Of a DNA stretch of 55,317 nt, positions 1 to 55,317 are shown in pieces. Position 1 is the stretch's first letter; every line of letters starts with the position of its first letter. The stretch is taken from positions 1-55,317 of the forward strand of contig JAUXAL010000018.1 of assembly GCA_030619925.1 (NCBI GenBank), in the 5' to 3' direction. This stretch comes from Phycisphaerae bacterium (lineage in GTDB: Bacteria > Planctomycetota > Phycisphaerae > Sedimentisphaerales > Anaerobacaceae). The notes beneath the pieces were generated by a model that was not told where the DNA came from, searched no databases, and was given only the letters and a program-made list of their open reading frames with translations. Both the position numbers and the translations under genes were made by a program.

Positions 1-354
1 TACGACAACTCCGGCACGGCAAGGTATTCAGAGGCGACCTTGACGTTGACACAGCGGGATTGGACCAAGGAAGGTGTTGGCGCATTAACGGTTTGGTTCA
101 GGGGTGATTCGGCCAACACTGCTGCGCCGATGTCTATTACTATCAACGGCACTGCGACAGTCACTCATGGTGATCCCGATGCCGCGCTGATAGGCGCCTG
201 GACCCAATGGAATATTCCTCTGACGGACTTCAGTAATCAGGGTGTGGTCCTGACCAATGTCAACTCGATTGCTATTGGTCTTGGCGACAAGACCAGTCCG
301 CAGCCCAGTGGCTCAGGTATGATGTTCTTTGATGATATTCGGCTGTATAGATAG
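1..354 (+). CDS. C-terminal end of a secreted LamG-type protein (5' truncated by window edge)
   Basis: An open frame enters from the window edge and ends at the TAG at 352-354. The visible 117 residues form one beta-rich carbohydrate-binding-like module ending FFDDIRLYR. It is closely related, also at DNA level, to residues about 665-783 of the next gene: both begin with YDNSGTARYSEA, contain DWTK.GV..L..WF.GD..NTA and end FDDIRLY. The protein is therefore a paralogue of its neighbour. Because the module ends the chain here, this copy lacks the second LamG domain found downstream in the neighbour. Function is inferred only: extracellular glycan binding or surface attachment. Confidence 0.75.
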   Translation, partial: YDNSGTARYSEATLTLTQRDWTKEGVGALTVWFRGDSANTAAPMSITINGTATVTHGDPDAALIGAWTQWNIPLTDFSNQGVVLTNVNSIAIGLGDKTSPQPSGSGMMFFDDIRLYR

Positions 355-411
355 GCTCAGATAAATTCGTTCGCTGCTGAAACCGGATTTCGATCTCAGT
401 AGCCCCCATTG

Positions 412-468
412 CTTCTTGCCTGCCGCCCCGACTCGCGTCGGGAGACGCGGGGGCTGGCGAAGCAAGAT
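412..468. repeat. Imperfect palindromic element between the LamG genes
   Basis: TTGCTTC near 412 and GAAGCAA near 462 form outer arms. Inside lies a GC-rich hairpin CCCGACTCGCGTCGGG at about 433-448. It lies in the 235-bp gap between the two LamG genes and may end transcription of the first, but no T-tract follows. The rest of the gap up to the ribosome-binding site near 576 shows no gene. Confidence 0.4.
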
Positions 469-589
469 ATAGGGGCGCGGTTGACTATGGCAGATGTTTG
501 GATAACGGCAAGCGAGTGGCTTGACCCCCGATACGTCGAGACTGTGGCCAAAGCGCAGCTAATGTCAACTTTTTTGAAGGAGGATTATT

Positions 590-3500
590 ATGTGTAGAAA
601 ATTGATTTATCTGCTCTCTTTTGTTTTGGGGCTGGGCATTGTTGTGACCAACACAGCCGATGCTGACCCGAGTCTTGTCGGCTGGTGGAGGCTTGATGAG
701 GGCTCCGGGACGACTGCCTATGACTCGAGCGGTAATGGCAGGCACGGTACCCTTACCGGTGACCCAGAATGGGTGGCCGGGAAGATAGGCGGTGCGCTGC
801 AGTTCGATGGTCAGGGCCATGAGCGTGTATTGTTAGGTACGTTTGATGTGACCGGCAACGCCATTACTATCGCTTGCTGGTTCAAGGCCGACAATCTTGA
901 CACACCGGGCGATGACCCCCGCATGGTCTCCAAGGCGATTGGCGGTTCCAACGACCAGCACTGGTTCATGGTGAGCTCGAGCCGCCAAAGTGGTGTGAAA
1001 GTACTTCGTTTCCGCCTGAGGACGGACGGGACCACCGGGGAGATTAAAGCCGACACTACTACCGGGACTATAGAGCTCAACGAGTGGATACATGTGGCAA
1101 CGACCTGGGACGGCGCAACAATGCGGATACATAAGAACGGTGTGGAAGTTGGCAGCCTTGCCAAAGGCGGTACACTCAGCACCAACCCGGCTGCGAACGT
1201 TGCGATTGGCAACCAGCCTACGGTTGGTGATGATAGGCCGTTCGACGGTATAATCGACGACGTCCGGATTTACACGCGGGCGCTGACGCCGGAAGAGATT
1301 GAAGAGGTCATGAAAGGGATACTACCTGGTCTGGCTTCTATCCCAAGTCCGGCTGATAGGGCGACAGATGTGCCGCGGGATGTGGTTCTTAGCTGGACGC
1401 CGGGAGAATTTGCGCCGGCGATTAATGGGCACAAAGTTTACTTGAGTGATAACTTTGCCGACGTCAACGACGGCATTGGCGGTATTGCCACGAGCACCAA
1501 CAGCTATGCTCCCGTCCAACGCCTTGATTTCGACAAGACTTACTACTGGCGCGTCGATGAGGTCAACGGTCCGCCTGACTATACGGTATACCAGGGCGAC
1601 ATCTGGCGGTTTACCAGCGAGCCATTTTCTCGTCCCATCGAAAATGTGGCGGCTACAGCTTCCAGTAGCGATATAAGCAAAGGGCCCGAAAATACCGTCA
1701 ACGGGTCGGGGCTGGATGCCAGTGGTTTGTTGCACGGCACAGACGCCGACGACAAAATGTGGCTGAGCGGTATGATAGGGCCACAGCCGACCTGGATCGA
1801 ATTTCAGCTCGACAGTGTTTACAAACTGCACCAGATGTGGGTATGGAACTCGAATACGACTTTGGAGTCGGTGGTTGGTTTAGGGTTCAAAGATGTTTCC
1901 ATTGAGTATTCGGTCAATGGCACCGACTATACGACATTAGGTACAACTGCCGAGTTCGCCCGGGCACCGGGGGCGTCCGACTATGCATACAATACCACTG
2001 TTGATTTTGGTGGTGTAGCAGCAAAGTACGTCAGGCTTACGGTTAACAGCAACTGGGGAGGCCTCCTGGCCCAATATGGTCTCAGTGAGGTTCGCTTCTT
2101 CCATATACCTGTGCAGGCAAGAAAGCCCTACCCGGATTCCGGGGCAGCAGATGTGGGCCCGGATGTGGTCCTTGGCTGGATAGCGGGAAGAGAGGCAGTT
2201 ACGCACGATGTGTACCTCAGCACCGACGAGCAGGCTGTGATAGACGGTACTGCCGCTGTTGCTACCGTGACCGAGACCAGCTACGCCCCCTTGTCCCTCG
2301 ATTTAGGCGCGACCCACTACTGGAAGATTAACGACGTCAATGAGGCCGAGACCCCAACTACCTGGGAAAGTAAAATCTGGAGCTTCACGACGAACGACCA
2401 TATTGTTGTGGACGATTTCGAGAGCTACAATGACCTTGACCCCGGTGACCCGGCGAGCAAGAGGATATTTAACGTGTGGATAGACGGATACGGCATCGAT
2501 ACAAACGGCTCTCTCGTGGGTTATGGGAATCCTCCATTTTGCGAGCAAACTATCGTTCACGGCGGCGAGCAGTCGATGCCGCTCTTCTACGACAACTCCG
2601 GCACGGCAAGATATTCGGAGGCGGAGCTGACGCTGAGTCCGCCGCAGGATTGGACTAAGAATGGTGTTAAGACGTTATCACTGTGGTTCTGCGGTGATCA
2701 GAGCAACACCGCCGAGCAGATGTACGTGAAGATCAACGGCTCCAAGATTACATACGATAGTGATGCCACTAACCTAAAACAAGCAGTATGGCAACCATGG
2801 AATATTGACCTGGCATCGTCCGGCATTGACCTGCGGAGTGTCACGAAGCTTGCTATTGGCTTTGGAGACGAGGCGAATTTGACGGTGGGCGGTGCAGGCG
2901 TGGTGTACTTTGACGATATCAGGCTGTATGCTTATAGCCGACAGTTGATCACACCGACCGATCCCGGCAACGCCGGTCTGGTTGCACACTGGCAGTTTGA
3001 TGAGGGTTCAGGGAATACCACTGTCAACAGCTCTGGAAATGGCCATGATGGCACCATTTCTGGGGCCACATGGACCAGCCCAGGCTGGGACGGCACGGGC
3101 TACTGTCTCGATTTCGACGGTCAGGGTACTGACCGCGTGTCCGTGGGTTCATTCGACGTGACCGGCAACGCCATTAGTATCGCTTGCTGGTTCAAGGCCG
3201 ACAATCTTGACACACCGGGCAATGACCCCCGCATGGTCTCCAAGGCGATTGGCGGTGACAACGAACAGCACTTGTTCATGGTGAGCTCGAGCCGCGAAAG
3301 TGATGTGAAAGTACTTCGTTTCCGCCTGAAGACGGACGGGACCACCGGGGAGCTTGAAGCCGACACTACTACCGGGACTATAGAACTTGACGTGTGGATA
3401 CATGTGGCAGCGACCTGGGACGGCGTAACTATGCGGATATATAAGAACGGTGTGGAAGTCGGCAGCCTCGCCAAGGGCGGTACACTCAGTACCAACCCGG

Positions 3501-3655
3501 CTGCGAACGTTTCGATTGGTAACCAGCCTGCCGGTACTGGCGATAGACCTTTCGACGGTCTGATCGACGATGTCCGCATTTACGACCGGGCGTTGTCACA
3601 AGAGGAGATTACGTGGCTGGCCGGCAGGACTAAGCCCATTGACAAGCCGTTTTGA
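590..3655 (+). CDS. Secreted multidomain LamG / discoidin-like protein
   Basis: A 1021-residue exported protein. ATG at 590 follows a strong GAAGGAGG site; an N-terminal signal peptide (residues 1-25, hydrophobic LIYLLSFVLGLGIVV) is clear. Domains in order: LamG/concanavalin-like jelly roll (about 30-242, starting GWWRLDEGSGTTAYD), fibronectin-like module (about 250-345), discoidin/F5-8C-like module (about 348-505), second fibronectin-like module (about 510-600), carbohydrate-binding-like module (about 605-783) and second LamG (about 795-1010). The two LamG domains are near duplicates, with long identical DNA stretches (for example around 850-930 and 3170-3250). No catalytic residues, LPXTG or PEP-CTERM tail is visible. 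Such proteins are common in planctomycetes and probably bind polysaccharide; the ligand is unknown. Confidence 0.8.
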   Translation: MCRKLIYLLSFVLGLGIVVTNTADADPSLVGWWRLDEGSGTTAYDSSGNGRHGTLTGDPEWVAGKIGGALQFDGQGHERVLLGTFDVTGNAITIACWFKADNLDTPGDDPRMVSKAIGGSNDQHWFMVSSSRQSGVKVLRFRLRTDGTTGEIKADTTTGTIELNEWIHVATTWDGATMRIHKNGVEVGSLAKGGTLSTNPAANVAIGNQPTVGDDRPFDGIIDDVRIYTRALTPEEIEEVMKGILPGLASIPSPADRATDVPRDVVLSWTPGEFAPAINGHKVYLSDNFADVNDGIGGIATSTNSYAPVQRLDFDKTYYWRVDEVNGPPDYTVYQGDIWRFTSEPFSRPIENVAATASSSDISKGPENTVNGSGLDASGLLHGTDADDKMWLSGMIGPQPTWIEFQLDSVYKLHQMWVWNSNTTLESVVGLGFKDVSIEYSVNGTDYTTLGTTAEFARAPGASDYAYNTTVDFGGVAAKYVRLTVNSNWGGLLAQYGLSEVRFFHIPVQARKPYPDSGAADVGPDVVLGWIAGREAVTHDVYLSTDEQAVIDGTAAVATVTETSYAPLSLDLGATHYWKINDVNEAETPTTWESKIWSFTTNDHIVVDDFESYNDLDPGDPASKRIFNVWIDGYGIDTNGSLVGYGNPPFCEQTIVHGGEQSMPLFYDNSGTARYSEAELTLSPPQDWTKNGVKTLSLWFCGDQSNTAEQMYVKINGSKITYDSDATNLKQAVWQPWNIDLASSGIDLRSVTKLAIGFGDEANLTVGGAGVVYFDDIRLYAYSRQLITPTDPGNAGLVAHWQFDEGSGNTTVNSSGNGHDGTISGATWTSPGWDGTGYCLDFDGQGTDRVSVGSFDVTGNAISIACWFKADNLDTPGNDPRMVSKAIGGDNEQHLFMVSSSRESDVKVLRFRLKTDGTTGELEADTTTGTIELDVWIHVAATWDGVTMRIYKNGVEVGSLAKGGTLSTNPAANVSIGNQPAGTGDRPFDGLIDDVRIYDRALSQEEITWLAGRTKPIDKPF

Positions 3656-3758
3656 CATGAATGAAGACAGTGTGGATTATGCCGGGATAGTGGATTTTTG
3701 GCTTGATGAGTAGCACTGGCCGGGGCCGTAACAGCGTCGTGATATAAGGCTGATTAAG

Positions 3759-3814
3759 TTCCCGCCCCGCACAGAGTTTACCCCGCACCGTGATGCGGGG
3801 GTGCGGGGCGGGAA
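3759..3814. terminator. Nested GC-rich hairpin between convergent genes
   Basis: Arms TTCCCGCCCCGCAC (3759-3772) and GTGCGGGGCGGGAA (3801-3814) are perfectly complementary. They enclose a second perfect hairpin, CCCCGCA/TGCGGGG (3781-3800). It sits between the 3' ends of the LamG gene (+) and the DUF362 gene (-), so a two-way termination role is plausible. It lacks a clear T-run and could instead be a dispersed palindromic repeat. Bases 3656-3758 hold nothing else recognised. Confidence 0.5.
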
Positions 3815-3862
3815 TGACATAAAGATTTGCGCCAATTTCTGACTGGGCGAGGCAGCCGACGA

Positions 3863-4654
3863 TTAGCCCTTCACTATTTCGATATTCTCCATACTCCCGA
3901 GCAGGCCGTTGGCCAGTGTCAGATACTCCAGCCGTTTCGGATTGTGGCCGAGCATTTTGCTGCCGAGAGCATCGACCGCAACGGGGTCGAAGCCGGCCAG
4001 AATAATGTCTAAAATCTTTTGCTTACCGGCCAGGTGCGTTCCCTTCAGCGCTACGGAGGCATCAGCTACCGACAAATCGGGCTTTTTATACAAGCATACA
4101 TCCACAACGGACTTGTCCGTCGAGGGGCTGTGCAGCTTTGATTTGTTCCATGAGCCGGCGTAGAACCTGCCCGGGGCGATGCCAAACATGTTCTTCATTG
4201 CAATGGTGGTCTTGGTGAAGCTGTGGTCCTTAAGCACCGGCAGCGAAATTACAAATGCCTCGGGGACAATCCTGGGCATGTGAAACTGCTTTAGCTGCAG
4301 GGCGTTATCATTTTTGAGGACGACGGTTTCGGCCTGGTTGAAGTCGACCAGTTTTATGCCGTAGCTTTTGGCCAGGTCAGTGTATCCCAGCGCAGCAAAT
4401 ACTTCTGGTGTCGTGCCGGTCCCGCAGCCTTCACCTATTATAATTTCAGCCTTTGTGTGGTTCTTGCAGTAATTATAGACCGCTTCGGCTGCGGCAACGC
4501 TCGTTGTGACCGGTGGCGGCGAGGAATTTGTAAGGTTCGGCTTGATAATGATAAGCCCTTCCTGCGGCAGCCGTGCCCCGGCGCCAATCAGGTCGAGGGC
4601 CTTGGCTATGCTGCTCTTGTAATCTACAAACTCTACCTCGGCGACTTGGCTCAT
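3863..4654 (-). CDS. DUF362 domain-containing protein
   Basis: 263 residues. Family features are IIIKPNL near residue 37, the Thr/Pro-rich PPPVTTS that follows, and LPVLKDHSFTKTTIAMKNMFG in the middle. The C-terminal GFDPVAVDALGSKMLG is also typical of DUF362. Family members often carry a ferredoxin domain; none is present here and there are no Cys pairs, so this is the short, soluble form. Biochemical function is unknown for the family. No signal peptide. It stands alone, convergent with the LamG gene and divergent from the ABC unit. The start is the ATG at 4652-4654; no strong ribosome-binding site precedes it. Confidence 0.8.
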   Translation of the reverse strand: MSQVAEVEFVDYKSSIAKALDLIGAGARLPQEGLIIIKPNLTNSSPPPVTTSVAAAEAVYNYCKNHTKAEIIIGEGCGTGTTPEVFAALGYTDLAKSYGIKLVDFNQAETVVLKNDNALQLKQFHMPRIVPEAFVISLPVLKDHSFTKTTIAMKNMFGIAPGRFYAGSWNKSKLHSPSTDKSVVDVCLYKKPDLSVADASVALKGTHLAGKQKILDIILAGFDPVAVDALGSKMLGHNPKRLEYLTLANGLLGSMENIEIVKG

Positions 4655-4749
4655 AACTCACAAACTATTAAACAGTTAAGGGTTCTGAGCAAAAATAATC
4701 TGTTGTAAGGGGTTGACTGTCAAGAAATTTTGGGTAAATTTATACGAAC

Positions 4750-4764
4750 CCGCCGGCAGGCGGG
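4750..4764. repeat. Short palindrome CCGCC-N4-GGCGGG
   Basis: CCGCC GGCA GGCGGG lies in the leader region upstream of the 7-bp array. It resembles the CCGCC-N8-GGCGGG palindromes found inside genes elsewhere in this window but has a 4-nt loop. Confidence 0.5.
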
Positions 4765-4804
4765 CCACTATAAAGGGCAAAATTGGTACGTGTTTTGTGG
4801 AGAT

Positions 4805-5042
4805 GAAGACAGAAGACAGAAGACAGAAGACAGAGGACAGAGGACAGAGGACAGAAGACAGAAGACAGAGGACAGAGGACAGAGGACAGAGGACAGAGGA
4901 CAGAGGACAGAAGACAGAGGACAGAGGACAGAGGACAGAAGACAGAAGACAGAGGACAGAGGACAGAAGACAGAAGACAGAGGACAGAGGACAGAGGACA
5001 GAAGACAGAGGACAGAGGACAGAGGACAGAAGACAGAGGACA
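4805..5042. repeat. 34-unit heptanucleotide array (GARGACA)
   Basis: Exactly 34 contiguous 7-bp units of GAAGACA or GAGGACA (the last is GAGGAAC), 238 bp, with no indel. The units differ essentially only at the third base. Because 7 is not a multiple of 3, each of the three frames reads the same 7-residue peptide cycle. No stop codon occurs in any frame of either strand, which creates artificial long ORFs that run into the ABC ATPase gene downstream. The array ends 41 bp before the ATPase start codon. Confidence 0.95.
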
Positions 5043-5083
5043 GAGGAACGGTATTTCAAAATGGTATTTCTAACGGGGTAGAT

Positions 5084-5800
5084 ATGATAGAGGTCAAAGA
5101 ACTTCGGCGTAGTTTCGGGCTGGTCATTGCTGTTGATGGTATATCGTTCGAGGTGGAAAAGGGCCAGGTTCTGGGCCTTCTCGGGCCCAATGGGGCGGGC
5201 AAAACCACCGCGATGAGAATGTTAGCGTGTTTTCTGCGGCCCGACAGCGGGACAGCTTCGGTTGGTGGGTATGATATTTTGCAAAACCCGGTCGAGGTCA
5301 GGCGGTCAATCGGGTACTTGGCAGAGAATTCGCCGGCATACAACGAGATGACGGTCGGGGGGTTTTTGAACTTTGTTTGCGATGCCAGAGAGATTAAGGG
5401 CAAAGAACGTAAGCGGGCGCTGGACCGGATTGTCCCGATGTGTTCGATTGAGTCTGTATACCATCAGACGATTGAAACGTTGTCAAAGGGATATAAACGG
5501 CGCGTGGGGCTGGCTCAAGCGCTAATTCACGACCCGGACGTGCTTATTCTTGATGAACCTACCGATGGGCTGGATCCCAATCAGAAACATGAAGTCAGAC
5601 GGCTTATAAATAAAATGTCGAAGGACAAGTGTATTATTATCTCGACCCACATTCTCGAAGAAGTGGAGGCTGTTTGCTCGAGGACGATAATCATTTCCAG
5701 AGGCCGAATATTGGTAGATTCAACGCCCGGTGAGTTGAAGGAGAAGTACCAGTGCGGTCTCGATGCGGTTTTTCGTAAGATTACCAAGAGTGGTAATTAG
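5084..5800 (+). CDS. ABC transporter ATP-binding protein (Gld/Nat type)
   Basis: 238 residues from the ATG at 5084. An upstream in-frame ATG at 4730 is rejected because it would translate the 7-bp array. Walker A GPNGAGKT is near residues 38-45, Q-loop region GYLAEN, signature LSKGYKRR, Walker B DVLILDEPTDGLDPN and H-loop STH follow in normal order and spacing. It energises the membrane protein encoded next. The order ATPase, ABC-2 permease, GldG-like protein, DUF4340 protein is a known conserved arrangement outside gliding bacteria. Substrate unknown. Spacing to the permease is about 70 bp and holds a TTAATTGG triplet repeat. Confidence 0.92.
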   Translation: MIEVKELRRSFGLVIAVDGISFEVEKGQVLGLLGPNGAGKTTAMRMLACFLRPDSGTASVGGYDILQNPVEVRRSIGYLAENSPAYNEMTVGGFLNFVCDAREIKGKERKRALDRIVPMCSIESVYHQTIETLSKGYKRRVGLAQALIHDPDVLILDEPTDGLDPNQKHEVRRLINKMSKDKCIIISTHILEEVEAVCSRTIIISRGRILVDSTPGELKEKYQCGLDAVFRKITKSGN

Positions 5801-5824
5801 TTAATTGGTTAATTGGTTAATTGG
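5801..5824. repeat. TTAATTGG x3 tandem repeat
   Basis: Three perfect 8-bp units directly after the ATPase stop codon, followed by a partial fourth. The 8-bp period differs from the 7-bp arrays elsewhere in the window. Confidence 0.8.
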
Positions 5825-5870
5825 TTAAATAGTTGCCGGTTACGAATTAACCAGATGAGGAGTGCAAAAA

Positions 5871-6602
5871 ATGCATAGTTTTTTGGCGGTGTTCAAGAGG
5901 GAGCTAAAGAGTTATTTCACGACCCCTCTTGCGTATGTGTTTCTTGTAATTTTTTTGTTTTTCTCGGGGTATCTGACTTTCAAGCAGGGCTTCTATGAAA
6001 TGGAGCAGGCGGATATGCGTGCGTTTTTTATGAATTTGCCGCTGCTGTTTGTTTTTATGGTGCCGTCGACAGCGATGCGAATGTGGGCTGAAGAGCGAAA
6101 GGTCGGCTCGATTGAGCTGCTTTTTACTCTGCCGATTACAATAACACAGGCGGTCTTGGGCAAGTTCTTTGCAGCGTGGCTTTTCCTTGCGATTGCATTG
6201 GCGTTGACTTTCCCTATGGTCATTACAGTCTGTTACCTTGGTGACCCCGATGTCGGCTTGATAATCACCAGCTACATCGGGAGTTTGTTGATGGCCGGCG
6301 GGTTCCTTGCCATCGGCTGTTTCTTTTCGGCGGTCAGCAAGAACCAGGTGATAAGTTTTGTCCTGTCCGTGGTTGCCTGTGCGGTGCTTGTTTTTGCGGG
6401 TATGCCGACAACGCTCAATTTCGCTTCGACGTTCTTACCTGCCGGTTTGGTCTCGGCGATAGAGAGTATGAGTTTTCAGATACACTTTGAGTCAATCCAG
6501 AGAGGGGTGCTCAAGTTCGGAGACATTTCTTACTTTGTGTTGCTGATTGTCGGATGGATTGCCGCCTGCAGTATTGTTTTGGATGAAAGCAAGGCAGGTT
6601 AA
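5871..6602 (+). CDS. ABC-2 type transporter permease (GldF-like)
   Basis: 243 residues with about six hydrophobic segments. It begins MHSFLAVFKRELKSYFTTPLAYVF, the classic start of this permease family, and contains VPSTAMRMWAEERKVGSIELLFTLPI, the conserved cytoplasmic loop of ABC-2 permeases. ATG 5871 is preferred over an in-frame GTG at 5862 because GAGGAG (5857-5862) lies 8 nt upstream of the ATG. It is the membrane partner of the preceding ATPase and is followed after about 50 bp by the GldG-like gene. Substrate unknown. Confidence 0.9.
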   Translation: MHSFLAVFKRELKSYFTTPLAYVFLVIFLFFSGYLTFKQGFYEMEQADMRAFFMNLPLLFVFMVPSTAMRMWAEERKVGSIELLFTLPITITQAVLGKFFAAWLFLAIALALTFPMVITVCYLGDPDVGLIITSYIGSLLMAGGFLAIGCFFSAVSKNQVISFVLSVVACAVLVFAGMPTTLNFASTFLPAGLVSAIESMSFQIHFESIQRGVLKFGDISYFVLLIVGWIAACSIVLDESKAG

Positions 6603-6653
6603 TGAAGCCGGTCGGAATTTTTACGACGGCGCATTGAGGAGATTTGTAATAAT

Positions 6654-8705
6654 ATGGCAAAAAAACAACAAATTTCGGCTCCCGCGAAGCGGGGCCCCTC
6701 CAAGGGGGTCAACCGAACGATACGAGCTATCATCGGTGCGATCCTGGTTTTGGTGATTACTTTCTCTGCGATAAGCATTAGCCAAAATGTTGGAAAGGTG
6801 TTGAAGGTCGATATTACCGACCAGAGGCTTTATACCCTTTCGGATGGAACAAAAGCGATTTTGGCTAAACTTCATCAGCCGATTAAAGCCAGGCTTTACT
6901 ACGCAAAGACCGCTGCGCTAAAAGGGCCGGACCAGATTCAGTTTTTCAACAACTATTATCAGTTCGTCAGAGCGCTGCTGGAAGAATACGTCGCAGCGTC
7001 CAAAGGTATGGTCGAGCTGGAAGTTATCGACCCGAGGCCTTTCTCTGATGATGAGGCCCAGGCAATGCGGTATGGCTTGAAGCGGTTTCCCATAACTCAA
7101 GAGGAGAGCTTCTTCTTTGGCTTGGTGGTGCAGACACAGTTTGGGGTTGAAAAGGCCATGCCGTTCTTCTCGCCCAACCGACAGAATTTTGTTGAGTATG
7201 ATATAAGCTATATGATAGATACTGCGGTTACCCGTCAGAAGAAGAGAGTGGGCATAATGAGCTCGCTGCCGGTAATGGGCGACGACGTGAGCGGGTATAT
7301 GGCTGAGATGATGATGAGGCAGGGTCAACGGCCGAAGCCGGCCTGGACTTTCGTTGAACAGTTGCGCAGGAAGTACGAAGTCAAGGAAGTAGCCACAGAT
7401 GTCAATGACATTCAGGATGTTGATATTCTGCTGGTTATTCACCCCAAGGACCTGCCGGAGGGAACGTTGTTTGCGATAGATCAGTTCGTGCTCAAAGGCG
7501 GCAAAATGATTGTGTGCGTTGACCCTCATTGCTTTGCGGACAGGGCCGAGCAGATGCCAATGCAGATGCGGATGCAGCGCTCGCAGAGTTCGCAGCTAAA
7601 CGCGCTTCTGGGGACGTGGGGCCTTGAGATGCCGGCCAATACATTCGCCGGGGACAGAAGCTTGGCAATGATGGCTAACATCACTCGCGACCAGAGACCG
7701 GAGAGGGTCATTGGTTATCTTAACCTGACGCCGGAAGGAAAATGTTTTGATACGGACAATGTGATTACAGCGGAGCTTAACCAGGTAAGAATTTTGTTCT
7801 CCGGCGTGCTGCAGGAGGTTGAAGATTCAAACGAGGTCCAAAGCGATGCCCAGATTGAACGAATACCGCTTCTTATGACGACCAGCAGAGGCAATAGCTG
7901 GTCGATAAGCAGTCCGTTTGAACTGATGATGCTGAACGCACAGAGTCTTATGAGAAAATTCGTCGATGGGATCAAGCCTGTGACAATGGGTTATCTGATT
8001 ACGGGTCGTTTTAAGAGTAGTTTTCCTGATGGTATTGAGATTGAGGTCGAATCGAGCGAAGACGAATCTTCGGACGAGCCGAAAGATCCAAATGAGGACA
8101 AGAAAACCAAGAAGCTGATTACAGGTCTCAAAGAAGCCGAGCAAAATTGTGCAGTGGTGGTTTTTGCAGATGTTGACTTTATCAGTGACGGTCTGGCGTA
8201 CCAGGATTCTTTCTTCGGCAAGCTTGTTGTTGGTGATAATAGTGCTTTAATGCTGAACACAATTGATGATTTGAGCGGGTCGAGTGATCTGGTTTCAATC
8301 AGGTCGCGAGGGAACTTTAAGCGCCCGTTTGTTGTTGTTGACGAAATCAAAAGGCAGGCAGAGGCCGAAACAGCCGAAGAAGTGGCGAAGGTTAACGCGC
8401 AAATTGCGGGCTTCCAGAGCGAGTTACAATATATTCTGGCTTCGGCGAAAGAAGGTGAGGAAGAAGTTATCGGCAGTACGATATTACAGAAGAAAAAGAG
8501 CGTTGAATTGAAGATACATCAGGCGCAGCGTCAATTGAATGAGGTAAAACTGAAAAGGCGCGAGCGAATCGAACATTTGGGTAATAGGCTGCGCCAGGCA
8601 AATATGCTTGGGGCCCCGACGGTGATACTGGTCATTGCGGTAGCGTTGGGCGTTCGTCGCGGCGCCCGAAAGAGGCATTATATCAGTCATGCGAGCGACG
8701 CTTAA
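6654..8705 (+). CDS. GldG-like ABC transporter auxiliary membrane protein
   Basis: 683 residues. One transmembrane segment near residues 25-47 is followed by a large periplasmic part with the family hallmark ITDQRLYTLSDGTKAIL and the Rossmann-like region VDILLVIHPKDLPEGTLFAIDQFVLKGGKMIV. A charged coiled-coil stretch (about 565-650) precedes a second transmembrane segment near the C-terminus (APTVILVIAVALG). AGGAG precedes the ATG by a normal distance. GldG-type proteins work with GldA/GldF in ABC complexes. Residues 8-15 (SAPAKRGPS region) are coded by a GC palindrome that recurs inside other genes of this window, so the extreme N-terminus may be a recent insertion. Confidence 0.85.
   Translation: MAKKQQISAPAKRGPSKGVNRTIRAIIGAILVLVITFSAISISQNVGKVLKVDITDQRLYTLSDGTKAILAKLHQPIKARLYYAKTAALKGPDQIQFFNNYYQFVRALLEEYVAASKGMVELEVIDPRPFSDDEAQAMRYGLKRFPITQEESFFFGLVVQTQFGVEKAMPFFSPNRQNFVEYDISYMIDTAVTRQKKRVGIMSSLPVMGDDVSGYMAEMMMRQGQRPKPAWTFVEQLRRKYEVKEVATDVNDIQDVDILLVIHPKDLPEGTLFAIDQFVLKGGKMIVCVDPHCFADRAEQMPMQMRMQRSQSSQLNALLGTWGLEMPANTFAGDRSLAMMANITRDQRPERVIGYLNLTPEGKCFDTDNVITAELNQVRILFSGVLQEVEDSNEVQSDAQIERIPLLMTTSRGNSWSISSPFELMMLNAQSLMRKFVDGIKPVTMGYLITGRFKSSFPDGIEIEVESSEDESSDEPKDPNEDKKTKKLITGLKEAEQNCAVVVFADVDFISDGLAYQDSFFGKLVVGDNSALMLNTIDDLSGSSDLVSIRSRGNFKRPFVVVDEIKRQAEAETAEEVAKVNAQIAGFQSELQYILASAKEGEEEVIGSTILQKKKSVELKIHQAQRQLNEVKLKRRERIEHLGNRLRQANMLGAPTVILVIAVALGVRRGARKRHYISHASDA
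6677..6698. repeat. Intragenic palindrome, family B (in the gldG-like gene)
   Basis: GGCTCCCGCGAAGCGGGGCC is the reverse-complement form of an element also seen at 9482-9505, 27188-27211 and 34830-34853. It is read here as Ala-Pro-Ala-Lys-Arg-Gly-Pro in the N-terminal tail. Confidence 0.75.
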
Positions 8706-8758
8706 ACCGTGGCTCGTCGCTTGGGTCACGGGCCCCGGAACACGATAGGAGTTTTATA

Positions 8759-9904
8759 ATGAGTAACAGGAACCTTACGATATTGGGCATTGTTGCGGTT
8801 TTTGTGGTTGTATGGGCTGTATTTCAGTCGCGTGTTTCAGACAGGCGGAGGACCGGCCCGGATGTACCGGTGTATCTTATCCAGGGACTTGACCCGGCTG
8901 ATATAGACAGTATCGTTTTCGGGGCTGGTGAAAGTGCAGTAACCCTCAAGCGTCAGGGAAGAGGTTTTGTTGTTGTCAATAACGACAATTATCCTGCCGA
9001 GATAAGTGAAATAAGTGATTTGCTCTCGAAGTGTCTGGAAATTCAGACGGGGCAATTTATTACCGATGACGCGGCGAATTACGAGGCTCTTGAGGTAACG
9101 GAGGAAAAAGCTCGCAGTGTCGTTAAATTTCTGAAGCCGGATTCATCGCTGCTCGTCGGTTTTGCTATAGGAAAAGACAAAGAGCTGGGGCAGGGGACCT
9201 ACATAAGATTGCTTCCGGATGACAAGGTTTACGTGGCGCTAAATACACCCTGGGTCAGAACCGGGGCGATGGATTATATTAAGCAGGAGCTTATCTCAGT
9301 CAAACGCGAAGATATTGAGTCGGTGACGGTTGGTTCTGCGAATGGCGAATATACACTGAAAGCAAAGGAAGACGGCGAAGAGATAATGCTGGTAGATGTC
9401 CCTGCCGGCAAGAAGCTGAAAGACGGTGATAGTGACAGCGTTTTCACCGCTTTGACGAATCTTAGGTGTGATGATGTTAAGAGGGCCCCCGCTTTGCGGG
9501 AACCCAGAAAATCGTCCGACTTGACCTTCGATAGGCAATATGTTTGTACACTGAAGGATTCGACCGTTTATGCCATAAAGATAGCTCAAAAGGATGATAA
9601 GACGTATGTTAGTTGCGAAGCGGGTTTTACGGATAAAGAACCTGTAATGAAAGGCGGCGAGGTCGAGTCGGAAGAAGAGCTAAAGAAGAAAGAAGCTAAA
9701 CTGCTTGCCAGAGACAAGGCAAAAGAGTTCACCGCAAAACACGGGGCCTGGGTTTATGAGATTGCTGAGTGGAAGGCGAAGAATCTGACGAAGGAGCTTT
9801 CAGATCTCCTCGAGGATGAGCAGGAGCCCGAAGAAACAGAACAGACCCAAGATCCCAACGTGGTGGAAACCAAGGACCCGAATTCGGTAGAGGCCGAATC
9901 GTAA
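8759..9904 (+). CDS. DUF4340 domain-containing membrane-anchored protein
   Basis: 381 residues. An N-terminal membrane anchor (NLTILGIVAVFVVVWAVF) is followed by a periplasmic beta-rich DUF4340 region and an acidic, Glu-rich C-terminal tail (EDEQEPEETEQTQDPNVV). AGGAG sits 7-8 nt before the ATG. DUF4340 proteins typically follow GldG-like proteins and are thought to be part of the same envelope ABC complex. Residues about 242-250 (RAPALREP) are coded by a 24-nt palindrome of the type also present in zwf and the permease gene, interrupting an otherwise normal domain. The function of the family is not established. Confidence 0.85.
   Translation: MSNRNLTILGIVAVFVVVWAVFQSRVSDRRRTGPDVPVYLIQGLDPADIDSIVFGAGESAVTLKRQGRGFVVVNNDNYPAEISEISDLLSKCLEIQTGQFITDDAANYEALEVTEEKARSVVKFLKPDSSLLVGFAIGKDKELGQGTYIRLLPDDKVYVALNTPWVRTGAMDYIKQELISVKREDIESVTVGSANGEYTLKAKEDGEEIMLVDVPAGKKLKDGDSDSVFTALTNLRCDDVKRAPALREPRKSSDLTFDRQYVCTLKDSTVYAIKIAQKDDKTYVSCEAGFTDKEPVMKGGEVESEEELKKKEAKLLARDKAKEFTAKHGAWVYEIAEWKAKNLTKELSDLLEDEQEPEETEQTQDPNVVETKDPNSVEAES
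9482..9505. repeat. Intragenic palindrome, family B (in the DUF4340 gene)
   Basis: CCCGCTTTGCGGG core with flanking AGGGC and AACCC, 24 nt in frame, adding RAPALREP. The same peptide motif RDPALREP ends the permease at 27179. Confidence 0.8.
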
Positions 9905-9928
9905 AGTGGACTCCGCACTAATTGCCCA

Positions 9929-9976
9929 GCACCAAAACCCCGATAAAATCGGGCAAGCTCTTTGCTCTTTTGGTGC
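9929..9976. repeat. Two-level hairpin before the HEAT-repeat gene
   Basis: Outer arms GCACCAAAA (9929-9937) and TTTTGGTGC (9968-9976) enclose an inner hairpin CCCGAT/ATCGGG (9939-9953). It lies between the DUF4340 stop and the next gene and could attenuate or end transcription. Confidence 0.5.
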
Positions 9977-10054
9977 AGGGTGACGACCGGATGCAACGTC
10001 AGGACTGAAAAACAGCAAGATATTACAGTGGGGGGCCCTAGTAATGGCGACACG

Positions 10055-12199
10055 ATGCGAATTTGCAAAAAAGTATTTGTCCTTATATCGTTGATAGTGT
10101 TGTGCGTGATTTCCGGAAAGGCACCGGCCGGCCGGCATCCGGTAAAACCGCGGCAGTTGTCTGCTCTAAGTGATGCTACTGATGCCGGGTTCGACAAATC
10201 AGACATCGATAAGAAACTGGCGGCAATTGTTAGCTACAAGCGTGGGATGAGCAGAGAACCGCTTATCGCCGCCGAAGAGCTCATCCGCAAATCAGAAAAT
10301 CGGCCTAAACAACGAAAATACATCGAGCTTCAATTGGCGGAATTGCTTTCGGAAGCCACGCTGGAATGTAAGTCGTTCATCTGCAAACAGCTTTGGTTTA
10401 TCGGTACGGCTGATTCAGTGCCTGCAATCGCGAAACTGCTGACGGACGAGGAAACTGCGGATATGGCCTGCTACGCGATGGGGCAGAACCCGAGCCCGGA
10501 GGCCGGCAAGGCGCTGCGCAACGCACTGGACAGGGTTGGGCCGAAAGTGCAGGTTCGCATTATAAATTTGCTCGGTGACCGACGCGATGCGCAAAGCGCC
10601 AAAGCGATGGGTAAGCTTGTCTTCGGTGCGGAAAGGCAAGTCGCTGAGGCTGCGGTTGCGGCACTGGGGAAAATCGGTGGTGCCCAGGCGAGGAAGATAT
10701 TGGTTGAGGTCAGGGCCAAAGGTAATCCGCAGTTGCGGTTCACAGCGACAGATGCGTACCTGCGATGTGCCGAGGATTTGGTGGCCGAGGGCAGGAGCGA
10801 GCAGGCAACTGCGATATACAAGGAATTGGCCGATGAAAACGAAGCGGCGCTTATTCGAAGTGCGGCGGTCAAGGGTCTGGCTGACGTTGGCGGGCCCGAT
10901 GCCATACCGTTGGTGGTCACGGCTTTGCGGGATAAAGACCGCATGGTGCGAACTACGGCGATGGGTTGCGTTCGGACGATGGCCGGAGAAGGTGTTACCG
11001 AACTGTTTGCAGCCGAGCTGCCAAAGGTGTTACCCGGTGAACGGGTGCTTCTGATTGGTGCCCTCGCTGACCGTGGCGACGGCGCTGCGCTGCCTTCGAT
11101 AACCACAGCGGCCGAGAGCGCCAATGCCAAGGTTCGCAAAGCCGCGTTGCAGGCCGTCGGAAAGCTTGGCAACGCTTCCAACGTGGAGTTCCTGGTTCAA
11201 GCCGCAACAGAAGGCATCAGTTCCGAAGAAAAGAAAGCTGCAGTTGACAGTCTAAAACTGCTTCGCGGCAGCGGCGTTGATGATGCGATAGTAAAAAGCA
11301 TGCAGAACTCGCAGCCGAATGTGCGTTCTGAACTAATTGAGGTACTGTTCGAGCGCAATGCCGTTGGTGTGGTCTCGCCCCTGCTGAAAGAGGCCTCCAG
11401 TTCGGATTCGAAGGTCCGCAGAGCAGCGTTTAGGGCATTGGGCAGGCTTGCCGGTGAAAAAGACCTGCCATCGCTGATAAAGCTTCTTGCCGGTTTGCAG
11501 GGTGTCAGCGGTCGCAGCCAGGCCGAGAGGGCTGTCGTGGCGGTTTCGCGCAAGATTAGCGATGACAGTAAACGTGCCGATGTGGTATTGGCTGTGCTGC
11601 GTGCCGAGGGCCGTGTGCCTGTCAGATGTTCACTCCTGCGAGTGCTCGGGGGCATCGCGAATAGTAAGGCGCTCGAAACACTGGAGGCTGCCTCGAAAGA
11701 GACGGACCCTGCTGTGCGGGATACGGCCGTTCGCGCATTGGCCAAGTGGCCGGACGCAACGGCAGCGGAAGCTCTGCTGGAAATTTTTCAGAACACGCAA
11801 AACCAAACACATCGCCTGCTGGCGCTGCGCGGCCTTGTGCGCTTGTTGGCTCTGCCTGCCGGTGACCGTCGCGTGCAAAAAACGCTGAAGATGTACCGCC
11901 AGGCAATCAGCGGCGCCCGGGGTCCGGATGAGAAAAAACTTGTGCTCTCCGGTTTGGCGAACGTCAGCGACCCAGAAGCTCTGGCAATGGTCCAGCCGTT
12001 TCTGCAGGCCGAGGCGGTTAGAGCAGAGGCGGCGATGGCTTCGATAAAGATTGCCGGCGCGATTATGCAAACTCACCGCGACCAGGCCGGGACGGCAATG
12101 GACAAGCTGCTCGCCGTTTCGCGTGACGAAGACCTGCGCAAGCAAGCCGAAGAGATTGTCCGGCAGATCAAAGAGCTCGAAACCAAGACGCACCGGTAA
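10055..12199 (+). CDS. Secreted HEAT-repeat protein
   Basis: 714 residues with a signal peptide (MRICKKVFVLISLIVLCVISG). The rest is an array of about 15 helical HEAT/PBS-lyase-type repeats, recognisable by recurring A..ALG.....A...L motifs such as VAEAAVAALGKIGGAQA, VRKAALQAVGKLGNASN and VRRAAFRALGRLAGEKD. Such superhelical scaffolds bind proteins or ligands; no enzyme motif is visible. The start is the ATG at 10055; the upstream in-frame sequence from 9962 has no signal peptide and covers a hairpin. It follows the Gld-like unit in the same direction, separated by the hairpin at 9929-9976, so co-expression is possible but not certain. Confidence 0.85.
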   Translation: MRICKKVFVLISLIVLCVISGKAPAGRHPVKPRQLSALSDATDAGFDKSDIDKKLAAIVSYKRGMSREPLIAAEELIRKSENRPKQRKYIELQLAELLSEATLECKSFICKQLWFIGTADSVPAIAKLLTDEETADMACYAMGQNPSPEAGKALRNALDRVGPKVQVRIINLLGDRRDAQSAKAMGKLVFGAERQVAEAAVAALGKIGGAQARKILVEVRAKGNPQLRFTATDAYLRCAEDLVAEGRSEQATAIYKELADENEAALIRSAAVKGLADVGGPDAIPLVVTALRDKDRMVRTTAMGCVRTMAGEGVTELFAAELPKVLPGERVLLIGALADRGDGAALPSITTAAESANAKVRKAALQAVGKLGNASNVEFLVQAATEGISSEEKKAAVDSLKLLRGSGVDDAIVKSMQNSQPNVRSELIEVLFERNAVGVVSPLLKEASSSDSKVRRAAFRALGRLAGEKDLPSLIKLLAGLQGVSGRSQAERAVVAVSRKISDDSKRADVVLAVLRAEGRVPVRCSLLRVLGGIANSKALETLEAASKETDPAVRDTAVRALAKWPDATAAEALLEIFQNTQNQTHRLLALRGLVRLLALPAGDRRVQKTLKMYRQAISGARGPDEKKLVLSGLANVSDPEALAMVQPFLQAEAVRAEAAMASIKIAGAIMQTHRDQAGTAMDKLLAVSRDEDLRKQAEEIVRQIKELETKTHR

Positions 12200-12230
12200 G
12201 GATAACAATAACCAATTGATTCTTACCGGT
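12192..12230 (+). terminator. Candidate terminator hairpin after the HEAT gene
   Basis: ACCGGTAAG (12192-12200) and CTTACCGGT (12222-12230) form perfect 9-bp arms overlapping the stop codon of the HEAT gene. No T-run follows. Confidence 0.4.
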
Positions 12231-12289
12231 CGCTTACGCCCCCGGCTCTGTCTTGGAGTCACTGCAATCGTTGTGACGGTGGTTTTTCA

Positions 12290-12317
12290 TTGACTCGCAG
12301 TTTAGAAAGTGTATAAT
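12290..12317 (+). promoter_or_regulatory. Sigma-70-like promoter for the first prepilin gene
   Basis: TTGACT (12290-12295), 16-bp spacer, TATAAT (12312-12317). It lies about 47 bp upstream of the start codon at 12364. Confidence 0.65.
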
Positions 12318-12363
12318 GTTATTGTATCTTTTGCAACTTTCTGCACGAAAACGGAGTATGAGT

Positions 12364-13077
12364 ATGCACAGACGAAAAGGGTTTACCCGCCATACGCGTG
12401 GCGGGTTTACCTTGATAGAACTTTTAGTGGTAATTGCCATCATTGCGTTATTGATGGCGATATTGATGCCGGCACTGCAGCGGGCGAAGAAACAGGCCAA
12501 GGGTGTCAAGTGCAGAAGTAATATGCGTCAAATCGGCCTGGCTGCCAATCTGTATGCCGAAGAGTATGATTTACGCGTCCCGCGGGGTGCGGCGGGCAGC
12601 ACAAGGAGGGCCTGGTACCAGCTTTTTATGCCCTTTTTGGCCCAGAAGCCCATCGGCAACGATTACCGTGCGGTCAAAATATATCGCTGTCCCAGCTACC
12701 CTGACAAAGAACAAACCGTCTGCTATGTTGTAAATGGCTGGACCTTCAAGGACAGAACTGATGTGGAAGGGGACGAAATATTAAAACCGACCAAATTAAC
12801 CACCTGTACTCATCGAGCACGTACTCTCTACCTTGTCGATAACGAGGATGGTCCCTGGCGACACATCATCAGAAAAGCAGACGATCCAGGGGTCAAACGG
12901 TGCGATGTCTGGCATCCGGGGCATCTGCCCTCCTCCGAGAGTCACGACGTAACCAGGGGACGACGGGTCGCACGGGCCCGGCACAGAAAGGGCTTCAATA
13001 CTTTGTATCTCGACTGGCACGTCGACTGGATGGCCGCTGAAGATATGACCATAGATATGTGGAGATTCCAAAAATAG
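12364..13077 (+). CDS. Prepilin-type protein with palindrome-interrupted leader
   Basis: 237 residues. The type III leader is followed by the hydrophobic [25 protein letters not shown] helix. The remainder is a pseudopilin-like domain ending with a DWHVDWM...DMTIDMWRF block shared with the next gene. The start is ATG 12364: GGAG is 7 nt upstream, the same GGAGTAT-ATG spacing as in both other prepilin genes of the window. Unlike its tandem paralogue (MHKRQGFTLIEL), the leader reads [20 protein letters not shown]: a 24-nt palindrome has duplicated the GFT cleavage motif. Prepilin peptidase could cut before either Phe. Orphan prepilin-like proteins are abundant in Phycisphaerae; their function is unknown. 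Confidence 0.85.
12379..12411. repeat. Intragenic palindrome, family A (prepilin leader)
   Basis: Core CCGCC-ATACGCGT-GGCGGG flanked by direct copies of GGGTTTACC (12379-12387 and 12403-12411) offset by exactly 24 nt. The neighbouring paralogue at 13168 lacks it, so this is an insertion or duplication of 8 codons. Confidence 0.9.
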
Positions 13078-13167
13078 AATTTTCACCGCTCAGGTGACTC
13101 GACAAGCCAGAACGACCGTCCAGAGCCAACGCTCAATTCCGGCTGCGATGAATGCTGGAGTATAGCC

Positions 13168-13845
13168 ATGCACAAACGACAAGGGTTCACGTTGATAGAA
13201 CTGCTGGTGGTGATTGCCATTATTGCGTTGTTGATGGGAATATTGGTGCCGGTACTGCGGAAGGTGCGGGAACAGGGCAAGGATGTCGTGTGCAGGAATA
13301 ATCTGCATCAGATCGGCATGGGAGCCAACTTTTATGCCGCCCAGTACGATATGTACATCCCACGCTCGGCGGAATGGGGAGGAAATATGAAGCCCTGGTT
13401 CCAGCTTTTTATGCCTTTTTTGGCACAGAAGGCTGTCAACGATGACTACCGTAACGTCGAGATATTTCGCTGTCCCAGCTATCCTGACAAAGAGCAAACT
13501 GTTTGCTATGTCGTCAACGGCTGGCGTAGTGAGGGCAGCGACAAGTGGGTCGGGCGAAGCAAGCTGACCGACTGTCACCGCCCGGCCTTTACCATCTATC
13601 TCGCCGACAACGAGGATGGGCCGTGGCGGACCATAATCAAAAAAGTGAGCGACCGGGATGTCACTCGATGTGACGTCTTCCGTCCGGAACACCTGCCCAG
13701 CTCCGACAGCCAGGGCATAACTGGAGGCAGACGGGTCGCAAGGGCTCGACATAAGAACGGCTGCAACGTTCTGTTCCTCGACTGGCACGTCGAGTGGATG
13801 ACTGCTGAGGATATGACCGTTGACATGTGGAGATTTGAGAAGTAA
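13168..13845 (+). CDS. Prepilin-type protein (tandem paralogue)
   Basis: 225 residues starting [30 protein letters not shown], a standard prepilin leader and N-terminal helix. It aligns over its whole length with the upstream gene: [60 protein letters not shown] and LDWHVEWMTAEDMTVDMWRF. The similarity continues into the 3' flank (CACCG.TCAG.TGACT after both stops), indicating a segmental duplication. GGAG lies 7 nt before the ATG. It is probably cotranscribed with the upstream copy and perhaps with the isomerase 46 bp downstream. Confidence 0.87.
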   Translation: MHKRQGFTLIELLVVIAIIALLMGILVPVLRKVREQGKDVVCRNNLHQIGMGANFYAAQYDMYIPRSAEWGGNMKPWFQLFMPFLAQKAVNDDYRNVEIFRCPSYPDKEQTVCYVVNGWRSEGSDKWVGRSKLTDCHRPAFTIYLADNEDGPWRTIIKKVSDRDVTRCDVFRPEHLPSSDSQGITGGRRVARARHKNGCNVLFLDWHVEWMTAEDMTVDMWRFEK

Positions 13846-13891
13846 AATCTTCACCGGTCAGATGACTACCGGCCGGTAAGGAGATTATGAG

Positions 13892-14716
13892 ATGGCAAAC
13901 GTTTACATTGGAGCAAATACGGAGTTTGTACGGCACGCCGATAAGCCGTTTGAGTGGGCTGTGGAAAAGGCAGCGGAGATGGGGTATGAATACCTCGAAC
14001 CATGGGTTCACTGGGGCCGCGAGTTGATGAGCGAAGCCGGTTACTACATGAGTGTTTCGATGCTGGACGATCCGTATCGGGTCAAGCGCGCCTGCGAAAA
14101 AGCTGGCATCAAGCTCTCCGGTCTGTCCTGCCACACTCCGCTCTGCAGGCCGGACATTAGCGGCAACTACCTTAAACAGGCAATTCGTTTCGCAGCCGAA
14201 TGCGGCGCCCCCGTGATCAATACCGACGAAGGTCCGAAGCCCGCCTGGACCACCGAAGCCGAAGACCATGTTTTGATGAAGTACGTGCTTACCGAAGCGG
14301 CGGCGGTTGCCGAAAGTCACGGCATTTTGATAGGCCTTGAGCCGCACCAACAGTACAGCAAGCATCCCGATGGTCTGGACAAAATTTATGCGCTGGTTGA
14401 TTCTAAGGCTATCGGAATCAACTTCGATACCGGCAACGCTTACCTGAGTGGTCAGGACCCTATTGCGTGGCTGCAGCGCGTCAAGGATAGATTAGTCCAC
14501 GTGCACGCTAAAGACATTTCGATACAGCAATCGCAAGACGAACGCGGTAAGGTTACCGGTACTCCGGCGGGTTGTGCCTGCGGTGAGGGCGTTATAGACT
14601 GGAAAAAAGTCGTCGAGGTATGTAAAAGTGCACCGCGTGACATTGTGCTAAGCGTCGAATGTGGTACTGTGGAACAGGCCGAGCGAAGTATCGACCATCT
14701 CAAAAAGCTCGTATAG
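13892..14716 (+). CDS. Sugar phosphate isomerase/epimerase family protein
   Basis: 274 residues, a xylose-isomerase-like TIM barrel. Likely metal ligands are the Glu in IGLEPHQQY, the Asp in INFDTGNAYL, the His in LVHVHAKD and the Glu in LSVECG, in the usual order. AAGGAG precedes the ATG at a good distance. No signal peptide, so it is cytoplasmic. It sits 13 bp upstream of a sulfatase and near a DUF1080 gene, which suggests a role in processing a sugar released from a sulfated or modified polysaccharide. The exact substrate cannot be read from sequence. Confidence 0.85.
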   Translation: MANVYIGANTEFVRHADKPFEWAVEKAAEMGYEYLEPWVHWGRELMSEAGYYMSVSMLDDPYRVKRACEKAGIKLSGLSCHTPLCRPDISGNYLKQAIRFAAECGAPVINTDEGPKPAWTTEAEDHVLMKYVLTEAAAVAESHGILIGLEPHQQYSKHPDGLDKIYALVDSKAIGINFDTGNAYLSGQDPIAWLQRVKDRLVHVHAKDISIQQSQDERGKVTGTPAGCACGEGVIDWKKVVEVCKSAPRDIVLSVECGTVEQAERSIDHLKKLV

Positions 14717-14729
14717 TAATTTTAATCCC

Positions 14730-16220
14730 ATGAAAAAGGGCCATATTGGAAGAAGAGAGTTCCTGCAGACTGCCGGAATTGGGGCGGCTTCTGTTTTCTT
14801 GGGGTCGCCTTTAGCGGGCTGTTCGGGCACGCAGCGCCTTGCTACAAAGCGCGCCGCCCGCAAGCCCAATCTCGTCTTTATCTTCGCAGACCAATGGCGA
14901 GCGCAGGCCACCGGCTATGCGCCGAATAAAGACGTGAGGACGCCGAACCTCGATAGACTCGCGAAGGAAAGCGTCAATTTCAGCAACGCCGTATCCGGCT
15001 GTCCGGTGTGCAGCCCATATCGGGCGAGCTTAATGACCGGCCGATATCCACTGGCTCACGGCGTGTTTTTGAATGATGTGCGTTTGAATACCGATGCTGT
15101 TTCCATCGCCGAGGCTTATAACGGAGCAGGTTACCAGACCGGCTATATCGGCAAATGGCATTTGGATGGGGATGAAAGAAGTGCGTTTATCCCGAGAGAC
15201 AGGCGGCAGGGTTTCAATTTCTGGAAGGTGCTGGGCTGTACGCACAACTACAATAACTCTTTCTATTACGCCGACGAGAACATAAAGCTTAAATGGCAGG
15301 GCTACGATGCGATTGCCCAGAGCCGTGAGGCCCAGTGGTACATTCGCCGGCACGCCGGCGTCAAACCCTTTGCCCTTTTTCTTTCATGGGGCCCGCCCCA
15401 CTCACCATATCACACCGCGCCTGCAAAATATAAGGATTTGTTCAAGGCCGAGGAATTAACCCGCCGTCCGTCTGGCGGGTTAACCTTGCGGCCCAATGTC
15501 CCCCGACATCTCGAGGATAAAGCCAGAGAGACCCTTGCCGGCTACTACGCGCACATCGCCGCGCTTGATGATTGCATCGGCGAAATCCTTCAGACGCTAA
15601 AGGAACTTGGTCTCGAAAACGATACGATACTTGTCTTCACCTCAGACCACGGGGACATGCTCTATTCGCACGGTCAACAAAAGAAGCAGAAGCCCTGGGA
15701 TGAGTCGGTTTGTGTTCCGTTTCTTTTGCGCTACCCTGCGGCACTCGGCAAGGAAGGTAAAACAATCGATATGCCGATTAACACGCCTGACATTATGCCC
15801 ACGTTGCTGGGGCTCAGCGGTATTGAGATACCGGATACGGCCGAAGGTGCTGATTTCTCAGATGTTCTAAGACAAGCAGAGGGGCCGAACGACGACGCTG
15901 CGCTGATTAGCTGCCCTTCACCCTTTGGTCAGTGGAAAAGAGCGAACGGCGGCAGGGAATATCGCGGCATACGCACACGGCGATATACTTATGTGCGCGA
16001 TTTAAACGGGCCATGGCTGCTATACGATAACGAGCAAGACCCGTACCAGCTTAACAACCTTTGCAACAAGCCCGAGCACAGCAAGCTGCAGGAGAAACTG
16101 GATAGCATTTTATCGCAAAAACTAAAGCAGACTAATGACGAGTTTCTGCCGGCCTCCGAGTATATCAAGAAGTGGGGCTACGTCGTAGATAAGTCCGGAA
16201 CCGTGCGGTATTCCAATTAA
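14730..16220 (+). CDS. Tat-exported sulfatase with in-frame palindrome insertion
   Basis: 496 residues. The N-terminus has a twin-arginine signal (GRREFLQTAGIGAASVFLG) followed by a lipobox-like LAGC, so it is probably an exported lipoprotein. The metal site starts with FADQWRAQATGY. The formylglycine motif is CSPYRASLMTGRYP (CxPxR class). LVFTSDHGDML, near residues 320-330, supplies further metal ligands. The segment at residues 244-251 (RRPSGGLT, between EELT and LRPN) is coded by a 24-nt palindromic insertion flanked by TTAACC duplicates and looks foreign to the family. It follows the isomerase gene by 13 bp. Substrate unknown; no sulfatase-modifying enzyme gene is in the window. Confidence 0.9.
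   Translation: MKKGHIGRREFLQTAGIGAASVFLGSPLAGCSGTQRLATKRAARKPNLVFIFADQWRAQATGYAPNKDVRTPNLDRLAKESVNFSNAVSGCPVCSPYRASLMTGRYPLAHGVFLNDVRLNTDAVSIAEAYNGAGYQTGYIGKWHLDGDERSAFIPRDRRQGFNFWKVLGCTHNYNNSFYYADENIKLKWQGYDAIAQSREAQWYIRRHAGVKPFALFLSWGPPHSPYHTAPAKYKDLFKAEELTRRPSGGLTLRPNVPRHLEDKARETLAGYYAHIAALDDCIGEILQTLKELGLENDTILVFTSDHGDMLYSHGQQKKQKPWDESVCVPFLLRYPAALGKEGKTIDMPINTPDIMPTLLGLSGIEIPDTAEGADFSDVLRQAEGPNDDAALISCPSPFGQWKRANGGREYRGIRTRRYTYVRDLNGPWLLYDNEQDPYQLNNLCNKPEHSKLQEKLDSILSQKLKQTNDEFLPASEYIKKWGYVVDKSGTVRYSN
15456..15485. repeat. Intragenic palindrome, family A (sulfatase)
   Basis: Arms TTAACCCGCC and GGCGGGTTAA are perfect, with an 8-nt loop. TTAACC occurs at 15456-15461 and 15480-15485, offset 24 nt. 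Removing 24 nt restores a smooth sulfatase reading (EELTLRPNVP). Confidence 0.88.
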
Positions 16221-16434
16221 ACGGGGACCCCTGCCATTGTTCTTTGTAAATTTGTTTTCTGCAGAAGGCTCTGAGCCCTTCGCTTTGTTCGAGGAAGTGT
16301 TCTGCCGAAATTTTCGCAGAACCGCTGGTATTTCCCTCGCGATTCGGGTATTATATCAGGTACACAAGCTCGGCGGGCCGGGCGAAGGCCGTTTAAGAAA
16401 ATTTCGACTAACAACAGAATCATAGGAGCTAATT

Positions 16435-17274
16435 ATGAAAGAAAGGTCAAGAGTGACGAAGAGTATTGTTTGCTTACTCGTGGTGGCGATGGGTCTGGGT
16501 GTAAGCTGCGCTGCAAAAGAGCTGATAAGGTACGACGTGCACGATACAACGCGAGACCATCCGCGGGTTATGGCAGCTCCCAGACAATTCGGTCGGCCAC
16601 CGGCCGATGCGATTGTGCTGTTCGATGGGACGGATCTTTCAGAATGGGTCAGTGAGAAAAAAGGCGGCGGGCCGGCAGCGCCGGCCTCGATCAAGCCCGC
16701 CTTCGGCGGGCCGGCTCGGTGGAAGGTCGAGAACGGCTATATGGAGGTCGTCAAGAAAACCGGCGACATCCGTACAAAGAAAGCGTTCGGCAACTGCCAG
16801 CTGCACATCGAGTGGGCCACGCCGAGAAAGGTATCTTCCAAGGAAACCGCTCAGAAGCGAGGCAACAGCGGTGTGTTCTTTATGGGCATATACGAGCTGC
16901 AAATACTTGACTCGTATGAGAACGAGGCTTATGCAGATGGTCAGGCTGCGTCGATCTACGGCCAGTATCCCCCGCTGGTTAATGTCTGCCGCAAGCCCGG
17001 CCGGTGGCAGAGTTACGATGTCAGCTTCCTGCGCCCGATATTCGACAGAGACGGCAGGTGTATTCGCCCAGCCCGCATTACCGTGTTCCATAACGGCGTT
17101 GTTGTCCATAATAACGTTGAAATCAAGGGCTCGACGGAACACAAGAAAAAGGCCAAGTACAGTCCTCACGCCGACAAGTTACCGCTCAGCCTCCAGGACC
17201 ACAACAACCCTATGCGCTTTCGTAACATCTGGGTGCGCGAGCTGCCGGAACAGCCGTATCTGATTAAAGATTGA
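16435..17274 (+). CDS. DUF1080 (3-keto-disaccharide hydrolase-like) protein
   Basis: 279 residues with a signal peptide (IVCLLVVAMGLGVSCAA, possibly a lipobox). The DUF1080 jelly-roll signatures are LFDGTDLSEWVS, RGNSGVFFMGIYELQILDSYEN and ASIYGQYPPLVNVCRKPGRWQSYDV. AGGAG precedes the ATG. The family is abundant in planctomycetes; some members act on 3-keto-glycosides. A Gly/Pro-rich stretch at residues 78-94 contains a 39-nt in-frame duplication (GGCGGGCCGGC at 16666 and 16705) that family members normally lack. It follows the sulfatase by 214 bp; that gap holds only short imperfect inverted repeats. Confidence 0.87.
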   Translation: MKERSRVTKSIVCLLVVAMGLGVSCAAKELIRYDVHDTTRDHPRVMAAPRQFGRPPADAIVLFDGTDLSEWVSEKKGGGPAAPASIKPAFGGPARWKVENGYMEVVKKTGDIRTKKAFGNCQLHIEWATPRKVSSKETAQKRGNSGVFFMGIYELQILDSYENEAYADGQAASIYGQYPPLVNVCRKPGRWQSYDVSFLRPIFDRDGRCIRPARITVFHNGVVVHNNVEIKGSTEHKKKAKYSPHADKLPLSLQDHNNPMRFRNIWVRELPEQPYLIKD

Positions 17275-17321
17275 CGATTTATGGTTGACAGCCGGCAGGG
17301 TCAAGACAACAAGGCTGCGGG

Positions 17322-18605
17322 TCAGAAGCTATAGCGCATGGCTGTGTAAATATTTGTATTATTCCGGAACTGGCCGAAGAAAGTGCTCGGGTAATCTCCG
17401 AAGAAAATGTTCGCGCCGAGTTCGACTGCTAAATTATCGTTGACCTTGTAATTAATATTCGGCCGCATATACGTATCTTTATCTGAGGGGGACAAATAAG
17501 TGAATAATGAGCATCGAAGATTCTGATTCATTAAGAGTTTTGTCAGTCGCACCGTGATTAAGTGTCTGTCTCTATCACGAGTCAGGCCTGAAGGTGCACT
17601 GTTCTTGTGCTGGCTATAGTCCAACATGTGCTCAACATAGTATTGCAGGCCGGCTGTAAAATCCTCGCCGATTTCCTGGCTGTAGCCTGCAAGAAAGCGC
17701 AATTCGGAATTGTTTATATTGCCATTTTTCCCGCTCTGGTCGTCATGCGAATCGTAGTATCCGAATTCCAGGTTGCCTATTCCTTTACCAACATTGCCGC
17801 GGACACTTGCACCGTATACGTTTAAGTCAGGAAATATTGCCAGAGTTTGAGCGGTATTTTGTCCGCCCGGGCTCTTCCAGTAGCCGTGGTAGGTATAAAG
17901 TGCGTATTCGTAGTTATTGATGTTCTTATACAATCGGGCCGCGATTTCGTCGTCCCGGAACCAACGGTCTGGTTTAGCGGTACGCTGAATCGCATCCCGC
18001 CCAGCTAATCTTACAAGGTTTGAATTCCAGTATGAGATGCGCTGGCCGCTTATAAAGCGGTCGGGGTCAAATTTCGGTGTATAGACAATATCAAGATTGA
18101 CCAGATCAGAGAATAAGCTTATTTTAGCAGCATCGGATGGGGCCTTAAGATATTCAGTATCTCTGCCAATAAAGAAAGACTGCCAATCCTTGGGAAACAA
18201 ATCGTTGATAAAGACAAGGTCGCCCGTGCCCCATGTTAGAATCTGCCTTCCTACTTTTAAGTCCATAAATTCAAGGGGGCTGGTGAACATATGCGCTTCG
18301 CGGAGGTCGAAGTCGGCCTGCTCTTCTACCAGATCACCAATGATGTCGCTTTTAACTTCAAAATCAGCCCAGTCCAGATACGATGATAAATCAAGCTGCA
18401 GACGCTGTTCCATAATTGACATATCTTTTTCGTATTTATCTTTTCTGGTGCGGTATCCTGAGCGTATTTCGTAAAAGCCATGCACATCTAAGTTTGATAG
18501 AAAGGCCTTGAAATCATTTGTGGTTTCTTCCTGGGCGACTGCAGATAAAGAAGTGGTGGCAACAAGCACGGCCACAAAGGCTATTAACCGCTTGGAAAAA
18601 ATCAT
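17322..18605 (-). CDS. Outer-membrane beta-barrel protein (DUF1302-like)
   Basis: 427 residues: signal peptide (LIAFVAVLVATTSLSAVAQ), alternating amphipathic strands and a C-terminal aromatic ending MRYSF, typical of outer-membrane barrels. The part GRQILTWGTGDLVFINDLFP resembles the DUF1302 family, often found with MMPL/RND exporters and LolA-like proteins. Its ATG overlaps the stop of the LolA-like gene by 4 bp (ATGA), so the two are translationally coupled. It is the last gene of a four-gene minus-strand unit (22501 to 17322). Inferred role: outer-membrane component or recipient for exported lipid or hydrophobic cargo. Confidence 0.8.
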   Translation of the reverse strand: MIFSKRLIAFVAVLVATTSLSAVAQEETTNDFKAFLSNLDVHGFYEIRSGYRTRKDKYEKDMSIMEQRLQLDLSSYLDWADFEVKSDIIGDLVEEQADFDLREAHMFTSPLEFMDLKVGRQILTWGTGDLVFINDLFPKDWQSFFIGRDTEYLKAPSDAAKISLFSDLVNLDIVYTPKFDPDRFISGQRISYWNSNLVRLAGRDAIQRTAKPDRWFRDDEIAARLYKNINNYEYALYTYHGYWKSPGGQNTAQTLAIFPDLNVYGASVRGNVGKGIGNLEFGYYDSHDDQSGKNGNINNSELRFLAGYSQEIGEDFTAGLQYYVEHMLDYSQHKNSAPSGLTRDRDRHLITVRLTKLLMNQNLRCSLFTYLSPSDKDTYMRPNINYKVNDNLAVELGANIFFGDYPSTFFGQFRNNTNIYTAMRYSF

Positions 18606-19411
18606 CTCATCGCCTCCCTCGGCGGTCTGCGAAGGTATCGTTCTGTAAATATATCTTTTAGATTAATGTCATATTTGACGTTGCTGAATTCCATCTCAGT
18701 TTTGCTGCCAGTATTGAGGTCTGAGACAACGGACTTGACGACTGTGGGGAATTCCTGAATTGTCTCGACTGTTTTGGATTCGATGACGCGGTAGAGCTTG
18801 TTCTTTTTATCATAAAATTCCATCTTCATCGGCACAAAAGTCTTGCGGTCTATTGAAACATTAAAGTAGCTAAACTCAACACTATCCGGTTTCTTCGGCA
18901 CGTTCTTGACTACATAATATTTATCTGTCGTTTCAATAAGTTCGTGTATATCTTCTTCCAGGCTTCGTCCCGACACATCCTCATACAAAAAGTCCGAACC
19001 CACAAAACTGGTGCGTTTGTCGCTGGCGGCAATTCGCCTGACAAGGTCGAGGCCGGGCAAATACAACCATCTGTCATCATTCTTTTTAATATCAGTGTGC
19101 TTATGAACCATAAAAACCATTTTGCGGACATCGGCCGGCTTTAGAAAATAAACATAGTACTTCTGGTCACCACCGTCTTTGATATCTTTCCTTAAAATAA
19201 TAAATTCGCGGAGCCTCGTTTGGTTTTTTTTATCTGTTATCGTCATCTTTACTTTTGCTTTGCCGTCTTTGCCCTGATAGTATGCCGTAAGATTCGCTTT
19301 ATTGACTATAGTTTCAACATCGGTAATTTTTTCAGGCGGGTTGGGGGCGTTGGCTGCAAAAAGTGCTGCCGAAAACACAAGTGTAATTGTGAGTGTTGAT
19401 GGGAATTTCAT
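18602..19411 (-). CDS. Outer membrane lipoprotein-sorting (LolA-like) protein
   Basis: 269 residues from ATG 19411 (GAGG 6 nt upstream; longer in-frame starts are rejected). Signal peptide TLTITLVFSAALFAANA, then a LolA/LolB-like half-barrel with the family pattern RLREFIILRKDIKDGGDQKYYVYFLKPADVRKM and DDRWLYLPGLDLVRRIAASDKRTSFVGSDFLYEDV. Members of this subfamily are encoded beside MMPL transporters and probably carry hydrophobic cargo across the periplasm. It lies between DUF2892 (adjacent) and the outer-membrane protein (4-bp overlap). Confidence 0.85.
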   Translation of the reverse strand: MKFPSTLTITLVFSAALFAANAPNPPEKITDVETIVNKANLTAYYQGKDGKAKVKMTITDKKNQTRLREFIILRKDIKDGGDQKYYVYFLKPADVRKMVFMVHKHTDIKKNDDRWLYLPGLDLVRRIAASDKRTSFVGSDFLYEDVSGRSLEEDIHELIETTDKYYVVKNVPKKPDSVEFSYFNVSIDRKTFVPMKMEFYDKKNKLYRVIESKTVETIQEFPTVVKSVVSDLNTGSKTEMEFSNVKYDINLKDIFTERYLRRPPREAMR

Positions 19412-19412
19412 G

Positions 19413-19631
19413 TTACACCTCACTTTCATTTTTTGCTGTTTGGCATGGGGTTTCAACGCCGAGTTTTTTAAGTATGGTCATCATTGGGCACCAATTGGTA
19501 AAGGCTGATTGCAGCAGATTCAGGCCCACGAAGCCGGTAAAAGACAACCAGTACGGCGAGTGGAAATGTGCCAGTATGATACTAACAAGCACAAAAAAAC
19601 CAGCAATTGCTCTTAGATATCTTTCAATCAT
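19413..19631 (-). CDS. Small membrane protein, DUF2892 (YgaP-like)
   Basis: 72 residues with two hydrophobic segments and the family features [13 protein letters not shown] and [23 protein letters not shown] precedes the ATG. Its stop codon touches the start of the LolA-like gene, confirming an operon. The DUF2892 fold occurs alone or fused to rhodanese domains; the conserved Cys in NWCP may be functional. Role in this export unit unknown. Confidence 0.85.
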
Positions 19632-19660
19632 TACCGGCCTCCTTCAAATTACAGTCTCTT

Positions 19661-22501
19661 TTACGGTTTTTCAGCTTTTTTGCATGCCTGTCTGCGGGAC
19701 ATCACCCCGCAAATAAGTGCCATTACAAGTATTGCTATTATACTAATCCAGGCCAGCCTGCTCCAACCAAGTTTCCAATACTGGTGCAAATTGACGGCTA
19801 CCAACACAACGGTTGCTGTAGAAATAATGAGGCAGAAGCCACAATTGCAGCTTACAGACCTTGGTTTCGGCCTGACCCTAAACAGTATTTTCTCGGCGAT
19901 TCTTATTATGGAAGGCAAAGCCATCAGAGTAATTACTCCGGATAAAGCCATTATTGCACACAAGAATATTCCCACTGTCTTGTAAGGTACTAAAGTAGCG
20001 GCAAGTAGAGGCAAGAATCCAATGGCTATGACGACAACATTTCTGCTTATTGCTCTGGCCGGCTCGCCGAACATTATGCTGGTACTTGATTGCCAAGAGC
20101 CGGTCTTTGCAAAGCTGGCCCTTGCGCGTTCGAGAAAATGTATTGCAAAATCAACTGACATACCTAAGGTCAATGCACTCAAAACAGCGACAGGCATATC
20201 ATAATCCTTGCCGGTCAAGCCTATTATTCCATAGATAACAGCTATTGTAATTGTCAGAGGTATCATGCAAATAATACCCCACAGAGGTGAACGGAAAAGT
20301 ATCGTCATCATTATAAAGACAATGATGAAGCTACCCAGAAAAGACTGCAGCATCCCAAAGACCATCTTGTTCTGCCAGACAGTGTTGATATATGTGAGAC
20401 CGGCCCAGTCGTATTTTAGCGGCACAGGCGGCCTGTTCTCAGCGAAAAAGACATCCACACCCTTTACGACTTTTTCCATATCTTTATTGTCGCCGCTGGT
20501 TAGCTGAATCCAGATATTTGCTTTCATATAATCATAGGTAACCAGGTGCCATAGGTCTTCGGGGTTATGGCTGCTTTGAAACTGCAGAAGGCATTGAGCA
20601 ACAGCACTGGAAGATTTTGGAATAACATAGCTTTCTGGCTTGCCGTCGATTAGTTCCTGGTGGACCTTCTTTATGACATCTGCCACAGAATTGCTTTTTC
20701 CTACAAGGCCGGAGTCCTTGAGATGCGCCTGCAATTCTACTATATACTCAAGGATTTTGGGCTGTTTGAATAATTTGAGCCGTTCGATTTCCATCTCAAA
20801 GAAATCAGCAACTTCATACCACAAATCGATAGCAGCATCTTGGCCTGACTGTTCAGCAGTCTGGAGTTTCTCGTTTGCGATTTCAATAAATTCGTCGACA
20901 TACTGTTCCCTGCTTTTTTTATCCGAAGCTCTGGAAAGAAGCAGTTTTTCGATTTCACCGACCAAATCTGCGGCCTTAGGTATTTCTTCCTTGAGCTCAG
21001 AGCCTTTTTCTAACCAGCGGTTTCGCAGAGAACCTACGAACTCAGTGTTGATGTTTCCTTCAGTTGCATCTTCGAGTATTAGATAGACCATATAGGTTCC
21101 GCCGAAATGCTCGTTTAATTCGATGTCGGCCTGGCGGATAGGATGGCTTTTAGAAAACCATTTCACGGGGTTGTCGTTTATCTGGATTTGTGTAATTCCG
21201 TAAACGGCAACCACGGTGACTAAAATGATAGCTACCAATATTGGTTTTGCTTTACTGTAAGTGAAATTCCCCGTTCTGTTGAGCAGCTTTGTGAGCCAGT
21301 TTTGCTTTTCTGTATGCATCGCTTCATGACCGAAGTTTTCGAGCGACTTTTCACTTATCATCATTATATAAGCCGGCACAAATGTTATGGTACACACCCA
21401 TGCGATCATGATTCCGACAGCCACGAAGATGCCGAAAACCTGGACAGGCGGAATCGGCGTCAGGGCCAAAGAAGCAAACCCAGCCGCTGATGTAAGCGAA
21501 GTATAGAGCATCGGTGTAAACAGGTTGCTCATAACCTCCTTGGTGGTGTTAACTCTACCTTTTCCCTTTGTATAAAGGTCGAAGAATTCGGAGAGAATGT
21601 GAACAGAGTCTACGACCGCTATCGGCATAAGAAAAATCGGTATCATTGAGCTCATAATATGGACCGGAAAGCCGAATCCGATTAAAAGCCCCATAGTTGA
21701 GATTACCGAAACCATCGCTACGATCATCGGTGAGATAACGAGTATGAGCTTGCGAAAGAACAGCAGCATAAGCAGAAAGATTACCACCATTGCCAAAGGT
21801 GCCGATATTGCCATCTGAATAAACATCTCAACGCCAAAAGTGTCCTCAGCGACCGGCAAACCCGTAATATGATATTGTTCATCCCCACTGAATGTGGCAA
21901 TTTTTTCTTTCAGCTTGCTATATACGCGGTAACTCAAATCTTTGCTTGTCAGCGGTAGATATAGGCAAATCGCTTTTCCATCTTCGGAAACAAGTGTACC
22001 TTTGAGCAAGGGATTGCTCATCGCCTTGTTTCTGATTTCTAACGCTTCATCCTCTGTAGCAGGCGGCTTTTTCATAAGCCATTCGAATACGACTTCTCCT
22101 GGACCGCCTTGGCCAATATGGTCTACCGTAGAAGGAGCGAGTAGGTCAACTTCAACAACACCGATTTGCCTATCCGGTTGTTCTTCATCGGGCCACGAAA
22201 GAGTTTTTGCAAACTCTGTCAGTTCATAAATTCTGGTTAGTGAGGTCGGGTTAAAGACGCCGTTAGGATTCTTGTTATTCACGATGCCTACAACCACGAT
22301 GTCATTTAATGTGAATTGCTCTTTGGTCCGATTGTGAAATACCCGGACAGCCTCATCCTCTGAGAGCATATTCTCAGGATCTGTGTCAACCTGGATAAGA
22401 GGTATTAACCCCCCCAGTGCCAACATAAGAGCGACCATCACGATGGTGGTCAATTTGTAGTGCTTTAGTGAATAATTGATAATTGATTGCTTGAAATCCA
22501 T
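19661..22501 (-). CDS. MMPL/RND superfamily transporter
   Basis: 946 residues with the RND layout: one N-terminal transmembrane helix (TTIVMVALMLALGGLIPL), a large periplasmic loop, a block of five helices (about 228-385), one helix near 415, a second large loop (about 440-735) and a final helix block with the motif LTLGMSVDFAIHFLERARA. The central half has the equivalent IPIFLMPIAVVDSVHILSEF. GGAAAG precedes the ATG. Such proteins export lipids or hopanoid-like molecules using proton flow; the neighbours (LolA-like carrier, outer-membrane protein) support an envelope lipid export unit. The second periplasmic loop is unusually long and charged. Confidence 0.88.
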   Translation of the reverse strand: MDFKQSIINYSLKHYKLTTIVMVALMLALGGLIPLIQVDTDPENMLSEDEAVRVFHNRTKEQFTLNDIVVVGIVNNKNPNGVFNPTSLTRIYELTEFAKTLSWPDEEQPDRQIGVVEVDLLAPSTVDHIGQGGPGEVVFEWLMKKPPATEDEALEIRNKAMSNPLLKGTLVSEDGKAICLYLPLTSKDLSYRVYSKLKEKIATFSGDEQYHITGLPVAEDTFGVEMFIQMAISAPLAMVVIFLLMLLFFRKLILVISPMIVAMVSVISTMGLLIGFGFPVHIMSSMIPIFLMPIAVVDSVHILSEFFDLYTKGKGRVNTTKEVMSNLFTPMLYTSLTSAAGFASLALTPIPPVQVFGIFVAVGIMIAWVCTITFVPAYIMMISEKSLENFGHEAMHTEKQNWLTKLLNRTGNFTYSKAKPILVAIILVTVVAVYGITQIQINDNPVKWFSKSHPIRQADIELNEHFGGTYMVYLILEDATEGNINTEFVGSLRNRWLEKGSELKEEIPKAADLVGEIEKLLLSRASDKKSREQYVDEFIEIANEKLQTAEQSGQDAAIDLWYEVADFFEMEIERLKLFKQPKILEYIVELQAHLKDSGLVGKSNSVADVIKKVHQELIDGKPESYVIPKSSSAVAQCLLQFQSSHNPEDLWHLVTYDYMKANIWIQLTSGDNKDMEKVVKGVDVFFAENRPPVPLKYDWAGLTYINTVWQNKMVFGMLQSFLGSFIIVFIMMTILFRSPLWGIICMIPLTITIAVIYGIIGLTGKDYDMPVAVLSALTLGMSVDFAIHFLERARASFAKTGSWQSSTSIMFGEPARAISRNVVVIAIGFLPLLAATLVPYKTVGIFLCAIMALSGVITLMALPSIIRIAEKILFRVRPKPRSVSCNCGFCLIISTATVVLVAVNLHQYWKLGWSRLAWISIIAILVMALICGVMSRRQACKKAEKP

Positions 22502-22535
22502 CTTTCCGTACCTTAGAAATTTTCTTTAGTACAAT

Positions 22536-22564
22536 ATTCTCTCTGTAGATTCAGCGTATGTCAA
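22536..22564 (-). promoter_or_regulatory. Candidate promoter of the MMPL operon
   Basis: On the minus strand TTGACA (22559-22564), 17-bp spacer, GAGAAT (22536-22541; four of six matches to consensus). It lies 35 bp upstream of the MMPL start. Confidence 0.5.
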
Positions 22565-22700
22565 GCGCAGAATGCTGTAGATTACCTGCTCAGCTTTGCT
22601 CAAGAACCGTTTTGATTCCTCGGATACCAGCAATAGCCGGCAAGAAAAGATTTAAGAAGCAAATAGGTGGTCTCTTTTCGCTTAATACAGAATTAAAATT

Positions 22701-22777
22701 CGTAGGATGGGCAACTTGTTTGCCCATGCTGAATGAAAATATGAACCACATGGGCAGGAGAACCTGCCCATCCTACG
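22701..22777. repeat. 77-bp three-armed palindromic element
   Basis: Outer arms CGTAGGATGGGCA (22701-22713) and TGCCCATCCTACG (22765-22777) are perfect. Inside are two further hairpins, TGGGCA/TGCCCA (22708-22726) and TGGGCAGG/CCTGCCCA (22751-22770). GTAGGRTGGGCA-type palindromes of this kind occur in several bacterial phyla as dispersed non-coding repeats. The surrounding 22565-22905 has no other recognisable feature. Confidence 0.75.
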
Positions 22778-22905
22778 GCTTTGTGTAACTTATCATAAGC
22801 AATTCATTTAACAAACCTGACCTCAATCTGGTTGCGTATAAGTAGCCTATTTAGTACAAAAACGGCTATTGACTTATGACCCCAAGTGTGCGTAGAATTA
22901 CGGGT

Positions 22906-23037
22906 ATGGAAAAGGCTGAAATCAAGCAAATCGCGGATTATCTCAAAGACCTCAAAGAAGGTTTGTACGAATGGGATTATCGAGGGACAACTACGCAAGG
23001 CCAGTTGACCGACTCTACCGTATTATTGAACGGCTGA
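22906..23037 (+). CDS. Small ORF of unknown function (43 aa)
   Basis: Starts MEKAEIKQIADYLKDLKEG, which looks helical and protein-like, but the second half does not. It overlaps the next ORF in another frame. Either the two are overlapping genes, or a frameshift has split one gene: the first 24 residues here could continue into the frame of the next ORF. No convincing ribosome-binding site. Confidence 0.3.
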   Translation: MEKAEIKQIADYLKDLKEGLYEWDYRGTTTQGQLTDSTVLLNG

Positions 23038-23153
23038 TAGACGCCACTTTCGAGAGCAAGCATCAGGATAAAAGGGTGTTGCTGGCCGCCCTGGAGTTGA
23101 AAGCCAGGAAGTGCAAGGAATTTATCGAGACAAGCGTTGCTGTGAGAAACTGA
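22971..23153 (+). CDS. Small charged helical protein (60 aa), unknown
   Basis: MGLSRDNYARPVDRLYRIIER followed by a charged helical region with KARKCKEFIETSV. It ends 5 bp before the zinc-ribbon gene and is probably cotranscribed with it. No family recognised. It may be the 3' part of a gene whose 5' part lies in the overlapping frame from 22906. Confidence 0.45.
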   Translation: MGLSRDNYARPVDRLYRIIERLIDATFESKHQDKRVLLAALELKARKCKEFIETSVAVRN

Positions 23154-23158
23154 AAAAG

Positions 23159-23710
23159 ATGAAGCGATGCACGAAGTGTAGCAAGTTAAAACCTCAATAT
23201 GAGTTTCACGAGGACCGCAAGTCAGAAGACGGGTTACAGCGGTGGTGCAAAGAGTGCCGGCGTCAATACGACCGCGAGTATTACGACCGACACAAGAAGA
23301 CCACGAGAAGAAACTACAGTTATGAAGAAAGCCATCGCACAGTTAGTGGCGTGAAGCAGAAACACTGTTCCAAATGCAAAAGGTGGAAAGCAGAAAGTAA
23401 GTTCGGAAAACATTCCACTCCTGGAGACGGACTTCGTTATTGGTGCATTGAATGTGAGAGAAAGTACAAACGCAAGTACTACAAGCGAAATAGGAAAGGT
23501 GCGAGAAAAAACCTCCGATATGAGAAACGTCATCGGGTTGTTAACAGGATTAAACAAAAGCGATGTAGCAGGTGCAAAAAGTGGAAAGCCGAAAGTGAGT
23601 TTTACAAAGATAGGTTGCGTAAAGACGGCTTGCAGTTCCAGTGCAAGAAATGTGTAAACAAAGCTAATAAAAAATCTCGTAGGAAGCGGCGGTTGGCTGT
23701 GCGGAATTGA
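23159..23710 (+). CDS. Triple zinc-ribbon protein (HNH-associated type repeats)
   Basis: 183 residues, very basic. Three tandem copies of about 64 residues each carry a Cys4 zinc ribbon: CTKC..DGLQRWCKEC, CSKC..DGLRYWCIEC and CSRC..DGLQFQCKKC. Linkers are rich in Arg, Lys and Tyr (YDREYYDRHKK, YKRKYYKRNRK). This ribbon (CxxC, then F, DGL, CxxC) is known as the N-terminal domain of many phage and mobile HNH or endonuclease VII-like proteins. Here the nuclease domain is absent and only the ribbon is repeated. Start ATG 23159 is chosen because the in-frame sequence upstream from 23111 overlaps the preceding ORF. Inferred nucleic-acid-binding protein. Confidence 0.7.
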   Translation: MKRCTKCSKLKPQYEFHEDRKSEDGLQRWCKECRRQYDREYYDRHKKTTRRNYSYEESHRTVSGVKQKHCSKCKRWKAESKFGKHSTPGDGLRYWCIECERKYKRKYYKRNRKGARKNLRYEKRHRVVNRIKQKRCSRCKKWKAESEFYKDRLRKDGLQFQCKKCVNKANKKSRRKRRLAVRN

Positions 23711-23716
23711 GGAGAT

Positions 23717-23754
23717 AGGCAATTGTTAAAATAGTGCGGTGATGCTTTTAGAAA
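23717..23754 (+). repeat. 38-bp leader repeat, copy 1
   Basis: Begins GGCAATTGTTAAAATAG and continues GTGCGGTGAT. A diverged second copy lies at 24082-24119. Both immediately precede or overlap the start of a small AT-rich gene, suggesting a shared cassette boundary or promoter. Confidence 0.6.
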
Positions 23755-24062
23755 TACTTGGTTATATATGTTATGCAATTCTTATTTTTATCACAATAGG
23801 ATGGATGTTAGGCGTAAGGTATACGCACCCAGTTTATCCAACTATATTAACGAGTATTTATTTTGTGATTTTAAGTATTGCCGTTCCATTAGCGGGAATT
23901 AATTACTTACATCTTTTGTGGCTAATTCCATTGGTTTATTTTATGGGTCTCCTTAATATCTGTATCTGGGCTTATGAGATTCCGTTTGTAACTAAACTAC
24001 TCAACTTTATTTGTAACATATATATAAATATATTGAGGATACGAATAGGAAAGAGAAGATAA
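23742..24062 (+). CDS. Small integral membrane protein (106 aa), unknown
   Basis: Three predicted membrane helices (LEILGYICYAILIFITIGW, ILTSIYFVILSIAVPLAGI, HLLWLIPLVYFMGLLNICIW) and a short basic tail RIRIGKRR. Base composition is clearly more AT-rich than the flanking chromosome, suggesting horizontal origin. ATG 23742 (or the overlapping GTG 23739) lies inside the 38-bp leader repeat. No family recognised. Confidence 0.6.
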   Translation: MLLEILGYICYAILIFITIGWMLGVRYTHPVYPTILTSIYFVILSIAVPLAGINYLHLLWLIPLVYFMGLLNICIWAYEIPFVTKLLNFICNIYINILRIRIGKRR

Positions 24063-24081
24063 ACAGGTCTGGACGGCCTGG

Positions 24082-24119
24082 TGGCAATCGTTAAAATGGA
24101 GCGGTGATAACTTTTGGAA
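24082..24119 (+). repeat. 38-bp leader repeat, copy 2
   Basis: Begins GGCAATCGTTAAAATGG and continues AGCGGTGAT. It matches copy 1 at 23717-23754 with a few substitutions and one indel, and lies just upstream of the next small gene. Confidence 0.6.
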
Positions 24120-24132
24120 AGAGGAAAACATA

Positions 24133-24474
24133 ATGACACACGACCAAATCGAAGCATACAGAGTTAAACTAACTGAAATACTTGCTGATGACTCAAATAC
24201 ATACGCTTCTTTAGAAGATTTAGCTAAAAAAGTGGGTGCAAGTACAACTAACAGATACAAAGGACACGGTAAAGCCGCAATACCAGAGCTTGTTGAAAAT
24301 ATTAACAGTGGTCTACAAACTGCGGCAATGGTCAACATGTGTAGAACAGCAGCGAAGAACTATGAGATAGCTCTAAATGCTACTAAAACGGCAATCAAAC
24401 ATTATTGGATTGCGGGGATGATAGCAATTCTAAGTATGTTAGCAGCTTGGGCCGCAGTTTTAGTTAGTACGTAA
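24133..24474 (+). CDS. Small C-tail-anchored protein (113 aa), unknown
   Basis: Soluble helical N-terminal part (residues 1-88, with EDLAKKVGASTTNRYKG) and one C-terminal membrane helix (WIAGMIAILSMLAAWAAVLV). AGAGGA precedes the ATG. AT-rich like its upstream neighbour, with which it shares the 38-bp leader. No family recognised. The pairing with a small three-helix membrane protein is reminiscent of accessory defence or toxin cassettes, but this is only an inference. Confidence 0.6.
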   Translation: MTHDQIEAYRVKLTEILADDSNTYASLEDLAKKVGASTTNRYKGHGKAAIPELVENINSGLQTAAMVNMCRTAAKNYEIALNATKTAIKHYWIAGMIAILSMLAAWAAVLVST

Positions 24475-24498
24475 TTCTGGACGGACCACCAGCACCAG

Positions 24499-24957
24499 CA
24501 ACGGTGTACTTAACCGTTATAATCCTTGGATTATCACTTAATTTTGGGCAATTGGACAAACCAGTTGCATATAGGTTGCGTTCTCTGGCCGGAGCATGAA
24601 AAAGCTCGTAGTCATTTGACTATCCGCCTGGCACTTTGTCGCTGCTTAATATCTGTCGGTTTAAGCTGTCGGGTTAAGAAGAGGTTTCTGTAGATCAAAA
24701 CACCCAAATGCCCGTAGTCATTTGACTATGGGTCATTTTCCAATCTGTCGTCGGACAGAGCATAAAAAAGCTCGTAGTCATTTGACTATGGTTCGTTTCA
24801 CAACCTGTACCTGGCCGGAGCATGAAAAAGCTCGTAGTCATTTGACTATGGTTTATTTCACGACCTTTCGCTGGACGGAGCATGAAAAAGCTCGTAGTCA
24901 TTTGACTATGGATCGTTTCGCAACGGTGTACTCAACCGCTACAATCCTTGCATTATC
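24499..24957. repeat. 60-bp tandem repeat locus flanked by direct repeats
   Basis: Direct repeats of 37 bp (24499-24535 and 24921-24957, beginning CAACGGTGTACT, 4 mismatches) enclose five copies of a 21-bp core CTCGTAGTCATTTGACTATG(G) at 24605, 24711, 24771, 24831 and 24891. The last four are spaced exactly 60 bp. Each unit carries two inverted repeats: GAGC-N8-GCTC and TAGTCA-TT-TGACTA. The segments between cores are similar to each other, unlike CRISPR spacers. Since 60 is divisible by 3, a 20-residue periodic ORF appears on both strands; residue changes between units look unconstrained, so it is probably not coding. Confidence 0.85.
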
Positions 24958-25495
24958 CTCTCGGATCAATGTATCCAATAACGAGGAAATCCTTTATTAG
25001 GAAAGAGTCATCCTGACCCTTGAGGTCTAATAGCGGTGAGTTTAAGGGAATCAAATTGTTCGTAACATATTGATAAGGTGTTCTGTTTCCCGCTAAGTTT
25101 AGTTTGATATAGTTGACAGTTGTGATAATACAACCAAACCCGTACTTTGATGGAAAGCGATAAATCGAGTTTATTATCTTCATGATGTCCAATTCAAGAC
25201 GTGGCAGTTTGCCTTTTTCAATTTCAATCAAAGTCATAGGTTGAGTCGGCAAGAGAATATCTACTGTAAACTGATTCTCTGGAATCATCGGCGCAAAGTT
25301 CTGTTCAACATTCGGTCCGAATTTGGCAATCAACCGTTTGAATAATTGCTTATCAAGCTGAATAACTTCTCTCTTGAGCGGAGATCCATCTTTTTCAAAG
25401 AATATACACTCAGGAATTTCTTCCAATGCAGCTACAAGTTGCGAAATCCACTGATGTTGTAAGCTGCGATAGGAAAATACTTCTTTAATTCTCAT
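24953..25495 (-). CDS. Possible PD-(D/E)XK-type nuclease-like protein, unknown
   Basis: 180 residues from ATG 25495 (MRIKEVFSYRSLQ); the longer in-frame start at 25609 would read through a palindromic element and gives an unlikely N-terminus. Residues about 92-115 (FTVDILLP...LIEIEKGK) place an Asp and then E-x-E-K-G-K on neighbouring predicted strands, the pattern of PD-(D/E)XK nucleases. YGFGCIITTVNY follows as a further strand. No close family recognised and no methyltransferase is nearby. The 3' end overlaps the direct repeat at 24921-24957, so the gene may be part of the same islet. Confidence 0.6.
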   Translation of the reverse strand: MRIKEVFSYRSLQHQWISQLVAALEEIPECIFFEKDGSPLKREVIQLDKQLFKRLIAKFGPNVEQNFAPMIPENQFTVDILLPTQPMTLIEIEKGKLPRLELDIMKIINSIYRFPSKYGFGCIITTVNYIKLNLAGNRTPYQYVTNNLIPLNSPLLDLKGQDDSFLIKDFLVIGYIDPRG

Positions 25496-25503
25496 TATGT
25501 TTA

Positions 25504-25603
25504 CGTTCCCAAAAATAAGGAGCGTCAAACCCAGGCTACTCGCCCAGCCCCACCACAGGGCCTCACAAGATAGCACAAGGCCAATGCTCCCATTTTGGGA
25601 ACG
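25504..25603. repeat. Inverted-repeat element (CGTTCCCAAAA ... TTTTGGGAACG)
   Basis: Perfect 11-bp arms at 25504-25514 and 25593-25603 enclose 78 bp without a plausible ORF. A second palindrome CACAAG-N7-CTTGTG follows immediately. The layout resembles a small MITE-like or dispersed palindromic element; no transposase gene is nearby. Confidence 0.55.
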
Positions 25604-25671
25604 TGGCACAAGTACCGCTCTTGTGAAAGGTAAGCCAAATGATTACTACACAATTGCCAGATTTTCAAGCT

Positions 25672-25727
25672 CGATAATCCAACATCCGGCATCGAGCATC
25701 GAGAATCCAACATCAAGCATCCAGTAT
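25672..25727. repeat. Heptanucleotide array (CCAACAT/CGAGCAT words)
   Basis: Eight 7-bp units in strict register: CGATAAT, CCAACAT, CCGGCAT, CGAGCAT, CGAGAAT, CCAACAT, CAAGCAT, CCAGTAT. Confidence 0.85.
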
Positions 25728-25774
25728 TAGCTCACTTTAGGCACTTTAGTTCACTTTAGCTCACTCCTCACTAA

Positions 25775-25816
25775 CGAGAATCCAGCATCAGGAATCCAGC
25801 ATCCAGCATCCAGTGG
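25775..25816. repeat. Heptanucleotide array (CCAGCAT words)
   Basis: Six 7-bp units: CGAGAAT, CCAGCAT, CAGGAAT, CCAGCAT, CCAGCAT, CCAGTGG. The words overlap those of the array at 25672. Between them, 25728-25774 holds irregular CACTTTAG repeats. Confidence 0.85.
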
Positions 25817-25883
25817 GGAGTCTCGGAGATTTTTCAGGATTTCACTCGAAATCTAATCTGTTTTATGGTATAATGTATCTAAA

Positions 25884-25967
25884 TACTCGATACTCGATAC
25901 TCGATACTCGATACTCGATACTCGATACTGGATACTGGATAGCAAATCGTCAATCGTCAATCAGAAA
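25884..25967. repeat. Heptanucleotide array with word switching
   Basis: Twelve units in one register: TACTCGA six times, TACTGGA twice, TAGCAAA, TCGTCAA twice, TCAGAAA. The word changes while the 7-bp phase is kept. Confidence 0.9.
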
Positions 25968-26079
25968 GGGGGGTTCCCAATGGCCATCGTTTTACAAAAC
26001 GCCGGAAAACAGGGGTTTTTTGTCATATCAGTCCGAAATAGCAGAGAAATCGACGAAAAGTTTGACTATTTTATGCAAA

Positions 26080-26350
26080 ACAAAGCCAATTTCCGAAAAG
26101 CCCAAATGAATGTAAACTCATTTATAACAAAGGATTACAGAAAAAATGACGCTTTCGCAGTCCAAAAAAACAAACCCAATTCAAACCCAAACAAAGCCAA
26201 TTTAAAAAGAGCCAAAATGAACCTAAACATCTATTACACAGAGGTATATGAAAATATATTGTGCATTCGGAGTCAATGAAAGCAAACCCAAACAAAGCCA
26301 ATTTCAAACGCGACGACGGTTTTTCTGCTTATTACACAAGAGATTGCCAC
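26080..26350. repeat. Degenerate ~100-110 bp repeats with pseudo-coding look
   Basis: CAAAGCCAATTT recurs at 26081, 26192 and 26293 (offsets 111 and 101). Each copy is followed by partly conserved text with AAATGAA, TATTACACA and TATATGAAAA-like blocks. Open frames across it (for example 25980-26279 and 26261-26443) read as low-complexity KANF/KNKPNSNP peptides and no single frame spans the repeats, so I do not call a gene. Confidence 0.6.
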
Positions 26351-26374
26351 GGAGCGACAGCGGCCCATTATGCA

Positions 26375-26400
26375 AATCTTGACTGTCGTCAGACAAGTTT
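26375..26400. repeat. 26-bp dispersed imperfect palindrome, copy 1
   Basis: Core CTTGACTGTCGTCAGACAAG within a 26-bp block that also occurs at 50751-50776 and, inverted, at 54376-54401. This copy lies 75 bp upstream of mntP. Confidence 0.85.
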
Positions 26401-26475
26401 TGAGCCGGGAACACGGTGTGCATTTCAGCTTGACTCAGGATAAACTGAACAAAAGTAGCTGGATTTGGAGTCGAA

Positions 26476-27048
26476 ATGAGTTTAGCAACAGTTACAGTTA
26501 TAGCCGTTGGGTTGGCGATGGACGCATTTGCAGTTTCGATAGCAACCGGAGCAACGTACAAAAAGCCGGGAACGAATCACGCCTTCAGGATAGCCCTGGC
26601 TTTCGGAAGTTTCCAGGCGGTCATGCCGGTTGCAGGCTGGCTTGCGGGTTTGACGGTGAGAAATCTTATCAAAGACTACGACCACTGGGTGGCATTCATT
26701 CTTTTGGGTTTTATAGGCACTAAAATGATATACGAATCTTTTAAAATCAAACAAGTTCAAGAGCGGTCGGTTCGGCTAAGCGCTGCTGTGCTTTTGATAT
26801 TGGCTATAGCTACGAGCATTGACGCACTTGCGGTCGGTATAACCTTTTCTTTTCTTCTGGCAGGCTCACTTGCTGTAGCCGTAATAATAATAGGAGTTGT
26901 CACCTTCGTTTTTTCATATGCCGGTTTCTATATTGGAAAAAGTGCCGGCCATTTTTTCGAAAACAAGATAGAAATAGCTGGTGGAATTGTTTTGCTGTGT
27001 ATAGGGGTAAAAATTCTTTTTGAGCACCTGATTGCAAACGGCGGCTAA
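26476..27048 (+). CDS. mntP: Manganese efflux pump MntP
   Basis: 190 residues, six hydrophobic helices in two inverted halves (DUF204 repeats). Conserved acidic motifs GLAMDAFAVSIATGA (first half) and IATSIDALAVGITFSF (second half) carry the Asp residues needed for Mn export. GGAG lies 5 nt before the ATG. Exports Mn(II) from the cytoplasm. No yybP-ykoY riboswitch is recognisable upstream; instead the leader region contains the 26-bp dispersed palindrome. The gene stands alone on the plus strand, convergent with the permease cluster. Confidence 0.9.
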   Translation: MSLATVTVIAVGLAMDAFAVSIATGATYKKPGTNHAFRIALAFGSFQAVMPVAGWLAGLTVRNLIKDYDHWVAFILLGFIGTKMIYESFKIKQVQERSVRLSAAVLLILAIATSIDALAVGITFSFLLAGSLAVAVIIIGVVTFVFSYAGFYIGKSAGHFFENKIEIAGGIVLLCIGVKILFEHLIANGG

Positions 27049-27075
27049 AAAAACTTGCTGTAAGAAGGCGGATAT

Positions 27076-27165
27076 TTATGAAAACATAAGCAGGCTCAAG
27101 GCCATAACCGCCATGCCCGCAAATAAAGTCAAGGCGAACGCTATTAGAACGTTTTGAAACCCCAT
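27076..27165 (-). CDS. Possible 29-aa single-helix membrane peptide
   Basis: ATG 27165 to TAA 27076 encodes a 29-residue peptide starting MGFQNVLIAFALTLF, almost entirely one hydrophobic helix. It starts 14 bp after the permease stop on the same strand, so it could be a small subunit or regulator of the transporter. The ribosome-binding site is weak (AAGAAC), and chance cannot be excluded. Confidence 0.35.
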   Translation of the reverse strand: MGFQNVLIAFALTLFAGMAVMALSLLMFS

Positions 27166-27178
27166 CGTTCTTAATTTA

Positions 27179-28213
27179 CTATTCTTTGGGTTCCCGCAAG
27201 GCGGGGTCCCTCTTTTTGCTTATCGCCCCAACTGCCAGGACAGCAATGAGCACGATTGCCGACGAATATTTGATCGCGGACGGCAGCATCCAGCCGGGAC
27301 GAGTGACTATTTCAAAATCAATGCCGGCGGCAATGTAATCGAGCAAAATGCCGCTCAAAAGAGCACAGCCTGCCACGGTAAGAAGGTAGGTGATAGCGGT
27401 TCTGGAGCCTAACGTCTTCCAAATGGTCAGAAATGATGCGGCATTTGTGGCTGGGCCGGTCATAAGAAAAACAATCGCAGCTCCCGGTGTTAAGCCTTTC
27501 AATATCAATACTGCCGCCACCGGTACCGAGGCTGTCGCACAGACGTAAACCGGTATGCCCAAAAACATCATCACCACCATCGCAAAAATCCCTGTACCCA
27601 GCCATTCCGCAAAGTAACCATCCGGCACCAATGCTGAGATAATAGCTGCAATAATAAGTCCTATCAGCATCGCTTTGCCGATGTCCCGCGGCAGTGTGAC
27701 AAAACCATATTTTAATCCTCTGAGGATTTTCTTATTCTGGCTGCCACAGCAGGATTCTTCTGTACACTCTTGCGGCCTTGGCTCTTTATCTTCCTGGTTT
27801 TTGTCGAACACATTAGCCAGTATACCGCCGATGATGCCGGTTACGAACGCTGCCAGCGGTCTGAAGACGGCGAAAAGTGGGCCGAGAAGACTTAAGGTCA
27901 CAAGGATACTATCGGCACCGGTTTGAGGCGTCGAAAGCAAAAACGATATCGCCGCCGCCTTGCTCGCACCATGCTTATGCAGCGACATTGATACCGGAAT
28001 AACGCCACACGAACACAAAGGAAGCGGAACACCGAAAAGCGATGCTTTGACCAACGGCCATATTCCCTTGCCGCCGAGATGTCTTTCTACAAGACGTTGC
28101 GATACAAGCACAGAAAGAATCCCCGCCACCAAAAAGCCGAACAACAAATATGGTGACATTTCGCCTATGGTGGCCCAAAAATCAATTATTATCGATTTGA
28201 CAAAATCATTCAT
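27179..28213 (-). CDS. SO_0444-type Cu/Zn efflux permease (DUF318 family)
   Basis: About 344 residues, 8-10 hydrophobic helices. Family hallmarks are PLPLCSCGVIPVSMSLHKHGASKAAAISFLLSTPQTGADS in the first half and GIPVYVCATASVPVAA and FLMTGPATNAASF in the second half. A cytoplasmic Cys cluster (ECTEESCCGSQ) could sense or bind metal. ATG 28213 is used; a TTG at 28231 is possible. The last residues RDPALREPKE are coded by a family-B palindrome (27188-27211), so the natural C-terminus may have been replaced. It is the last large gene of the Rrf2-headed minus-strand group. Confidence 0.85.
   Translation of the reverse strand: MNDFVKSIIIDFWATIGEMSPYLLFGFLVAGILSVLVSQRLVERHLGGKGIWPLVKASLFGVPLPLCSCGVIPVSMSLHKHGASKAAAISFLLSTPQTGADSILVTLSLLGPLFAVFRPLAAFVTGIIGGILANVFDKNQEDKEPRPQECTEESCCGSQNKKILRGLKYGFVTLPRDIGKAMLIGLIIAAIISALVPDGYFAEWLGTGIFAMVVMMFLGIPVYVCATASVPVAAVLILKGLTPGAAIVFLMTGPATNAASFLTIWKTLGSRTAITYLLTVAGCALLSGILLDYIAAGIDFEIVTRPGWMLPSAIKYSSAIVLIAVLAVGAISKKRDPALREPKE
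27188..27211. repeat. Intragenic palindrome, family B (3' end of permease gene)
   Basis: GGGTTCCCGCAAGGCGGGG then TCCCT, 24 nt; reads RDPALREP on the coding strand, nearly identical to the insertion in the DUF4340 gene. Confidence 0.8.
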
Positions 28214-28255
28214 TACACGCACCGTTTTCAAACAGATTGTGACTTTCTTACGTTA

Positions 28256-29203
28256 TCAGGTCTTTATACTGTCTAATACTTTTTGAAGCGTCTGAGCCGA
28301 GGCTTTCAGAGCGGCTTGTTCGTCCTCGGAAAGCTGAGCTGTTATAATCCGCTCAACGCCGGTTTTTCCAACAACACACGGAACGCTAAGACAAATATCA
28401 TCGATATCGTATTCGCCCTGCAGCAGCAATGAGACCGTTAATATGCTGTGTTCATTTCGTAAAATTGCCCCCGAAATGCGAGTCAAAGACAGCCCTATTG
28501 CATAGTAAGTAGAGCCCTTGTAGTTGATAATATGATAGGCCGAATCTCGAATGCCTCGGGTGATCTCTTCGTGTCCTTTTTTAGCATCGCAGCCCTGACA
28601 GATGCCGCAATAGTCCTTCATAGGAAGACCGGCAACATGCGTCATACTCCAGGCAGCTACTTGGCTGTCCCCGTGTTCGCCGAGAATGTAAGCGTGAACG
28701 TTTCGCGTATCGACACCACAATGCCGGCTCAGCATAGAGCGGAAACGAGCACTGTCAAGAACAGTTCCCGAGCCGATAACGCGCCCACGAGGCCAGCCAA
28801 GTCGTTTTAAGGCCACCTGGGTTAGTATATCCACCGGATTTGCCACCATCACCAGAACAGCTTGTGAACTGCGTTTTTTGAGTCGGTCGCAAATCGATTT
28901 GACTATGTCAGCGTTGCGTTGGATAAGCTCAAGACGGGACTGGCCCGGGGCTTGTTTGGCACCGGCCGTGACAACTATTAGATTCGCATCAGCACAGTCA
29001 GAATAATCGCCTGAGCGGATTTCTACAGGCGGAACGAAAGCCAAACCATGTTCGAGGTCCATAACTTCGCCTTCGACTTTCCTATGGTCAGGGTCGATCA
29101 GGACAATCTCTCCTGCAAGACCCGTATACATCAACGCATAAACATAGGTGGTGCCAACCGATCCGGCACCAATCACAACTACTTTTCTTTCCTGTTTCTG
29201 CAT
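28256..29203 (-). CDS. ldh: L-lactate dehydrogenase
   Basis: 315 residues. NAD-binding GAGSVGTTYVYAL at the N-terminus; catalytic loop TAGAKQAPGQSRLEL with Gln at the position that selects lactate (malate dehydrogenases have Arg); D..R pair in VLDSARFR; catalytic His in LGEHGDSQ. It reduces pyruvate to L-lactate with NADH and so regenerates NAD+ in fermentation. It follows the ferredoxin gene by 47 bp and precedes the metal permease by 42 bp on the same strand, so all may belong to the Rrf2-controlled unit. Confidence 0.9.
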   Translation of the reverse strand: MQKQERKVVVIGAGSVGTTYVYALMYTGLAGEIVLIDPDHRKVEGEVMDLEHGLAFVPPVEIRSGDYSDCADANLIVVTAGAKQAPGQSRLELIQRNADIVKSICDRLKKRSSQAVLVMVANPVDILTQVALKRLGWPRGRVIGSGTVLDSARFRSMLSRHCGVDTRNVHAYILGEHGDSQVAAWSMTHVAGLPMKDYCGICQGCDAKKGHEEITRGIRDSAYHIINYKGSTYYAIGLSLTRISGAILRNEHSILTVSLLLQGEYDIDDICLSVPCVVGKTGVERIITAQLSEDEQAALKASAQTLQKVLDSIKT

Positions 29204-29250
29204 ATTCCCACTCCCGAATTTCTCTATTACTATCTATTTGAATACAACTA

Positions 29251-29979
29251 TCAAGCACAAACAGTATCTGTTTTGCTGATGCTGCCATCCAGAGCCACAG
29301 TGATATCCTCGAAGGCCAAGTCGACCTTGGCCAGGGCAATGGCTTTTTTTGCAATTTGGGTCAGGCCGAAACAGCAAGGCACCTCCATGTGAATCACCGT
29401 TAGACTTTTGAGCTTATTGGCTTTGAATATCTGTGCGAGTTTCTCAATATAAAACTCACTATCATCCAGCTTCGGACAGCCTACTGCGATACTGTGGTCC
29501 TTCAAGAACCTGCTGTGAAAATCCCCCATCGCAAACGGCACACAATCGGCAACCAAAAGCAGATCGGCATCGGCAAAATACGGAGCCTGGGGCGAGACCA
29601 GCTTTAACTGCACCGGCCAATGACTTAGCTGTGATGGGGCCGACACTGCCCCGGACTCGGTCGGCTCTGCCTTTGGCCGCAACTGCTTGGACATCATTCC
29701 CGGACATGCAAAATCGGTCTGTTCATGCGGGCTTTTCTTCTTAGCAAGATGGACCTCAGTCGCTTCTTCATCAAATTCAGCGGCTTGGCGCTGCTCTACC
29801 GTTATGGCATCCTCGGGACAGTGGCCAATACATGCTCCTAAGCCGTCACAGTAAACCTCGCTGACCAGCTTTGCCTTGCCGTCAATTATTTCTATAGCAC
29901 CTTCGGCACAGGCATCGACGCATTGACCGCAGCCGTTACACTTTTCCTCATCAATTTTTACAATGTTTCGCATAACCAT
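29251..29979 (-). CDS. 2x[4Fe-4S] ferredoxin-domain protein
   Basis: 242 residues from ATG 29979 (GAGGG 7 nt upstream, 10 bp after the previous stop). Two 4Fe-4S motifs, CNGCGQCVDACAEGAI and CDGLGACIGHCPEDAI, lie in the first 60 residues. The C-terminal part has the sequences LVADCVPFAMGDFH, VGCPKLDD and MEVPCCFGLTQI with further conserved Cys, a layout common in anaerobes for a ferredoxin protein next to Rrf2 regulators. It is likely an iron-sulfur redox or sensor protein; the partner is unknown. Confidence 0.85.
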   Translation of the reverse strand: MVMRNIVKIDEEKCNGCGQCVDACAEGAIEIIDGKAKLVSEVYCDGLGACIGHCPEDAITVEQRQAAEFDEEATEVHLAKKKSPHEQTDFACPGMMSKQLRPKAEPTESGAVSAPSQLSHWPVQLKLVSPQAPYFADADLLLVADCVPFAMGDFHSRFLKDHSIAVGCPKLDDSEFYIEKLAQIFKANKLKSLTVIHMEVPCCFGLTQIAKKAIALAKVDLAFEDITVALDGSISKTDTVCA

Positions 29980-29989
29980 TTCGGAACCC

Positions 29990-30244
29990 TCATCGTGAAC
30001 TTTTTGATCCATCGACCTGGTCATCGCCTTTCTTCATAATGCCAAGGCATCGGTCCGCATATTTGCACCATTCGGCGCAACCAAGGTTTATTTTGGGATT
30101 GAGTATAACCCTCCCACAGTTTTGGCATTTCAGCTTCGGCTCATCCTTGAAAAACTCTATCGGCCCGCCGCAACCGGGACACTTGACTTCAAAAATATCC
30201 CCGGGCTTCCAAAATCTCTGATCTTGTCCTGGACATCTGACCAT
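29990..30244 (-). CDS. Small zinc-ribbon protein
   Basis: 84 residues. CPGCGGPIEFF..CQNCGRVILNP forms a zinc ribbon, followed by the Cys-rich GCAEWCKYADRCLG that could hold a second metal. Proteins of this type are often encoded next to Rrf2 regulators and ferredoxins in anaerobes. It starts 15 bp after the Rrf2 gene and ends 10 bp before the ferredoxin gene. Confidence 0.8.
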   Translation of the reverse strand: MVRCPGQDQRFWKPGDIFEVKCPGCGGPIEFFKDEPKLKCQNCGRVILNPKINLGCAEWCKYADRCLGIMKKGDDQVDGSKSSR

Positions 30245-30259
30245 AACACACCTGTTTTC

Positions 30260-30682
30260 TTATTTTCTTTTGCTCCGGCTTTGCAGTATTTCATCGAGGG
30301 TAATCTCCTCCAGGTAACCCTCGATATACATCTGAAGACGAGACAGCTTTGTATTAACTTCACACTCAGATTCGAATTCGCATCCCTGGTCGCCTACCAA
30401 GCATCTATTCATGTGGACGCCGCCCTGCAGAACATTTATGACGTCCATCAAAGTTATCTCTGATGGCTTCCTGCCTAATTTAAAACCACCTTTCGGTCCC
30501 ATGACACTTTTAACCAATTCTGCCTTATGAAGTTTTTGCAGTAACTTGCACCCAAGCTGATATGAGAAATTGCCGTCGCCGGCCAGTTGTCTGGCCGACA
30601 TTAATTGGCCATTATGAGAATGCTTAGCCAGATTGACCATCATACGCAACCCATAATCTGTGTTTCTCCGCAACACATCCAT
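30260..30682 (-). CDS. Rrf2 family transcriptional regulator
   Basis: 140 residues. Winged helix with the Rrf2 start MDVLRRNTDYGLRMMVNLA, recognition region SYQLGCKLLQKLHKAELVKS and wing GPKGGFKLGR. Three Cys in NRCLVGDQGCEFESECEV match the cluster-ligand region of IscR/NsrR-type members, so an Fe-S cluster sensor is likely. GAGAGG precedes the ATG. A promoter with an overlapping perfect palindrome lies just upstream, which implies autoregulation. It heads a unit with zinc ribbon, ferredoxin, LDH and permease. Confidence 0.88.
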   Translation of the reverse strand: MDVLRRNTDYGLRMMVNLAKHSHNGQLMSARQLAGDGNFSYQLGCKLLQKLHKAELVKSVMGPKGGFKLGRKPSEITLMDVINVLQGGVHMNRCLVGDQGCEFESECEVNTKLSRLQMYIEGYLEEITLDEILQSRSKRK

Positions 30683-30718
30683 TTTTAATCACCTCTCAAA
30701 ATTTACCTTGCTTTATAT

Positions 30719-30753
30719 AGGACTATTATAGTCCTACTCCACGACTTGTTCAA
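30719..30753 (-). promoter_or_regulatory. Rrf2 promoter with overlapping operator
   Basis: Minus strand: TTGAAC (30748-30753), 17-bp spacer, TATAAT (30725-30730). The -10 box is the centre of a perfect 17-bp palindrome AGGACTATTATAGTCCT (30719-30735). A bound dimer there would block RNA polymerase. The start codon is 37 bp downstream. Confidence 0.75.
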
Positions 30754-30816
30754 GAAGAAATTTACTTTTTTTTCAAAAGATTTAGAAAAAATTGAAAAAC
30801 CGGCTTTTTGGGCTGT

Positions 30817-31257
30817 TCAAGAGGGTTTTTCCAAGCTCGGCGGCATATTTTCGACGAACGCTTTTATATCATCCCGCACTTTTCTAAACACCGCCATAAT
30901 CTGTTCCTCACGGCCAGTTGCAAAATACGGGTCGTTAAATGGCCGGTGAACGACCTTGGCTTTGCCGCTAAATACGGGACAATTTTGTGCAGCGTTCTCG
31001 CATAATATCACCACGTAATCAAAATCGATTTCTGAGTAGTCATTGATATGTTTGGAGTAGTGCATTGAGATGTCAACTCCAGCTTCAGCCATCACTTTTA
31101 TAGCGTGCCGGCTGACACCGATTGGACGAATCCCAGCGGAAAACGCCTCGATAACATTGCTCTTTAAATGCCTGGCCCAGCCCTCGGCTATCTGGCTGCG
31201 ACACGAGTTACCCGTACAAAGAAACAATACCTTTATTTTGTCTTTAGTTTCTGACAT
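30817..31257 (-). CDS. arsC: Arsenate reductase, thioredoxin-coupled type
   Basis: 146 residues of the low-molecular-weight phosphatase fold. The P-loop FLCTGNSCRSQIAEGW gives the nucleophile Cys. VVILCENAAQNCPVF supplies the two further Cys used in the redox relay of Staphylococcus-type ArsC, and FNDPYFATG carries the Asp-Pro loop. It reduces arsenate to arsenite. The start overlaps the end of the TIGR02757 gene by 25 bp, so they are cotranscribed. The nearby metal permease could handle other metals; no arsR or ACR3 gene is seen. Confidence 0.88.
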   Translation of the reverse strand: MSETKDKIKVLFLCTGNSCRSQIAEGWARHLKSNVIEAFSAGIRPIGVSRHAIKVMAEAGVDISMHYSKHINDYSEIDFDYVVILCENAAQNCPVFSGKAKVVHRPFNDPYFATGREEQIMAVFRKVRDDIKAFVENMPPSLEKPS

Positions 31258-32195
31258 GGCTGCTTGAGGTCCTTTGCGTTGTTAATGGAACCCTGGGTGG
31301 CACCCTCAAACTTGTTTGGGGGTGTTCTCAGCCGATCATTAAATTGACTGTCACAACAAAGGCTGAACAGCTCACAGCTCCGGCATTTCGGGCCGAAGCT
31401 GCCGGTACAGTCTTCCACGATCCCAATCCTGCTCAATGCAAAATCATACTTTACAGGGTCGGCCGGCTCTATTCGGCTGAAGCTATCTGTAATATTTCGC
31501 GCGGTCGACAACGAAACCGTCTTGTGGCTGTGAAACTCCAAAATCCTGCATAATCTACCCATGTGCACATCGACCGGCACAATCAGCTTGGCTTTATCAA
31601 TTGACTTCCAAAGTCCCGTATCCACGTCATCGTCACGAATCATCCATCGCAAAAAAAGATTAAGCCGTTTGCATGCACTGCCTCTCGTGGGACTGGCCAG
31701 CAGATACTTCAGCCCACGGTTGGTTTGTCCATTGTGACTTCCAGCATAGATATTAAGAAGCGAATCACAAAAACGTGATAACGTAGGAATGATACTGCGG
31801 TCGGTTTTTCTGTAACCCAGTAAAAAGAAATTTTCTATGCTGCCGTTTTCAAGTATGATTTTCTTTAGTAACGCCAGCAAATCTGATAAACAATCACCGC
31901 TGGTAAAGCGATGCTTAAAACTTTTTAGCTTTTCTCTTTGTTTGCCGTCAAAGTTTCCGACAAATTCAGAAGGGCTGTCTCCCATGCGCCCAAACAGGTC
32001 AGCCAGGCTTTTTTCGATCTGCTGTACTCTGCCATAAGCAAGGGCAGAGGCCAAAAACGCAGCGATTTCCATATCGGCTCGCTTGGAATAATGATATACA
32101 AATTGTAAGGGGTCGGGCTTTATGAGTCTGCGATGGTTATACCTTCTGTACAGTCTTTCTAATACATCCTTTATTTGAGCTGTTTGTTTACTCAC
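31233..32195 (-). CDS. TIGR02757/DUF2400 family protein with putative Fe-S cluster
   Basis: 320 residues, GTG start with GGTGG upstream. Matches the family by DPLQFVYHYSKRADMEIAAFLASALAYGRV and VPVDVHMGRLCRILE. The C-terminal C-x7-C-x2-C-x5-C (CTGSFGPKCRSCELFSLC) closely resembles the 4Fe-4S loop of endonuclease III-type glycosylases, in keeping with the HhH-GPD relation proposed for this family. Function undetermined. A 14-bp palindrome lies just upstream; arsC follows with a 25-bp overlap. Confidence 0.82.
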   Translation of the reverse strand: MSKQTAQIKDVLERLYRRYNHRRLIKPDPLQFVYHYSKRADMEIAAFLASALAYGRVQQIEKSLADLFGRMGDSPSEFVGNFDGKQREKLKSFKHRFTSGDCLSDLLALLKKIILENGSIENFFLLGYRKTDRSIIPTLSRFCDSLLNIYAGSHNGQTNRGLKYLLASPTRGSACKRLNLFLRWMIRDDDVDTGLWKSIDKAKLIVPVDVHMGRLCRILEFHSHKTVSLSTARNITDSFSRIEPADPVKYDFALSRIGIVEDCTGSFGPKCRSCELFSLCCDSQFNDRLRTPPNKFEGATQGSINNAKDLKQPCQKLKTK

Positions 32196-32223
32196 CGACC
32201 ACCATTACTTTGCTGATTATGCT

Positions 32224-32237
32224 AATCCTATAGGATT
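32224..32237 (-). promoter_or_regulatory. Perfect palindrome upstream of the TIGR02757-arsC unit
   Basis: AATCCTATAGGATT, a 14-bp perfect palindrome about 30 bp before the GTG start, located between a TTGAAC and a CATAAT with a 19-bp spacer. Candidate operator; the regulator is unknown. Confidence 0.4.
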
Positions 32238-32291
32238 TGGGTTCAATGTAAATATTACTTTTTTTGCCCCCTATCGACAATTCGTTCTATT

Positions 32292-33608
32292 TTATGGACG
32301 TTTTTCCGCAGGTTCGGTGTCGACTGCTGGCAGTTGTGTGCCGGCTAACATTTCGATTTTGGACAGTTTTTGGGCGTTTTCGGCCATAACACGCTCGTAG
32401 TGGAGCTGATATTTTAAGAGCATACGCTGTGCATCAATCAAACTCAAAAAATCGATTGTGCCGGCTTGATACGTACTCTCCGATGCCACAAGCATCTCTT
32501 CGGCTTTGGGAACTATCACGTCTCTATAGAGCTTAATCTTTCTCTTGCTGTCTTCGAACTCATACAGAAGCTGCTGGGCCTGGCCGGCGAGAGTATTTTC
32601 CATCTGAGTCTTTTCATGGGTGCTCCGTGCCAGTTGTGCCCGTGCCTGACGCTGGGCGGCTTTGTAATTACCAGTCCAGATTGGAAGTGTCAGTGAAATC
32701 ATAGCTATAACAGGGTCTTTGCCGCTATCAGCAACACCTGAAGCCAAGGCATGAGCCGTATCAATATAGCCGACCCCAATCCCGATGTTAGGATAGGATT
32801 TTTTTTGAGCCAACTTTTCTTTATTTCTTGCCGCCTCAATATCATAGTCTAACGCCTGCAATTGCGGATTGTTCTTGGTTATAATTGCATATAGTTGTGG
32901 GAAAGTGACCGATATCGGTTGATATTCCGGCGATTTCGGCCAGGGCAAATCACTCGAAGCCAGCCGATTCAGGATGCTGTTTAATTTGGCGGTTATAGCC
33001 GGCCTTAATTCTTTCAGGCTTTTGAGTCTGTCTTCGAGAACAGCCAGTTCTATCTGGGCACGTATGATATCCGGATGTGAAGTTATTGCTGTGGTGTATC
33101 GGCTGCGGGCAATCTCTTCAAAATGTGTGACCAGTTCAAGATTTTGCTCAGTGATTTCTATCGCTTCGGCCAGGTAGCTGTATTCATAAAAAGCGTATTT
33201 AACTTGCTCGAAAAGCTCCAGTTTCTTCGCTTCATATCGCTTGTGAGCAGCTTTTGCCTGTGCAGCCGCCTGGTCGGTTTGAGCTTCGATAACGCCGAAC
33301 CAGGGGAAAGTCTGCATAATTTCGAACTTCTGCCGCTGAGGACCAGCTCTGGTTTCGACCTCGTTGATAAAATAGCCATAGTTAAACTTGGGGTCGGGCA
33401 ATGACTTGGCTTGAGGGACCTGTTCTATGGCGGCTTTCCACTGCTCGAAAGCGGCTTTAAGACCTGCATTGTTGAGGGCGGCATATCGTAAATAGTCCGG
33501 CAATGTAACCAGAGGCTCGGTGCCGACATCGGTTTGTTGAGAATAGACAGTGCCGCTGATTGCAACACTAACGATAATCACGCAAAAAACACATGCTTTA
33601 GGCTTCAT
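32292..33608 (-). CDS. TolC family outer-membrane efflux protein
   Basis: 438 residues from ATG 33608 (GGGAGG 7 nt upstream). Signal peptide CVFCVIIVSVAISGTVYSQQ, then two related halves of long amphipathic helices with the family features LPDYLRYAALNNAGLKAAFEQW and ITKNNPQLQALDYDIEAARNKEKLAQKKSYPNIGIGVGY, and the C-terminal TYQAGTIDFLSLIDAQRMLL. It forms trimeric outer-membrane channels. No RND or membrane-fusion gene is adjacent; zwf lies 39 bp upstream on the same strand. Confidence 0.87.
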   Translation of the reverse strand: MKPKACVFCVIIVSVAISGTVYSQQTDVGTEPLVTLPDYLRYAALNNAGLKAAFEQWKAAIEQVPQAKSLPDPKFNYGYFINEVETRAGPQRQKFEIMQTFPWFGVIEAQTDQAAAQAKAAHKRYEAKKLELFEQVKYAFYEYSYLAEAIEITEQNLELVTHFEEIARSRYTTAITSHPDIIRAQIELAVLEDRLKSLKELRPAITAKLNSILNRLASSDLPWPKSPEYQPISVTFPQLYAIITKNNPQLQALDYDIEAARNKEKLAQKKSYPNIGIGVGYIDTAHALASGVADSGKDPVIAMISLTLPIWTGNYKAAQRQARAQLARSTHEKTQMENTLAGQAQQLLYEFEDSKRKIKLYRDVIVPKAEEMLVASESTYQAGTIDFLSLIDAQRMLLKYQLHYERVMAENAQKLSKIEMLAGTQLPAVDTEPAEKRP

Positions 33609-33647
33609 TTGTAACCTCCCTTTCAAAACTTTACCATTTCAACTAAT

Positions 33648-35240
33648 TTAAGATTCTATTATTGAAAATTTTCTCCACTTTCGACCGTCAGATTCTATGA
33701 GACGGTCAGCCGCTGGAAAACTCTCGGAACCGGCCGGATATTCATATGGCGCAGGATCATCGCCTTCCCAGGCCTGCAGTATCGGTGTCAAAAATTGCCA
33801 TGTCACTTTTACATCATCGGCTCTTGTAAAAAGAGTCTGGTCGCCAACCATACAGTCCAGAAGTAATCTCTGGTACGCTCCCGGCATATCAACTCCGAAA
33901 ACAGTGCGGTAATTAAAATCCATATTCAGTGTACTCATACAAATCTTTGAGCCGGGCCTTTTGGCCTGGAAGCTTAACGAAATTCCTTCCTCGGGCTGGA
34001 TCTGCAGTACAAGAACATTGGGCGGGCCGGACCTTGGCGCCTCGGCCAGGCCTGATGAAACAAACATAGAATGCGGCACTTTTTTGAAAATGATAGCAAC
34101 CTCGGTGTCCTTGCGGACAAGCCTTTTGCCGGTCCGCAGATAAAAAGGCACGTCCTTCCACCGCCAGTTGTCTATGAACAGCTTCGCAGCAACGAATGTT
34201 TCGGTTTTGGAGCCGGGTTCTACGCTGGGTTCGGATCGATACCCGGCGACCTCTTTGCCGTTAATCACGCCGGGACCATACTGGCCCCGGACAATGCTCG
34301 TTGACCATGGCTCAAGCTTGAACGGGCGAATTGACCGCAAGAGCTTGACCTTTTCATCGCGGATGCTGTCTGCTTCAAATGATGCCGGCGGCTCCATTGC
34401 AGCTAAGGCAAGCATTTGAAGCATGTGATTTTGAAACATATCTCGAAGGGCGCCGACTTTATCATAATAACTGCCGCGATGTTCAATACCAATCGATTCA
34501 GCTATCGTAATCTGCACATGGTCAATATAATTGCGGTTCCAGACAGGTTCAAAAATAGCGTTGGCGAAGCGAAACATTAAGATATTTTGAACGGTCTCTT
34601 TGCCCAGGTAATGGTCGATACGATAAATCTGTGACTCGTCGAAACATTGGTGTATTTTATTATTCAAATCCGCAGCACTTTGGAGGTCTCTGCCAAATGG
34701 TTTTTCAACCACCAATCTGGGCCGCTGCCTCGAATCGGGCTTACGCGGGCAAGACAATCCCACCGAGCCGAGCTGTTCGGCTATCGTAATGTAAAGAAAC
34801 GGCGGCACAGCCAGATAAAAAATATGGCTGGATTCCCGCGAAGCGGGGTCCCCGCTGTCAATTTTATACTTTTTGTCTAACTTGATGAGTTTAGCCTTGA
34901 TATTTTTATAAAATGAAATGTCACCGTAATCGCCACTTACGTAATAGAGCTTGCTGACAAAAGCCTCTATTTCTTTTGACGGTAAGTTGTCTGAACGTTC
35001 CTGTATTGCCTGTTGCGCGCTTTGGCGAAACGTTTGGTCTGAAAGCTTTTTTCTCCCCGCTCCCAACAGATAGAAATGCTCACTAAGCAGGCCGCGATTG
35101 GAAAGCTGGAATAGACTTGCGAACAATTTTCTTTTAGCCAGATCGCCGGAGGCCCCGAAAACAATCATTGCAGTTGGCGGGGCGGCTGTTTCGTCGCAGA
35201 CGATATCCTGATCGGCTATGGACGGCCTAATGTTCTGCAT
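33648..35240 (-). CDS. zwf: Glucose-6-phosphate 1-dehydrogenase
   Basis: About 530 residues from ATG 35240 (GGTGG upstream; TTG 35264 is an alternative). Key motifs: nucleotide-binding GASGDLAKRK, EKPFGRD, and substrate-site RIDHYLGKE. Oxidises glucose 6-phosphate to 6-phosphogluconolactone, making NADPH. Positioned at the end of the oxygen-defence cluster, it could supply reducing power for flavin reductase, thiol and rubredoxin systems. Between KYKIDS and SHIFYLAVPP a 24-nt palindrome adds GDPASRES, which the family lacks; the insertion lies in a surface loop before a core strand, so the enzyme is probably still active. Confidence 0.92.
   Translation of the reverse strand: MQNIRPSIADQDIVCDETAAPPTAMIVFGASGDLAKRKLFASLFQLSNRGLLSEHFYLLGAGRKKLSDQTFRQSAQQAIQERSDNLPSKEIEAFVSKLYYVSGDYGDISFYKNIKAKLIKLDKKYKIDSGDPASRESSHIFYLAVPPFLYITIAEQLGSVGLSCPRKPDSRQRPRLVVEKPFGRDLQSAADLNNKIHQCFDESQIYRIDHYLGKETVQNILMFRFANAIFEPVWNRNYIDHVQITIAESIGIEHRGSYYDKVGALRDMFQNHMLQMLALAAMEPPASFEADSIRDEKVKLLRSIRPFKLEPWSTSIVRGQYGPGVINGKEVAGYRSEPSVEPGSKTETFVAAKLFIDNWRWKDVPFYLRTGKRLVRKDTEVAIIFKKVPHSMFVSSGLAEAPRSGPPNVLVLQIQPEEGISLSFQAKRPGSKICMSTLNMDFNYRTVFGVDMPGAYQRLLLDCMVGDQTLFTRADDVKVTWQFLTPILQAWEGDDPAPYEYPAGSESFPAADRLIESDGRKWRKFSIIES
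34830..34853. repeat. Intragenic palindrome, family B (in zwf)
   Basis: GGATTCCCGCGAAGCGGGGT then CCCC, 24 nt. Encodes an extra GDPASRES in frame in glucose-6-phosphate dehydrogenase. Confidence 0.85.
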
Positions 35241-35287
35241 AAGAACCACCGGCTCTATTTTCAATATTTATTTTTCTGTCGCGATAT

Positions 35288-35998
35288 CTAATCTTCAATG
35301 GGCTCAAATTCGTCCTTTCCAACTCCGCAGTCGGGGCATACCCAATCATCCGGCAAATCCTCAAAAGCAGTACCGGCTTCGACGCCGTTATCAGGGTCAC
35401 CCACAGCCGGGTCGTAAATATATCCGCACATGAGACACTTGTACTTTTTCATCTCTCTGGCTCCTTGTTCTGCTTTTACTTTCGGTTTCTGTTTTATGTA
35501 AGTTGCCGCCGTCCGCGGCGTTCTGCCGCCCTTAACATCGCGGTAGTAGTTATATGTTATTGGTATTTTGTTGCTATCGATTGTCTCACAGGCTGTAATT
35601 TTGCCGATAAAGAGCGTGTGTGTTTCGACATCGATCGCGTCGGTAACTTCGGCTTCGATAAACCCCACCGTATTATCCAGAACAATCGGAACACCGGCTA
35701 CGCCGGTCTTGCAGTTAATCTCCTGGAATTTATCTATATCTCTGCCGGTCCTGAAACCGAATCTGCCTATAAATTCCAAAGGCGCACCTTCGGCAAGAAT
35801 AGACACGGCGAAAACCTTGCTCCGGGCAATATACTCATGAGTTAAATTCTGTTTGTTAACACTAACCGCTATCATTGGCGGCTCAGGCGTCACCTGGAAA
35901 ACAGTGTTGACAATGCAGCCATTGAACTGGCCATCGGTTTTTGAGCTGACTATGCACATGCCATAACTCAGGTTAAAAAGTGATTCTAAATCCAACAT
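35288..35998 (-). CDS. Flavin reductase-rubredoxin fusion (Hrb-like)
   Basis: 236 residues from ATG 35998 (AGGAGA upstream). The N-terminal FMN-binding flavin reductase domain (about 1-160, [38 protein letters not shown]) is joined to a C-terminal rubredoxin (about 180-236, [30 protein letters not shown]; all four iron Cys present). This is the architecture of high-molecular-weight rubredoxin, which passes electrons from NAD(P)H to flavodiiron protein in acetogens. A flavodiiron gene lies 1.2 kb upstream in the same direction, which fits this role. Confidence 0.88.
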
Positions 35999-36056
35999 CC
36001 GCTTCTCCTGAGACAGTCTCACTCCGGGTAACTGACCCAAGCCAAAATTGATTTAG

Positions 36057-36548
36057 TTACTTCAAAGCTCTCAATTGTTTGACCAGCGTAGTAATATGGC
36101 TTAGTTCTTCCATAATAATCGCCTCGACTTTGTCTCTGCCGGCTTTGACAGGCACCAACTCCTTCAAGCTTAAATAAAAGACAACTGACTCATTTTCGGA
36201 GTTCAAAGCTGTCTCAAGGATTTCCTTGGGTGTTTCCTTACCGGTTAGTTCTTTTGTCGGGGTTGTTTTACCTTCGTAACCCCGGGCGTCAGCCATTGCT
36301 TGCAGATACAATGCTGACTGATTATCAGGGTCGAAAACTGTCCACCCCTTTTCCTGCCCACTGAGCTGTTTTCTCATTTCCTCGAAGGTTTTAAGGTGGC
36401 CATCCTCCATACCAGCCATATCAAGCAGCATTCGTTTTGTTTCTTTATCTGTGGCGTTTGTTGCCGCCTGACGATAGAACCTGGCACCATTTCTCTCGAT
36501 TTCCTCTGCCATCTCGAAGATTTCATTTGCATTAAATGTAATACCCAT
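36057..36548 (-). CDS. Rubrerythrin-like ferritin-fold protein
   Basis: 163 residues, four-helix ferritin-like fold without a rubredoxin domain. Diiron ligand pattern: EEIERNGARFYRQAA, GMEDGHLKTFEEM, SENESVVFYLSLKELV, IMEELSHITTLVKQL. AAGGAGG precedes the ATG. It probably reduces peroxide or acts in iron handling. It follows the ferritin remnant directly. Confidence 0.85.
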   Translation of the reverse strand: MGITFNANEIFEMAEEIERNGARFYRQAATNATDKETKRMLLDMAGMEDGHLKTFEEMRKQLSGQEKGWTVFDPDNQSALYLQAMADARGYEGKTTPTKELTGKETPKEILETALNSENESVVFYLSLKELVPVKAGRDKVEAIIMEELSHITTLVKQLRALK

Positions 36549-36751
36549 TATGCACCTCCTTCCGCCGCTGCCGGCGGCGTAAAGACACGCTGTCCCATTT
36601 CCCTATCCATCATCCCACGAGGCACGAGGGACGTCCATCTTGCATCGTCCATCGTCCATCGGTCAACGGCCATTGAAAGATATAAATAAGCCGAATACAA
36701 CTCGGCGTTCAACTGCCCGTTCAGAGCCTTTTCCATCTTTTTAGAAATCAT
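36548..36751 (-). pseudogene. Truncated ferritin gene interrupted by a 7-bp repeat array
   Basis: The first 28 codons ([20 protein letters not shown], then AYLYLSMA) are a perfect bacterial ferritin N-terminus. After them the frame passes into a heptanucleotide array (36593-36662) read as [17 protein letters not shown], then a GC palindrome, and stops. The remaining ~130 residues of ferritin, with most iron ligands, are absent. AGGA precedes the ATG, so a short peptide may still be made. It lies 3 bp after the desulfoferrodoxin stop, where ferritin would fit the operon. Confidence 0.8.
36593..36662. repeat. Heptanucleotide array (CCATCGT words) inside the ferritin remnant
   Basis: Ten 7-bp units in register: TCCCATT, TCCCTAT, CCATCAT, CCCACGA, GGCACGA, GGGACGT, CCATCTT, GCATCGT, CCATCGT, CCATCGG. 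Confidence 0.85.
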
Positions 36752-36754
36752 CTC

Positions 36755-37129
36755 TCATCCTTTCCACAGTCCATGAACATTGCAATACTCTCTTGCACCG
36801 ACAGAATCAGCCTCTACGTTAAATATCGCTTCAGGCTCACCACCGGGCTCAAGGAACTGTCTATATGCCTTTCCATCGGCCAGCAGTTCAATCCATTCAA
36901 TATAATGGTCCTCTTGCATCGGATGCGGGATAGAGCCTACCTTGACCCTGTAGCCGCCATCGATTTTTTCGACTACGGGCACATGCTTTTCTGTTGCGGC
37001 GTCAGCGGTTTTTTCATCCAGAAGCTCCATCGGCTTGCCGCAGCAGACCAGCTCGCCGGCACCGCCGTGAAGAACTTCTATGATATTGCCGCATACCGTA
37101 CATTTGTATACTTGAAGTTTCTCAGCCAT
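36755..37129 (-). CDS. dfx: Desulfoferrodoxin (superoxide reductase, two-iron type)
   Basis: 124 residues. Centre [15 protein letters not shown]...CCGKPM, the Cys4 rubredoxin-like iron. Centre [20 protein letters not shown] and [10 protein letters not shown] supply the four His and one Cys of the active iron, with Glu-Lys-His intact. It reduces superoxide to hydrogen peroxide using rubredoxin electrons, without releasing oxygen. GGGG precedes the ATG; the flavodiiron gene ends 26 bp upstream. Confidence 0.93.
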
Positions 37130-37155
37130 AATTTTCCCCTTTCAGAATTGGAGTT

Positions 37156-38337
37156 CTAACTTACAATTCCAATACCCTTATGTTTTGCCAATATATCGTC
37201 TGCCAGCCTGTCAAGCGCGACCAAATCGTCCTTTGTAGGGGCGCCCCTTGCCACCACCGGTTCGAGAACCTCGACCTTGAGATTTGATATCATGCCCGTC
37301 AGCTGCTCGACCATTTTACCACCCCAGCCGTAAGAGCCAATGACGGATGCAAATCTGGTCTTAGGTCTCAGAGCATTGGCTAAAAACGTCGCATAAGCCG
37401 CACACGGATGTGGTCCGACCAAGACCGTAGGCGAACCTATTACTATCGTTGCAGCATCCACCAATGCCATCGCGAGCTTGCCGATATCAACTGTCGAAAG
37501 CTCGAACTGCTTTACTGTAATACCCCTGTTAATCAGGGCCTCGACAAAATATGACACCATCTTGGCCGTACTGCCGTGCATCGAAACGTAAGGTACAACA
37601 ACCTCATTTTTGACAGTCTCAGAAGCCCAGTCTTTATAAGCGCCAACGATAAATTCAGGCCGATTATACACCGGGCCGTGGCTGGGAGCAATTATGTCGA
37701 TTTCCATCGCATCAAGCTTCGTTAGGTTGGCGTTTATCTGCCGCCTGAACGGCATCATAATCTCTGCATAATATCGTTTGGCCGGTTCATAAACCGCAGC
37801 TTCATCGTCAACAAAAAGGCTGCTCGTGGCAAGGTGAGCACCGAAGAAATCACACGAAAACAGTATTTTGTCTTCTTTCAAATACGTCCCCATAGTCTCC
37901 GGCCAGTGCACCCACGGCAGATAAATAAATTGCAAGGTCTTACCGCCGAGCGAAAGGATTTCAGAATCCTCAATCGTGATAAACTTATCGTCTTCGATGC
38001 CGAGCAAATCTATCAGCATGCCCTTGCACTTCGGATTCGTCACCGCCTTTGCATCCGGATACTTCAGCAGAACATCGGGTAGAGAGCCGCAGTGGTCCTG
38101 CTCTGCATGATGCGCAATAACATAGTCGATCTTGTCAGCCCCGAGTTTGGCAAGGTTACTTAATAAAACCTCTGTCTTGGCCGGATCGACTGTATCAAGC
38201 AATGCCGTTTTTTCGCTGCCTTTTATCAGGTAGGAATTGTAACTAGTTCCATCCGGCAGCGGTATAAGCCTGTCAAACAGCCTGACATCGAAGTCGATAG
38301 CTCCCACAGCATATACATTTGGCCTGATTTGCCTCAT
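37156..38337 (-). CDS. Flavodiiron protein (FprA/rubredoxin:oxygen oxidoreductase)
   Basis: 393 residues. N-terminal metallo-beta-lactamase-like diiron domain with HHAEQDHCGS (HxExDH) and later APSHGPVY; C-terminal flavodoxin domain with VSMHGSTAKM and IGSPTVLVGPHP. It reduces oxygen (or NO) to water (or N2O) with electrons from rubredoxin. The neighbouring flavin reductase-rubredoxin fusion is the likely donor. The start ATG overlaps a possible 21-aa ORF (ATGA). Confidence 0.92.
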   Translation of the reverse strand: MRQIRPNVYAVGAIDFDVRLFDRLIPLPDGTSYNSYLIKGSEKTALLDTVDPAKTEVLLSNLAKLGADKIDYVIAHHAEQDHCGSLPDVLLKYPDAKAVTNPKCKGMLIDLLGIEDDKFITIEDSEILSLGGKTLQFIYLPWVHWPETMGTYLKEDKILFSCDFFGAHLATSSLFVDDEAAVYEPAKRYYAEIMMPFRRQINANLTKLDAMEIDIIAPSHGPVYNRPEFIVGAYKDWASETVKNEVVVPYVSMHGSTAKMVSYFVEALINRGITVKQFELSTVDIGKLAMALVDAATIVIGSPTVLVGPHPCAAYATFLANALRPKTRFASVIGSYGWGGKMVEQLTGMISNLKVEVLEPVVARGAPTKDDLVALDRLADDILAKHKGIGIVS

Positions 38338-38399
38338 TTCGCCGCACCTTTCATATTTTCAACGTAATCGCGCGCGCCGAAGAACCTGTCTCTGCACAT
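38334..38399 (-). CDS. Possible 21-aa Cys-containing ORF
   Basis: MCRDRFFGARDYVENMKGAA ends with TGA overlapping the flavodiiron ATG. The frame stays open upstream of the ATG (VCGMC, CC pair) back into the 3' end of tpx, suggesting a coupling peptide or a remnant of a small rubredoxin-like protein. Weakly supported. Confidence 0.25.
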   Translation of the reverse strand: MCRDRFFGARDYVENMKGAAK

Positions 38400-38436
38400 T
38401 CCGCAAACCCCTGTATAAGTCAGTACAAGGCCTGCG

Positions 38437-38952
38437 TTACAGCAACTCTTTGGCCGCCTTCAATGCCGCCTCATAGTCAGGCTCATTGGTCAGCTCGTCC
38501 ACTATCTGTATATATCTCACAACGCCATCTTTGTTCACGACAAATACAGCCCGGGCAAGGAGCCGCAATTCCTTTATTAAAACGCCGAACGCATTGCCGA
38601 ACTGGGCCTTACGATGGTCTGAAAGCGTCTGAACATTTTCGACCTCTGCCGCGCCACACCAGCGCCCCTGGGCAAATGGAAGGTCCATACTAATAGTCAG
38701 CACAACCACGTCATCGGCCAGAGCCTTGGCCTGCTCGTTGAACTTCCGAGTCTGTATATCACACACGCCGGTATCCAGAGAGGGAACCGACGAAATCAGA
38801 CAGACCTTTCCACGAAAGGAGGAAAATTTGACCGCCGACAAATCATTCGCGACCACTTCAAAATCCTCAGCCAAATCACCGACCTTGACCCGTTTACCTG
38901 TTAAAGTCAGAGGCTCGCCCTTCATCGTTACTACAGCTTCTTTCTCCTGCAT
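38437..38952 (-). CDS. tpx: Thiol peroxidase
   Basis: 171 residues. Peroxidatic Cys in PSLDTGVCDIQTRKF and resolving Cys in PFAQGRWCGA are both present, with the typical atypical-2-Cys spacing. GAGG precedes the ATG. It removes H2O2 and alkyl hydroperoxides with thioredoxin. Encoded 18 bp after sodN, so peroxide from superoxide dismutation can be removed. Confidence 0.93.
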   Translation of the reverse strand: MQEKEAVVTMKGEPLTLTGKRVKVGDLAEDFEVVANDLSAVKFSSFRGKVCLISSVPSLDTGVCDIQTRKFNEQAKALADDVVVLTISMDLPFAQGRWCGAAEVENVQTLSDHRKAQFGNAFGVLIKELRLLARAVFVVNKDGVVRYIQIVDELTNEPDYEAALKAAKELL

Positions 38953-38970
38953 AATTTCACCTCATCGTTG

Positions 38971-39468
38971 TTAATGTTTGTGTTTGCTGCGGCTGGTCTT
39001 GCCGAGGTATGCATCCTGAAATTTTCTCAGTGAAGACCTGAGTTTTTCCACGTTCGCAAGGTCTGTGGTTTGCTTTGTCTTCATTGCATAGACAAGCATC
39101 TCGTGGAGCGAGGCCAGTTTCCTTACGTATTCATGATACGCCTCGACGTCGCCCTCAGGGGGCAGTTTCACTCGTTGAGCCATGAAATAATAGGTTATTA
39201 TATGGCTTATTTCATCGGCGTGTTTGTCCTTGTTCTGCACCCAGCGGACAATCTGGTTCATATTTGGCTTGTCCCGGCTGGACAATTCGGTTACCAGCTT
39301 CATCGATTTTTCAATTGTTGTGATGTGCTCGGCAATCATATCGAATCGCATCTGGTCGCCGTAAATACCGCAGGGTACCTGGCAGTGCGAATACGCCATC
39401 GAGGCAAGAATAGCCACCGGAACAAAAATACTGTATAACACCGATTTTTTTCCAACCGTCTTAATCAT
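38971..39468 (-). CDS. sodN: Nickel superoxide dismutase, exported form
   Basis: 165 residues. Directly after a signal peptide (VLYSIFVPVAILASMAYS) comes HCQVPCGIYGD, the nickel hook (HCxxPCGxY). In NiSOD the His must become residue 1; cleavage after AYS would expose it, so signal peptidase could replace the SodX protease, which is not seen nearby. The rest matches the four-helix NiSOD fold (MNQIVRWVQNKDKHADEISHIITYYFMAQRVK). AAGGAG precedes the ATG. It dismutates superoxide outside the cytoplasm. Confidence 0.92.
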   Translation of the reverse strand: MIKTVGKKSVLYSIFVPVAILASMAYSHCQVPCGIYGDQMRFDMIAEHITTIEKSMKLVTELSSRDKPNMNQIVRWVQNKDKHADEISHIITYYFMAQRVKLPPEGDVEAYHEYVRKLASLHEMLVYAMKTKQTTDLANVEKLRSSLRKFQDAYLGKTSRSKHKH

Positions 39469-39489
39469 GTCTAATCTCCTTGTGTTTGT

Positions 39490-40062
39490 TTAGTAGTTAG
39501 CCGCTTCCAGCTCATAGTGAGCCTGTGGATGTGCGCAGGCAGGGCATATTTCGGGAGCTTCGGCACTTTCGTGCACATAGCCGCAGTTTCTGCAGACCCA
39601 TCTTACCGATTGAGCGCGTTTGAATACAAGGCCTTCGGTTATATTCTTTGCCAGAGCGAGGTATCGCTGTTCATGACGTTTTTCAGCAATGGCAATACTT
39701 CTGAAAACTGTAGCAATTTCAGCGAAGCCTTCTTTATCCGCAGTCTCGGCGAAGCCTGGATACATTTCGGTGTGCTCGTAATGTTCACCTCCCGCTGCTG
39801 CTCTTAAGTTCTCAAGCGTGCTGCCAATGACGCCGGCCGGAAATGCTGCGGCAATTTCCACCTCACCGCCTTGGAGAAATTTAAATTCGCGCTTAGCGTG
39901 CTCTTTTTCCTGATTCGCGGTTTCTTCGAAGATTGCAGCTATTTGTTCGTAGCCTTCTTTTCGGGCCTGGCTGGCAAAATACGTGTAACGGTTTCTCGCC
40001 TGCGATTCGCCTGCGAACGCTGTCAATAGGTTCTTTTCAGTCTGACTTGCCTTTAATTCCAT
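39490..40062 (-). CDS. rbr: Rubrerythrin
   Basis: 190 residues. Diiron four-helix domain ([48 protein letters not shown]) plus a C-terminal rubredoxin-like iron site ([20 protein letters not shown]). Reduces H2O2 with rubredoxin or NADH-linked electrons. GGAG precedes the ATG. It is the first complete gene of the oxygen-defence cluster; a heptanucleotide array lies just upstream. Confidence 0.93.
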
Positions 40063-40081
40063 AATTAACGCTCCTTTCCCA

Positions 40082-40172
40082 GAGATTAGAAGTCAGAAGT
40101 CAGAAATCTGTCCTCTGTCCTCTGTTCTCTGTCCTCTGTTCTCTGTCTTCTGTTTTCTGGTTTCTGCTCAGT
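40082..40172. repeat. Heptanucleotide array upstream of rbr
   Basis: Thirteen units in register: GAGATTA, GAAGTCA twice, GAAATCT, GTCCTCT twice, GTTCTCT, GTCCTCT, GTTCTCT, GTCTTCT, GTTTTCT, GGTTTCT, GCTCAGT. The two halves of the array use complementary words, allowing a hairpin. Confidence 0.88.
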
Positions 40173-40301
40173 ATCGACCTGCTGGCCCGCAAGGACCGCA
40201 TTTATTGCCGCTGCCAAATCAGCGCCGGTTATGCGTACGTTGTTACCCAGCCGGCTGTTCGTCCCTCTGAGCACGATAAACGAGTTTCCGTTCTTTATCA
40301 A
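40173..40301 (-). pseudogene. Possible C-terminal gene fragment joined to the 7-bp array
   Basis: On the minus strand the frame from 40301 (TTG) reads NSFIVLRGTNSRLGNNVRI, then TGADLAAAINAVLAGQ, which looks like a genuine protein C-terminus, then runs into the heptanucleotide array and stops at 40086. No start or N-terminal domain is present. Family not recognised. Confidence 0.35.
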
Positions 40302-40391
40302 ACAAAAAAATCAGGCGTGCAGGCGGCGGAGGCATAGCTTAAAAGGGCAGCCAAACTACTTGTGTTTTGGGCTTTGGAATGTAAGATATGA

Positions 40392-40468
40392 GAGTTCATA
40401 GTTCGTAGTTCATTGTTCGTTGTTTGTAGTCTATGAACTACGAACTCATAACTATGAACAAAGAAAGG
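40392..40468. repeat. Heptanucleotide hairpin array before the second sulfatase
   Basis: Eleven 7-bp units, GAGTTCA, TAGTTCG, TAGTTCA, TTGTTCG, TTGTTTG, TAGTCTA, TGAACTA, CGAACTC, ATAACTA, TGAACAA, AGAAAGG. The first half (TAGTTC words) is complementary to the second (GAACTA words), so a long hairpin forms 7 bp before the start codon of the sulfatase. Confidence 0.88.
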
Positions 40469-40474
40469 TCTTTT

Positions 40475-41941
40475 ATGAAATCCGAAATCAACCGAAGGAA
40501 ATTTATCAAAGCTATGGGTATGGGAGCAGCCCCGCTGGTCATTTCGGGATGCACGGGTACTGGAGAGCTGTTTGCGAAGAAAACGCCGCCGAATAAGCCC
40601 AACATTGTCTTTATCCTCGCAGATGACCTGGGCTGGAAAGATGTCGGCTATCATGGTGGTGATATCAAGACGCCCAACATAGACAAGCTGGCTTCTGAAG
40701 GAACAAGACTTGATCAATTCTATGTCCAACCGGTGTGCTCGCCGACGCGTTCGAGCTTGATGACAGGGCGATACCCTATGCGCTATGGACTGCAGGTAGG
40801 GGTAGTCCGGCCGTGGGCGAAACATGGGTTACCTCTTGAGGAGCGGACTTTGGCCCAGGCACTTAAGGAAGCCGGCTACACCACAGCTATTTGTGGCAAG
40901 TGGCACCTGGGCCACCTAAGCTCGCAATACCTGCCTACCTCTCGCGGTTTTGACCATCAGTACGGTCACTACAACGGTGCACTCGATTACTTTACTCATA
41001 TTCGTGATGGTGGGCTGGACTGGCACCGTGATGATCAGCCTCTGCGCGAACAAGGCTACACAACCAACCTGATTGCTGATGAATCGGTGCGTCTTGTAGA
41101 GCAGCACGATGTTTCTCGTCCTCTGTTTCTTTATGTGGCTTTTAATGCGCCGCACTCGCCGTTTCAGGCCCCGCAATCTTACATCGATATGTACAAGCAT
41201 ATAAAGGCCAAAAACCGGCGCATATATGCTGCTATGGTTACGTGCATGGACGATGCGATTGGACGGGTGGTCTCAGCACTGGATAAACGTGGGTTGAAGC
41301 ATAACACCTTGCTCATCTTCTGTTCAGACAATGGTGGGACAGGTGTTGTGGGCAGTAATGTTCCTCTGCGTGGACAGAAAGCGCAGCTCTACGAGGGCGG
41401 AGTCCGAGTGCCGGCGATCGCAGTCTGGCCAGAGGTGCTCAAGGCCGGGGCTGTCGTAAAAGAGCCGCTTCATATAGTTGATATGTATCCCACACTGCTT
41501 AAGCTTGCCGGAGCCAGGCTCGAACAGGCTCTGCCGATCGACGGCAAAGATGCCTGGCCGACCATTGCCCAGGGCAGGCCCTCGCCTCACGAGGAAATCC
41601 TTCTCAATAGCACGCCCGCCAACGGGGCGATTCGGCGAGGTGACTGGAAGCTGGTCTACAATGGCAGTATCAGCGCCAATAATGCCGGCCGCCAAGTCAA
41701 TGAAAACCGCTTTGAGCTTTTCAATCTTTTGGATGATCCCTATGAGAGAGACGACCTGATAGATAAATATCCACGGAAATTTCAAGAACTAAAGCAACGG
41801 TTGGAGTTGTATGCCAGACAGGCAGCTGTGCCAAATATCCCGCCGAACAAAATGCCCAAGGATTTTAAGGTGCCAAAGGTCTGGGGTCAAAGAACAGAGG
41901 ACAGAGAACAGAGGACAGAGAACAGAAAATCTGATTTCTGA
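40475..41941 (+). CDS. Tat-exported sulfatase with repeat-derived tail
   Basis: 488 residues from ATG 40475 (GAAAGG upstream). Twin-arginine signal INRRKFIKAMGMGAAPLVIS followed by GC (lipobox-like). Metal site FILADDLGWKDVG, formylglycine motif CSPTRSSLMTGRYP, LLIFCSDNGGTG and GKWHLG are all intact, so an active type I sulfatase is expected. The last 18 residues (GQRTEDREQRTENRKSDF) are encoded by a heptanucleotide array, and the stop codon lies inside it. Substrate is probably a sulfated polysaccharide. Confidence 0.92.
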   Translation: MKSEINRRKFIKAMGMGAAPLVISGCTGTGELFAKKTPPNKPNIVFILADDLGWKDVGYHGGDIKTPNIDKLASEGTRLDQFYVQPVCSPTRSSLMTGRYPMRYGLQVGVVRPWAKHGLPLEERTLAQALKEAGYTTAICGKWHLGHLSSQYLPTSRGFDHQYGHYNGALDYFTHIRDGGLDWHRDDQPLREQGYTTNLIADESVRLVEQHDVSRPLFLYVAFNAPHSPFQAPQSYIDMYKHIKAKNRRIYAAMVTCMDDAIGRVVSALDKRGLKHNTLLIFCSDNGGTGVVGSNVPLRGQKAQLYEGGVRVPAIAVWPEVLKAGAVVKEPLHIVDMYPTLLKLAGARLEQALPIDGKDAWPTIAQGRPSPHEEILLNSTPANGAIRRGDWKLVYNGSISANNAGRQVNENRFELFNLLDDPYERDDLIDKYPRKFQELKQRLELYARQAAVPNIPPNKMPKDFKVPKVWGQRTEDREQRTENRKSDF

Positions 41942-41963
41942 CTTCTGATTTCTGGCTACAGAT
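41894..41963. repeat. Heptanucleotide array spanning the sulfatase 3' end
   Basis: Ten units: ACAGAGG, ACAGAGA, ACAGAGG, ACAGAGA, ACAGAAA, ATCTGAT, TTCTGAC, TTCTGAT, TTCTGGC, TACAGAT. The sulfatase stop codon is in the seventh unit. The halves are complementary. Confidence 0.88.
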
Positions 41964-41979
41964 TTTAGGGAGATATTGA

Positions 41980-42198
41980 ATGATGCGATTAAGGCTAAAA
42001 CCTGATACCGATGAATCGGAAATTCTCCTCCGATTTAAAGAAATCAAGCTGCTCTTTAATGTCGGGTCCGATTCCAGTGGAGCGAATGTTCTAATTGTTG
42101 AGGCTGATGGTGAAATTCTACCGATATATTCAGCTGACCTCATCCATGATTTAGATGCTTACGACATTTCATCGGACTCGTCCGACAAGTCGGATTGA
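41980..42198 (+). CDS. Small unknown protein (72 aa)
   Basis: MMRLRLKPDTDESEILLRFK then a beta-rich part (NVLIVEADGEILPIYSADL) and a Ser/Asp tail partly coded by a TCGGACTCGTCCGA palindrome (42174-42187). GGGAG precedes the ATG pair (41980/41983). No family recognised. Possibly cotranscribed with the sulfatase. Confidence 0.45.
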   Translation: MMRLRLKPDTDESEILLRFKEIKLLFNVGSDSSGANVLIVEADGEILPIYSADLIHDLDAYDISSDSSDKSD

Positions 42199-42223
42199 GT
42201 GGCCAGGCTGTGTTGATAATCTC

Positions 42224-42251
42224 AAATTTGAAATTTCAAATCTAAAATTTG
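42224..42251. repeat. Short heptanucleotide array (AAATTTG words)
   Basis: Four units AAATTTG, AAATTTC, AAATCTA, AAATTTG in register. Confidence 0.7.
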
Positions 42252-42287
42252 GCAATAGAGCGGTTCTGAGCAGAGATTTTGATGATG

Positions 42288-42315
42288 TAGGGGCGGTTCG
42301 CGAACCGCCCCTACT
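42288..42315. repeat. 28-bp perfect palindrome (GTAGGGGCGGTTCG inverted)
   Basis: GTAGGGGCGGTTCG followed directly by its reverse complement. GTAGGGGCGG-type palindromes recur in many bacterial genomes as dispersed repeats. It could also terminate transcription between the small ORF and the MBL gene. Confidence 0.8.
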
Positions 42316-42508
42316 AAAAGATAGGGCAGAAAAACTTAGATGACAAAGAGCAGGACAGTAGGTAAAATAAGGGCTCTGTTCTAAATGCTTGGTTGACCAA
42401 GGCAAACCTCGTAAAATCAGCGAATGCAGACTCGGCGGCGTAGCTGAGCGAAGGGTATCAGGAAAATATCGGTTAGAGACTTTCTACAAATTTAGAGGAG
42501 ATTTTGAG

Positions 42509-43381
42509 ATGAAAAATAATAGTAAGCTCACTTTCGTACTGGTTCTTCTTCTTTTGTTTGCATCAAATTCATTTGGTCGGCGGAGAGCGGCTCAGCCCGT
42601 CGAATTCAAAAAAATATCCGAGGGACTGTTTGAAATCTTAGGCGGACGTGGCGCGCAAGGAGGAGCGTATATCGGTGATAACGGAGTTCTCGTGATTGAT
42701 GCGAAAATGGACAAGAAATCAGTGGACCAGGTAATCGAAGGGCTCAGGCGGATTACCGACAAACCAATACGGTATCTTGTGAATACCCACAGCGATGGTG
42801 ACCATGTGGCGGGAAATCGATATTTTCCTGAAACGGTGACTTTCATCGCTCATGAGAATTGTCGGCAGGAGTTTTTTCATCCGAGGAGAGATGGAACTCC
42901 GTCAGAATGGAGCAAACCTGAATTATCACCTTTTGTTCCTTCATTGACATTTAGAGATAAAATGGATGTTTATCTGGGCTCAAAGAAGGCCGAGTTATGG
43001 TATTTTGGCGTTGGTCATACAACTGGGGACGCTGTCGTTTATTTTCCGGAGGAAAAAATAGCTTTTATCGGAGACCAGATATTTCTGACAAGAGCTCAGC
43101 TCATCCATTCTTATAAAGGTGGCAATTCTTTTGAGCATGTCAAGACGCTCACGAAGATGCTTCAAACACTGGATGCTGAAAAATTCTGCAGCGGTCATAG
43201 TGAAATGACAAATCGGGAGACAATAAGAAATCATATTGACCAGATGAAAAAGCGGCAGGAAAAGGTTAAAGCGTTAACTGAGAAGGGAAAGAATGTAGAG
43301 GAAATAAAGAGCGAATTTGAAGAAAACGAAGCCAGGCTAATCGAGACTATATGCAATGAAATAAAGAAACGTTCTCGGTAG
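42509..43381 (+). CDS. Secreted MBL-fold metallo-hydrolase
   Basis: 290 residues from ATG 42509 (GAGGAG upstream). Signal peptide LTFVLVLLLLFASNSFG, then a metallo-beta-lactamase fold: NTHSDGDHVAGN (HxxxDH-type zinc motif), FGVGHTTGDAVVYFPEEKIAFIGD and the C-terminal CSGHSEM. Related proteins hydrolyse beta-lactams, lactones or other esters in the periplasm; substrate unknown. The C-terminal 45 residues are a charged helix. Confidence 0.85.
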   Translation: MKNNSKLTFVLVLLLLFASNSFGRRRAAQPVEFKKISEGLFEILGGRGAQGGAYIGDNGVLVIDAKMDKKSVDQVIEGLRRITDKPIRYLVNTHSDGDHVAGNRYFPETVTFIAHENCRQEFFHPRRDGTPSEWSKPELSPFVPSLTFRDKMDVYLGSKKAELWYFGVGHTTGDAVVYFPEEKIAFIGDQIFLTRAQLIHSYKGGNSFEHVKTLTKMLQTLDAEKFCSGHSEMTNRETIRNHIDQMKKRQEKVKALTEKGKNVEEIKSEFEENEARLIETICNEIKKRSR

Positions 43382-43384
43382 TAA

Positions 43385-43576
43385 AATCCTCCGCAGCCGG
43401 CTACTACCAGGGCAGAGACTGTCCTCAACGATAACGCACTGTGTGTTGTTTACCCGAGGGATATGGAAACCACCCTGGAAAAAGTGGGGAAATGTGAAGA
43501 AATGGATCTGCCCCTCACCGATTCATTCGCCGGTTTTTACAGTGCTCGCGACGCCGAAAGGCAAGAGCAAACATAG
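43385..43576 (+). pseudogene. Possible 3' remnant of an unknown gene
   Basis: Between the MBL and Gfo/Idh genes an open stretch of 63 codons with no ATG near its start reads TVLNDNALCVVYPRDMETTL and ends GFYSARDAERQEQT. It looks protein-like but no family is recognised. It could be the end of a gene whose front has been lost. Confidence 0.3.
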
Positions 43577-43610
43577 AAAACAAATTAAACCTAAATGAAG
43601 GAACCATATT

Positions 43611-45041
43611 ATGTCTACTCGACAAGAAGAAATCAGGAAGACTATTTCGCGTCGCACCTTTATGGGTGCTGCGGCCTCGACAGCCTTTGCCTTTAATATT
43701 GTTCCCAGCCGGGTCCTGGGCAAAGGCGCACCCAGTAACAAGCTGAATATAGCATCCATCGGCGTTGGCGGCCGCGGTGGGAGTAACCTGCGAAGTGTAG
43801 AAAGTGAAAACATCGTTGCCCTGTGCGATGCCGATATGGAAAGAGCCAAAAACGGTGTCAACAAGAATCCTCGGGCGAAAGTCTATCGTGATTTTCGCGT
43901 CATGTTCGACGAAATGGAAAAAGATATCGACGCCGTCATTGTCGCGACCCCGGACCACACTCACTATGTGGCCGTCATGGCGGCCATGGAACGCGGCAAG
44001 CATGTCTATTGCGAGAAACCGCTGGCCCATTCGATATACGAGGTTCGCAGACTCTCCGAGGCGGCCCGCAAATACAAAGTCGCCACACAGATGGGCAACC
44101 AGGGTCACTCTTCAGAGCATATTCGGCTGTGTTGCGAATGGATCTGGGACGGCGCCATCGGCGATGTCCGGGAGGTCTACGCCTGGAGTGATCGTCCGAT
44201 GGGCGGATATCCCTTTCCTTCGGGATTGCCCCGGCCCAAAGATACCCCCCCAGTACCGGATGCCCTCAACTGGGACTTATGGCTTGGCCCGGTAAAATAT
44301 CGCCCCTATCATCCGATTTATGCGCCGATATACTGGCGCGGCTGGCTCGATTTCGGTACCGGCGCCCTGGGGGATATGGGATGCCATATCCTGGACCCGG
44401 CATTTTGGGCGTTGAAATTAGGCAGTCCTGTAAGCGTGGAAGCCAATACGTCGTACAATCCAAATCCGGAATTCTGGATGTCGTGTTTGGGCGGTGCGAG
44501 GAGTCCGAAAGAGGAAATACCGAAATACCTCGAGGAGCTCAGACAAGAGACGTATCCGGTCGCCTTGATTGTGCGTTACGAATTCCCCGCCCGTGGCAAA
44601 ATGCCTCCGGTCAATCTGACCTGGTTTGACGGCGGTATGCTGCCGCCTCGTCTGGAAGGGATGGAGAAGGGACATGGCAGCAATGGCGCCTTAATTATCG
44701 GCGACAAAGGTGTAATCCGTCACGGGTCCCACGGTGCCAACGGCTGCAGGATTATTCCCGAATCCAAAATGAAGGAGTATTTGCCTCAGCTGCCGCCCAA
44801 GACTATCAAGCGAGTCAAGGGCCACCATCAGGACTGGATCGAGGCCTGCAAAGGTGGCGAGCCCGCCAGCAGCAACTTCGATTACGGCGGCCCCCTCACT
44901 GAAATGGTCCTGCTGGGTGTTATTGCCATGCGGGTCGGAGACAAGAAGCTGCTTTGGGACTCCGAGAACATGCGTTTCACCAACAGTGAAGAAGCCAACC
45001 AACTCGTCAAACCGTCCTATCGCGAAGGCTGGTCATTGTGA
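43611..45041 (+). CDS. Gfo/Idh/MocA family oxidoreductase, Tat-exported
   Basis: 476 residues. Twin-arginine signal ISRRTFMGAAASTAFAFNIV, NAD-binding IASIGVGGRGG, catalytic-site EKPLAHSIYEVRRL, and the C-terminal domain with FGTGALGDMGCHILDPAFWAL typical of the large planctomycete subgroup. Members oxidise or epimerise sugars with a tightly bound nucleotide. Location after two polysaccharide-type genes suggests periplasmic sugar processing. Confidence 0.9.
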   Translation: MSTRQEEIRKTISRRTFMGAAASTAFAFNIVPSRVLGKGAPSNKLNIASIGVGGRGGSNLRSVESENIVALCDADMERAKNGVNKNPRAKVYRDFRVMFDEMEKDIDAVIVATPDHTHYVAVMAAMERGKHVYCEKPLAHSIYEVRRLSEAARKYKVATQMGNQGHSSEHIRLCCEWIWDGAIGDVREVYAWSDRPMGGYPFPSGLPRPKDTPPVPDALNWDLWLGPVKYRPYHPIYAPIYWRGWLDFGTGALGDMGCHILDPAFWALKLGSPVSVEANTSYNPNPEFWMSCLGGARSPKEEIPKYLEELRQETYPVALIVRYEFPARGKMPPVNLTWFDGGMLPPRLEGMEKGHGSNGALIIGDKGVIRHGSHGANGCRIIPESKMKEYLPQLPPKTIKRVKGHHQDWIEACKGGEPASSNFDYGGPLTEMVLLGVIAMRVGDKKLLWDSENMRFTNSEEANQLVKPSYREGWSL

Positions 45042-45261
45042 TCCGTTTCAGAAGATACGAGGAGTGCCCAAATCACTTGAAAATTCCCGATGGATTTGGT
45101 AATCTGATGAAAGCAGAGGCCCAAGCAGGCTGTTAAATCATGTATATGGGAAATTCCGGATAGGTTCTCTTACGGTGAAAACTTTCGCTCAGCTTAGTTT
45201 TTTCGGCGCAAAGCGTACACGCATCCGGCCCCAGGGGTGCACCGCCGGCGGAGCCGAATCC

Positions 45262-46776
45262 ATGACGCCGGGCGACGGCCGGACGAAACCGAGTCGGCGA
45301 CGCGGCAGGTTGCGCCTCGTTTTCTTTAATCTTGCCGCCATAGTCGTTGTCCTCTCACCGCTCGTGTTGGGCGAGCTGGTGCTGAGATTGTGCGTCCCTG
45401 CCCCCCCGGTCGGTCTGGATGACCCCTACGTCTCGTTCAGCGGCCTGCGTCCCCTTTTCGTCCTCGACTCAACGGGCAGTCGCTTTGAGACGGCCGAGAA
45501 TCGCCTGACGTACTTTTGCCCCCAGTCGTTTGCCGCCGCGAAGTCTCCGGGGACATTCCGGGTCTTCTGCCTCGGGGGCTCAACCGTGCAGGGACGGCCC
45601 TACGCGGTAGAGACGTCCTTTACGACCTGGCTGGAGCTCAACTTGCGTGCCGCCCGGCCGGGAGCGGACTGGGAAGTCGTCAACTGCGGCGGAGTGTCCT
45701 ATGCCACCTATCGTCTCGTGCCCATCATGCGGGAACTGCTCGGGTATGAGCCTGACCTATTCATCATCTACACGGGGCACAACGAATTCCTCGAGGACAG
45801 GACATACCGGCGCCTGAAGAGAATGCCTCGCGCACTGATCCGGCTGCACGAGGTGATGCTCAACCTGCGCAGCTACTCGCTCGCACACCAGTTCCTTTCT
45901 CGGCGTCGTGCCCGACGCACGGACGCCGGCGGCTCATCGAAGGCTGTTCTGCCCACCGAAGTCCAGGCCAGGCTCGACTTCCGCGACGGGCTGGAATCCT
46001 ACCATCGTGACCAGGCGTGGCGCCAAGGCACCATCGAACACTTCGGCCACAATCTGGAAACCATGGTCCGGATGTCCAGCGATGCGGGCGTCCTCGTCAT
46101 CCTGGTCAATCCGGTCTCCAACCTGAAGGACTGCCCTCCTTTTAAATCAGAGTCCCGGACCGACCTGTCCGAGCGCCAGATGCAGCGCGTGCTCGAACTA
46201 CGTGAACGGGCCGGGAAGCTGGACTGGGCCGATGCCTACGGCAAGGTCAGGCTCCTCGAGCAGGCCGCCGCGCTCGACAGCCGGCACGCCGGGCTCCTTT
46301 ACCTGATCGGCAAGTGCTACGAGCACATAGGGCGCTCCACCGAAGCAAAAAAGTGGTTCGCGCTGGCGAAAGAAGAGGACGTCTGCCCGCTGCGGATACT
46401 CGAACCCATGCACGACGCCATTCTGGACGTTGCCGCGCGACATCGCGTACCGCTTGTGGATGTGAAGGCGCTCATCGAGGAACGCACCGAGGACCGAATC
46501 CCGGGTGACGAATGGCTGCTGGACCACGTGCATCCGAGCATCGCTTGCCATCAACTCATCGCCGACGAACTTTACCAGACAATGGAGGACATGGGACTGG
46601 TGCGCACACCCCGGGGCTGGCGGGCAAGGCGGGACGACCTACGGCAGCGTCACCTTTCGTCCCTGAACGAGGCCTACTACGCGCGTGGGGTTGCCCGGCT
46701 CAAGTGGCTGCACGAGTGGAGTCGCGGGCCCATCCCCAATCAACCTCCTCGCCCTTCCGACTCCATGAAGGATTGA
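45262..46776 (+). CDS. SGNH/GDSL-hydrolase-like protein, membrane-anchored, GC-rich
   Basis: 504 residues from ATG 45262 (GGAG 8 nt upstream; an in-frame GTG at 45175 is the longer option). One transmembrane segment near 18-38, then VFCLGGSTVQGRPY (block I), NCGGVSYATYR (block II), IIYTGHNEFLE (block III, with G-x-N) and LDHVHPS (block V). A TPR-like helix pair (LIGKCYEHIGRSTEAKKWFALA) lies within. GC content and codon use are clearly higher than in the flanking genes, suggesting acquisition from a GC-rich relative. Probably an esterase or acyl-transfer enzyme acting on surface polymer. Confidence 0.8.
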   Translation: MTPGDGRTKPSRRRGRLRLVFFNLAAIVVVLSPLVLGELVLRLCVPAPPVGLDDPYVSFSGLRPLFVLDSTGSRFETAENRLTYFCPQSFAAAKSPGTFRVFCLGGSTVQGRPYAVETSFTTWLELNLRAARPGADWEVVNCGGVSYATYRLVPIMRELLGYEPDLFIIYTGHNEFLEDRTYRRLKRMPRALIRLHEVMLNLRSYSLAHQFLSRRRARRTDAGGSSKAVLPTEVQARLDFRDGLESYHRDQAWRQGTIEHFGHNLETMVRMSSDAGVLVILVNPVSNLKDCPPFKSESRTDLSERQMQRVLELRERAGKLDWADAYGKVRLLEQAAALDSRHAGLLYLIGKCYEHIGRSTEAKKWFALAKEEDVCPLRILEPMHDAILDVAARHRVPLVDVKALIEERTEDRIPGDEWLLDHVHPSIACHQLIADELYQTMEDMGLVRTPRGWRARRDDLRQRHLSSLNEAYYARGVARLKWLHEWSRGPIPNQPPRPSDSMKD

Positions 46777-46806
46777 CCTTTGGTAATCCTGTCGGCGGGC
46801 AATGAT

Positions 46807-47016
46807 TTAGAAAAGCGGGTAAATAAACGGTGCGATTGCCGTGCCGCCCAGCAGTACGAGCAGACCCAGAAGAAGCAACACGATTAGTATGGGTAACAGC
46901 CACCACTTCTTATTGTGTTTGAGAAAGAACCAAAACTCCACAAGCAAAGAGTGTCGCTTCTTTTGGGCGAGCTCGCTAAATTCGTTTGCCCTATTTTTTT
47001 GAGAACTCTCAGGCAT
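46807..47016 (-). CDS. DUF5989 family small membrane protein
   Basis: 69 residues. A cytoplasmic helix followed by EFWFFLKHNKKWWLLPILIV and a single membrane segment ending PFIYPLF, the hallmark of DUF5989. GGAG lies 7 nt before the ATG. The family co-occurs with SxtJ-like proteins and carbamoyltransferases, as here. Confidence 0.87.
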   Translation of the reverse strand: MPESSQKNRANEFSELAQKKRHSLLVEFWFFLKHNKKWWLLPILIVLLLLGLLVLLGGTAIAPFIYPLF

Positions 47017-47031
47017 CGGTATTCTCCGAGT

Positions 47032-47451
47032 TTAGAATTGTTGGAAATAGCGGTCAAGGCCCCGGGGTGGACGGCGAGTGCCCCAGTAACTGTTGGCGGC
47101 CGAATCGAACTTGCGGTGCAGTGGATCGCGGCCTATCAATCGAAAGAAAACTGCAAGAGGCGTGAGCAGGAGAAAGTAAAAGGCCGCTAATAATATAAAG
47201 CTGACCACGAAACCAATCGGCAGTGTTGCCGCCATTAAACTGACGTAAATCATCCTGGCCAGCTTGAGGCAAGCCAGGCTGCTCAGGAAAATGACAAAGC
47301 CAACGCCGAGAATAGTCAAGGCCCATTGAAAGCCGAGTCCCTTAAGCAGATAAAGTGCTAAAGAGATAACACCGGATGCCACAAAGGCAACTATACCGAA
47401 TCCGCGCAGTTGTTTGGAATTCGGGCGCCAGTTTACTTCAATCAATGACAT
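47032..47451 (-). CDS. SxtJ family membrane protein
   Basis: 139 residues with three to four membrane helices and the family C-terminus RLIGRDPLHRKFD...YWGTRRPPRGLDRYFQQF. Named after a saxitoxin-cluster gene but widespread next to NodU/CmcH-type carbamoyltransferases. It lies 24 bp after the carbamoyltransferase and 15 bp before the DUF5989 gene on the same strand. Probably recruits the enzyme to the membrane; unproven. Confidence 0.85.
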   Translation of the reverse strand: MSLIEVNWRPNSKQLRGFGIVAFVASGVISLALYLLKGLGFQWALTILGVGFVIFLSSLACLKLARMIYVSLMAATLPIGFVVSFILLAAFYFLLLTPLAVFFRLIGRDPLHRKFDSAANSYWGTRRPPRGLDRYFQQF

Positions 47452-47475
47452 TTCACATCATTTCCTTTCTGCGAT

Positions 47476-49338
47476 TCAATCTAACTCAAACTGGGCTTTG
47501 TATTCGTCTATATCGTGCTGCCTGGCTTGCGGTTGTTCCTCTTTGTAGAGCAACTGGTTTTCCATAACTAAGACATCCATATTTGTGGCCATGAAACATC
47601 GGTAGGCGTGTTCCGGGGAGCAGACAATGGGCTCGCCGCGAATGTTAAAACTTGTATTGATAATAACCGAACAATCGGTTCTTTCCTTAAACCGACTCAT
47701 TAGACGATGCAGTTTCGCGTGGCGCTGCGGGTCCACAGTTTGGATGCGCGCTGAGTAGTCCACATGAGTAATAGCTGGTACGACACTGCGCTTGACCTTC
47801 AATTTATCCAGTCCTTTCAGGGACTCAGACGGCGTCTCCAGGGGTAAGCGTTTGTCTTTTTGGACCGGAGCAACCAGGAGCATATACGGGCTGTCATCTT
47901 CAGGCCGCATCTCAAAATACTCATCGACATCTTCCCGCAGTACGCAGGGGGCGAAGGGCCGGAAAGACTCACGAAACTTAATCTTGCGGTTCATTATTGA
48001 TTGCATTTTTTCGCTGCGGGCATCACCGATGATGCTGCGGTTGCCCAGGGCGCGGGGGCCAAACTCCATTCGTCCCTGAAACCAGCCGATTACTTTGCCT
48101 TCGTCTATTAGATCAGCCGCCTTGGCGATCAATTGTTCTTCATTGGTATAAATGTGATACTCGGCGTTAACCGAGTCCAGAAACCAGCGGATTTCTTCGT
48201 CGCTGTAAGCAGGCCCGAGCAGAGAGCCCCGCTGATTATCACGACCATCAACTCTGCGTTCATTGCCCAGCAGTTGATACCATACAAACAGGGCTGCTCC
48301 CAACGCGCCGCCGGCGTCTCCGGCTGCGGGCTGAATCCAGATATTGTCGAAGGGACCTTCGCGGAGGATTCGGCCATTACCAACGCAGTTGAGAGCCACA
48401 CCGCCGGCCAGTACGAGGTTTTGCATTCCGGTCTTATTGTGTACGTGTCGTGCGGCGCGCAGCATAATCTCCTCGGTAACCGCCTGGATTGACGCTGCGA
48501 TATCCATTTCACGCTGGGTCAGTGGCGATTCGCCCTTGCGGGCGGGACCACCAAACAGCTTTTCGAACCTTGGGCCGGTCATCACAGTTTTATGACAATA
48601 GGGCAGAAGCGACATATTCAAACGAAACGAACCGTCCTGCTTCAGGTCGATTAGTTTCTCCAATATAAGGTCGTAATATTTGGGTTCACCGTATGGCGCC
48701 AGGCCCATCATCTTGTATTCACCGGAATTGACGCGAAAGCCGGTGAAGTAGGTGAAAGCCGAATAGAGCAGCCCAAGCGAATGAGGGAATCGTATCACGC
48801 CGGTCAGTTCAATTTTGTTGCCTCTGCCGGTGCCGAAGCTGGCCGTCGCCCATTCACCCACTGCATCCATGGTAAGAATAGCAGCCTCATCGAACGGCGA
48901 GGGGAAAAAGGCGCTGGCGGCATGGGATTCGTGGTGCTCTGTGAAAACATAACGGCCGTTGTACTTGTTGTGCAGGGCCCTGTCCATTTCCCGCGGCAGA
49001 TGGAGCTTATGGCGAAGCCACAGGGGCATTCCCATCAGAAACTGCCTGAAACCAAGCGGAGCATAAGCGATGTAGGTTTCGAGCAGCCTTTCAAATTTCA
49101 GCAGCGGCTTCTCATAGAAGACAACATAATCAAGCTGTTCGGCAGCGAGGCCCCCGGCCTGGAGGCAATACTCAACGGCATTTACCGGGAATTGGTTATC
49201 GTGCTTTTTGCGTGTGAATCGTTCCTCCTGAGCGGCGGCGATGATTTCACCATCGCGCACAAGTGTCGCAGCGCTGTCGTGGTAAAAAGCCGATATTCCC
49301 AAAATATTCACAAGCACTCGTCCTTGTGTGGATGGCAT
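47476..49338 (-). CDS. Carbamoyltransferase (NodU/CmcH/TobZ type)
   Basis: 620 residues. N-terminal ASKHA-like domain with ISAFYHDSAATLV, TEHHESHAASAFFPSPF and TMDAVGEWATASFG; LAGGVALNCVGNGRI; C-terminal YrdC-like part with NTSFNIRGEPIVCSP. It transfers carbamoyl from carbamoyl phosphate via carbamoyl-AMP to a hydroxyl of a sugar or other product. ATG 49338 has AGGA 5 nt upstream; the GTG 27 nt inside (VNILGIS) is an alternative matching the usual family start. With SxtJ, DUF5989 and SGNH genes it suggests decoration of a surface glycan. Confidence 0.92.
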   Translation of the reverse strand: MPSTQGRVLVNILGISAFYHDSAATLVRDGEIIAAAQEERFTRKKHDNQFPVNAVEYCLQAGGLAAEQLDYVVFYEKPLLKFERLLETYIAYAPLGFRQFLMGMPLWLRHKLHLPREMDRALHNKYNGRYVFTEHHESHAASAFFPSPFDEAAILTMDAVGEWATASFGTGRGNKIELTGVIRFPHSLGLLYSAFTYFTGFRVNSGEYKMMGLAPYGEPKYYDLILEKLIDLKQDGSFRLNMSLLPYCHKTVMTGPRFEKLFGGPARKGESPLTQREMDIAASIQAVTEEIMLRAARHVHNKTGMQNLVLAGGVALNCVGNGRILREGPFDNIWIQPAAGDAGGALGAALFVWYQLLGNERRVDGRDNQRGSLLGPAYSDEEIRWFLDSVNAEYHIYTNEEQLIAKAADLIDEGKVIGWFQGRMEFGPRALGNRSIIGDARSEKMQSIMNRKIKFRESFRPFAPCVLREDVDEYFEMRPEDDSPYMLLVAPVQKDKRLPLETPSESLKGLDKLKVKRSVVPAITHVDYSARIQTVDPQRHAKLHRLMSRFKERTDCSVIINTSFNIRGEPIVCSPEHAYRCFMATNMDVLVMENQLLYKEEQPQARQHDIDEYKAQFELD

Positions 49339-49416
49339 TCCTGGTTTTTGAGGAACAGGTCAATTGACCTGATAATCTCGCCGTCCTTTTGGAATGAACA
49401 CTATTGGGACAACAAA

Positions 49417-50394
49417 TCACCTCCTCAATTTTTGTATATAATCACACAAATAGTTTGCTACAGTGGAGTGTCCTTTCTCAGAAAAATGAGCTTGATCAAT
49501 AAACTGGCTTTCATCCCCATTGTGATATACAGCTCTATAAGTGGAAATAACTAAAATGTCGTTTTCTCTGCAAAACTCTTCAATCATCTGAAAAACAACA
49601 CTGTTTTCATTTCCCTCTCCAAAATAGAAATACCCTCGTGGTGGCAAAAGCGATATTGTAAAAAGTCCTCCTTTGTTTTCCACCATGTTTTTTATTTCTA
49701 TCAAGTTATTTTTAAAATCCGACCATGCTTCTTCGTCAGGCTTTTTTTGAATCAAATTGTAATACCACTTGTCTTTGTCGATGCTCTTAGCTTCTCTTTT
49801 TCTTCTTCTAATCTCTTTAAAAGCATGAATCGCTTTAAAAAACATTGGACTATATTTTTTTGATAGATGTAAATTACGTTTATATGTTTCCTTAATCATC
49901 TTTTTGCTATTTTCATTAGACATTATGTCATTTGAACAAAAACTGTACACGACAAGATACAAGTTATTAACATTTGCGAAAATTCTTTCAAAGGCCAACT
50001 TTATTTGATATAGAGAGTAGCCACCAAAACCAGCATTTATTACTTCATAATTATCTTTTTCGCTCTTTAATTTTTCTGAAATAATTCCCGAAAATGTCTT
50101 TTCTTCAGAAACAGCCTGTCCCATAGTTACAGAATCACCAATCAATACTATCTTATAGCTACCATTCTCTAAATCTATTTCTCCTCCTCTTATCCCCAAA
50201 CTATTAAATCTCAATATGTGCCCATAACCCTTTTGGCCCCGACGTCCCGCAAATATCCACCCTAATTCGCTATCTGGGATTACAACCGACTTGGGAAAAA
50301 CTGAGGAATAATAAATAAACGAAAAAAGCTCTAATAACAATATTGTAATAACGGTCGAAGCAAGCATAGTCAATAATTTTTCTTTAAGTTTCAT
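49417..50394 (-). CDS. SGNH/GDSL-hydrolase-like protein, AT-rich
   Basis: 325 residues. N-terminal membrane anchor (LLTMLASTVITILLLELFSF), IVLIGDSVTMGQAVS (block I), NAGFGGYSLYQ (block II), YSFCSNDIMS (block III) and DQAHFSEKGH (block V with catalytic Asp-His). Much richer in A and T than all neighbours, which indicates recent transfer. AGGA lies 7 nt before the ATG. It heads the carbamoyltransferase unit (78 bp upstream). Probably an O-acyl esterase or transferase on a surface polysaccharide. Confidence 0.85.
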   Translation of the reverse strand: MKLKEKLLTMLASTVITILLLELFSFIYYSSVFPKSVVIPDSELGWIFAGRRGQKGYGHILRFNSLGIRGGEIDLENGSYKIVLIGDSVTMGQAVSEEKTFSGIISEKLKSEKDNYEVINAGFGGYSLYQIKLAFERIFANVNNLYLVVYSFCSNDIMSNENSKKMIKETYKRNLHLSKKYSPMFFKAIHAFKEIRRRKREAKSIDKDKWYYNLIQKKPDEEAWSDFKNNLIEIKNMVENKGGLFTISLLPPRGYFYFGEGNENSVVFQMIEEFCRENDILVISTYRAVYHNGDESQFIDQAHFSEKGHSTVANYLCDYIQKLRR

Positions 50395-50505
50395 TCTTGC
50401 AATCCTGCAGTAACCCAGGTGAGTGCAAAGGTCCCTAAAAGGTCAAGAATCATCATAACGTACACAACGTGACAGCGTACGTCAACGGCCAAGACCAGGA
50501 AAACC

Positions 50506-50568
50506 CAGACTCCAGACTCCAGACTTTGAGTCTTTGGTCTTGAGTCGTTGGTCTTGGGTCTTGGAGAA
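50506..50568. repeat. Heptanucleotide array (CAGACTC / TTGGTCT words)
   Basis: Nine units: CAGACTC, CAGACTC, CAGACTT, TGAGTCT, TTGGTCT, TGAGTCG, TTGGTCT, TGGGTCT, TGGAGAA. The two halves are complementary. Confidence 0.88.
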
Positions 50569-50690
50569 TGGAGTACTTGCTGCAAAAATTCAGGAAGACA
50601 AATCCGCCATACGTGTGGTGGACAAGTATGCCAGGAAAACGGATTGGGATGAGCAGGAGAGATTTCAGCGTTACATCAAGCAACACCGTA

Positions 50691-50719
50691 TTAATCCGCC
50701 GCGCGAATGGCGGATTAAA
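50691..50719. repeat. Family-A palindrome, intergenic
   Basis: TTAATCCGCC and GGCGGATTAA are perfect 10-bp arms around the 8-nt loop GCGCGAAT. Confidence 0.85.
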
Positions 50720-50750
50720 CTAATCCCGTACAAACATTATGAAAACAAAT

Positions 50751-50776
50751 AATCTTGACTGTCGTCAGACAAGTTT
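50751..50776. repeat. 26-bp dispersed imperfect palindrome, copy 2
   Basis: Identical over 26 bp to 26375-26400. Confidence 0.85.
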
Positions 50777-50850
50777 GGTATCCATGCGTCCTCCACGGGA
50801 TGCCCCACCACGGCATTACGGCGTGGAATTGGGACAAGGAACTGTGCATT

Positions 50851-50913
50851 TCTCGATACTCGATTCTCGATGCTCGTCCCTCGTCTCTCGTCACTCGTCT
50901 CTCGTAGTTCATG
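50851..50913. repeat. Heptanucleotide array (TCTCGAT / TCTCGTC words)
   Basis: Nine units: TCTCGAT, ACTCGAT, TCTCGAT, GCTCGTC, CCTCGTC, TCTCGTC, ACTCGTC, TCTCGTA, GTTCATG. Confidence 0.88.
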
Positions 50914-50934
50914 CAAAGAGATTGTCCAACAGAC

Positions 50935-50958
50935 TTGACCCGCCCAACCAACGGCGGG
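50935..50958. repeat. Family-A palindrome abutting a promoter
   Basis: CCGCC-CAACCAAC-GGCGGG (50940-50958) preceded by TTGAC (50935-50939) and followed by TTGAG (50959-50963). The right-hand flank forms the -35 box of the next promoter. Confidence 0.8.
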
Positions 50959-50986
50959 TTGAGATTTCAAGCATTAGTGATATAAT
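50959..50986 (+). promoter_or_regulatory. Candidate promoter for the pectate lyase gene
   Basis: TTGAGA (50959-50964), 16-bp spacer, TATAAT (50981-50986), about 105 bp before the start codon. The -35 hexamer directly abuts the palindrome. Confidence 0.6.
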
Positions 50987-51001
50987 GTTGTCTTATCATA
51001 C

Positions 51002-51078
51002 ATTGTTCGTAGTTCATTGTTCATGGTTGTTGGTTGAGCATCTATGAACTACGAACTCATAACTATGAACTAAACTTG
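51002..51078. repeat. Heptanucleotide hairpin array in the pectate lyase leader
   Basis: Eleven units: ATTGTTC, GTAGTTC, ATTGTTC, ATGGTTG, TTGGTTG, AGCATCT, ATGAACT, ACGAACT, CATAACT, ATGAACT, AAACTTG. It uses the same words as 40392-40468 and also folds back on itself. It lies between the promoter and the start codon. Confidence 0.88.
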
Positions 51079-51090
51079 GTGACGAAAAAA

Positions 51091-52668
51091 ATGATGAAAA
51101 ATGTGAAAAGAATCGTGCTTCGTAGCGAACTACTTCGCAGAGTAGCAGTGGCTGCCGCCTGGCTGTTGTTTGTGGGATTTTGCGGAACCGCCCACGGACT
51201 CGTGCTTCGTAGCGAGCTACTTCGCAGAGTAGCAGAGGACGGGCTGCGGGAAGCGGCGATTCAGGCGATGGCAAAAGCAACCCGGTTCGCCACGACGGAG
51301 GTGGCGACTCGCGGCGGGTATCTCTGGAAGTACAAAAGCGATCTGTCGATGCGTGAAGGGGAAGGAGCGGCCACGCCTTCGATGATCTGGGTGCAGCCGC
51401 CGGGGACGCCGGCGGTAGGGATGGCATTTCTGGAGGCGTACGAAGCGACCGCCGATTCGGTGTATCTGGAGGCGGCTCGGGATGCCGCCCGTGCGCTGGT
51501 GTGGGGGCAGCTGGCGTCCGGAGGATGGGACTATGCGATAGATTTTGATCCGAAGAGAAGCAGGCGGTGGTACTATCGGCGGGATGCAGAGGCGGGAGAT
51601 ATCAACCAGGCCGAAAGGCGGAATCGGACCACGCTGGACGACAACACAACCCAGAGCGCCCTGCGTCTGTTGATGCGGGCCGATAAGGCGCTGAACGTCG
51701 AGGACAGGGAGATTCACCAGGCGGCAATGTACGCGCTGGATGCATTGCTGAAGGCACAGTATCCAAACGGGGCCTGGCCGCAGCGGTACGAGACATTTCC
51801 GGATCCTGAACAATTTCCGGTAAAGCAGGCCCGGTATCCGGAGAGCTGGTCCAGGACGTATCCCGAAAAACGGTATTTCATGCTGTACACGTTCAACGAC
51901 GGAGCGATTTCAGATGTGATTGAGACGATGATCGAGGCGTATCATACGTACGCCGACGAGCGGTTCCTGGAAGCCGCGAAGCGCGGAGGCCAGTTTCTGA
52001 TCCTGGCGCAGATGCCGGACCCGCAGCCGGCCTGGGCCCAGCAGTACAATGTGGATATGGAGCCGGCCTGGGCACGATGGTTCGAACCGCCGGCGATTAC
52101 CGGTGGCGAGTCGTTTAGAGTCATGGGGACATTGATGGGCCTCTACCTGGAAACGGGAGAGCAACGGTATCTGGAACCGATTCCCCGGGCGCTGGCCTGG
52201 GCCGAACGGTCGGTGCTGCCGGATGGACACCTTGCCCGGTTCTACGAGCTGGAAACCAACAGGCCGCTCTACTTCACCCCGGACCGCAGGATGACCTACG
52301 ACGATGAAAACTTGCGGCCTGGTTATTCATTCAAGGTGCCGGGATCACGACTCAAGAGCACAGAAGCGTATTACAAACGGATTCGCAAACAAGGCCGCGA
52401 AGCGATTTTGAGGCAGCGCAGTCCACAGGACGCCTTGCGGCGGGAAAGGCTTGCCCGCCCAAGCCACGGCGGGCGAGGTTCAAAGGTCGATCCGGAACAG
52501 GTGCGGGCGGTGATCGAGGCTCTGGACGTGCGGGGTCGGTGGGTTGAGCACGGTACCCTGCGAGATCCGGAAAACCGGGAAAAGCGAATTAAGACGAGAG
52601 TGATTTCGTGTCGGACGTTCAACCGGAACCTAACCCTGCTGGCGAGATACATCAAAGGCAACAACTAA
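51091..52668 (+). CDS. Secreted PL10-like pectate lyase
   Basis: 525 residues from ATG 51091 (GGTG upstream; ATG 51094 and GTG 51079 also possible). After a signal peptide (VAVAAAWLLFVGFCGTAHG) comes an alpha-barrel with pectic acid lyase motifs NRTTLDDNTTQSALRLLM, YPNGAWPQRYE, LYTFNDGAISDVIETM and ARFYELETNRPLYF. It cleaves polygalacturonate by beta-elimination. The signal peptide is bracketed by two copies of a 35-bp repeat, giving VLRSELLRRVA twice, and a family-A palindrome adds LARPSHGGRG near residue 456; both look like insertions. Possibly cotranscribed with the PhoD-like gene 30 bp downstream. Confidence 0.87.
   Translation: MMKNVKRIVLRSELLRRVAVAAAWLLFVGFCGTAHGLVLRSELLRRVAEDGLREAAIQAMAKATRFATTEVATRGGYLWKYKSDLSMREGEGAATPSMIWVQPPGTPAVGMAFLEAYEATADSVYLEAARDAARALVWGQLASGGWDYAIDFDPKRSRRWYYRRDAEAGDINQAERRNRTTLDDNTTQSALRLLMRADKALNVEDREIHQAAMYALDALLKAQYPNGAWPQRYETFPDPEQFPVKQARYPESWSRTYPEKRYFMLYTFNDGAISDVIETMIEAYHTYADERFLEAAKRGGQFLILAQMPDPQPAWAQQYNVDMEPAWARWFEPPAITGGESFRVMGTLMGLYLETGEQRYLEPIPRALAWAERSVLPDGHLARFYELETNRPLYFTPDRRMTYDDENLRPGYSFKVPGSRLKSTEAYYKRIRKQGREAILRQRSPQDALRRERLARPSHGGRGSKVDPEQVRAVIEALDVRGRWVEHGTLRDPENREKRIKTRVISCRTFNRNLTLLARYIKGNN
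51114..51235. repeat. 35-bp in-frame direct repeat around the signal peptide
   Basis: CGTGCTTCGTAGCGA begins both copies (51114-51148 and 51201-51235), which differ by one base and lie 87 nt (29 codons) apart. Each contains the hairpin GCTACT-TCGCAG-AGTAGC or a one-base variant. Confidence 0.9.
52455..52473. repeat. Intragenic palindrome, family A (pectate lyase)
   Basis: CCGCC-CAAGCCAC-GGCGGG in frame, loop again 8 nt. Confidence 0.8.
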
Positions 52669-52698
52669 GAATGCAAAGAAAGAGGGCAGACTTGCAAG

Positions 52699-54222
52699 AT
52701 GAAAAAGAAGACTGAATCGAGAAATCGGAAGGCGAAACCTCTCGTCCATAAGATTGGAATTGCCGCCATGCTCGTATTGGCCGGCCTGTCCGTTTCTGCG
52801 TCGGCTGCGCGAGGTGCGAAAGGCGCCGTGCACCAGGCCAACGGGGTCAAGATCGGCGAGGTGACGCAAACCCGGGCGATCATCTGGACCCGCCTCACAC
52901 GGAATCCGCAAATCCGCTGGGATGGGGTCACCTGGCCGGACGTCAAGGGGAAAAAACCCAGCGGCGACGGAGCCCAGGGACGCTACGAATATCGCGCTCC
53001 GCAGATTCCAAAAGGGCATATCCTGAGAGACATGGAACATATCGTTCCCGGCGTTCCCGGTCAAACGCGCGTTGTTTATTGGCCGGAAAGTGGCAAGGGC
53101 GCGAAAAGGAAAACCCCGTGGTTCAACGTCGACCCAGCCCGCGATTTCACCCGTCAATTCGTTCTGAAAAACCTGAAGCCTGACACGGAGTATGGATTGA
53201 CAGTCCTCGGTCGCGTTTCCGCCGGAACGGCGGCCTCTTGCGAGGTCAAAGGCCGTTTCAAAACCGCTCCCGTGCCGAATGTCCCGGCTAAGGTTGTCTT
53301 CACGGTTGTAACAGGGCAGGGGTTCCATCGCCGCGATGACGAAAAGAACGGCCACAAGATATACCCCCTGATGCAGGCGCTCAAGCCCAGTTTCTTCGTC
53401 CACACGGGCGATATCGTCTACTACGACAAGCGCCGGCCGGTCGCGCACTCTGTTGAGCTGGCCCGCCTGAAATGGAACCGCATGTACGCCCTGCCGTTTC
53501 AGCGCGCTTTTCACAACGTGGTGGCGAGTTACTTTATCAAGGACGACCACGACACCTGGCAGAATGACTGCTGGCCGACCATGAAAAACGACCGGATGAG
53601 GGATTTCACCTTCAAGGAAGGCCTCGGCATTTTTCCCGAACAGGTCCCGATGGGCCAGAGAACGTACCGCACCGTCCGGTGGGGCAGGGACCTGCAGATA
53701 TGGCTCGTTGAAGGCCGCGATTTCCGCAGCGCGAACACTATGGTCGACGGTCCGAACAAAACCATCTGGGGCAGGGAGCAGATCGCCTGGTTCAAGCGTA
53801 CAGTCCGGGAATCCGACGCGACGTTCCGGGTCTTGATAAGCCCAACCCCGCTCGTCGGCCCCGACCGCGAGAACAAAAAGGACAACCACTCGAACAAAAA
53901 CTTCAAGTACGAGGGCGACATACTGAGGAAGTTCATCAGCAGCCAGAAAAACATGATGGTGGTTTGCGGCGACCGGCACTGGCAGTACGTTACCGTGGAC
54001 GATGAGACTGGTCTGCGGGAGTATTCGACCGGCCCCACCAGCAACGCCCACGCCGGAGGTTTCAGGGCCGAATACCGCGGCCCCGAGCACCGCTACCTGA
54101 ACATCGTCGGGGGTTTCCTGTCGGGAACGGTCGAGCGGATCGATGGAAAAGCGACGCTGACATTTCGTCACTATAGCGTCAATGGCGATGTTCTCAATGA
54201 GGACCGTCTGGTCGCCGAGTGA
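52699..54222 (+). CDS. PhoD-like alkaline phosphatase/phosphodiesterase
   Basis: 507 residues with a signal peptide (IGIAAMLVLAGLSVSASAA). N-terminal Fn3-like PhoD_N part (VKIGEVTQTRAIIWTRL), then a calcineurin-like catalytic domain: VHTGDIVYYD, FIKDDHDTWQND, VCGDRHWQYVTVD supply Asp, Asn and His metal ligands. Exported metallophosphoesterase; in planctomycetes such genes often lie with sulfatases and lyases. It starts 30 bp after the pectate lyase stop. Confidence 0.87.
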   Translation: MKKKTESRNRKAKPLVHKIGIAAMLVLAGLSVSASAARGAKGAVHQANGVKIGEVTQTRAIIWTRLTRNPQIRWDGVTWPDVKGKKPSGDGAQGRYEYRAPQIPKGHILRDMEHIVPGVPGQTRVVYWPESGKGAKRKTPWFNVDPARDFTRQFVLKNLKPDTEYGLTVLGRVSAGTAASCEVKGRFKTAPVPNVPAKVVFTVVTGQGFHRRDDEKNGHKIYPLMQALKPSFFVHTGDIVYYDKRRPVAHSVELARLKWNRMYALPFQRAFHNVVASYFIKDDHDTWQNDCWPTMKNDRMRDFTFKEGLGIFPEQVPMGQRTYRTVRWGRDLQIWLVEGRDFRSANTMVDGPNKTIWGREQIAWFKRTVRESDATFRVLISPTPLVGPDRENKKDNHSNKNFKYEGDILRKFISSQKNMMVVCGDRHWQYVTVDDETGLREYSTGPTSNAHAGGFRAEYRGPEHRYLNIVGGFLSGTVERIDGKATLTFRHYSVNGDVLNEDRLVAE

Positions 54223-54315
54223 CGGTTTTGTCCGACTATTTGTTCGCGTCTCGCAGGTTTGAGCCTCGGTGCCCTGAGTTTTCATAATGCTTTGTAGAGA
54301 ACTTGAGACATCTCT

Positions 54316-54344
54316 TTGATTCTTAGCTTCAGAACAGGTATAAT
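54316..54344 (+). promoter_or_regulatory. Sigma-70-like promoter for the last prepilin gene
   Basis: TTGATT (54316-54321), 17-bp spacer, TATAAT (54339-54344), 68 bp before the start codon. Confidence 0.65.
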
Positions 54345-54375
54345 TATTCTTAGACTTTGAATGCCGCCTCACAAC

Positions 54376-54401
54376 AAACTTGTCTGACGACAGTCAAGAT
54401 T
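54376..54401. repeat. 26-bp dispersed imperfect palindrome, copy 3 (inverted)
   Basis: Reverse complement of 26375-26400. It lies in the presumed 5' leader, directly before the GGAG ribosome-binding site of the prepilin gene. Confidence 0.85.
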
Positions 54402-54412
54402 GGAGTATCGTC

Positions 54413-55174
54413 ATGAACGAGCAAAGAGGTTTCACTCTGATAGAACTGTTGGTGGTAATCGCTATCATTGCGTTACTGATGGCGATATTGATGCCGGCGC
54501 TGCAGCGGGTAAAGAAGCAGGCAAAAGTGGTTGCCTGCCAGTCAAATCTGAAACAATGGGGTACTGTCTTCTTAATGTATGCTAATGAGAATGACGGCTC
54601 TTTTTTAAGCGGTTTGATTGACGGCAGTAGTAGTGGTGCCGGTAAGTATTGGTGGGTTGTTCCGCTGGAGTCATATTATCAGGATGGAACGATACGTTTG
54701 TGCCCGATGGCCACAAAGCCTTACACTCAAGGAGGCCGGGCCCCGTTTGGGGCGTGGATCACTGACAGAGGTCACGCTGGCAGCTATTCTCCTAATGGGT
54801 GGCTTTGTAATCCACCAATGGGAATGAAAACATTACATGGACGTACCACCGAATATAACTGGAGAAGTCTTAATCTTAAAGATGCAGGCAACATACCGCT
54901 GTTTTTGGACTGCTCCTGGGATGATGCCTGGCCGAGCCAAACCGATGAACCTCCGGCTTATGATGGCAATGTGGTAGAGTCGCCCAATGTTGATGAGATG
55001 AAGCGGTTCTGCATCAACCGACACGACGGGTTTGTGAGCGGCGCTTTTGTGGATTTTTCTATCAGAAAGATAGGGCTCAAGGAGTTGTGGAAGTTGAAAT
55101 GGCATCGAGGCTATAGAATAAACGACCCTTCACCGGTCTGGCCGGATTGGATGAAGCGTTTTAAGGACTATTGA
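54413..55174 (+). CDS. Prepilin-type protein
   Basis: 253 residues starting [31 protein letters not shown], a type III leader and N-terminal helix. The C-terminal domain (RLCPMATKP, GNIPLFLDCSWDDAWP, NRHDGFVSGAFVDFSIRKIGLKELWKLKWHRGY) is a pseudopilin-like globular part of the type that is abundant in Phycisphaerae. ATG 54413 has GGAG 7 nt upstream, the same GGAGTAT-ATG spacing as the genes at 12364 and 13168; the ORF start 33 nt upstream lies in the 26-bp repeat and is rejected. Function unknown. Confidence 0.87.
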   Translation: MNEQRGFTLIELLVVIAIIALLMAILMPALQRVKKQAKVVACQSNLKQWGTVFLMYANENDGSFLSGLIDGSSSGAGKYWWVVPLESYYQDGTIRLCPMATKPYTQGGRAPFGAWITDRGHAGSYSPNGWLCNPPMGMKTLHGRTTEYNWRSLNLKDAGNIPLFLDCSWDDAWPSQTDEPPAYDGNVVESPNVDEMKRFCINRHDGFVSGAFVDFSIRKIGLKELWKLKWHRGYRINDPSPVWPDWMKRFKDY

Positions 55175-55192
55175 GCAGCACCAAAAAAGAAT

Positions 55193-55317
55193 AAATCCTA
55201 AATTCTAATCTCTAAACTCTAAACAATCTCAAATCTCAAAATCCTAATGTTCAAAACGCCGTTGTTTGGGATTTGGAATATTGGGTCATTAGAATTTGTT
55301 TAGGATTTAGTATTTAG
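55193..55317. repeat. Heptanucleotide array at the window end
   Basis: About 18 units in continuous register, from AAATCCT, AAATTCT, AATCTCT, AAACTCT through TGTTTGG, GATTTGG to GTTTAGG, ATTTAGT. Early and late words are complementary, giving a long hairpin. The array runs to the window edge. Confidence 0.85.

Follow-up and report, generated by a model that had tools for sequence, protein, structure and literature searches.

Heterocystous cyanobacteria carry STRR, degenerate heptanucleotide tandem repeats that fall into several word classes and lie in intergenic DNA. The planctomycete genome studied here, a 4.02-Mb draft in 141 contigs with 92.8% completeness, likewise contains degenerate heptads of several word classes, and we know of no description of STRR that includes hairpin arms, mixed-word leaders or in-place inversion. 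Within one 55,317-nt stretch of this genome, analysed at full length and called the window below, an earlier note had listed period-7 arrays at 13 places, and all of them were found by Tandem Repeats Finder and a lag scan, with two of the starts shifted. The commonest unit of long simple repeats is 7 nt, for which the length of the polymerase contact or footprint has been given as the reason; two later papers (PMC4679880, PMC4692102) attribute both points to Mrazek et al. 2007, and the heptamer excess and the polymerase-footprint explanation are already published and not new. Like the heptanucleotide LSSR treated in those papers (PMC4679880, PMC4692102), for which whole-unit changes of copy number have been proposed, the repeats described here have 7 as the commonest unit length and, by crude ORF calling, are mainly intergenic. 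Unlike those LSSR as described there, they comprise many words per genome, belong to dispersed families that carry promoter-like sites or the arms of hairpins, and have one 7-bp register that spans different words.

The GGGNATC-type repeats of Xanthomonas and Nostoc are described (Rehm et al. 2015, PMC4692102) as degenerate intergenic tracts of 2–26 units, sometimes arranged as inverted pairs, whose length and sequence vary between related species, as here; they have one G-rich word type with quadruplex potential, whereas the present elements are composite and use many words that are not G-rich. The TAACTGA repeats of Beggiatoaceae, Cyanobacteria and Bacteroidetes lie just upstream of start codons, like one of the leaders described below, but they are described with one favoured word, with single-base variants that are rarely direct repeats (MacGregor 2015, PMC4679880). 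Here the words vary freely, and no single favoured heptamer such as TAACTGA was present in the corresponding leaders, in which 61 distinct units were found among 171. Among the multicopy elements of Geobacter metallireducens, short dispersed heptad families also occur, one class being drawn as a strand-switching loop; they are described with four or five units and one consensus word per family, unlike the families here (PMC2700814). REP/REPIN sequences with RAYT, as described in two papers (PMC3733652, PMC3116915), resemble our elements in being dispersed intergenic palindromes in a genome with Y1 transposase genes, and differ from our hairpin family A, in which no GTAG/CGTC tag was seen and whose stems are made of variable numbers of 7-bp units. 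No description of planctomycete heptad elements of such kind was found in searches of open-licence papers. To the extent of these searches, heptad elements of mixed words that form a population common to several genera, with promoter-leader and hairpin forms, are new.

The lag scan called an array on a match at ≥20 of 28 positions and was applied to the window and to sampled stretches. The window contained 13 arrays at lag 7, compared to a mean of 0.00 over 50 block-wise Markov shuffles. Lags 8, 12 and 16 gave a single array each, and every remaining non-harmonic lag between 2 and 20 gave nothing. The sole lag-8 array lies at 5794-5834 (TAATTGGT). An unselected sample of the genome, consisting of 19 stretches (325,329 bp) picked by contig number alone, gave 57 arrays at lag 7 and at most 4 at every other non-harmonic lag from 4 to 15; the counts were 2 at lag 6, 3 at lag 8, 4 at lag 9, 1 at lag 10, 4 at lag 11, 3 at lag 12, 2 at lag 13 and 30 at lag 14, and one shuffled copy of the sample gave 10 arrays summed over lags 4–15. 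A second set of stretches from this genome and several from its family were picked at known hits and are excluded from the rates, and locus L014, which is all N, was dropped. By the lag scan and shuffles, tandem 7-nt units are far above chance and 7 is the dominant unit length in the genome; the excess of lag 7 over lags 6 and 8 (57 vs 2 and 3) and over shuffles, which had been proposed as a check, was thus seen. On crude ORF calling, DNA outside ORFs of ≥120 codons makes up 16% of the DNA but holds 64% of array bases, and 23 of 70 arrays lie mostly within such ORFs. Residual intergenic identity was 0.2664 at lag 7 and 0.2634, 0.2637, 0.2664 and 0.2673 at lags 6, 8, 10 and 21, respectively. 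Decayed heptads throughout intergenic DNA were rejected because there was no clear lag-7 signal beyond the called arrays, and the arrays are thus discrete tracts.

The longest array of the window (4805..5047, + strand), detected by both Tandem Repeats Finder and the lag scan, has about 34 units of GAAGACA/GAGGACA and precedes an ABC-transporter domain within the first part of the called ORF 4730-5800, the true start of which may lie further downstream. Degenerate + strand arrays of ATCCAGC/ATCGAGC-type words and of ATCCAGC words occupy 25671..25727 and 25775..25821, respectively, and a CATCGTC-word array listed at 36593 was called from 36630 (36630..36677, +). One inverted element of family B, with a short TCAGAAR arm and a long TCTGTYY arm, lies at 40079..40169 (+), upstream of a rubrerythrin gene (39490-40062, − strand), and another, in the opposite orientation, lies at 41888..41964 (−) and overlaps the 3′ end of a called sulfatase ORF. 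The rubrerythrin has its best protein matches in MAGs labelled uncultured bacterium, Planctomycetota and Sedimentisphaerales, and the host is accordingly a probable planctomycete of that order. Hairpin elements of family A were found at the start of a sulfatase gene (40385..40460, +) and at 51001..51070 (+), the second being 86% identical to the first and having a fold z of −4.94 for the surrounding 50990-51080. Strand is undefined for the remaining arrays, which consist of self-complementary AAATTTG words (42216..42252); an inverted array (50505..50565) whose three CCAGACT units (50505-50525) were seen by Tandem Repeats Finder and whose following GTCTTGG/GTCTTGA words were seen by the lag scan; a switching-word array of CTCGATA, CTCGTCC and CTCGTCT (50847..50914); and an inverted element of TAAATCC and TTTAGGA words that runs to the window end (55192..55317). 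An Rfam search of the window at gathering scores returned no known RNA family. A 60-bp tandem repeat of 3.7 copies at 24706-24924 is dispersed in other contigs of the genome too, and 24569-24909 gives a match at 93% over 341 bp.

The array on which the earlier note centred (25883..25962, +) consists of six ATACTCG units, two of ATACTGG, one of ATAGCAA, two of ATCGTCA and then ATCAGAA, so that the word changes without loss of phase as described. It is the leader of a dispersed, promoter-bearing family, C. A predicted sigma-70-like promoter (25846..25874, +) with the structure TCGAAA-N17-TATAAT and TG before the −10 had 10 of 12 matches in a promoter scan, which returned 4 sites in the stretch versus 1.7 ± 1.3 in shuffles. 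At the other side lie the leader end, a G-rich stretch resembling a ribosome-binding site and the start codon ATG at 25980 (25963..25982, +), and this end of the leader is also present in C copies with other heptad words. A motif search of the sampled loci, which required TATAAT plus a run of G with a start codon after it, gave 15 C copies, the copies L189, L191 and L192 having failed the motif and therefore standing outside the 15. A T[TC]GANN hexamer lies exactly 17 nt before TATAAT, itself required by the search, in 14 of the 15, and most copies other than that of the window have TTGANN.

The leader slot of these copies holds ATACTCG/ATACTGG words in the window, L002, L187, L188, L190 and L194; ATGGTTC/ATAGTTC words in L193, L196, L199 and L201; ATATCGT words in L203; A-type plus ACAGACA words in L256 and L176; and ATCGTCA with few other units in L195 and L197. 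A common 7-bp frame, counted back from the ribosome-binding site, was kept by 13 of the 15, the exceptions being L199, which is shifted by a non-heptad insertion, and L176, in which the A-type words are one base off. The claim that the period is kept while words change was thus borne out, even at homologous places. The listed leaders have from 6 to 21 units each, and an A-[T/C] dinucleotide opens 77% of the units in register and ≤20% in any other phase. At 47 word switches, selected for differences at ≥3 of 7 bases, lag-7 identity, which this selection itself depresses, was 0.441, compared to 0.182–0.301 at lags 4–6 and 8–10. A 99-codon open frame follows the leader (25980..26279, +); it matched no NCBIfam family above cut-off, and in many of the other copies it is interrupted early. 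That this frame has a coding role in family C was rejected, as 9 of 15 frames, a set not exactly the same as the 15 motif-found copies, reached a stop within 45 codons and 2 further frames end at the locus edge; the C element is thus not simply a repeated gene. The segment 26078-26311 is highly repeated, with a mean depth of about 45–76 hits per base in loci of the same genome, some of which overlap, and its frame, which gives KPN/KAN-rich peptides, lies downstream of several C elements and is often broken.

Regarding the words themselves, the supposition that they differ completely between arrays was wrong. Among the 70 arrays of the unselected sample plus the window, with heptads equated over any rotation or strand, 42 have an exact heptad in common with another array, compared to 7.1 (maximum 17) for letter-shuffled words. 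Recurrence at ≤1 mismatch (65 of 70 vs 56.0 shuffled) was barely above the shuffled level, and only exact sharing was used. Word switching within one array stood at 25883-25962, whereas several other arrays proved to be the two arms of inverted repeats, the word passing into its approximate reverse complement at 40082, 41888, 50505, 51000 and 55193. The sister-genus genomes G004 and G048 had exact words of the source genome in 21 of 61 and 13 of 38 arrays, respectively, against 4.0 and 2.0 for shuffled words. Cross-phylum word sharing was rejected; outside the family, exact matches to words of the source genome were at chance level (class 0/10, order 0/2, FCPU426 0/8, Desulfobacterota-type 0/11 and others 1/9).

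BLAST against the source genome showed that the heptad pieces of the window are parts of dispersed families. The left arm of the A element consists of GTTCRT heptads in varying number and its right arm reads TATGAAC-TACGAAC-TCATAAC-TATGAAC; 17 copies covering ≥53 of 76 bases were found in the source genome. The four heptads of the right arm, including the divergent third word, which the search pattern required, were present in 16 of these 17 copies. Among the matches listed from 61 genomes of the family, the A region occurred in at least 10 further genera and the B region in at least 12. Against 294 genomes of the phylum, the source genome included, the A element matched at E ≤ 1e-5 only the source genome and one genome of the same order.

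Orthologous blocks of the sister species G004 and G048 were aligned wherever the stretches overlapped (13 block rows plus one added) and were 92.6% identical over 70,139 aligned columns, "in array" being defined by lag-7 detection in either of the two sequences. Unit gain or loss in multiples of 7, which the earlier note had predicted, was seen in 10 of 15 clean one-sided in-array indels of 4–60 bp, counted from the listed events. Of all in-array events of 4–60 bp, 11 of 27 were multiples of 7, compared to 4 of 53 outside arrays (Fisher p = 6e-4). One A element differed by 14-bp and 7-bp changes inside a 97.5% identical stretch, and another differed by a 14-bp change. An A element beside a tRNA-Ala gene (L141 10637-10702) points one way in G004 and the other way in G048, although its flanks are nearly identical; the two copies score 21.5 when aligned directly and 67.5, with 51 of 67 columns identical, when one is inverted. 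Furthermore, some sites are occupied in just one of the two species: one contains 56 bp (8 × 7), mainly heptads, and another about 218 bp in which nested inverted arms enclose an A element. No target-site duplication could be established there. A 333-bp stretch without counterpart in the sister species (L140 11516-11848) has two near-identical palindrome-like sequences (TGTCATTGCGAGC...) that flank a CAGAATA heptad array. The G004 contig L364 and L334 of G048 are 99.6% identical over 1,973 bp, although the aligned genomes are otherwise about 7% apart, which may reflect recent transfer or contamination; another contig of G004, L358, aligns with that region of G048 at 84–91%.

Considering the period, the common vocabulary, the dispersed copies, the word differences in homologous slots, the 7n changes and the one in-place inversion, all of which were observed directly, we regard it as fairly probable that the arrays are the heptad parts of an inherited, dispersed element population in which unit turnover and point mutation keep the register. 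The elements would be multi-copy and mostly intergenic, comprising the hairpin families A, B and others and the promoter-leader family C. Within a tract, whole 7-nt units may be duplicated or deleted via slipped-strand replication or unequal exchange, point mutations would alter single units, and drifted words may be re-amplified; since length changes are mostly of whole units, period and register would be inherited automatically while words drift. Element segments that spread or recombine may pass words between sites, and one leader slot would thereby come to hold words of different families. Slippage is the presumed cause of the unit changes, recombination may occur between arrays, and the first heptads may have been seeded through a 7-nt slippage preference.

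In a simulation of solely whole-unit duplication or deletion and point mutation at five mutation rates, the three lowest rates gave a lag-7 identity at switches of 0.43–0.54, compared to 0.23–0.28 at other lags, with words differing from the founder at 1.6–4.6 positions on average, and at the two highest rates lag-7 identity fell to 0.37 and 0.33. The earlier note had argued that slippage alone should keep one word and that the kept register implies a mechanism measuring 7 bp. Neither argument survived the simulation, in which unit turnover plus mutation also changed the words with the register kept; unit-wise turnover suffices, and no 7-bp-measuring device is thus required. The runs of B-type words in C leaders such as those of L256 and L176 are explained poorly by stepwise mutation alone and suggest that exchange between arrays may occur as well.

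Ectopic gene conversion or template switching that copies heptad runs between arrays, in register, is worth tentative consideration, though we doubt it as the main explanation. The C leaders hold A, B or ATATCGT words, of which the A and B words form separate families elsewhere, and the A element inverted in place between nearly identical flanks (67.5 inverted, 21.5 direct) is consistent with such copying. However, no donor–recipient pair was traced, many of the steps between words in the leaders come down to one or two base changes, an outcome that mutation with amplification yields too, and the A-type words of L176 are displaced by one base relative to the frame seen elsewhere in the family. 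We think it quite unlikely that such copying extends to a genome-wide in-register exchange pool, in which replication- or repair-linked copying of 7-nt runs also flips hairpins and tunes expression; if this were true, words would be traded among homologous leader slots with no change of phase, promoter or ribosome-binding site, and this bacterial family would possess a system that adjusts expression through 5′ leaders which change fast and can replace one another. It is improbable that the period is selected by a factor that binds DNA or RNA with a footprint of 7 nt, the heptads being multi-site operators or leader sites whose words drift since few positions per unit are read. Same-slot words differ at many positions, leader length varies from 6 to 21 units, many arrays lie outside such leaders, and the excess is weak in order-level stretches and several genomes of the same family, even though the position of the array between a promoter-like site and a stretch like a ribosome-binding site in 15 copies, the in-register A-[T/C] opening (77% vs ≤20%) and the preference of arrays for DNA not covered by long ORFs (16% of the DNA but 64% of array bases) all agree with such a factor.

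Mobile REP/REPIN- or MITE-like palindromes moved by a tyrosine (Y1) transposase, in which the heptads are stem architecture only, are also unlikely to account for the arrays. The A and B copies are dispersed on both strands, the A copies fold well (mean z −2.84, 16 copies), some sites are occupied in G004 or G048 but not in both, an inverted partner lies within 80 bp of 14 of 127 arrays compared to 1.6% in the control, and the genome contains four Y1_Tnp (IS200-like) transposase genes (L215-L218) with scores just over the family cut-off. However, an array lies within about 500 bp of 2 of these 4 genes, which by a rough hand estimate is not beyond chance; linkage to the Y1 transposases was not shown, and no element-specific transposase was tied to the heptad elements. 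Inspected by eye, the A-family copies displayed no GTAG/CGTC tag at the base of the stem, the array at 25883-25962 is not a hairpin (z −0.20), and arrays overall fold like other intergenic DNA, with z ≤ −2 in 6 of 70 array windows and 13 of 150 control intergenic windows (Mann–Whitney p = 0.45). The generic hairpin hypothesis was set aside for arrays overall and retained only for particular families. That the arrays are assembly artefacts is scarcely credible. The source genome is a 141-contig draft, and five single-contig genomes of the family gave 1 lag-7 array in nine stretches (148 kb), but two separately deposited drafts have the same arrays with matching flanks and whole-unit differences, and lag-7 arrays are also present in a stretch of a 512-kb contig (L145) and in a stretch of a 5.3-Mb Desulfobacterales chromosome record (L112).

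The inherited element population with unit turnover, the reading we prefer, also has evidence against it. Whole-unit turnover does not cover 5 of the 15 clean in-array indels, which are not multiples of 7, and the lack of a target-site duplication and of an element-tied transposase, together with the unequal density among genera, speaks against the reading as a whole. The conservation of the A right arm in 16 of 17 copies further indicates that not every tract turns over freely. As for density, lag-7 arrays numbered 23 in the 120 kb taken from G004 and 57 in the 325 kb from the source genome, whereas the excess was weak at order level and in several genomes of the family; in class-level stretches, lag-9 arrays outnumbered lag-7 arrays (19 and 10). 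Universality of 7 was rejected, as Desulfobacterota-type loci had about as many arrays at lag 7 as at lag 8 (11 and 10), and Bacillota loci had no lag-7 array. The unevenness speaks against a universal polymerase preference as the whole cause, and inheritance of a heptad element population whose phase is kept by unit turnover fits better. For the question of why seven is favoured in the long simple repeats of many bacteria, this lineage is a natural test bed, offering hundreds of heptad tracts per genome, as extrapolated from the unselected sample, sister-species pairs whose arrays are unlike by whole units, genera that have the excess and others that lack it, and paralogous leaders distinguished chiefly by their heptad words. 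Should translation depend on the leaders, they would also provide a novel way of changing expression quickly and by degrees. In an FCPU426 bacterium, a member of an unrelated phylum whose exact words are not common to the source genome, an 18-kb locus (L134) has eight lag-7 arrays between 8819 and 16308, with none at lags 5, 6 and 8–12.
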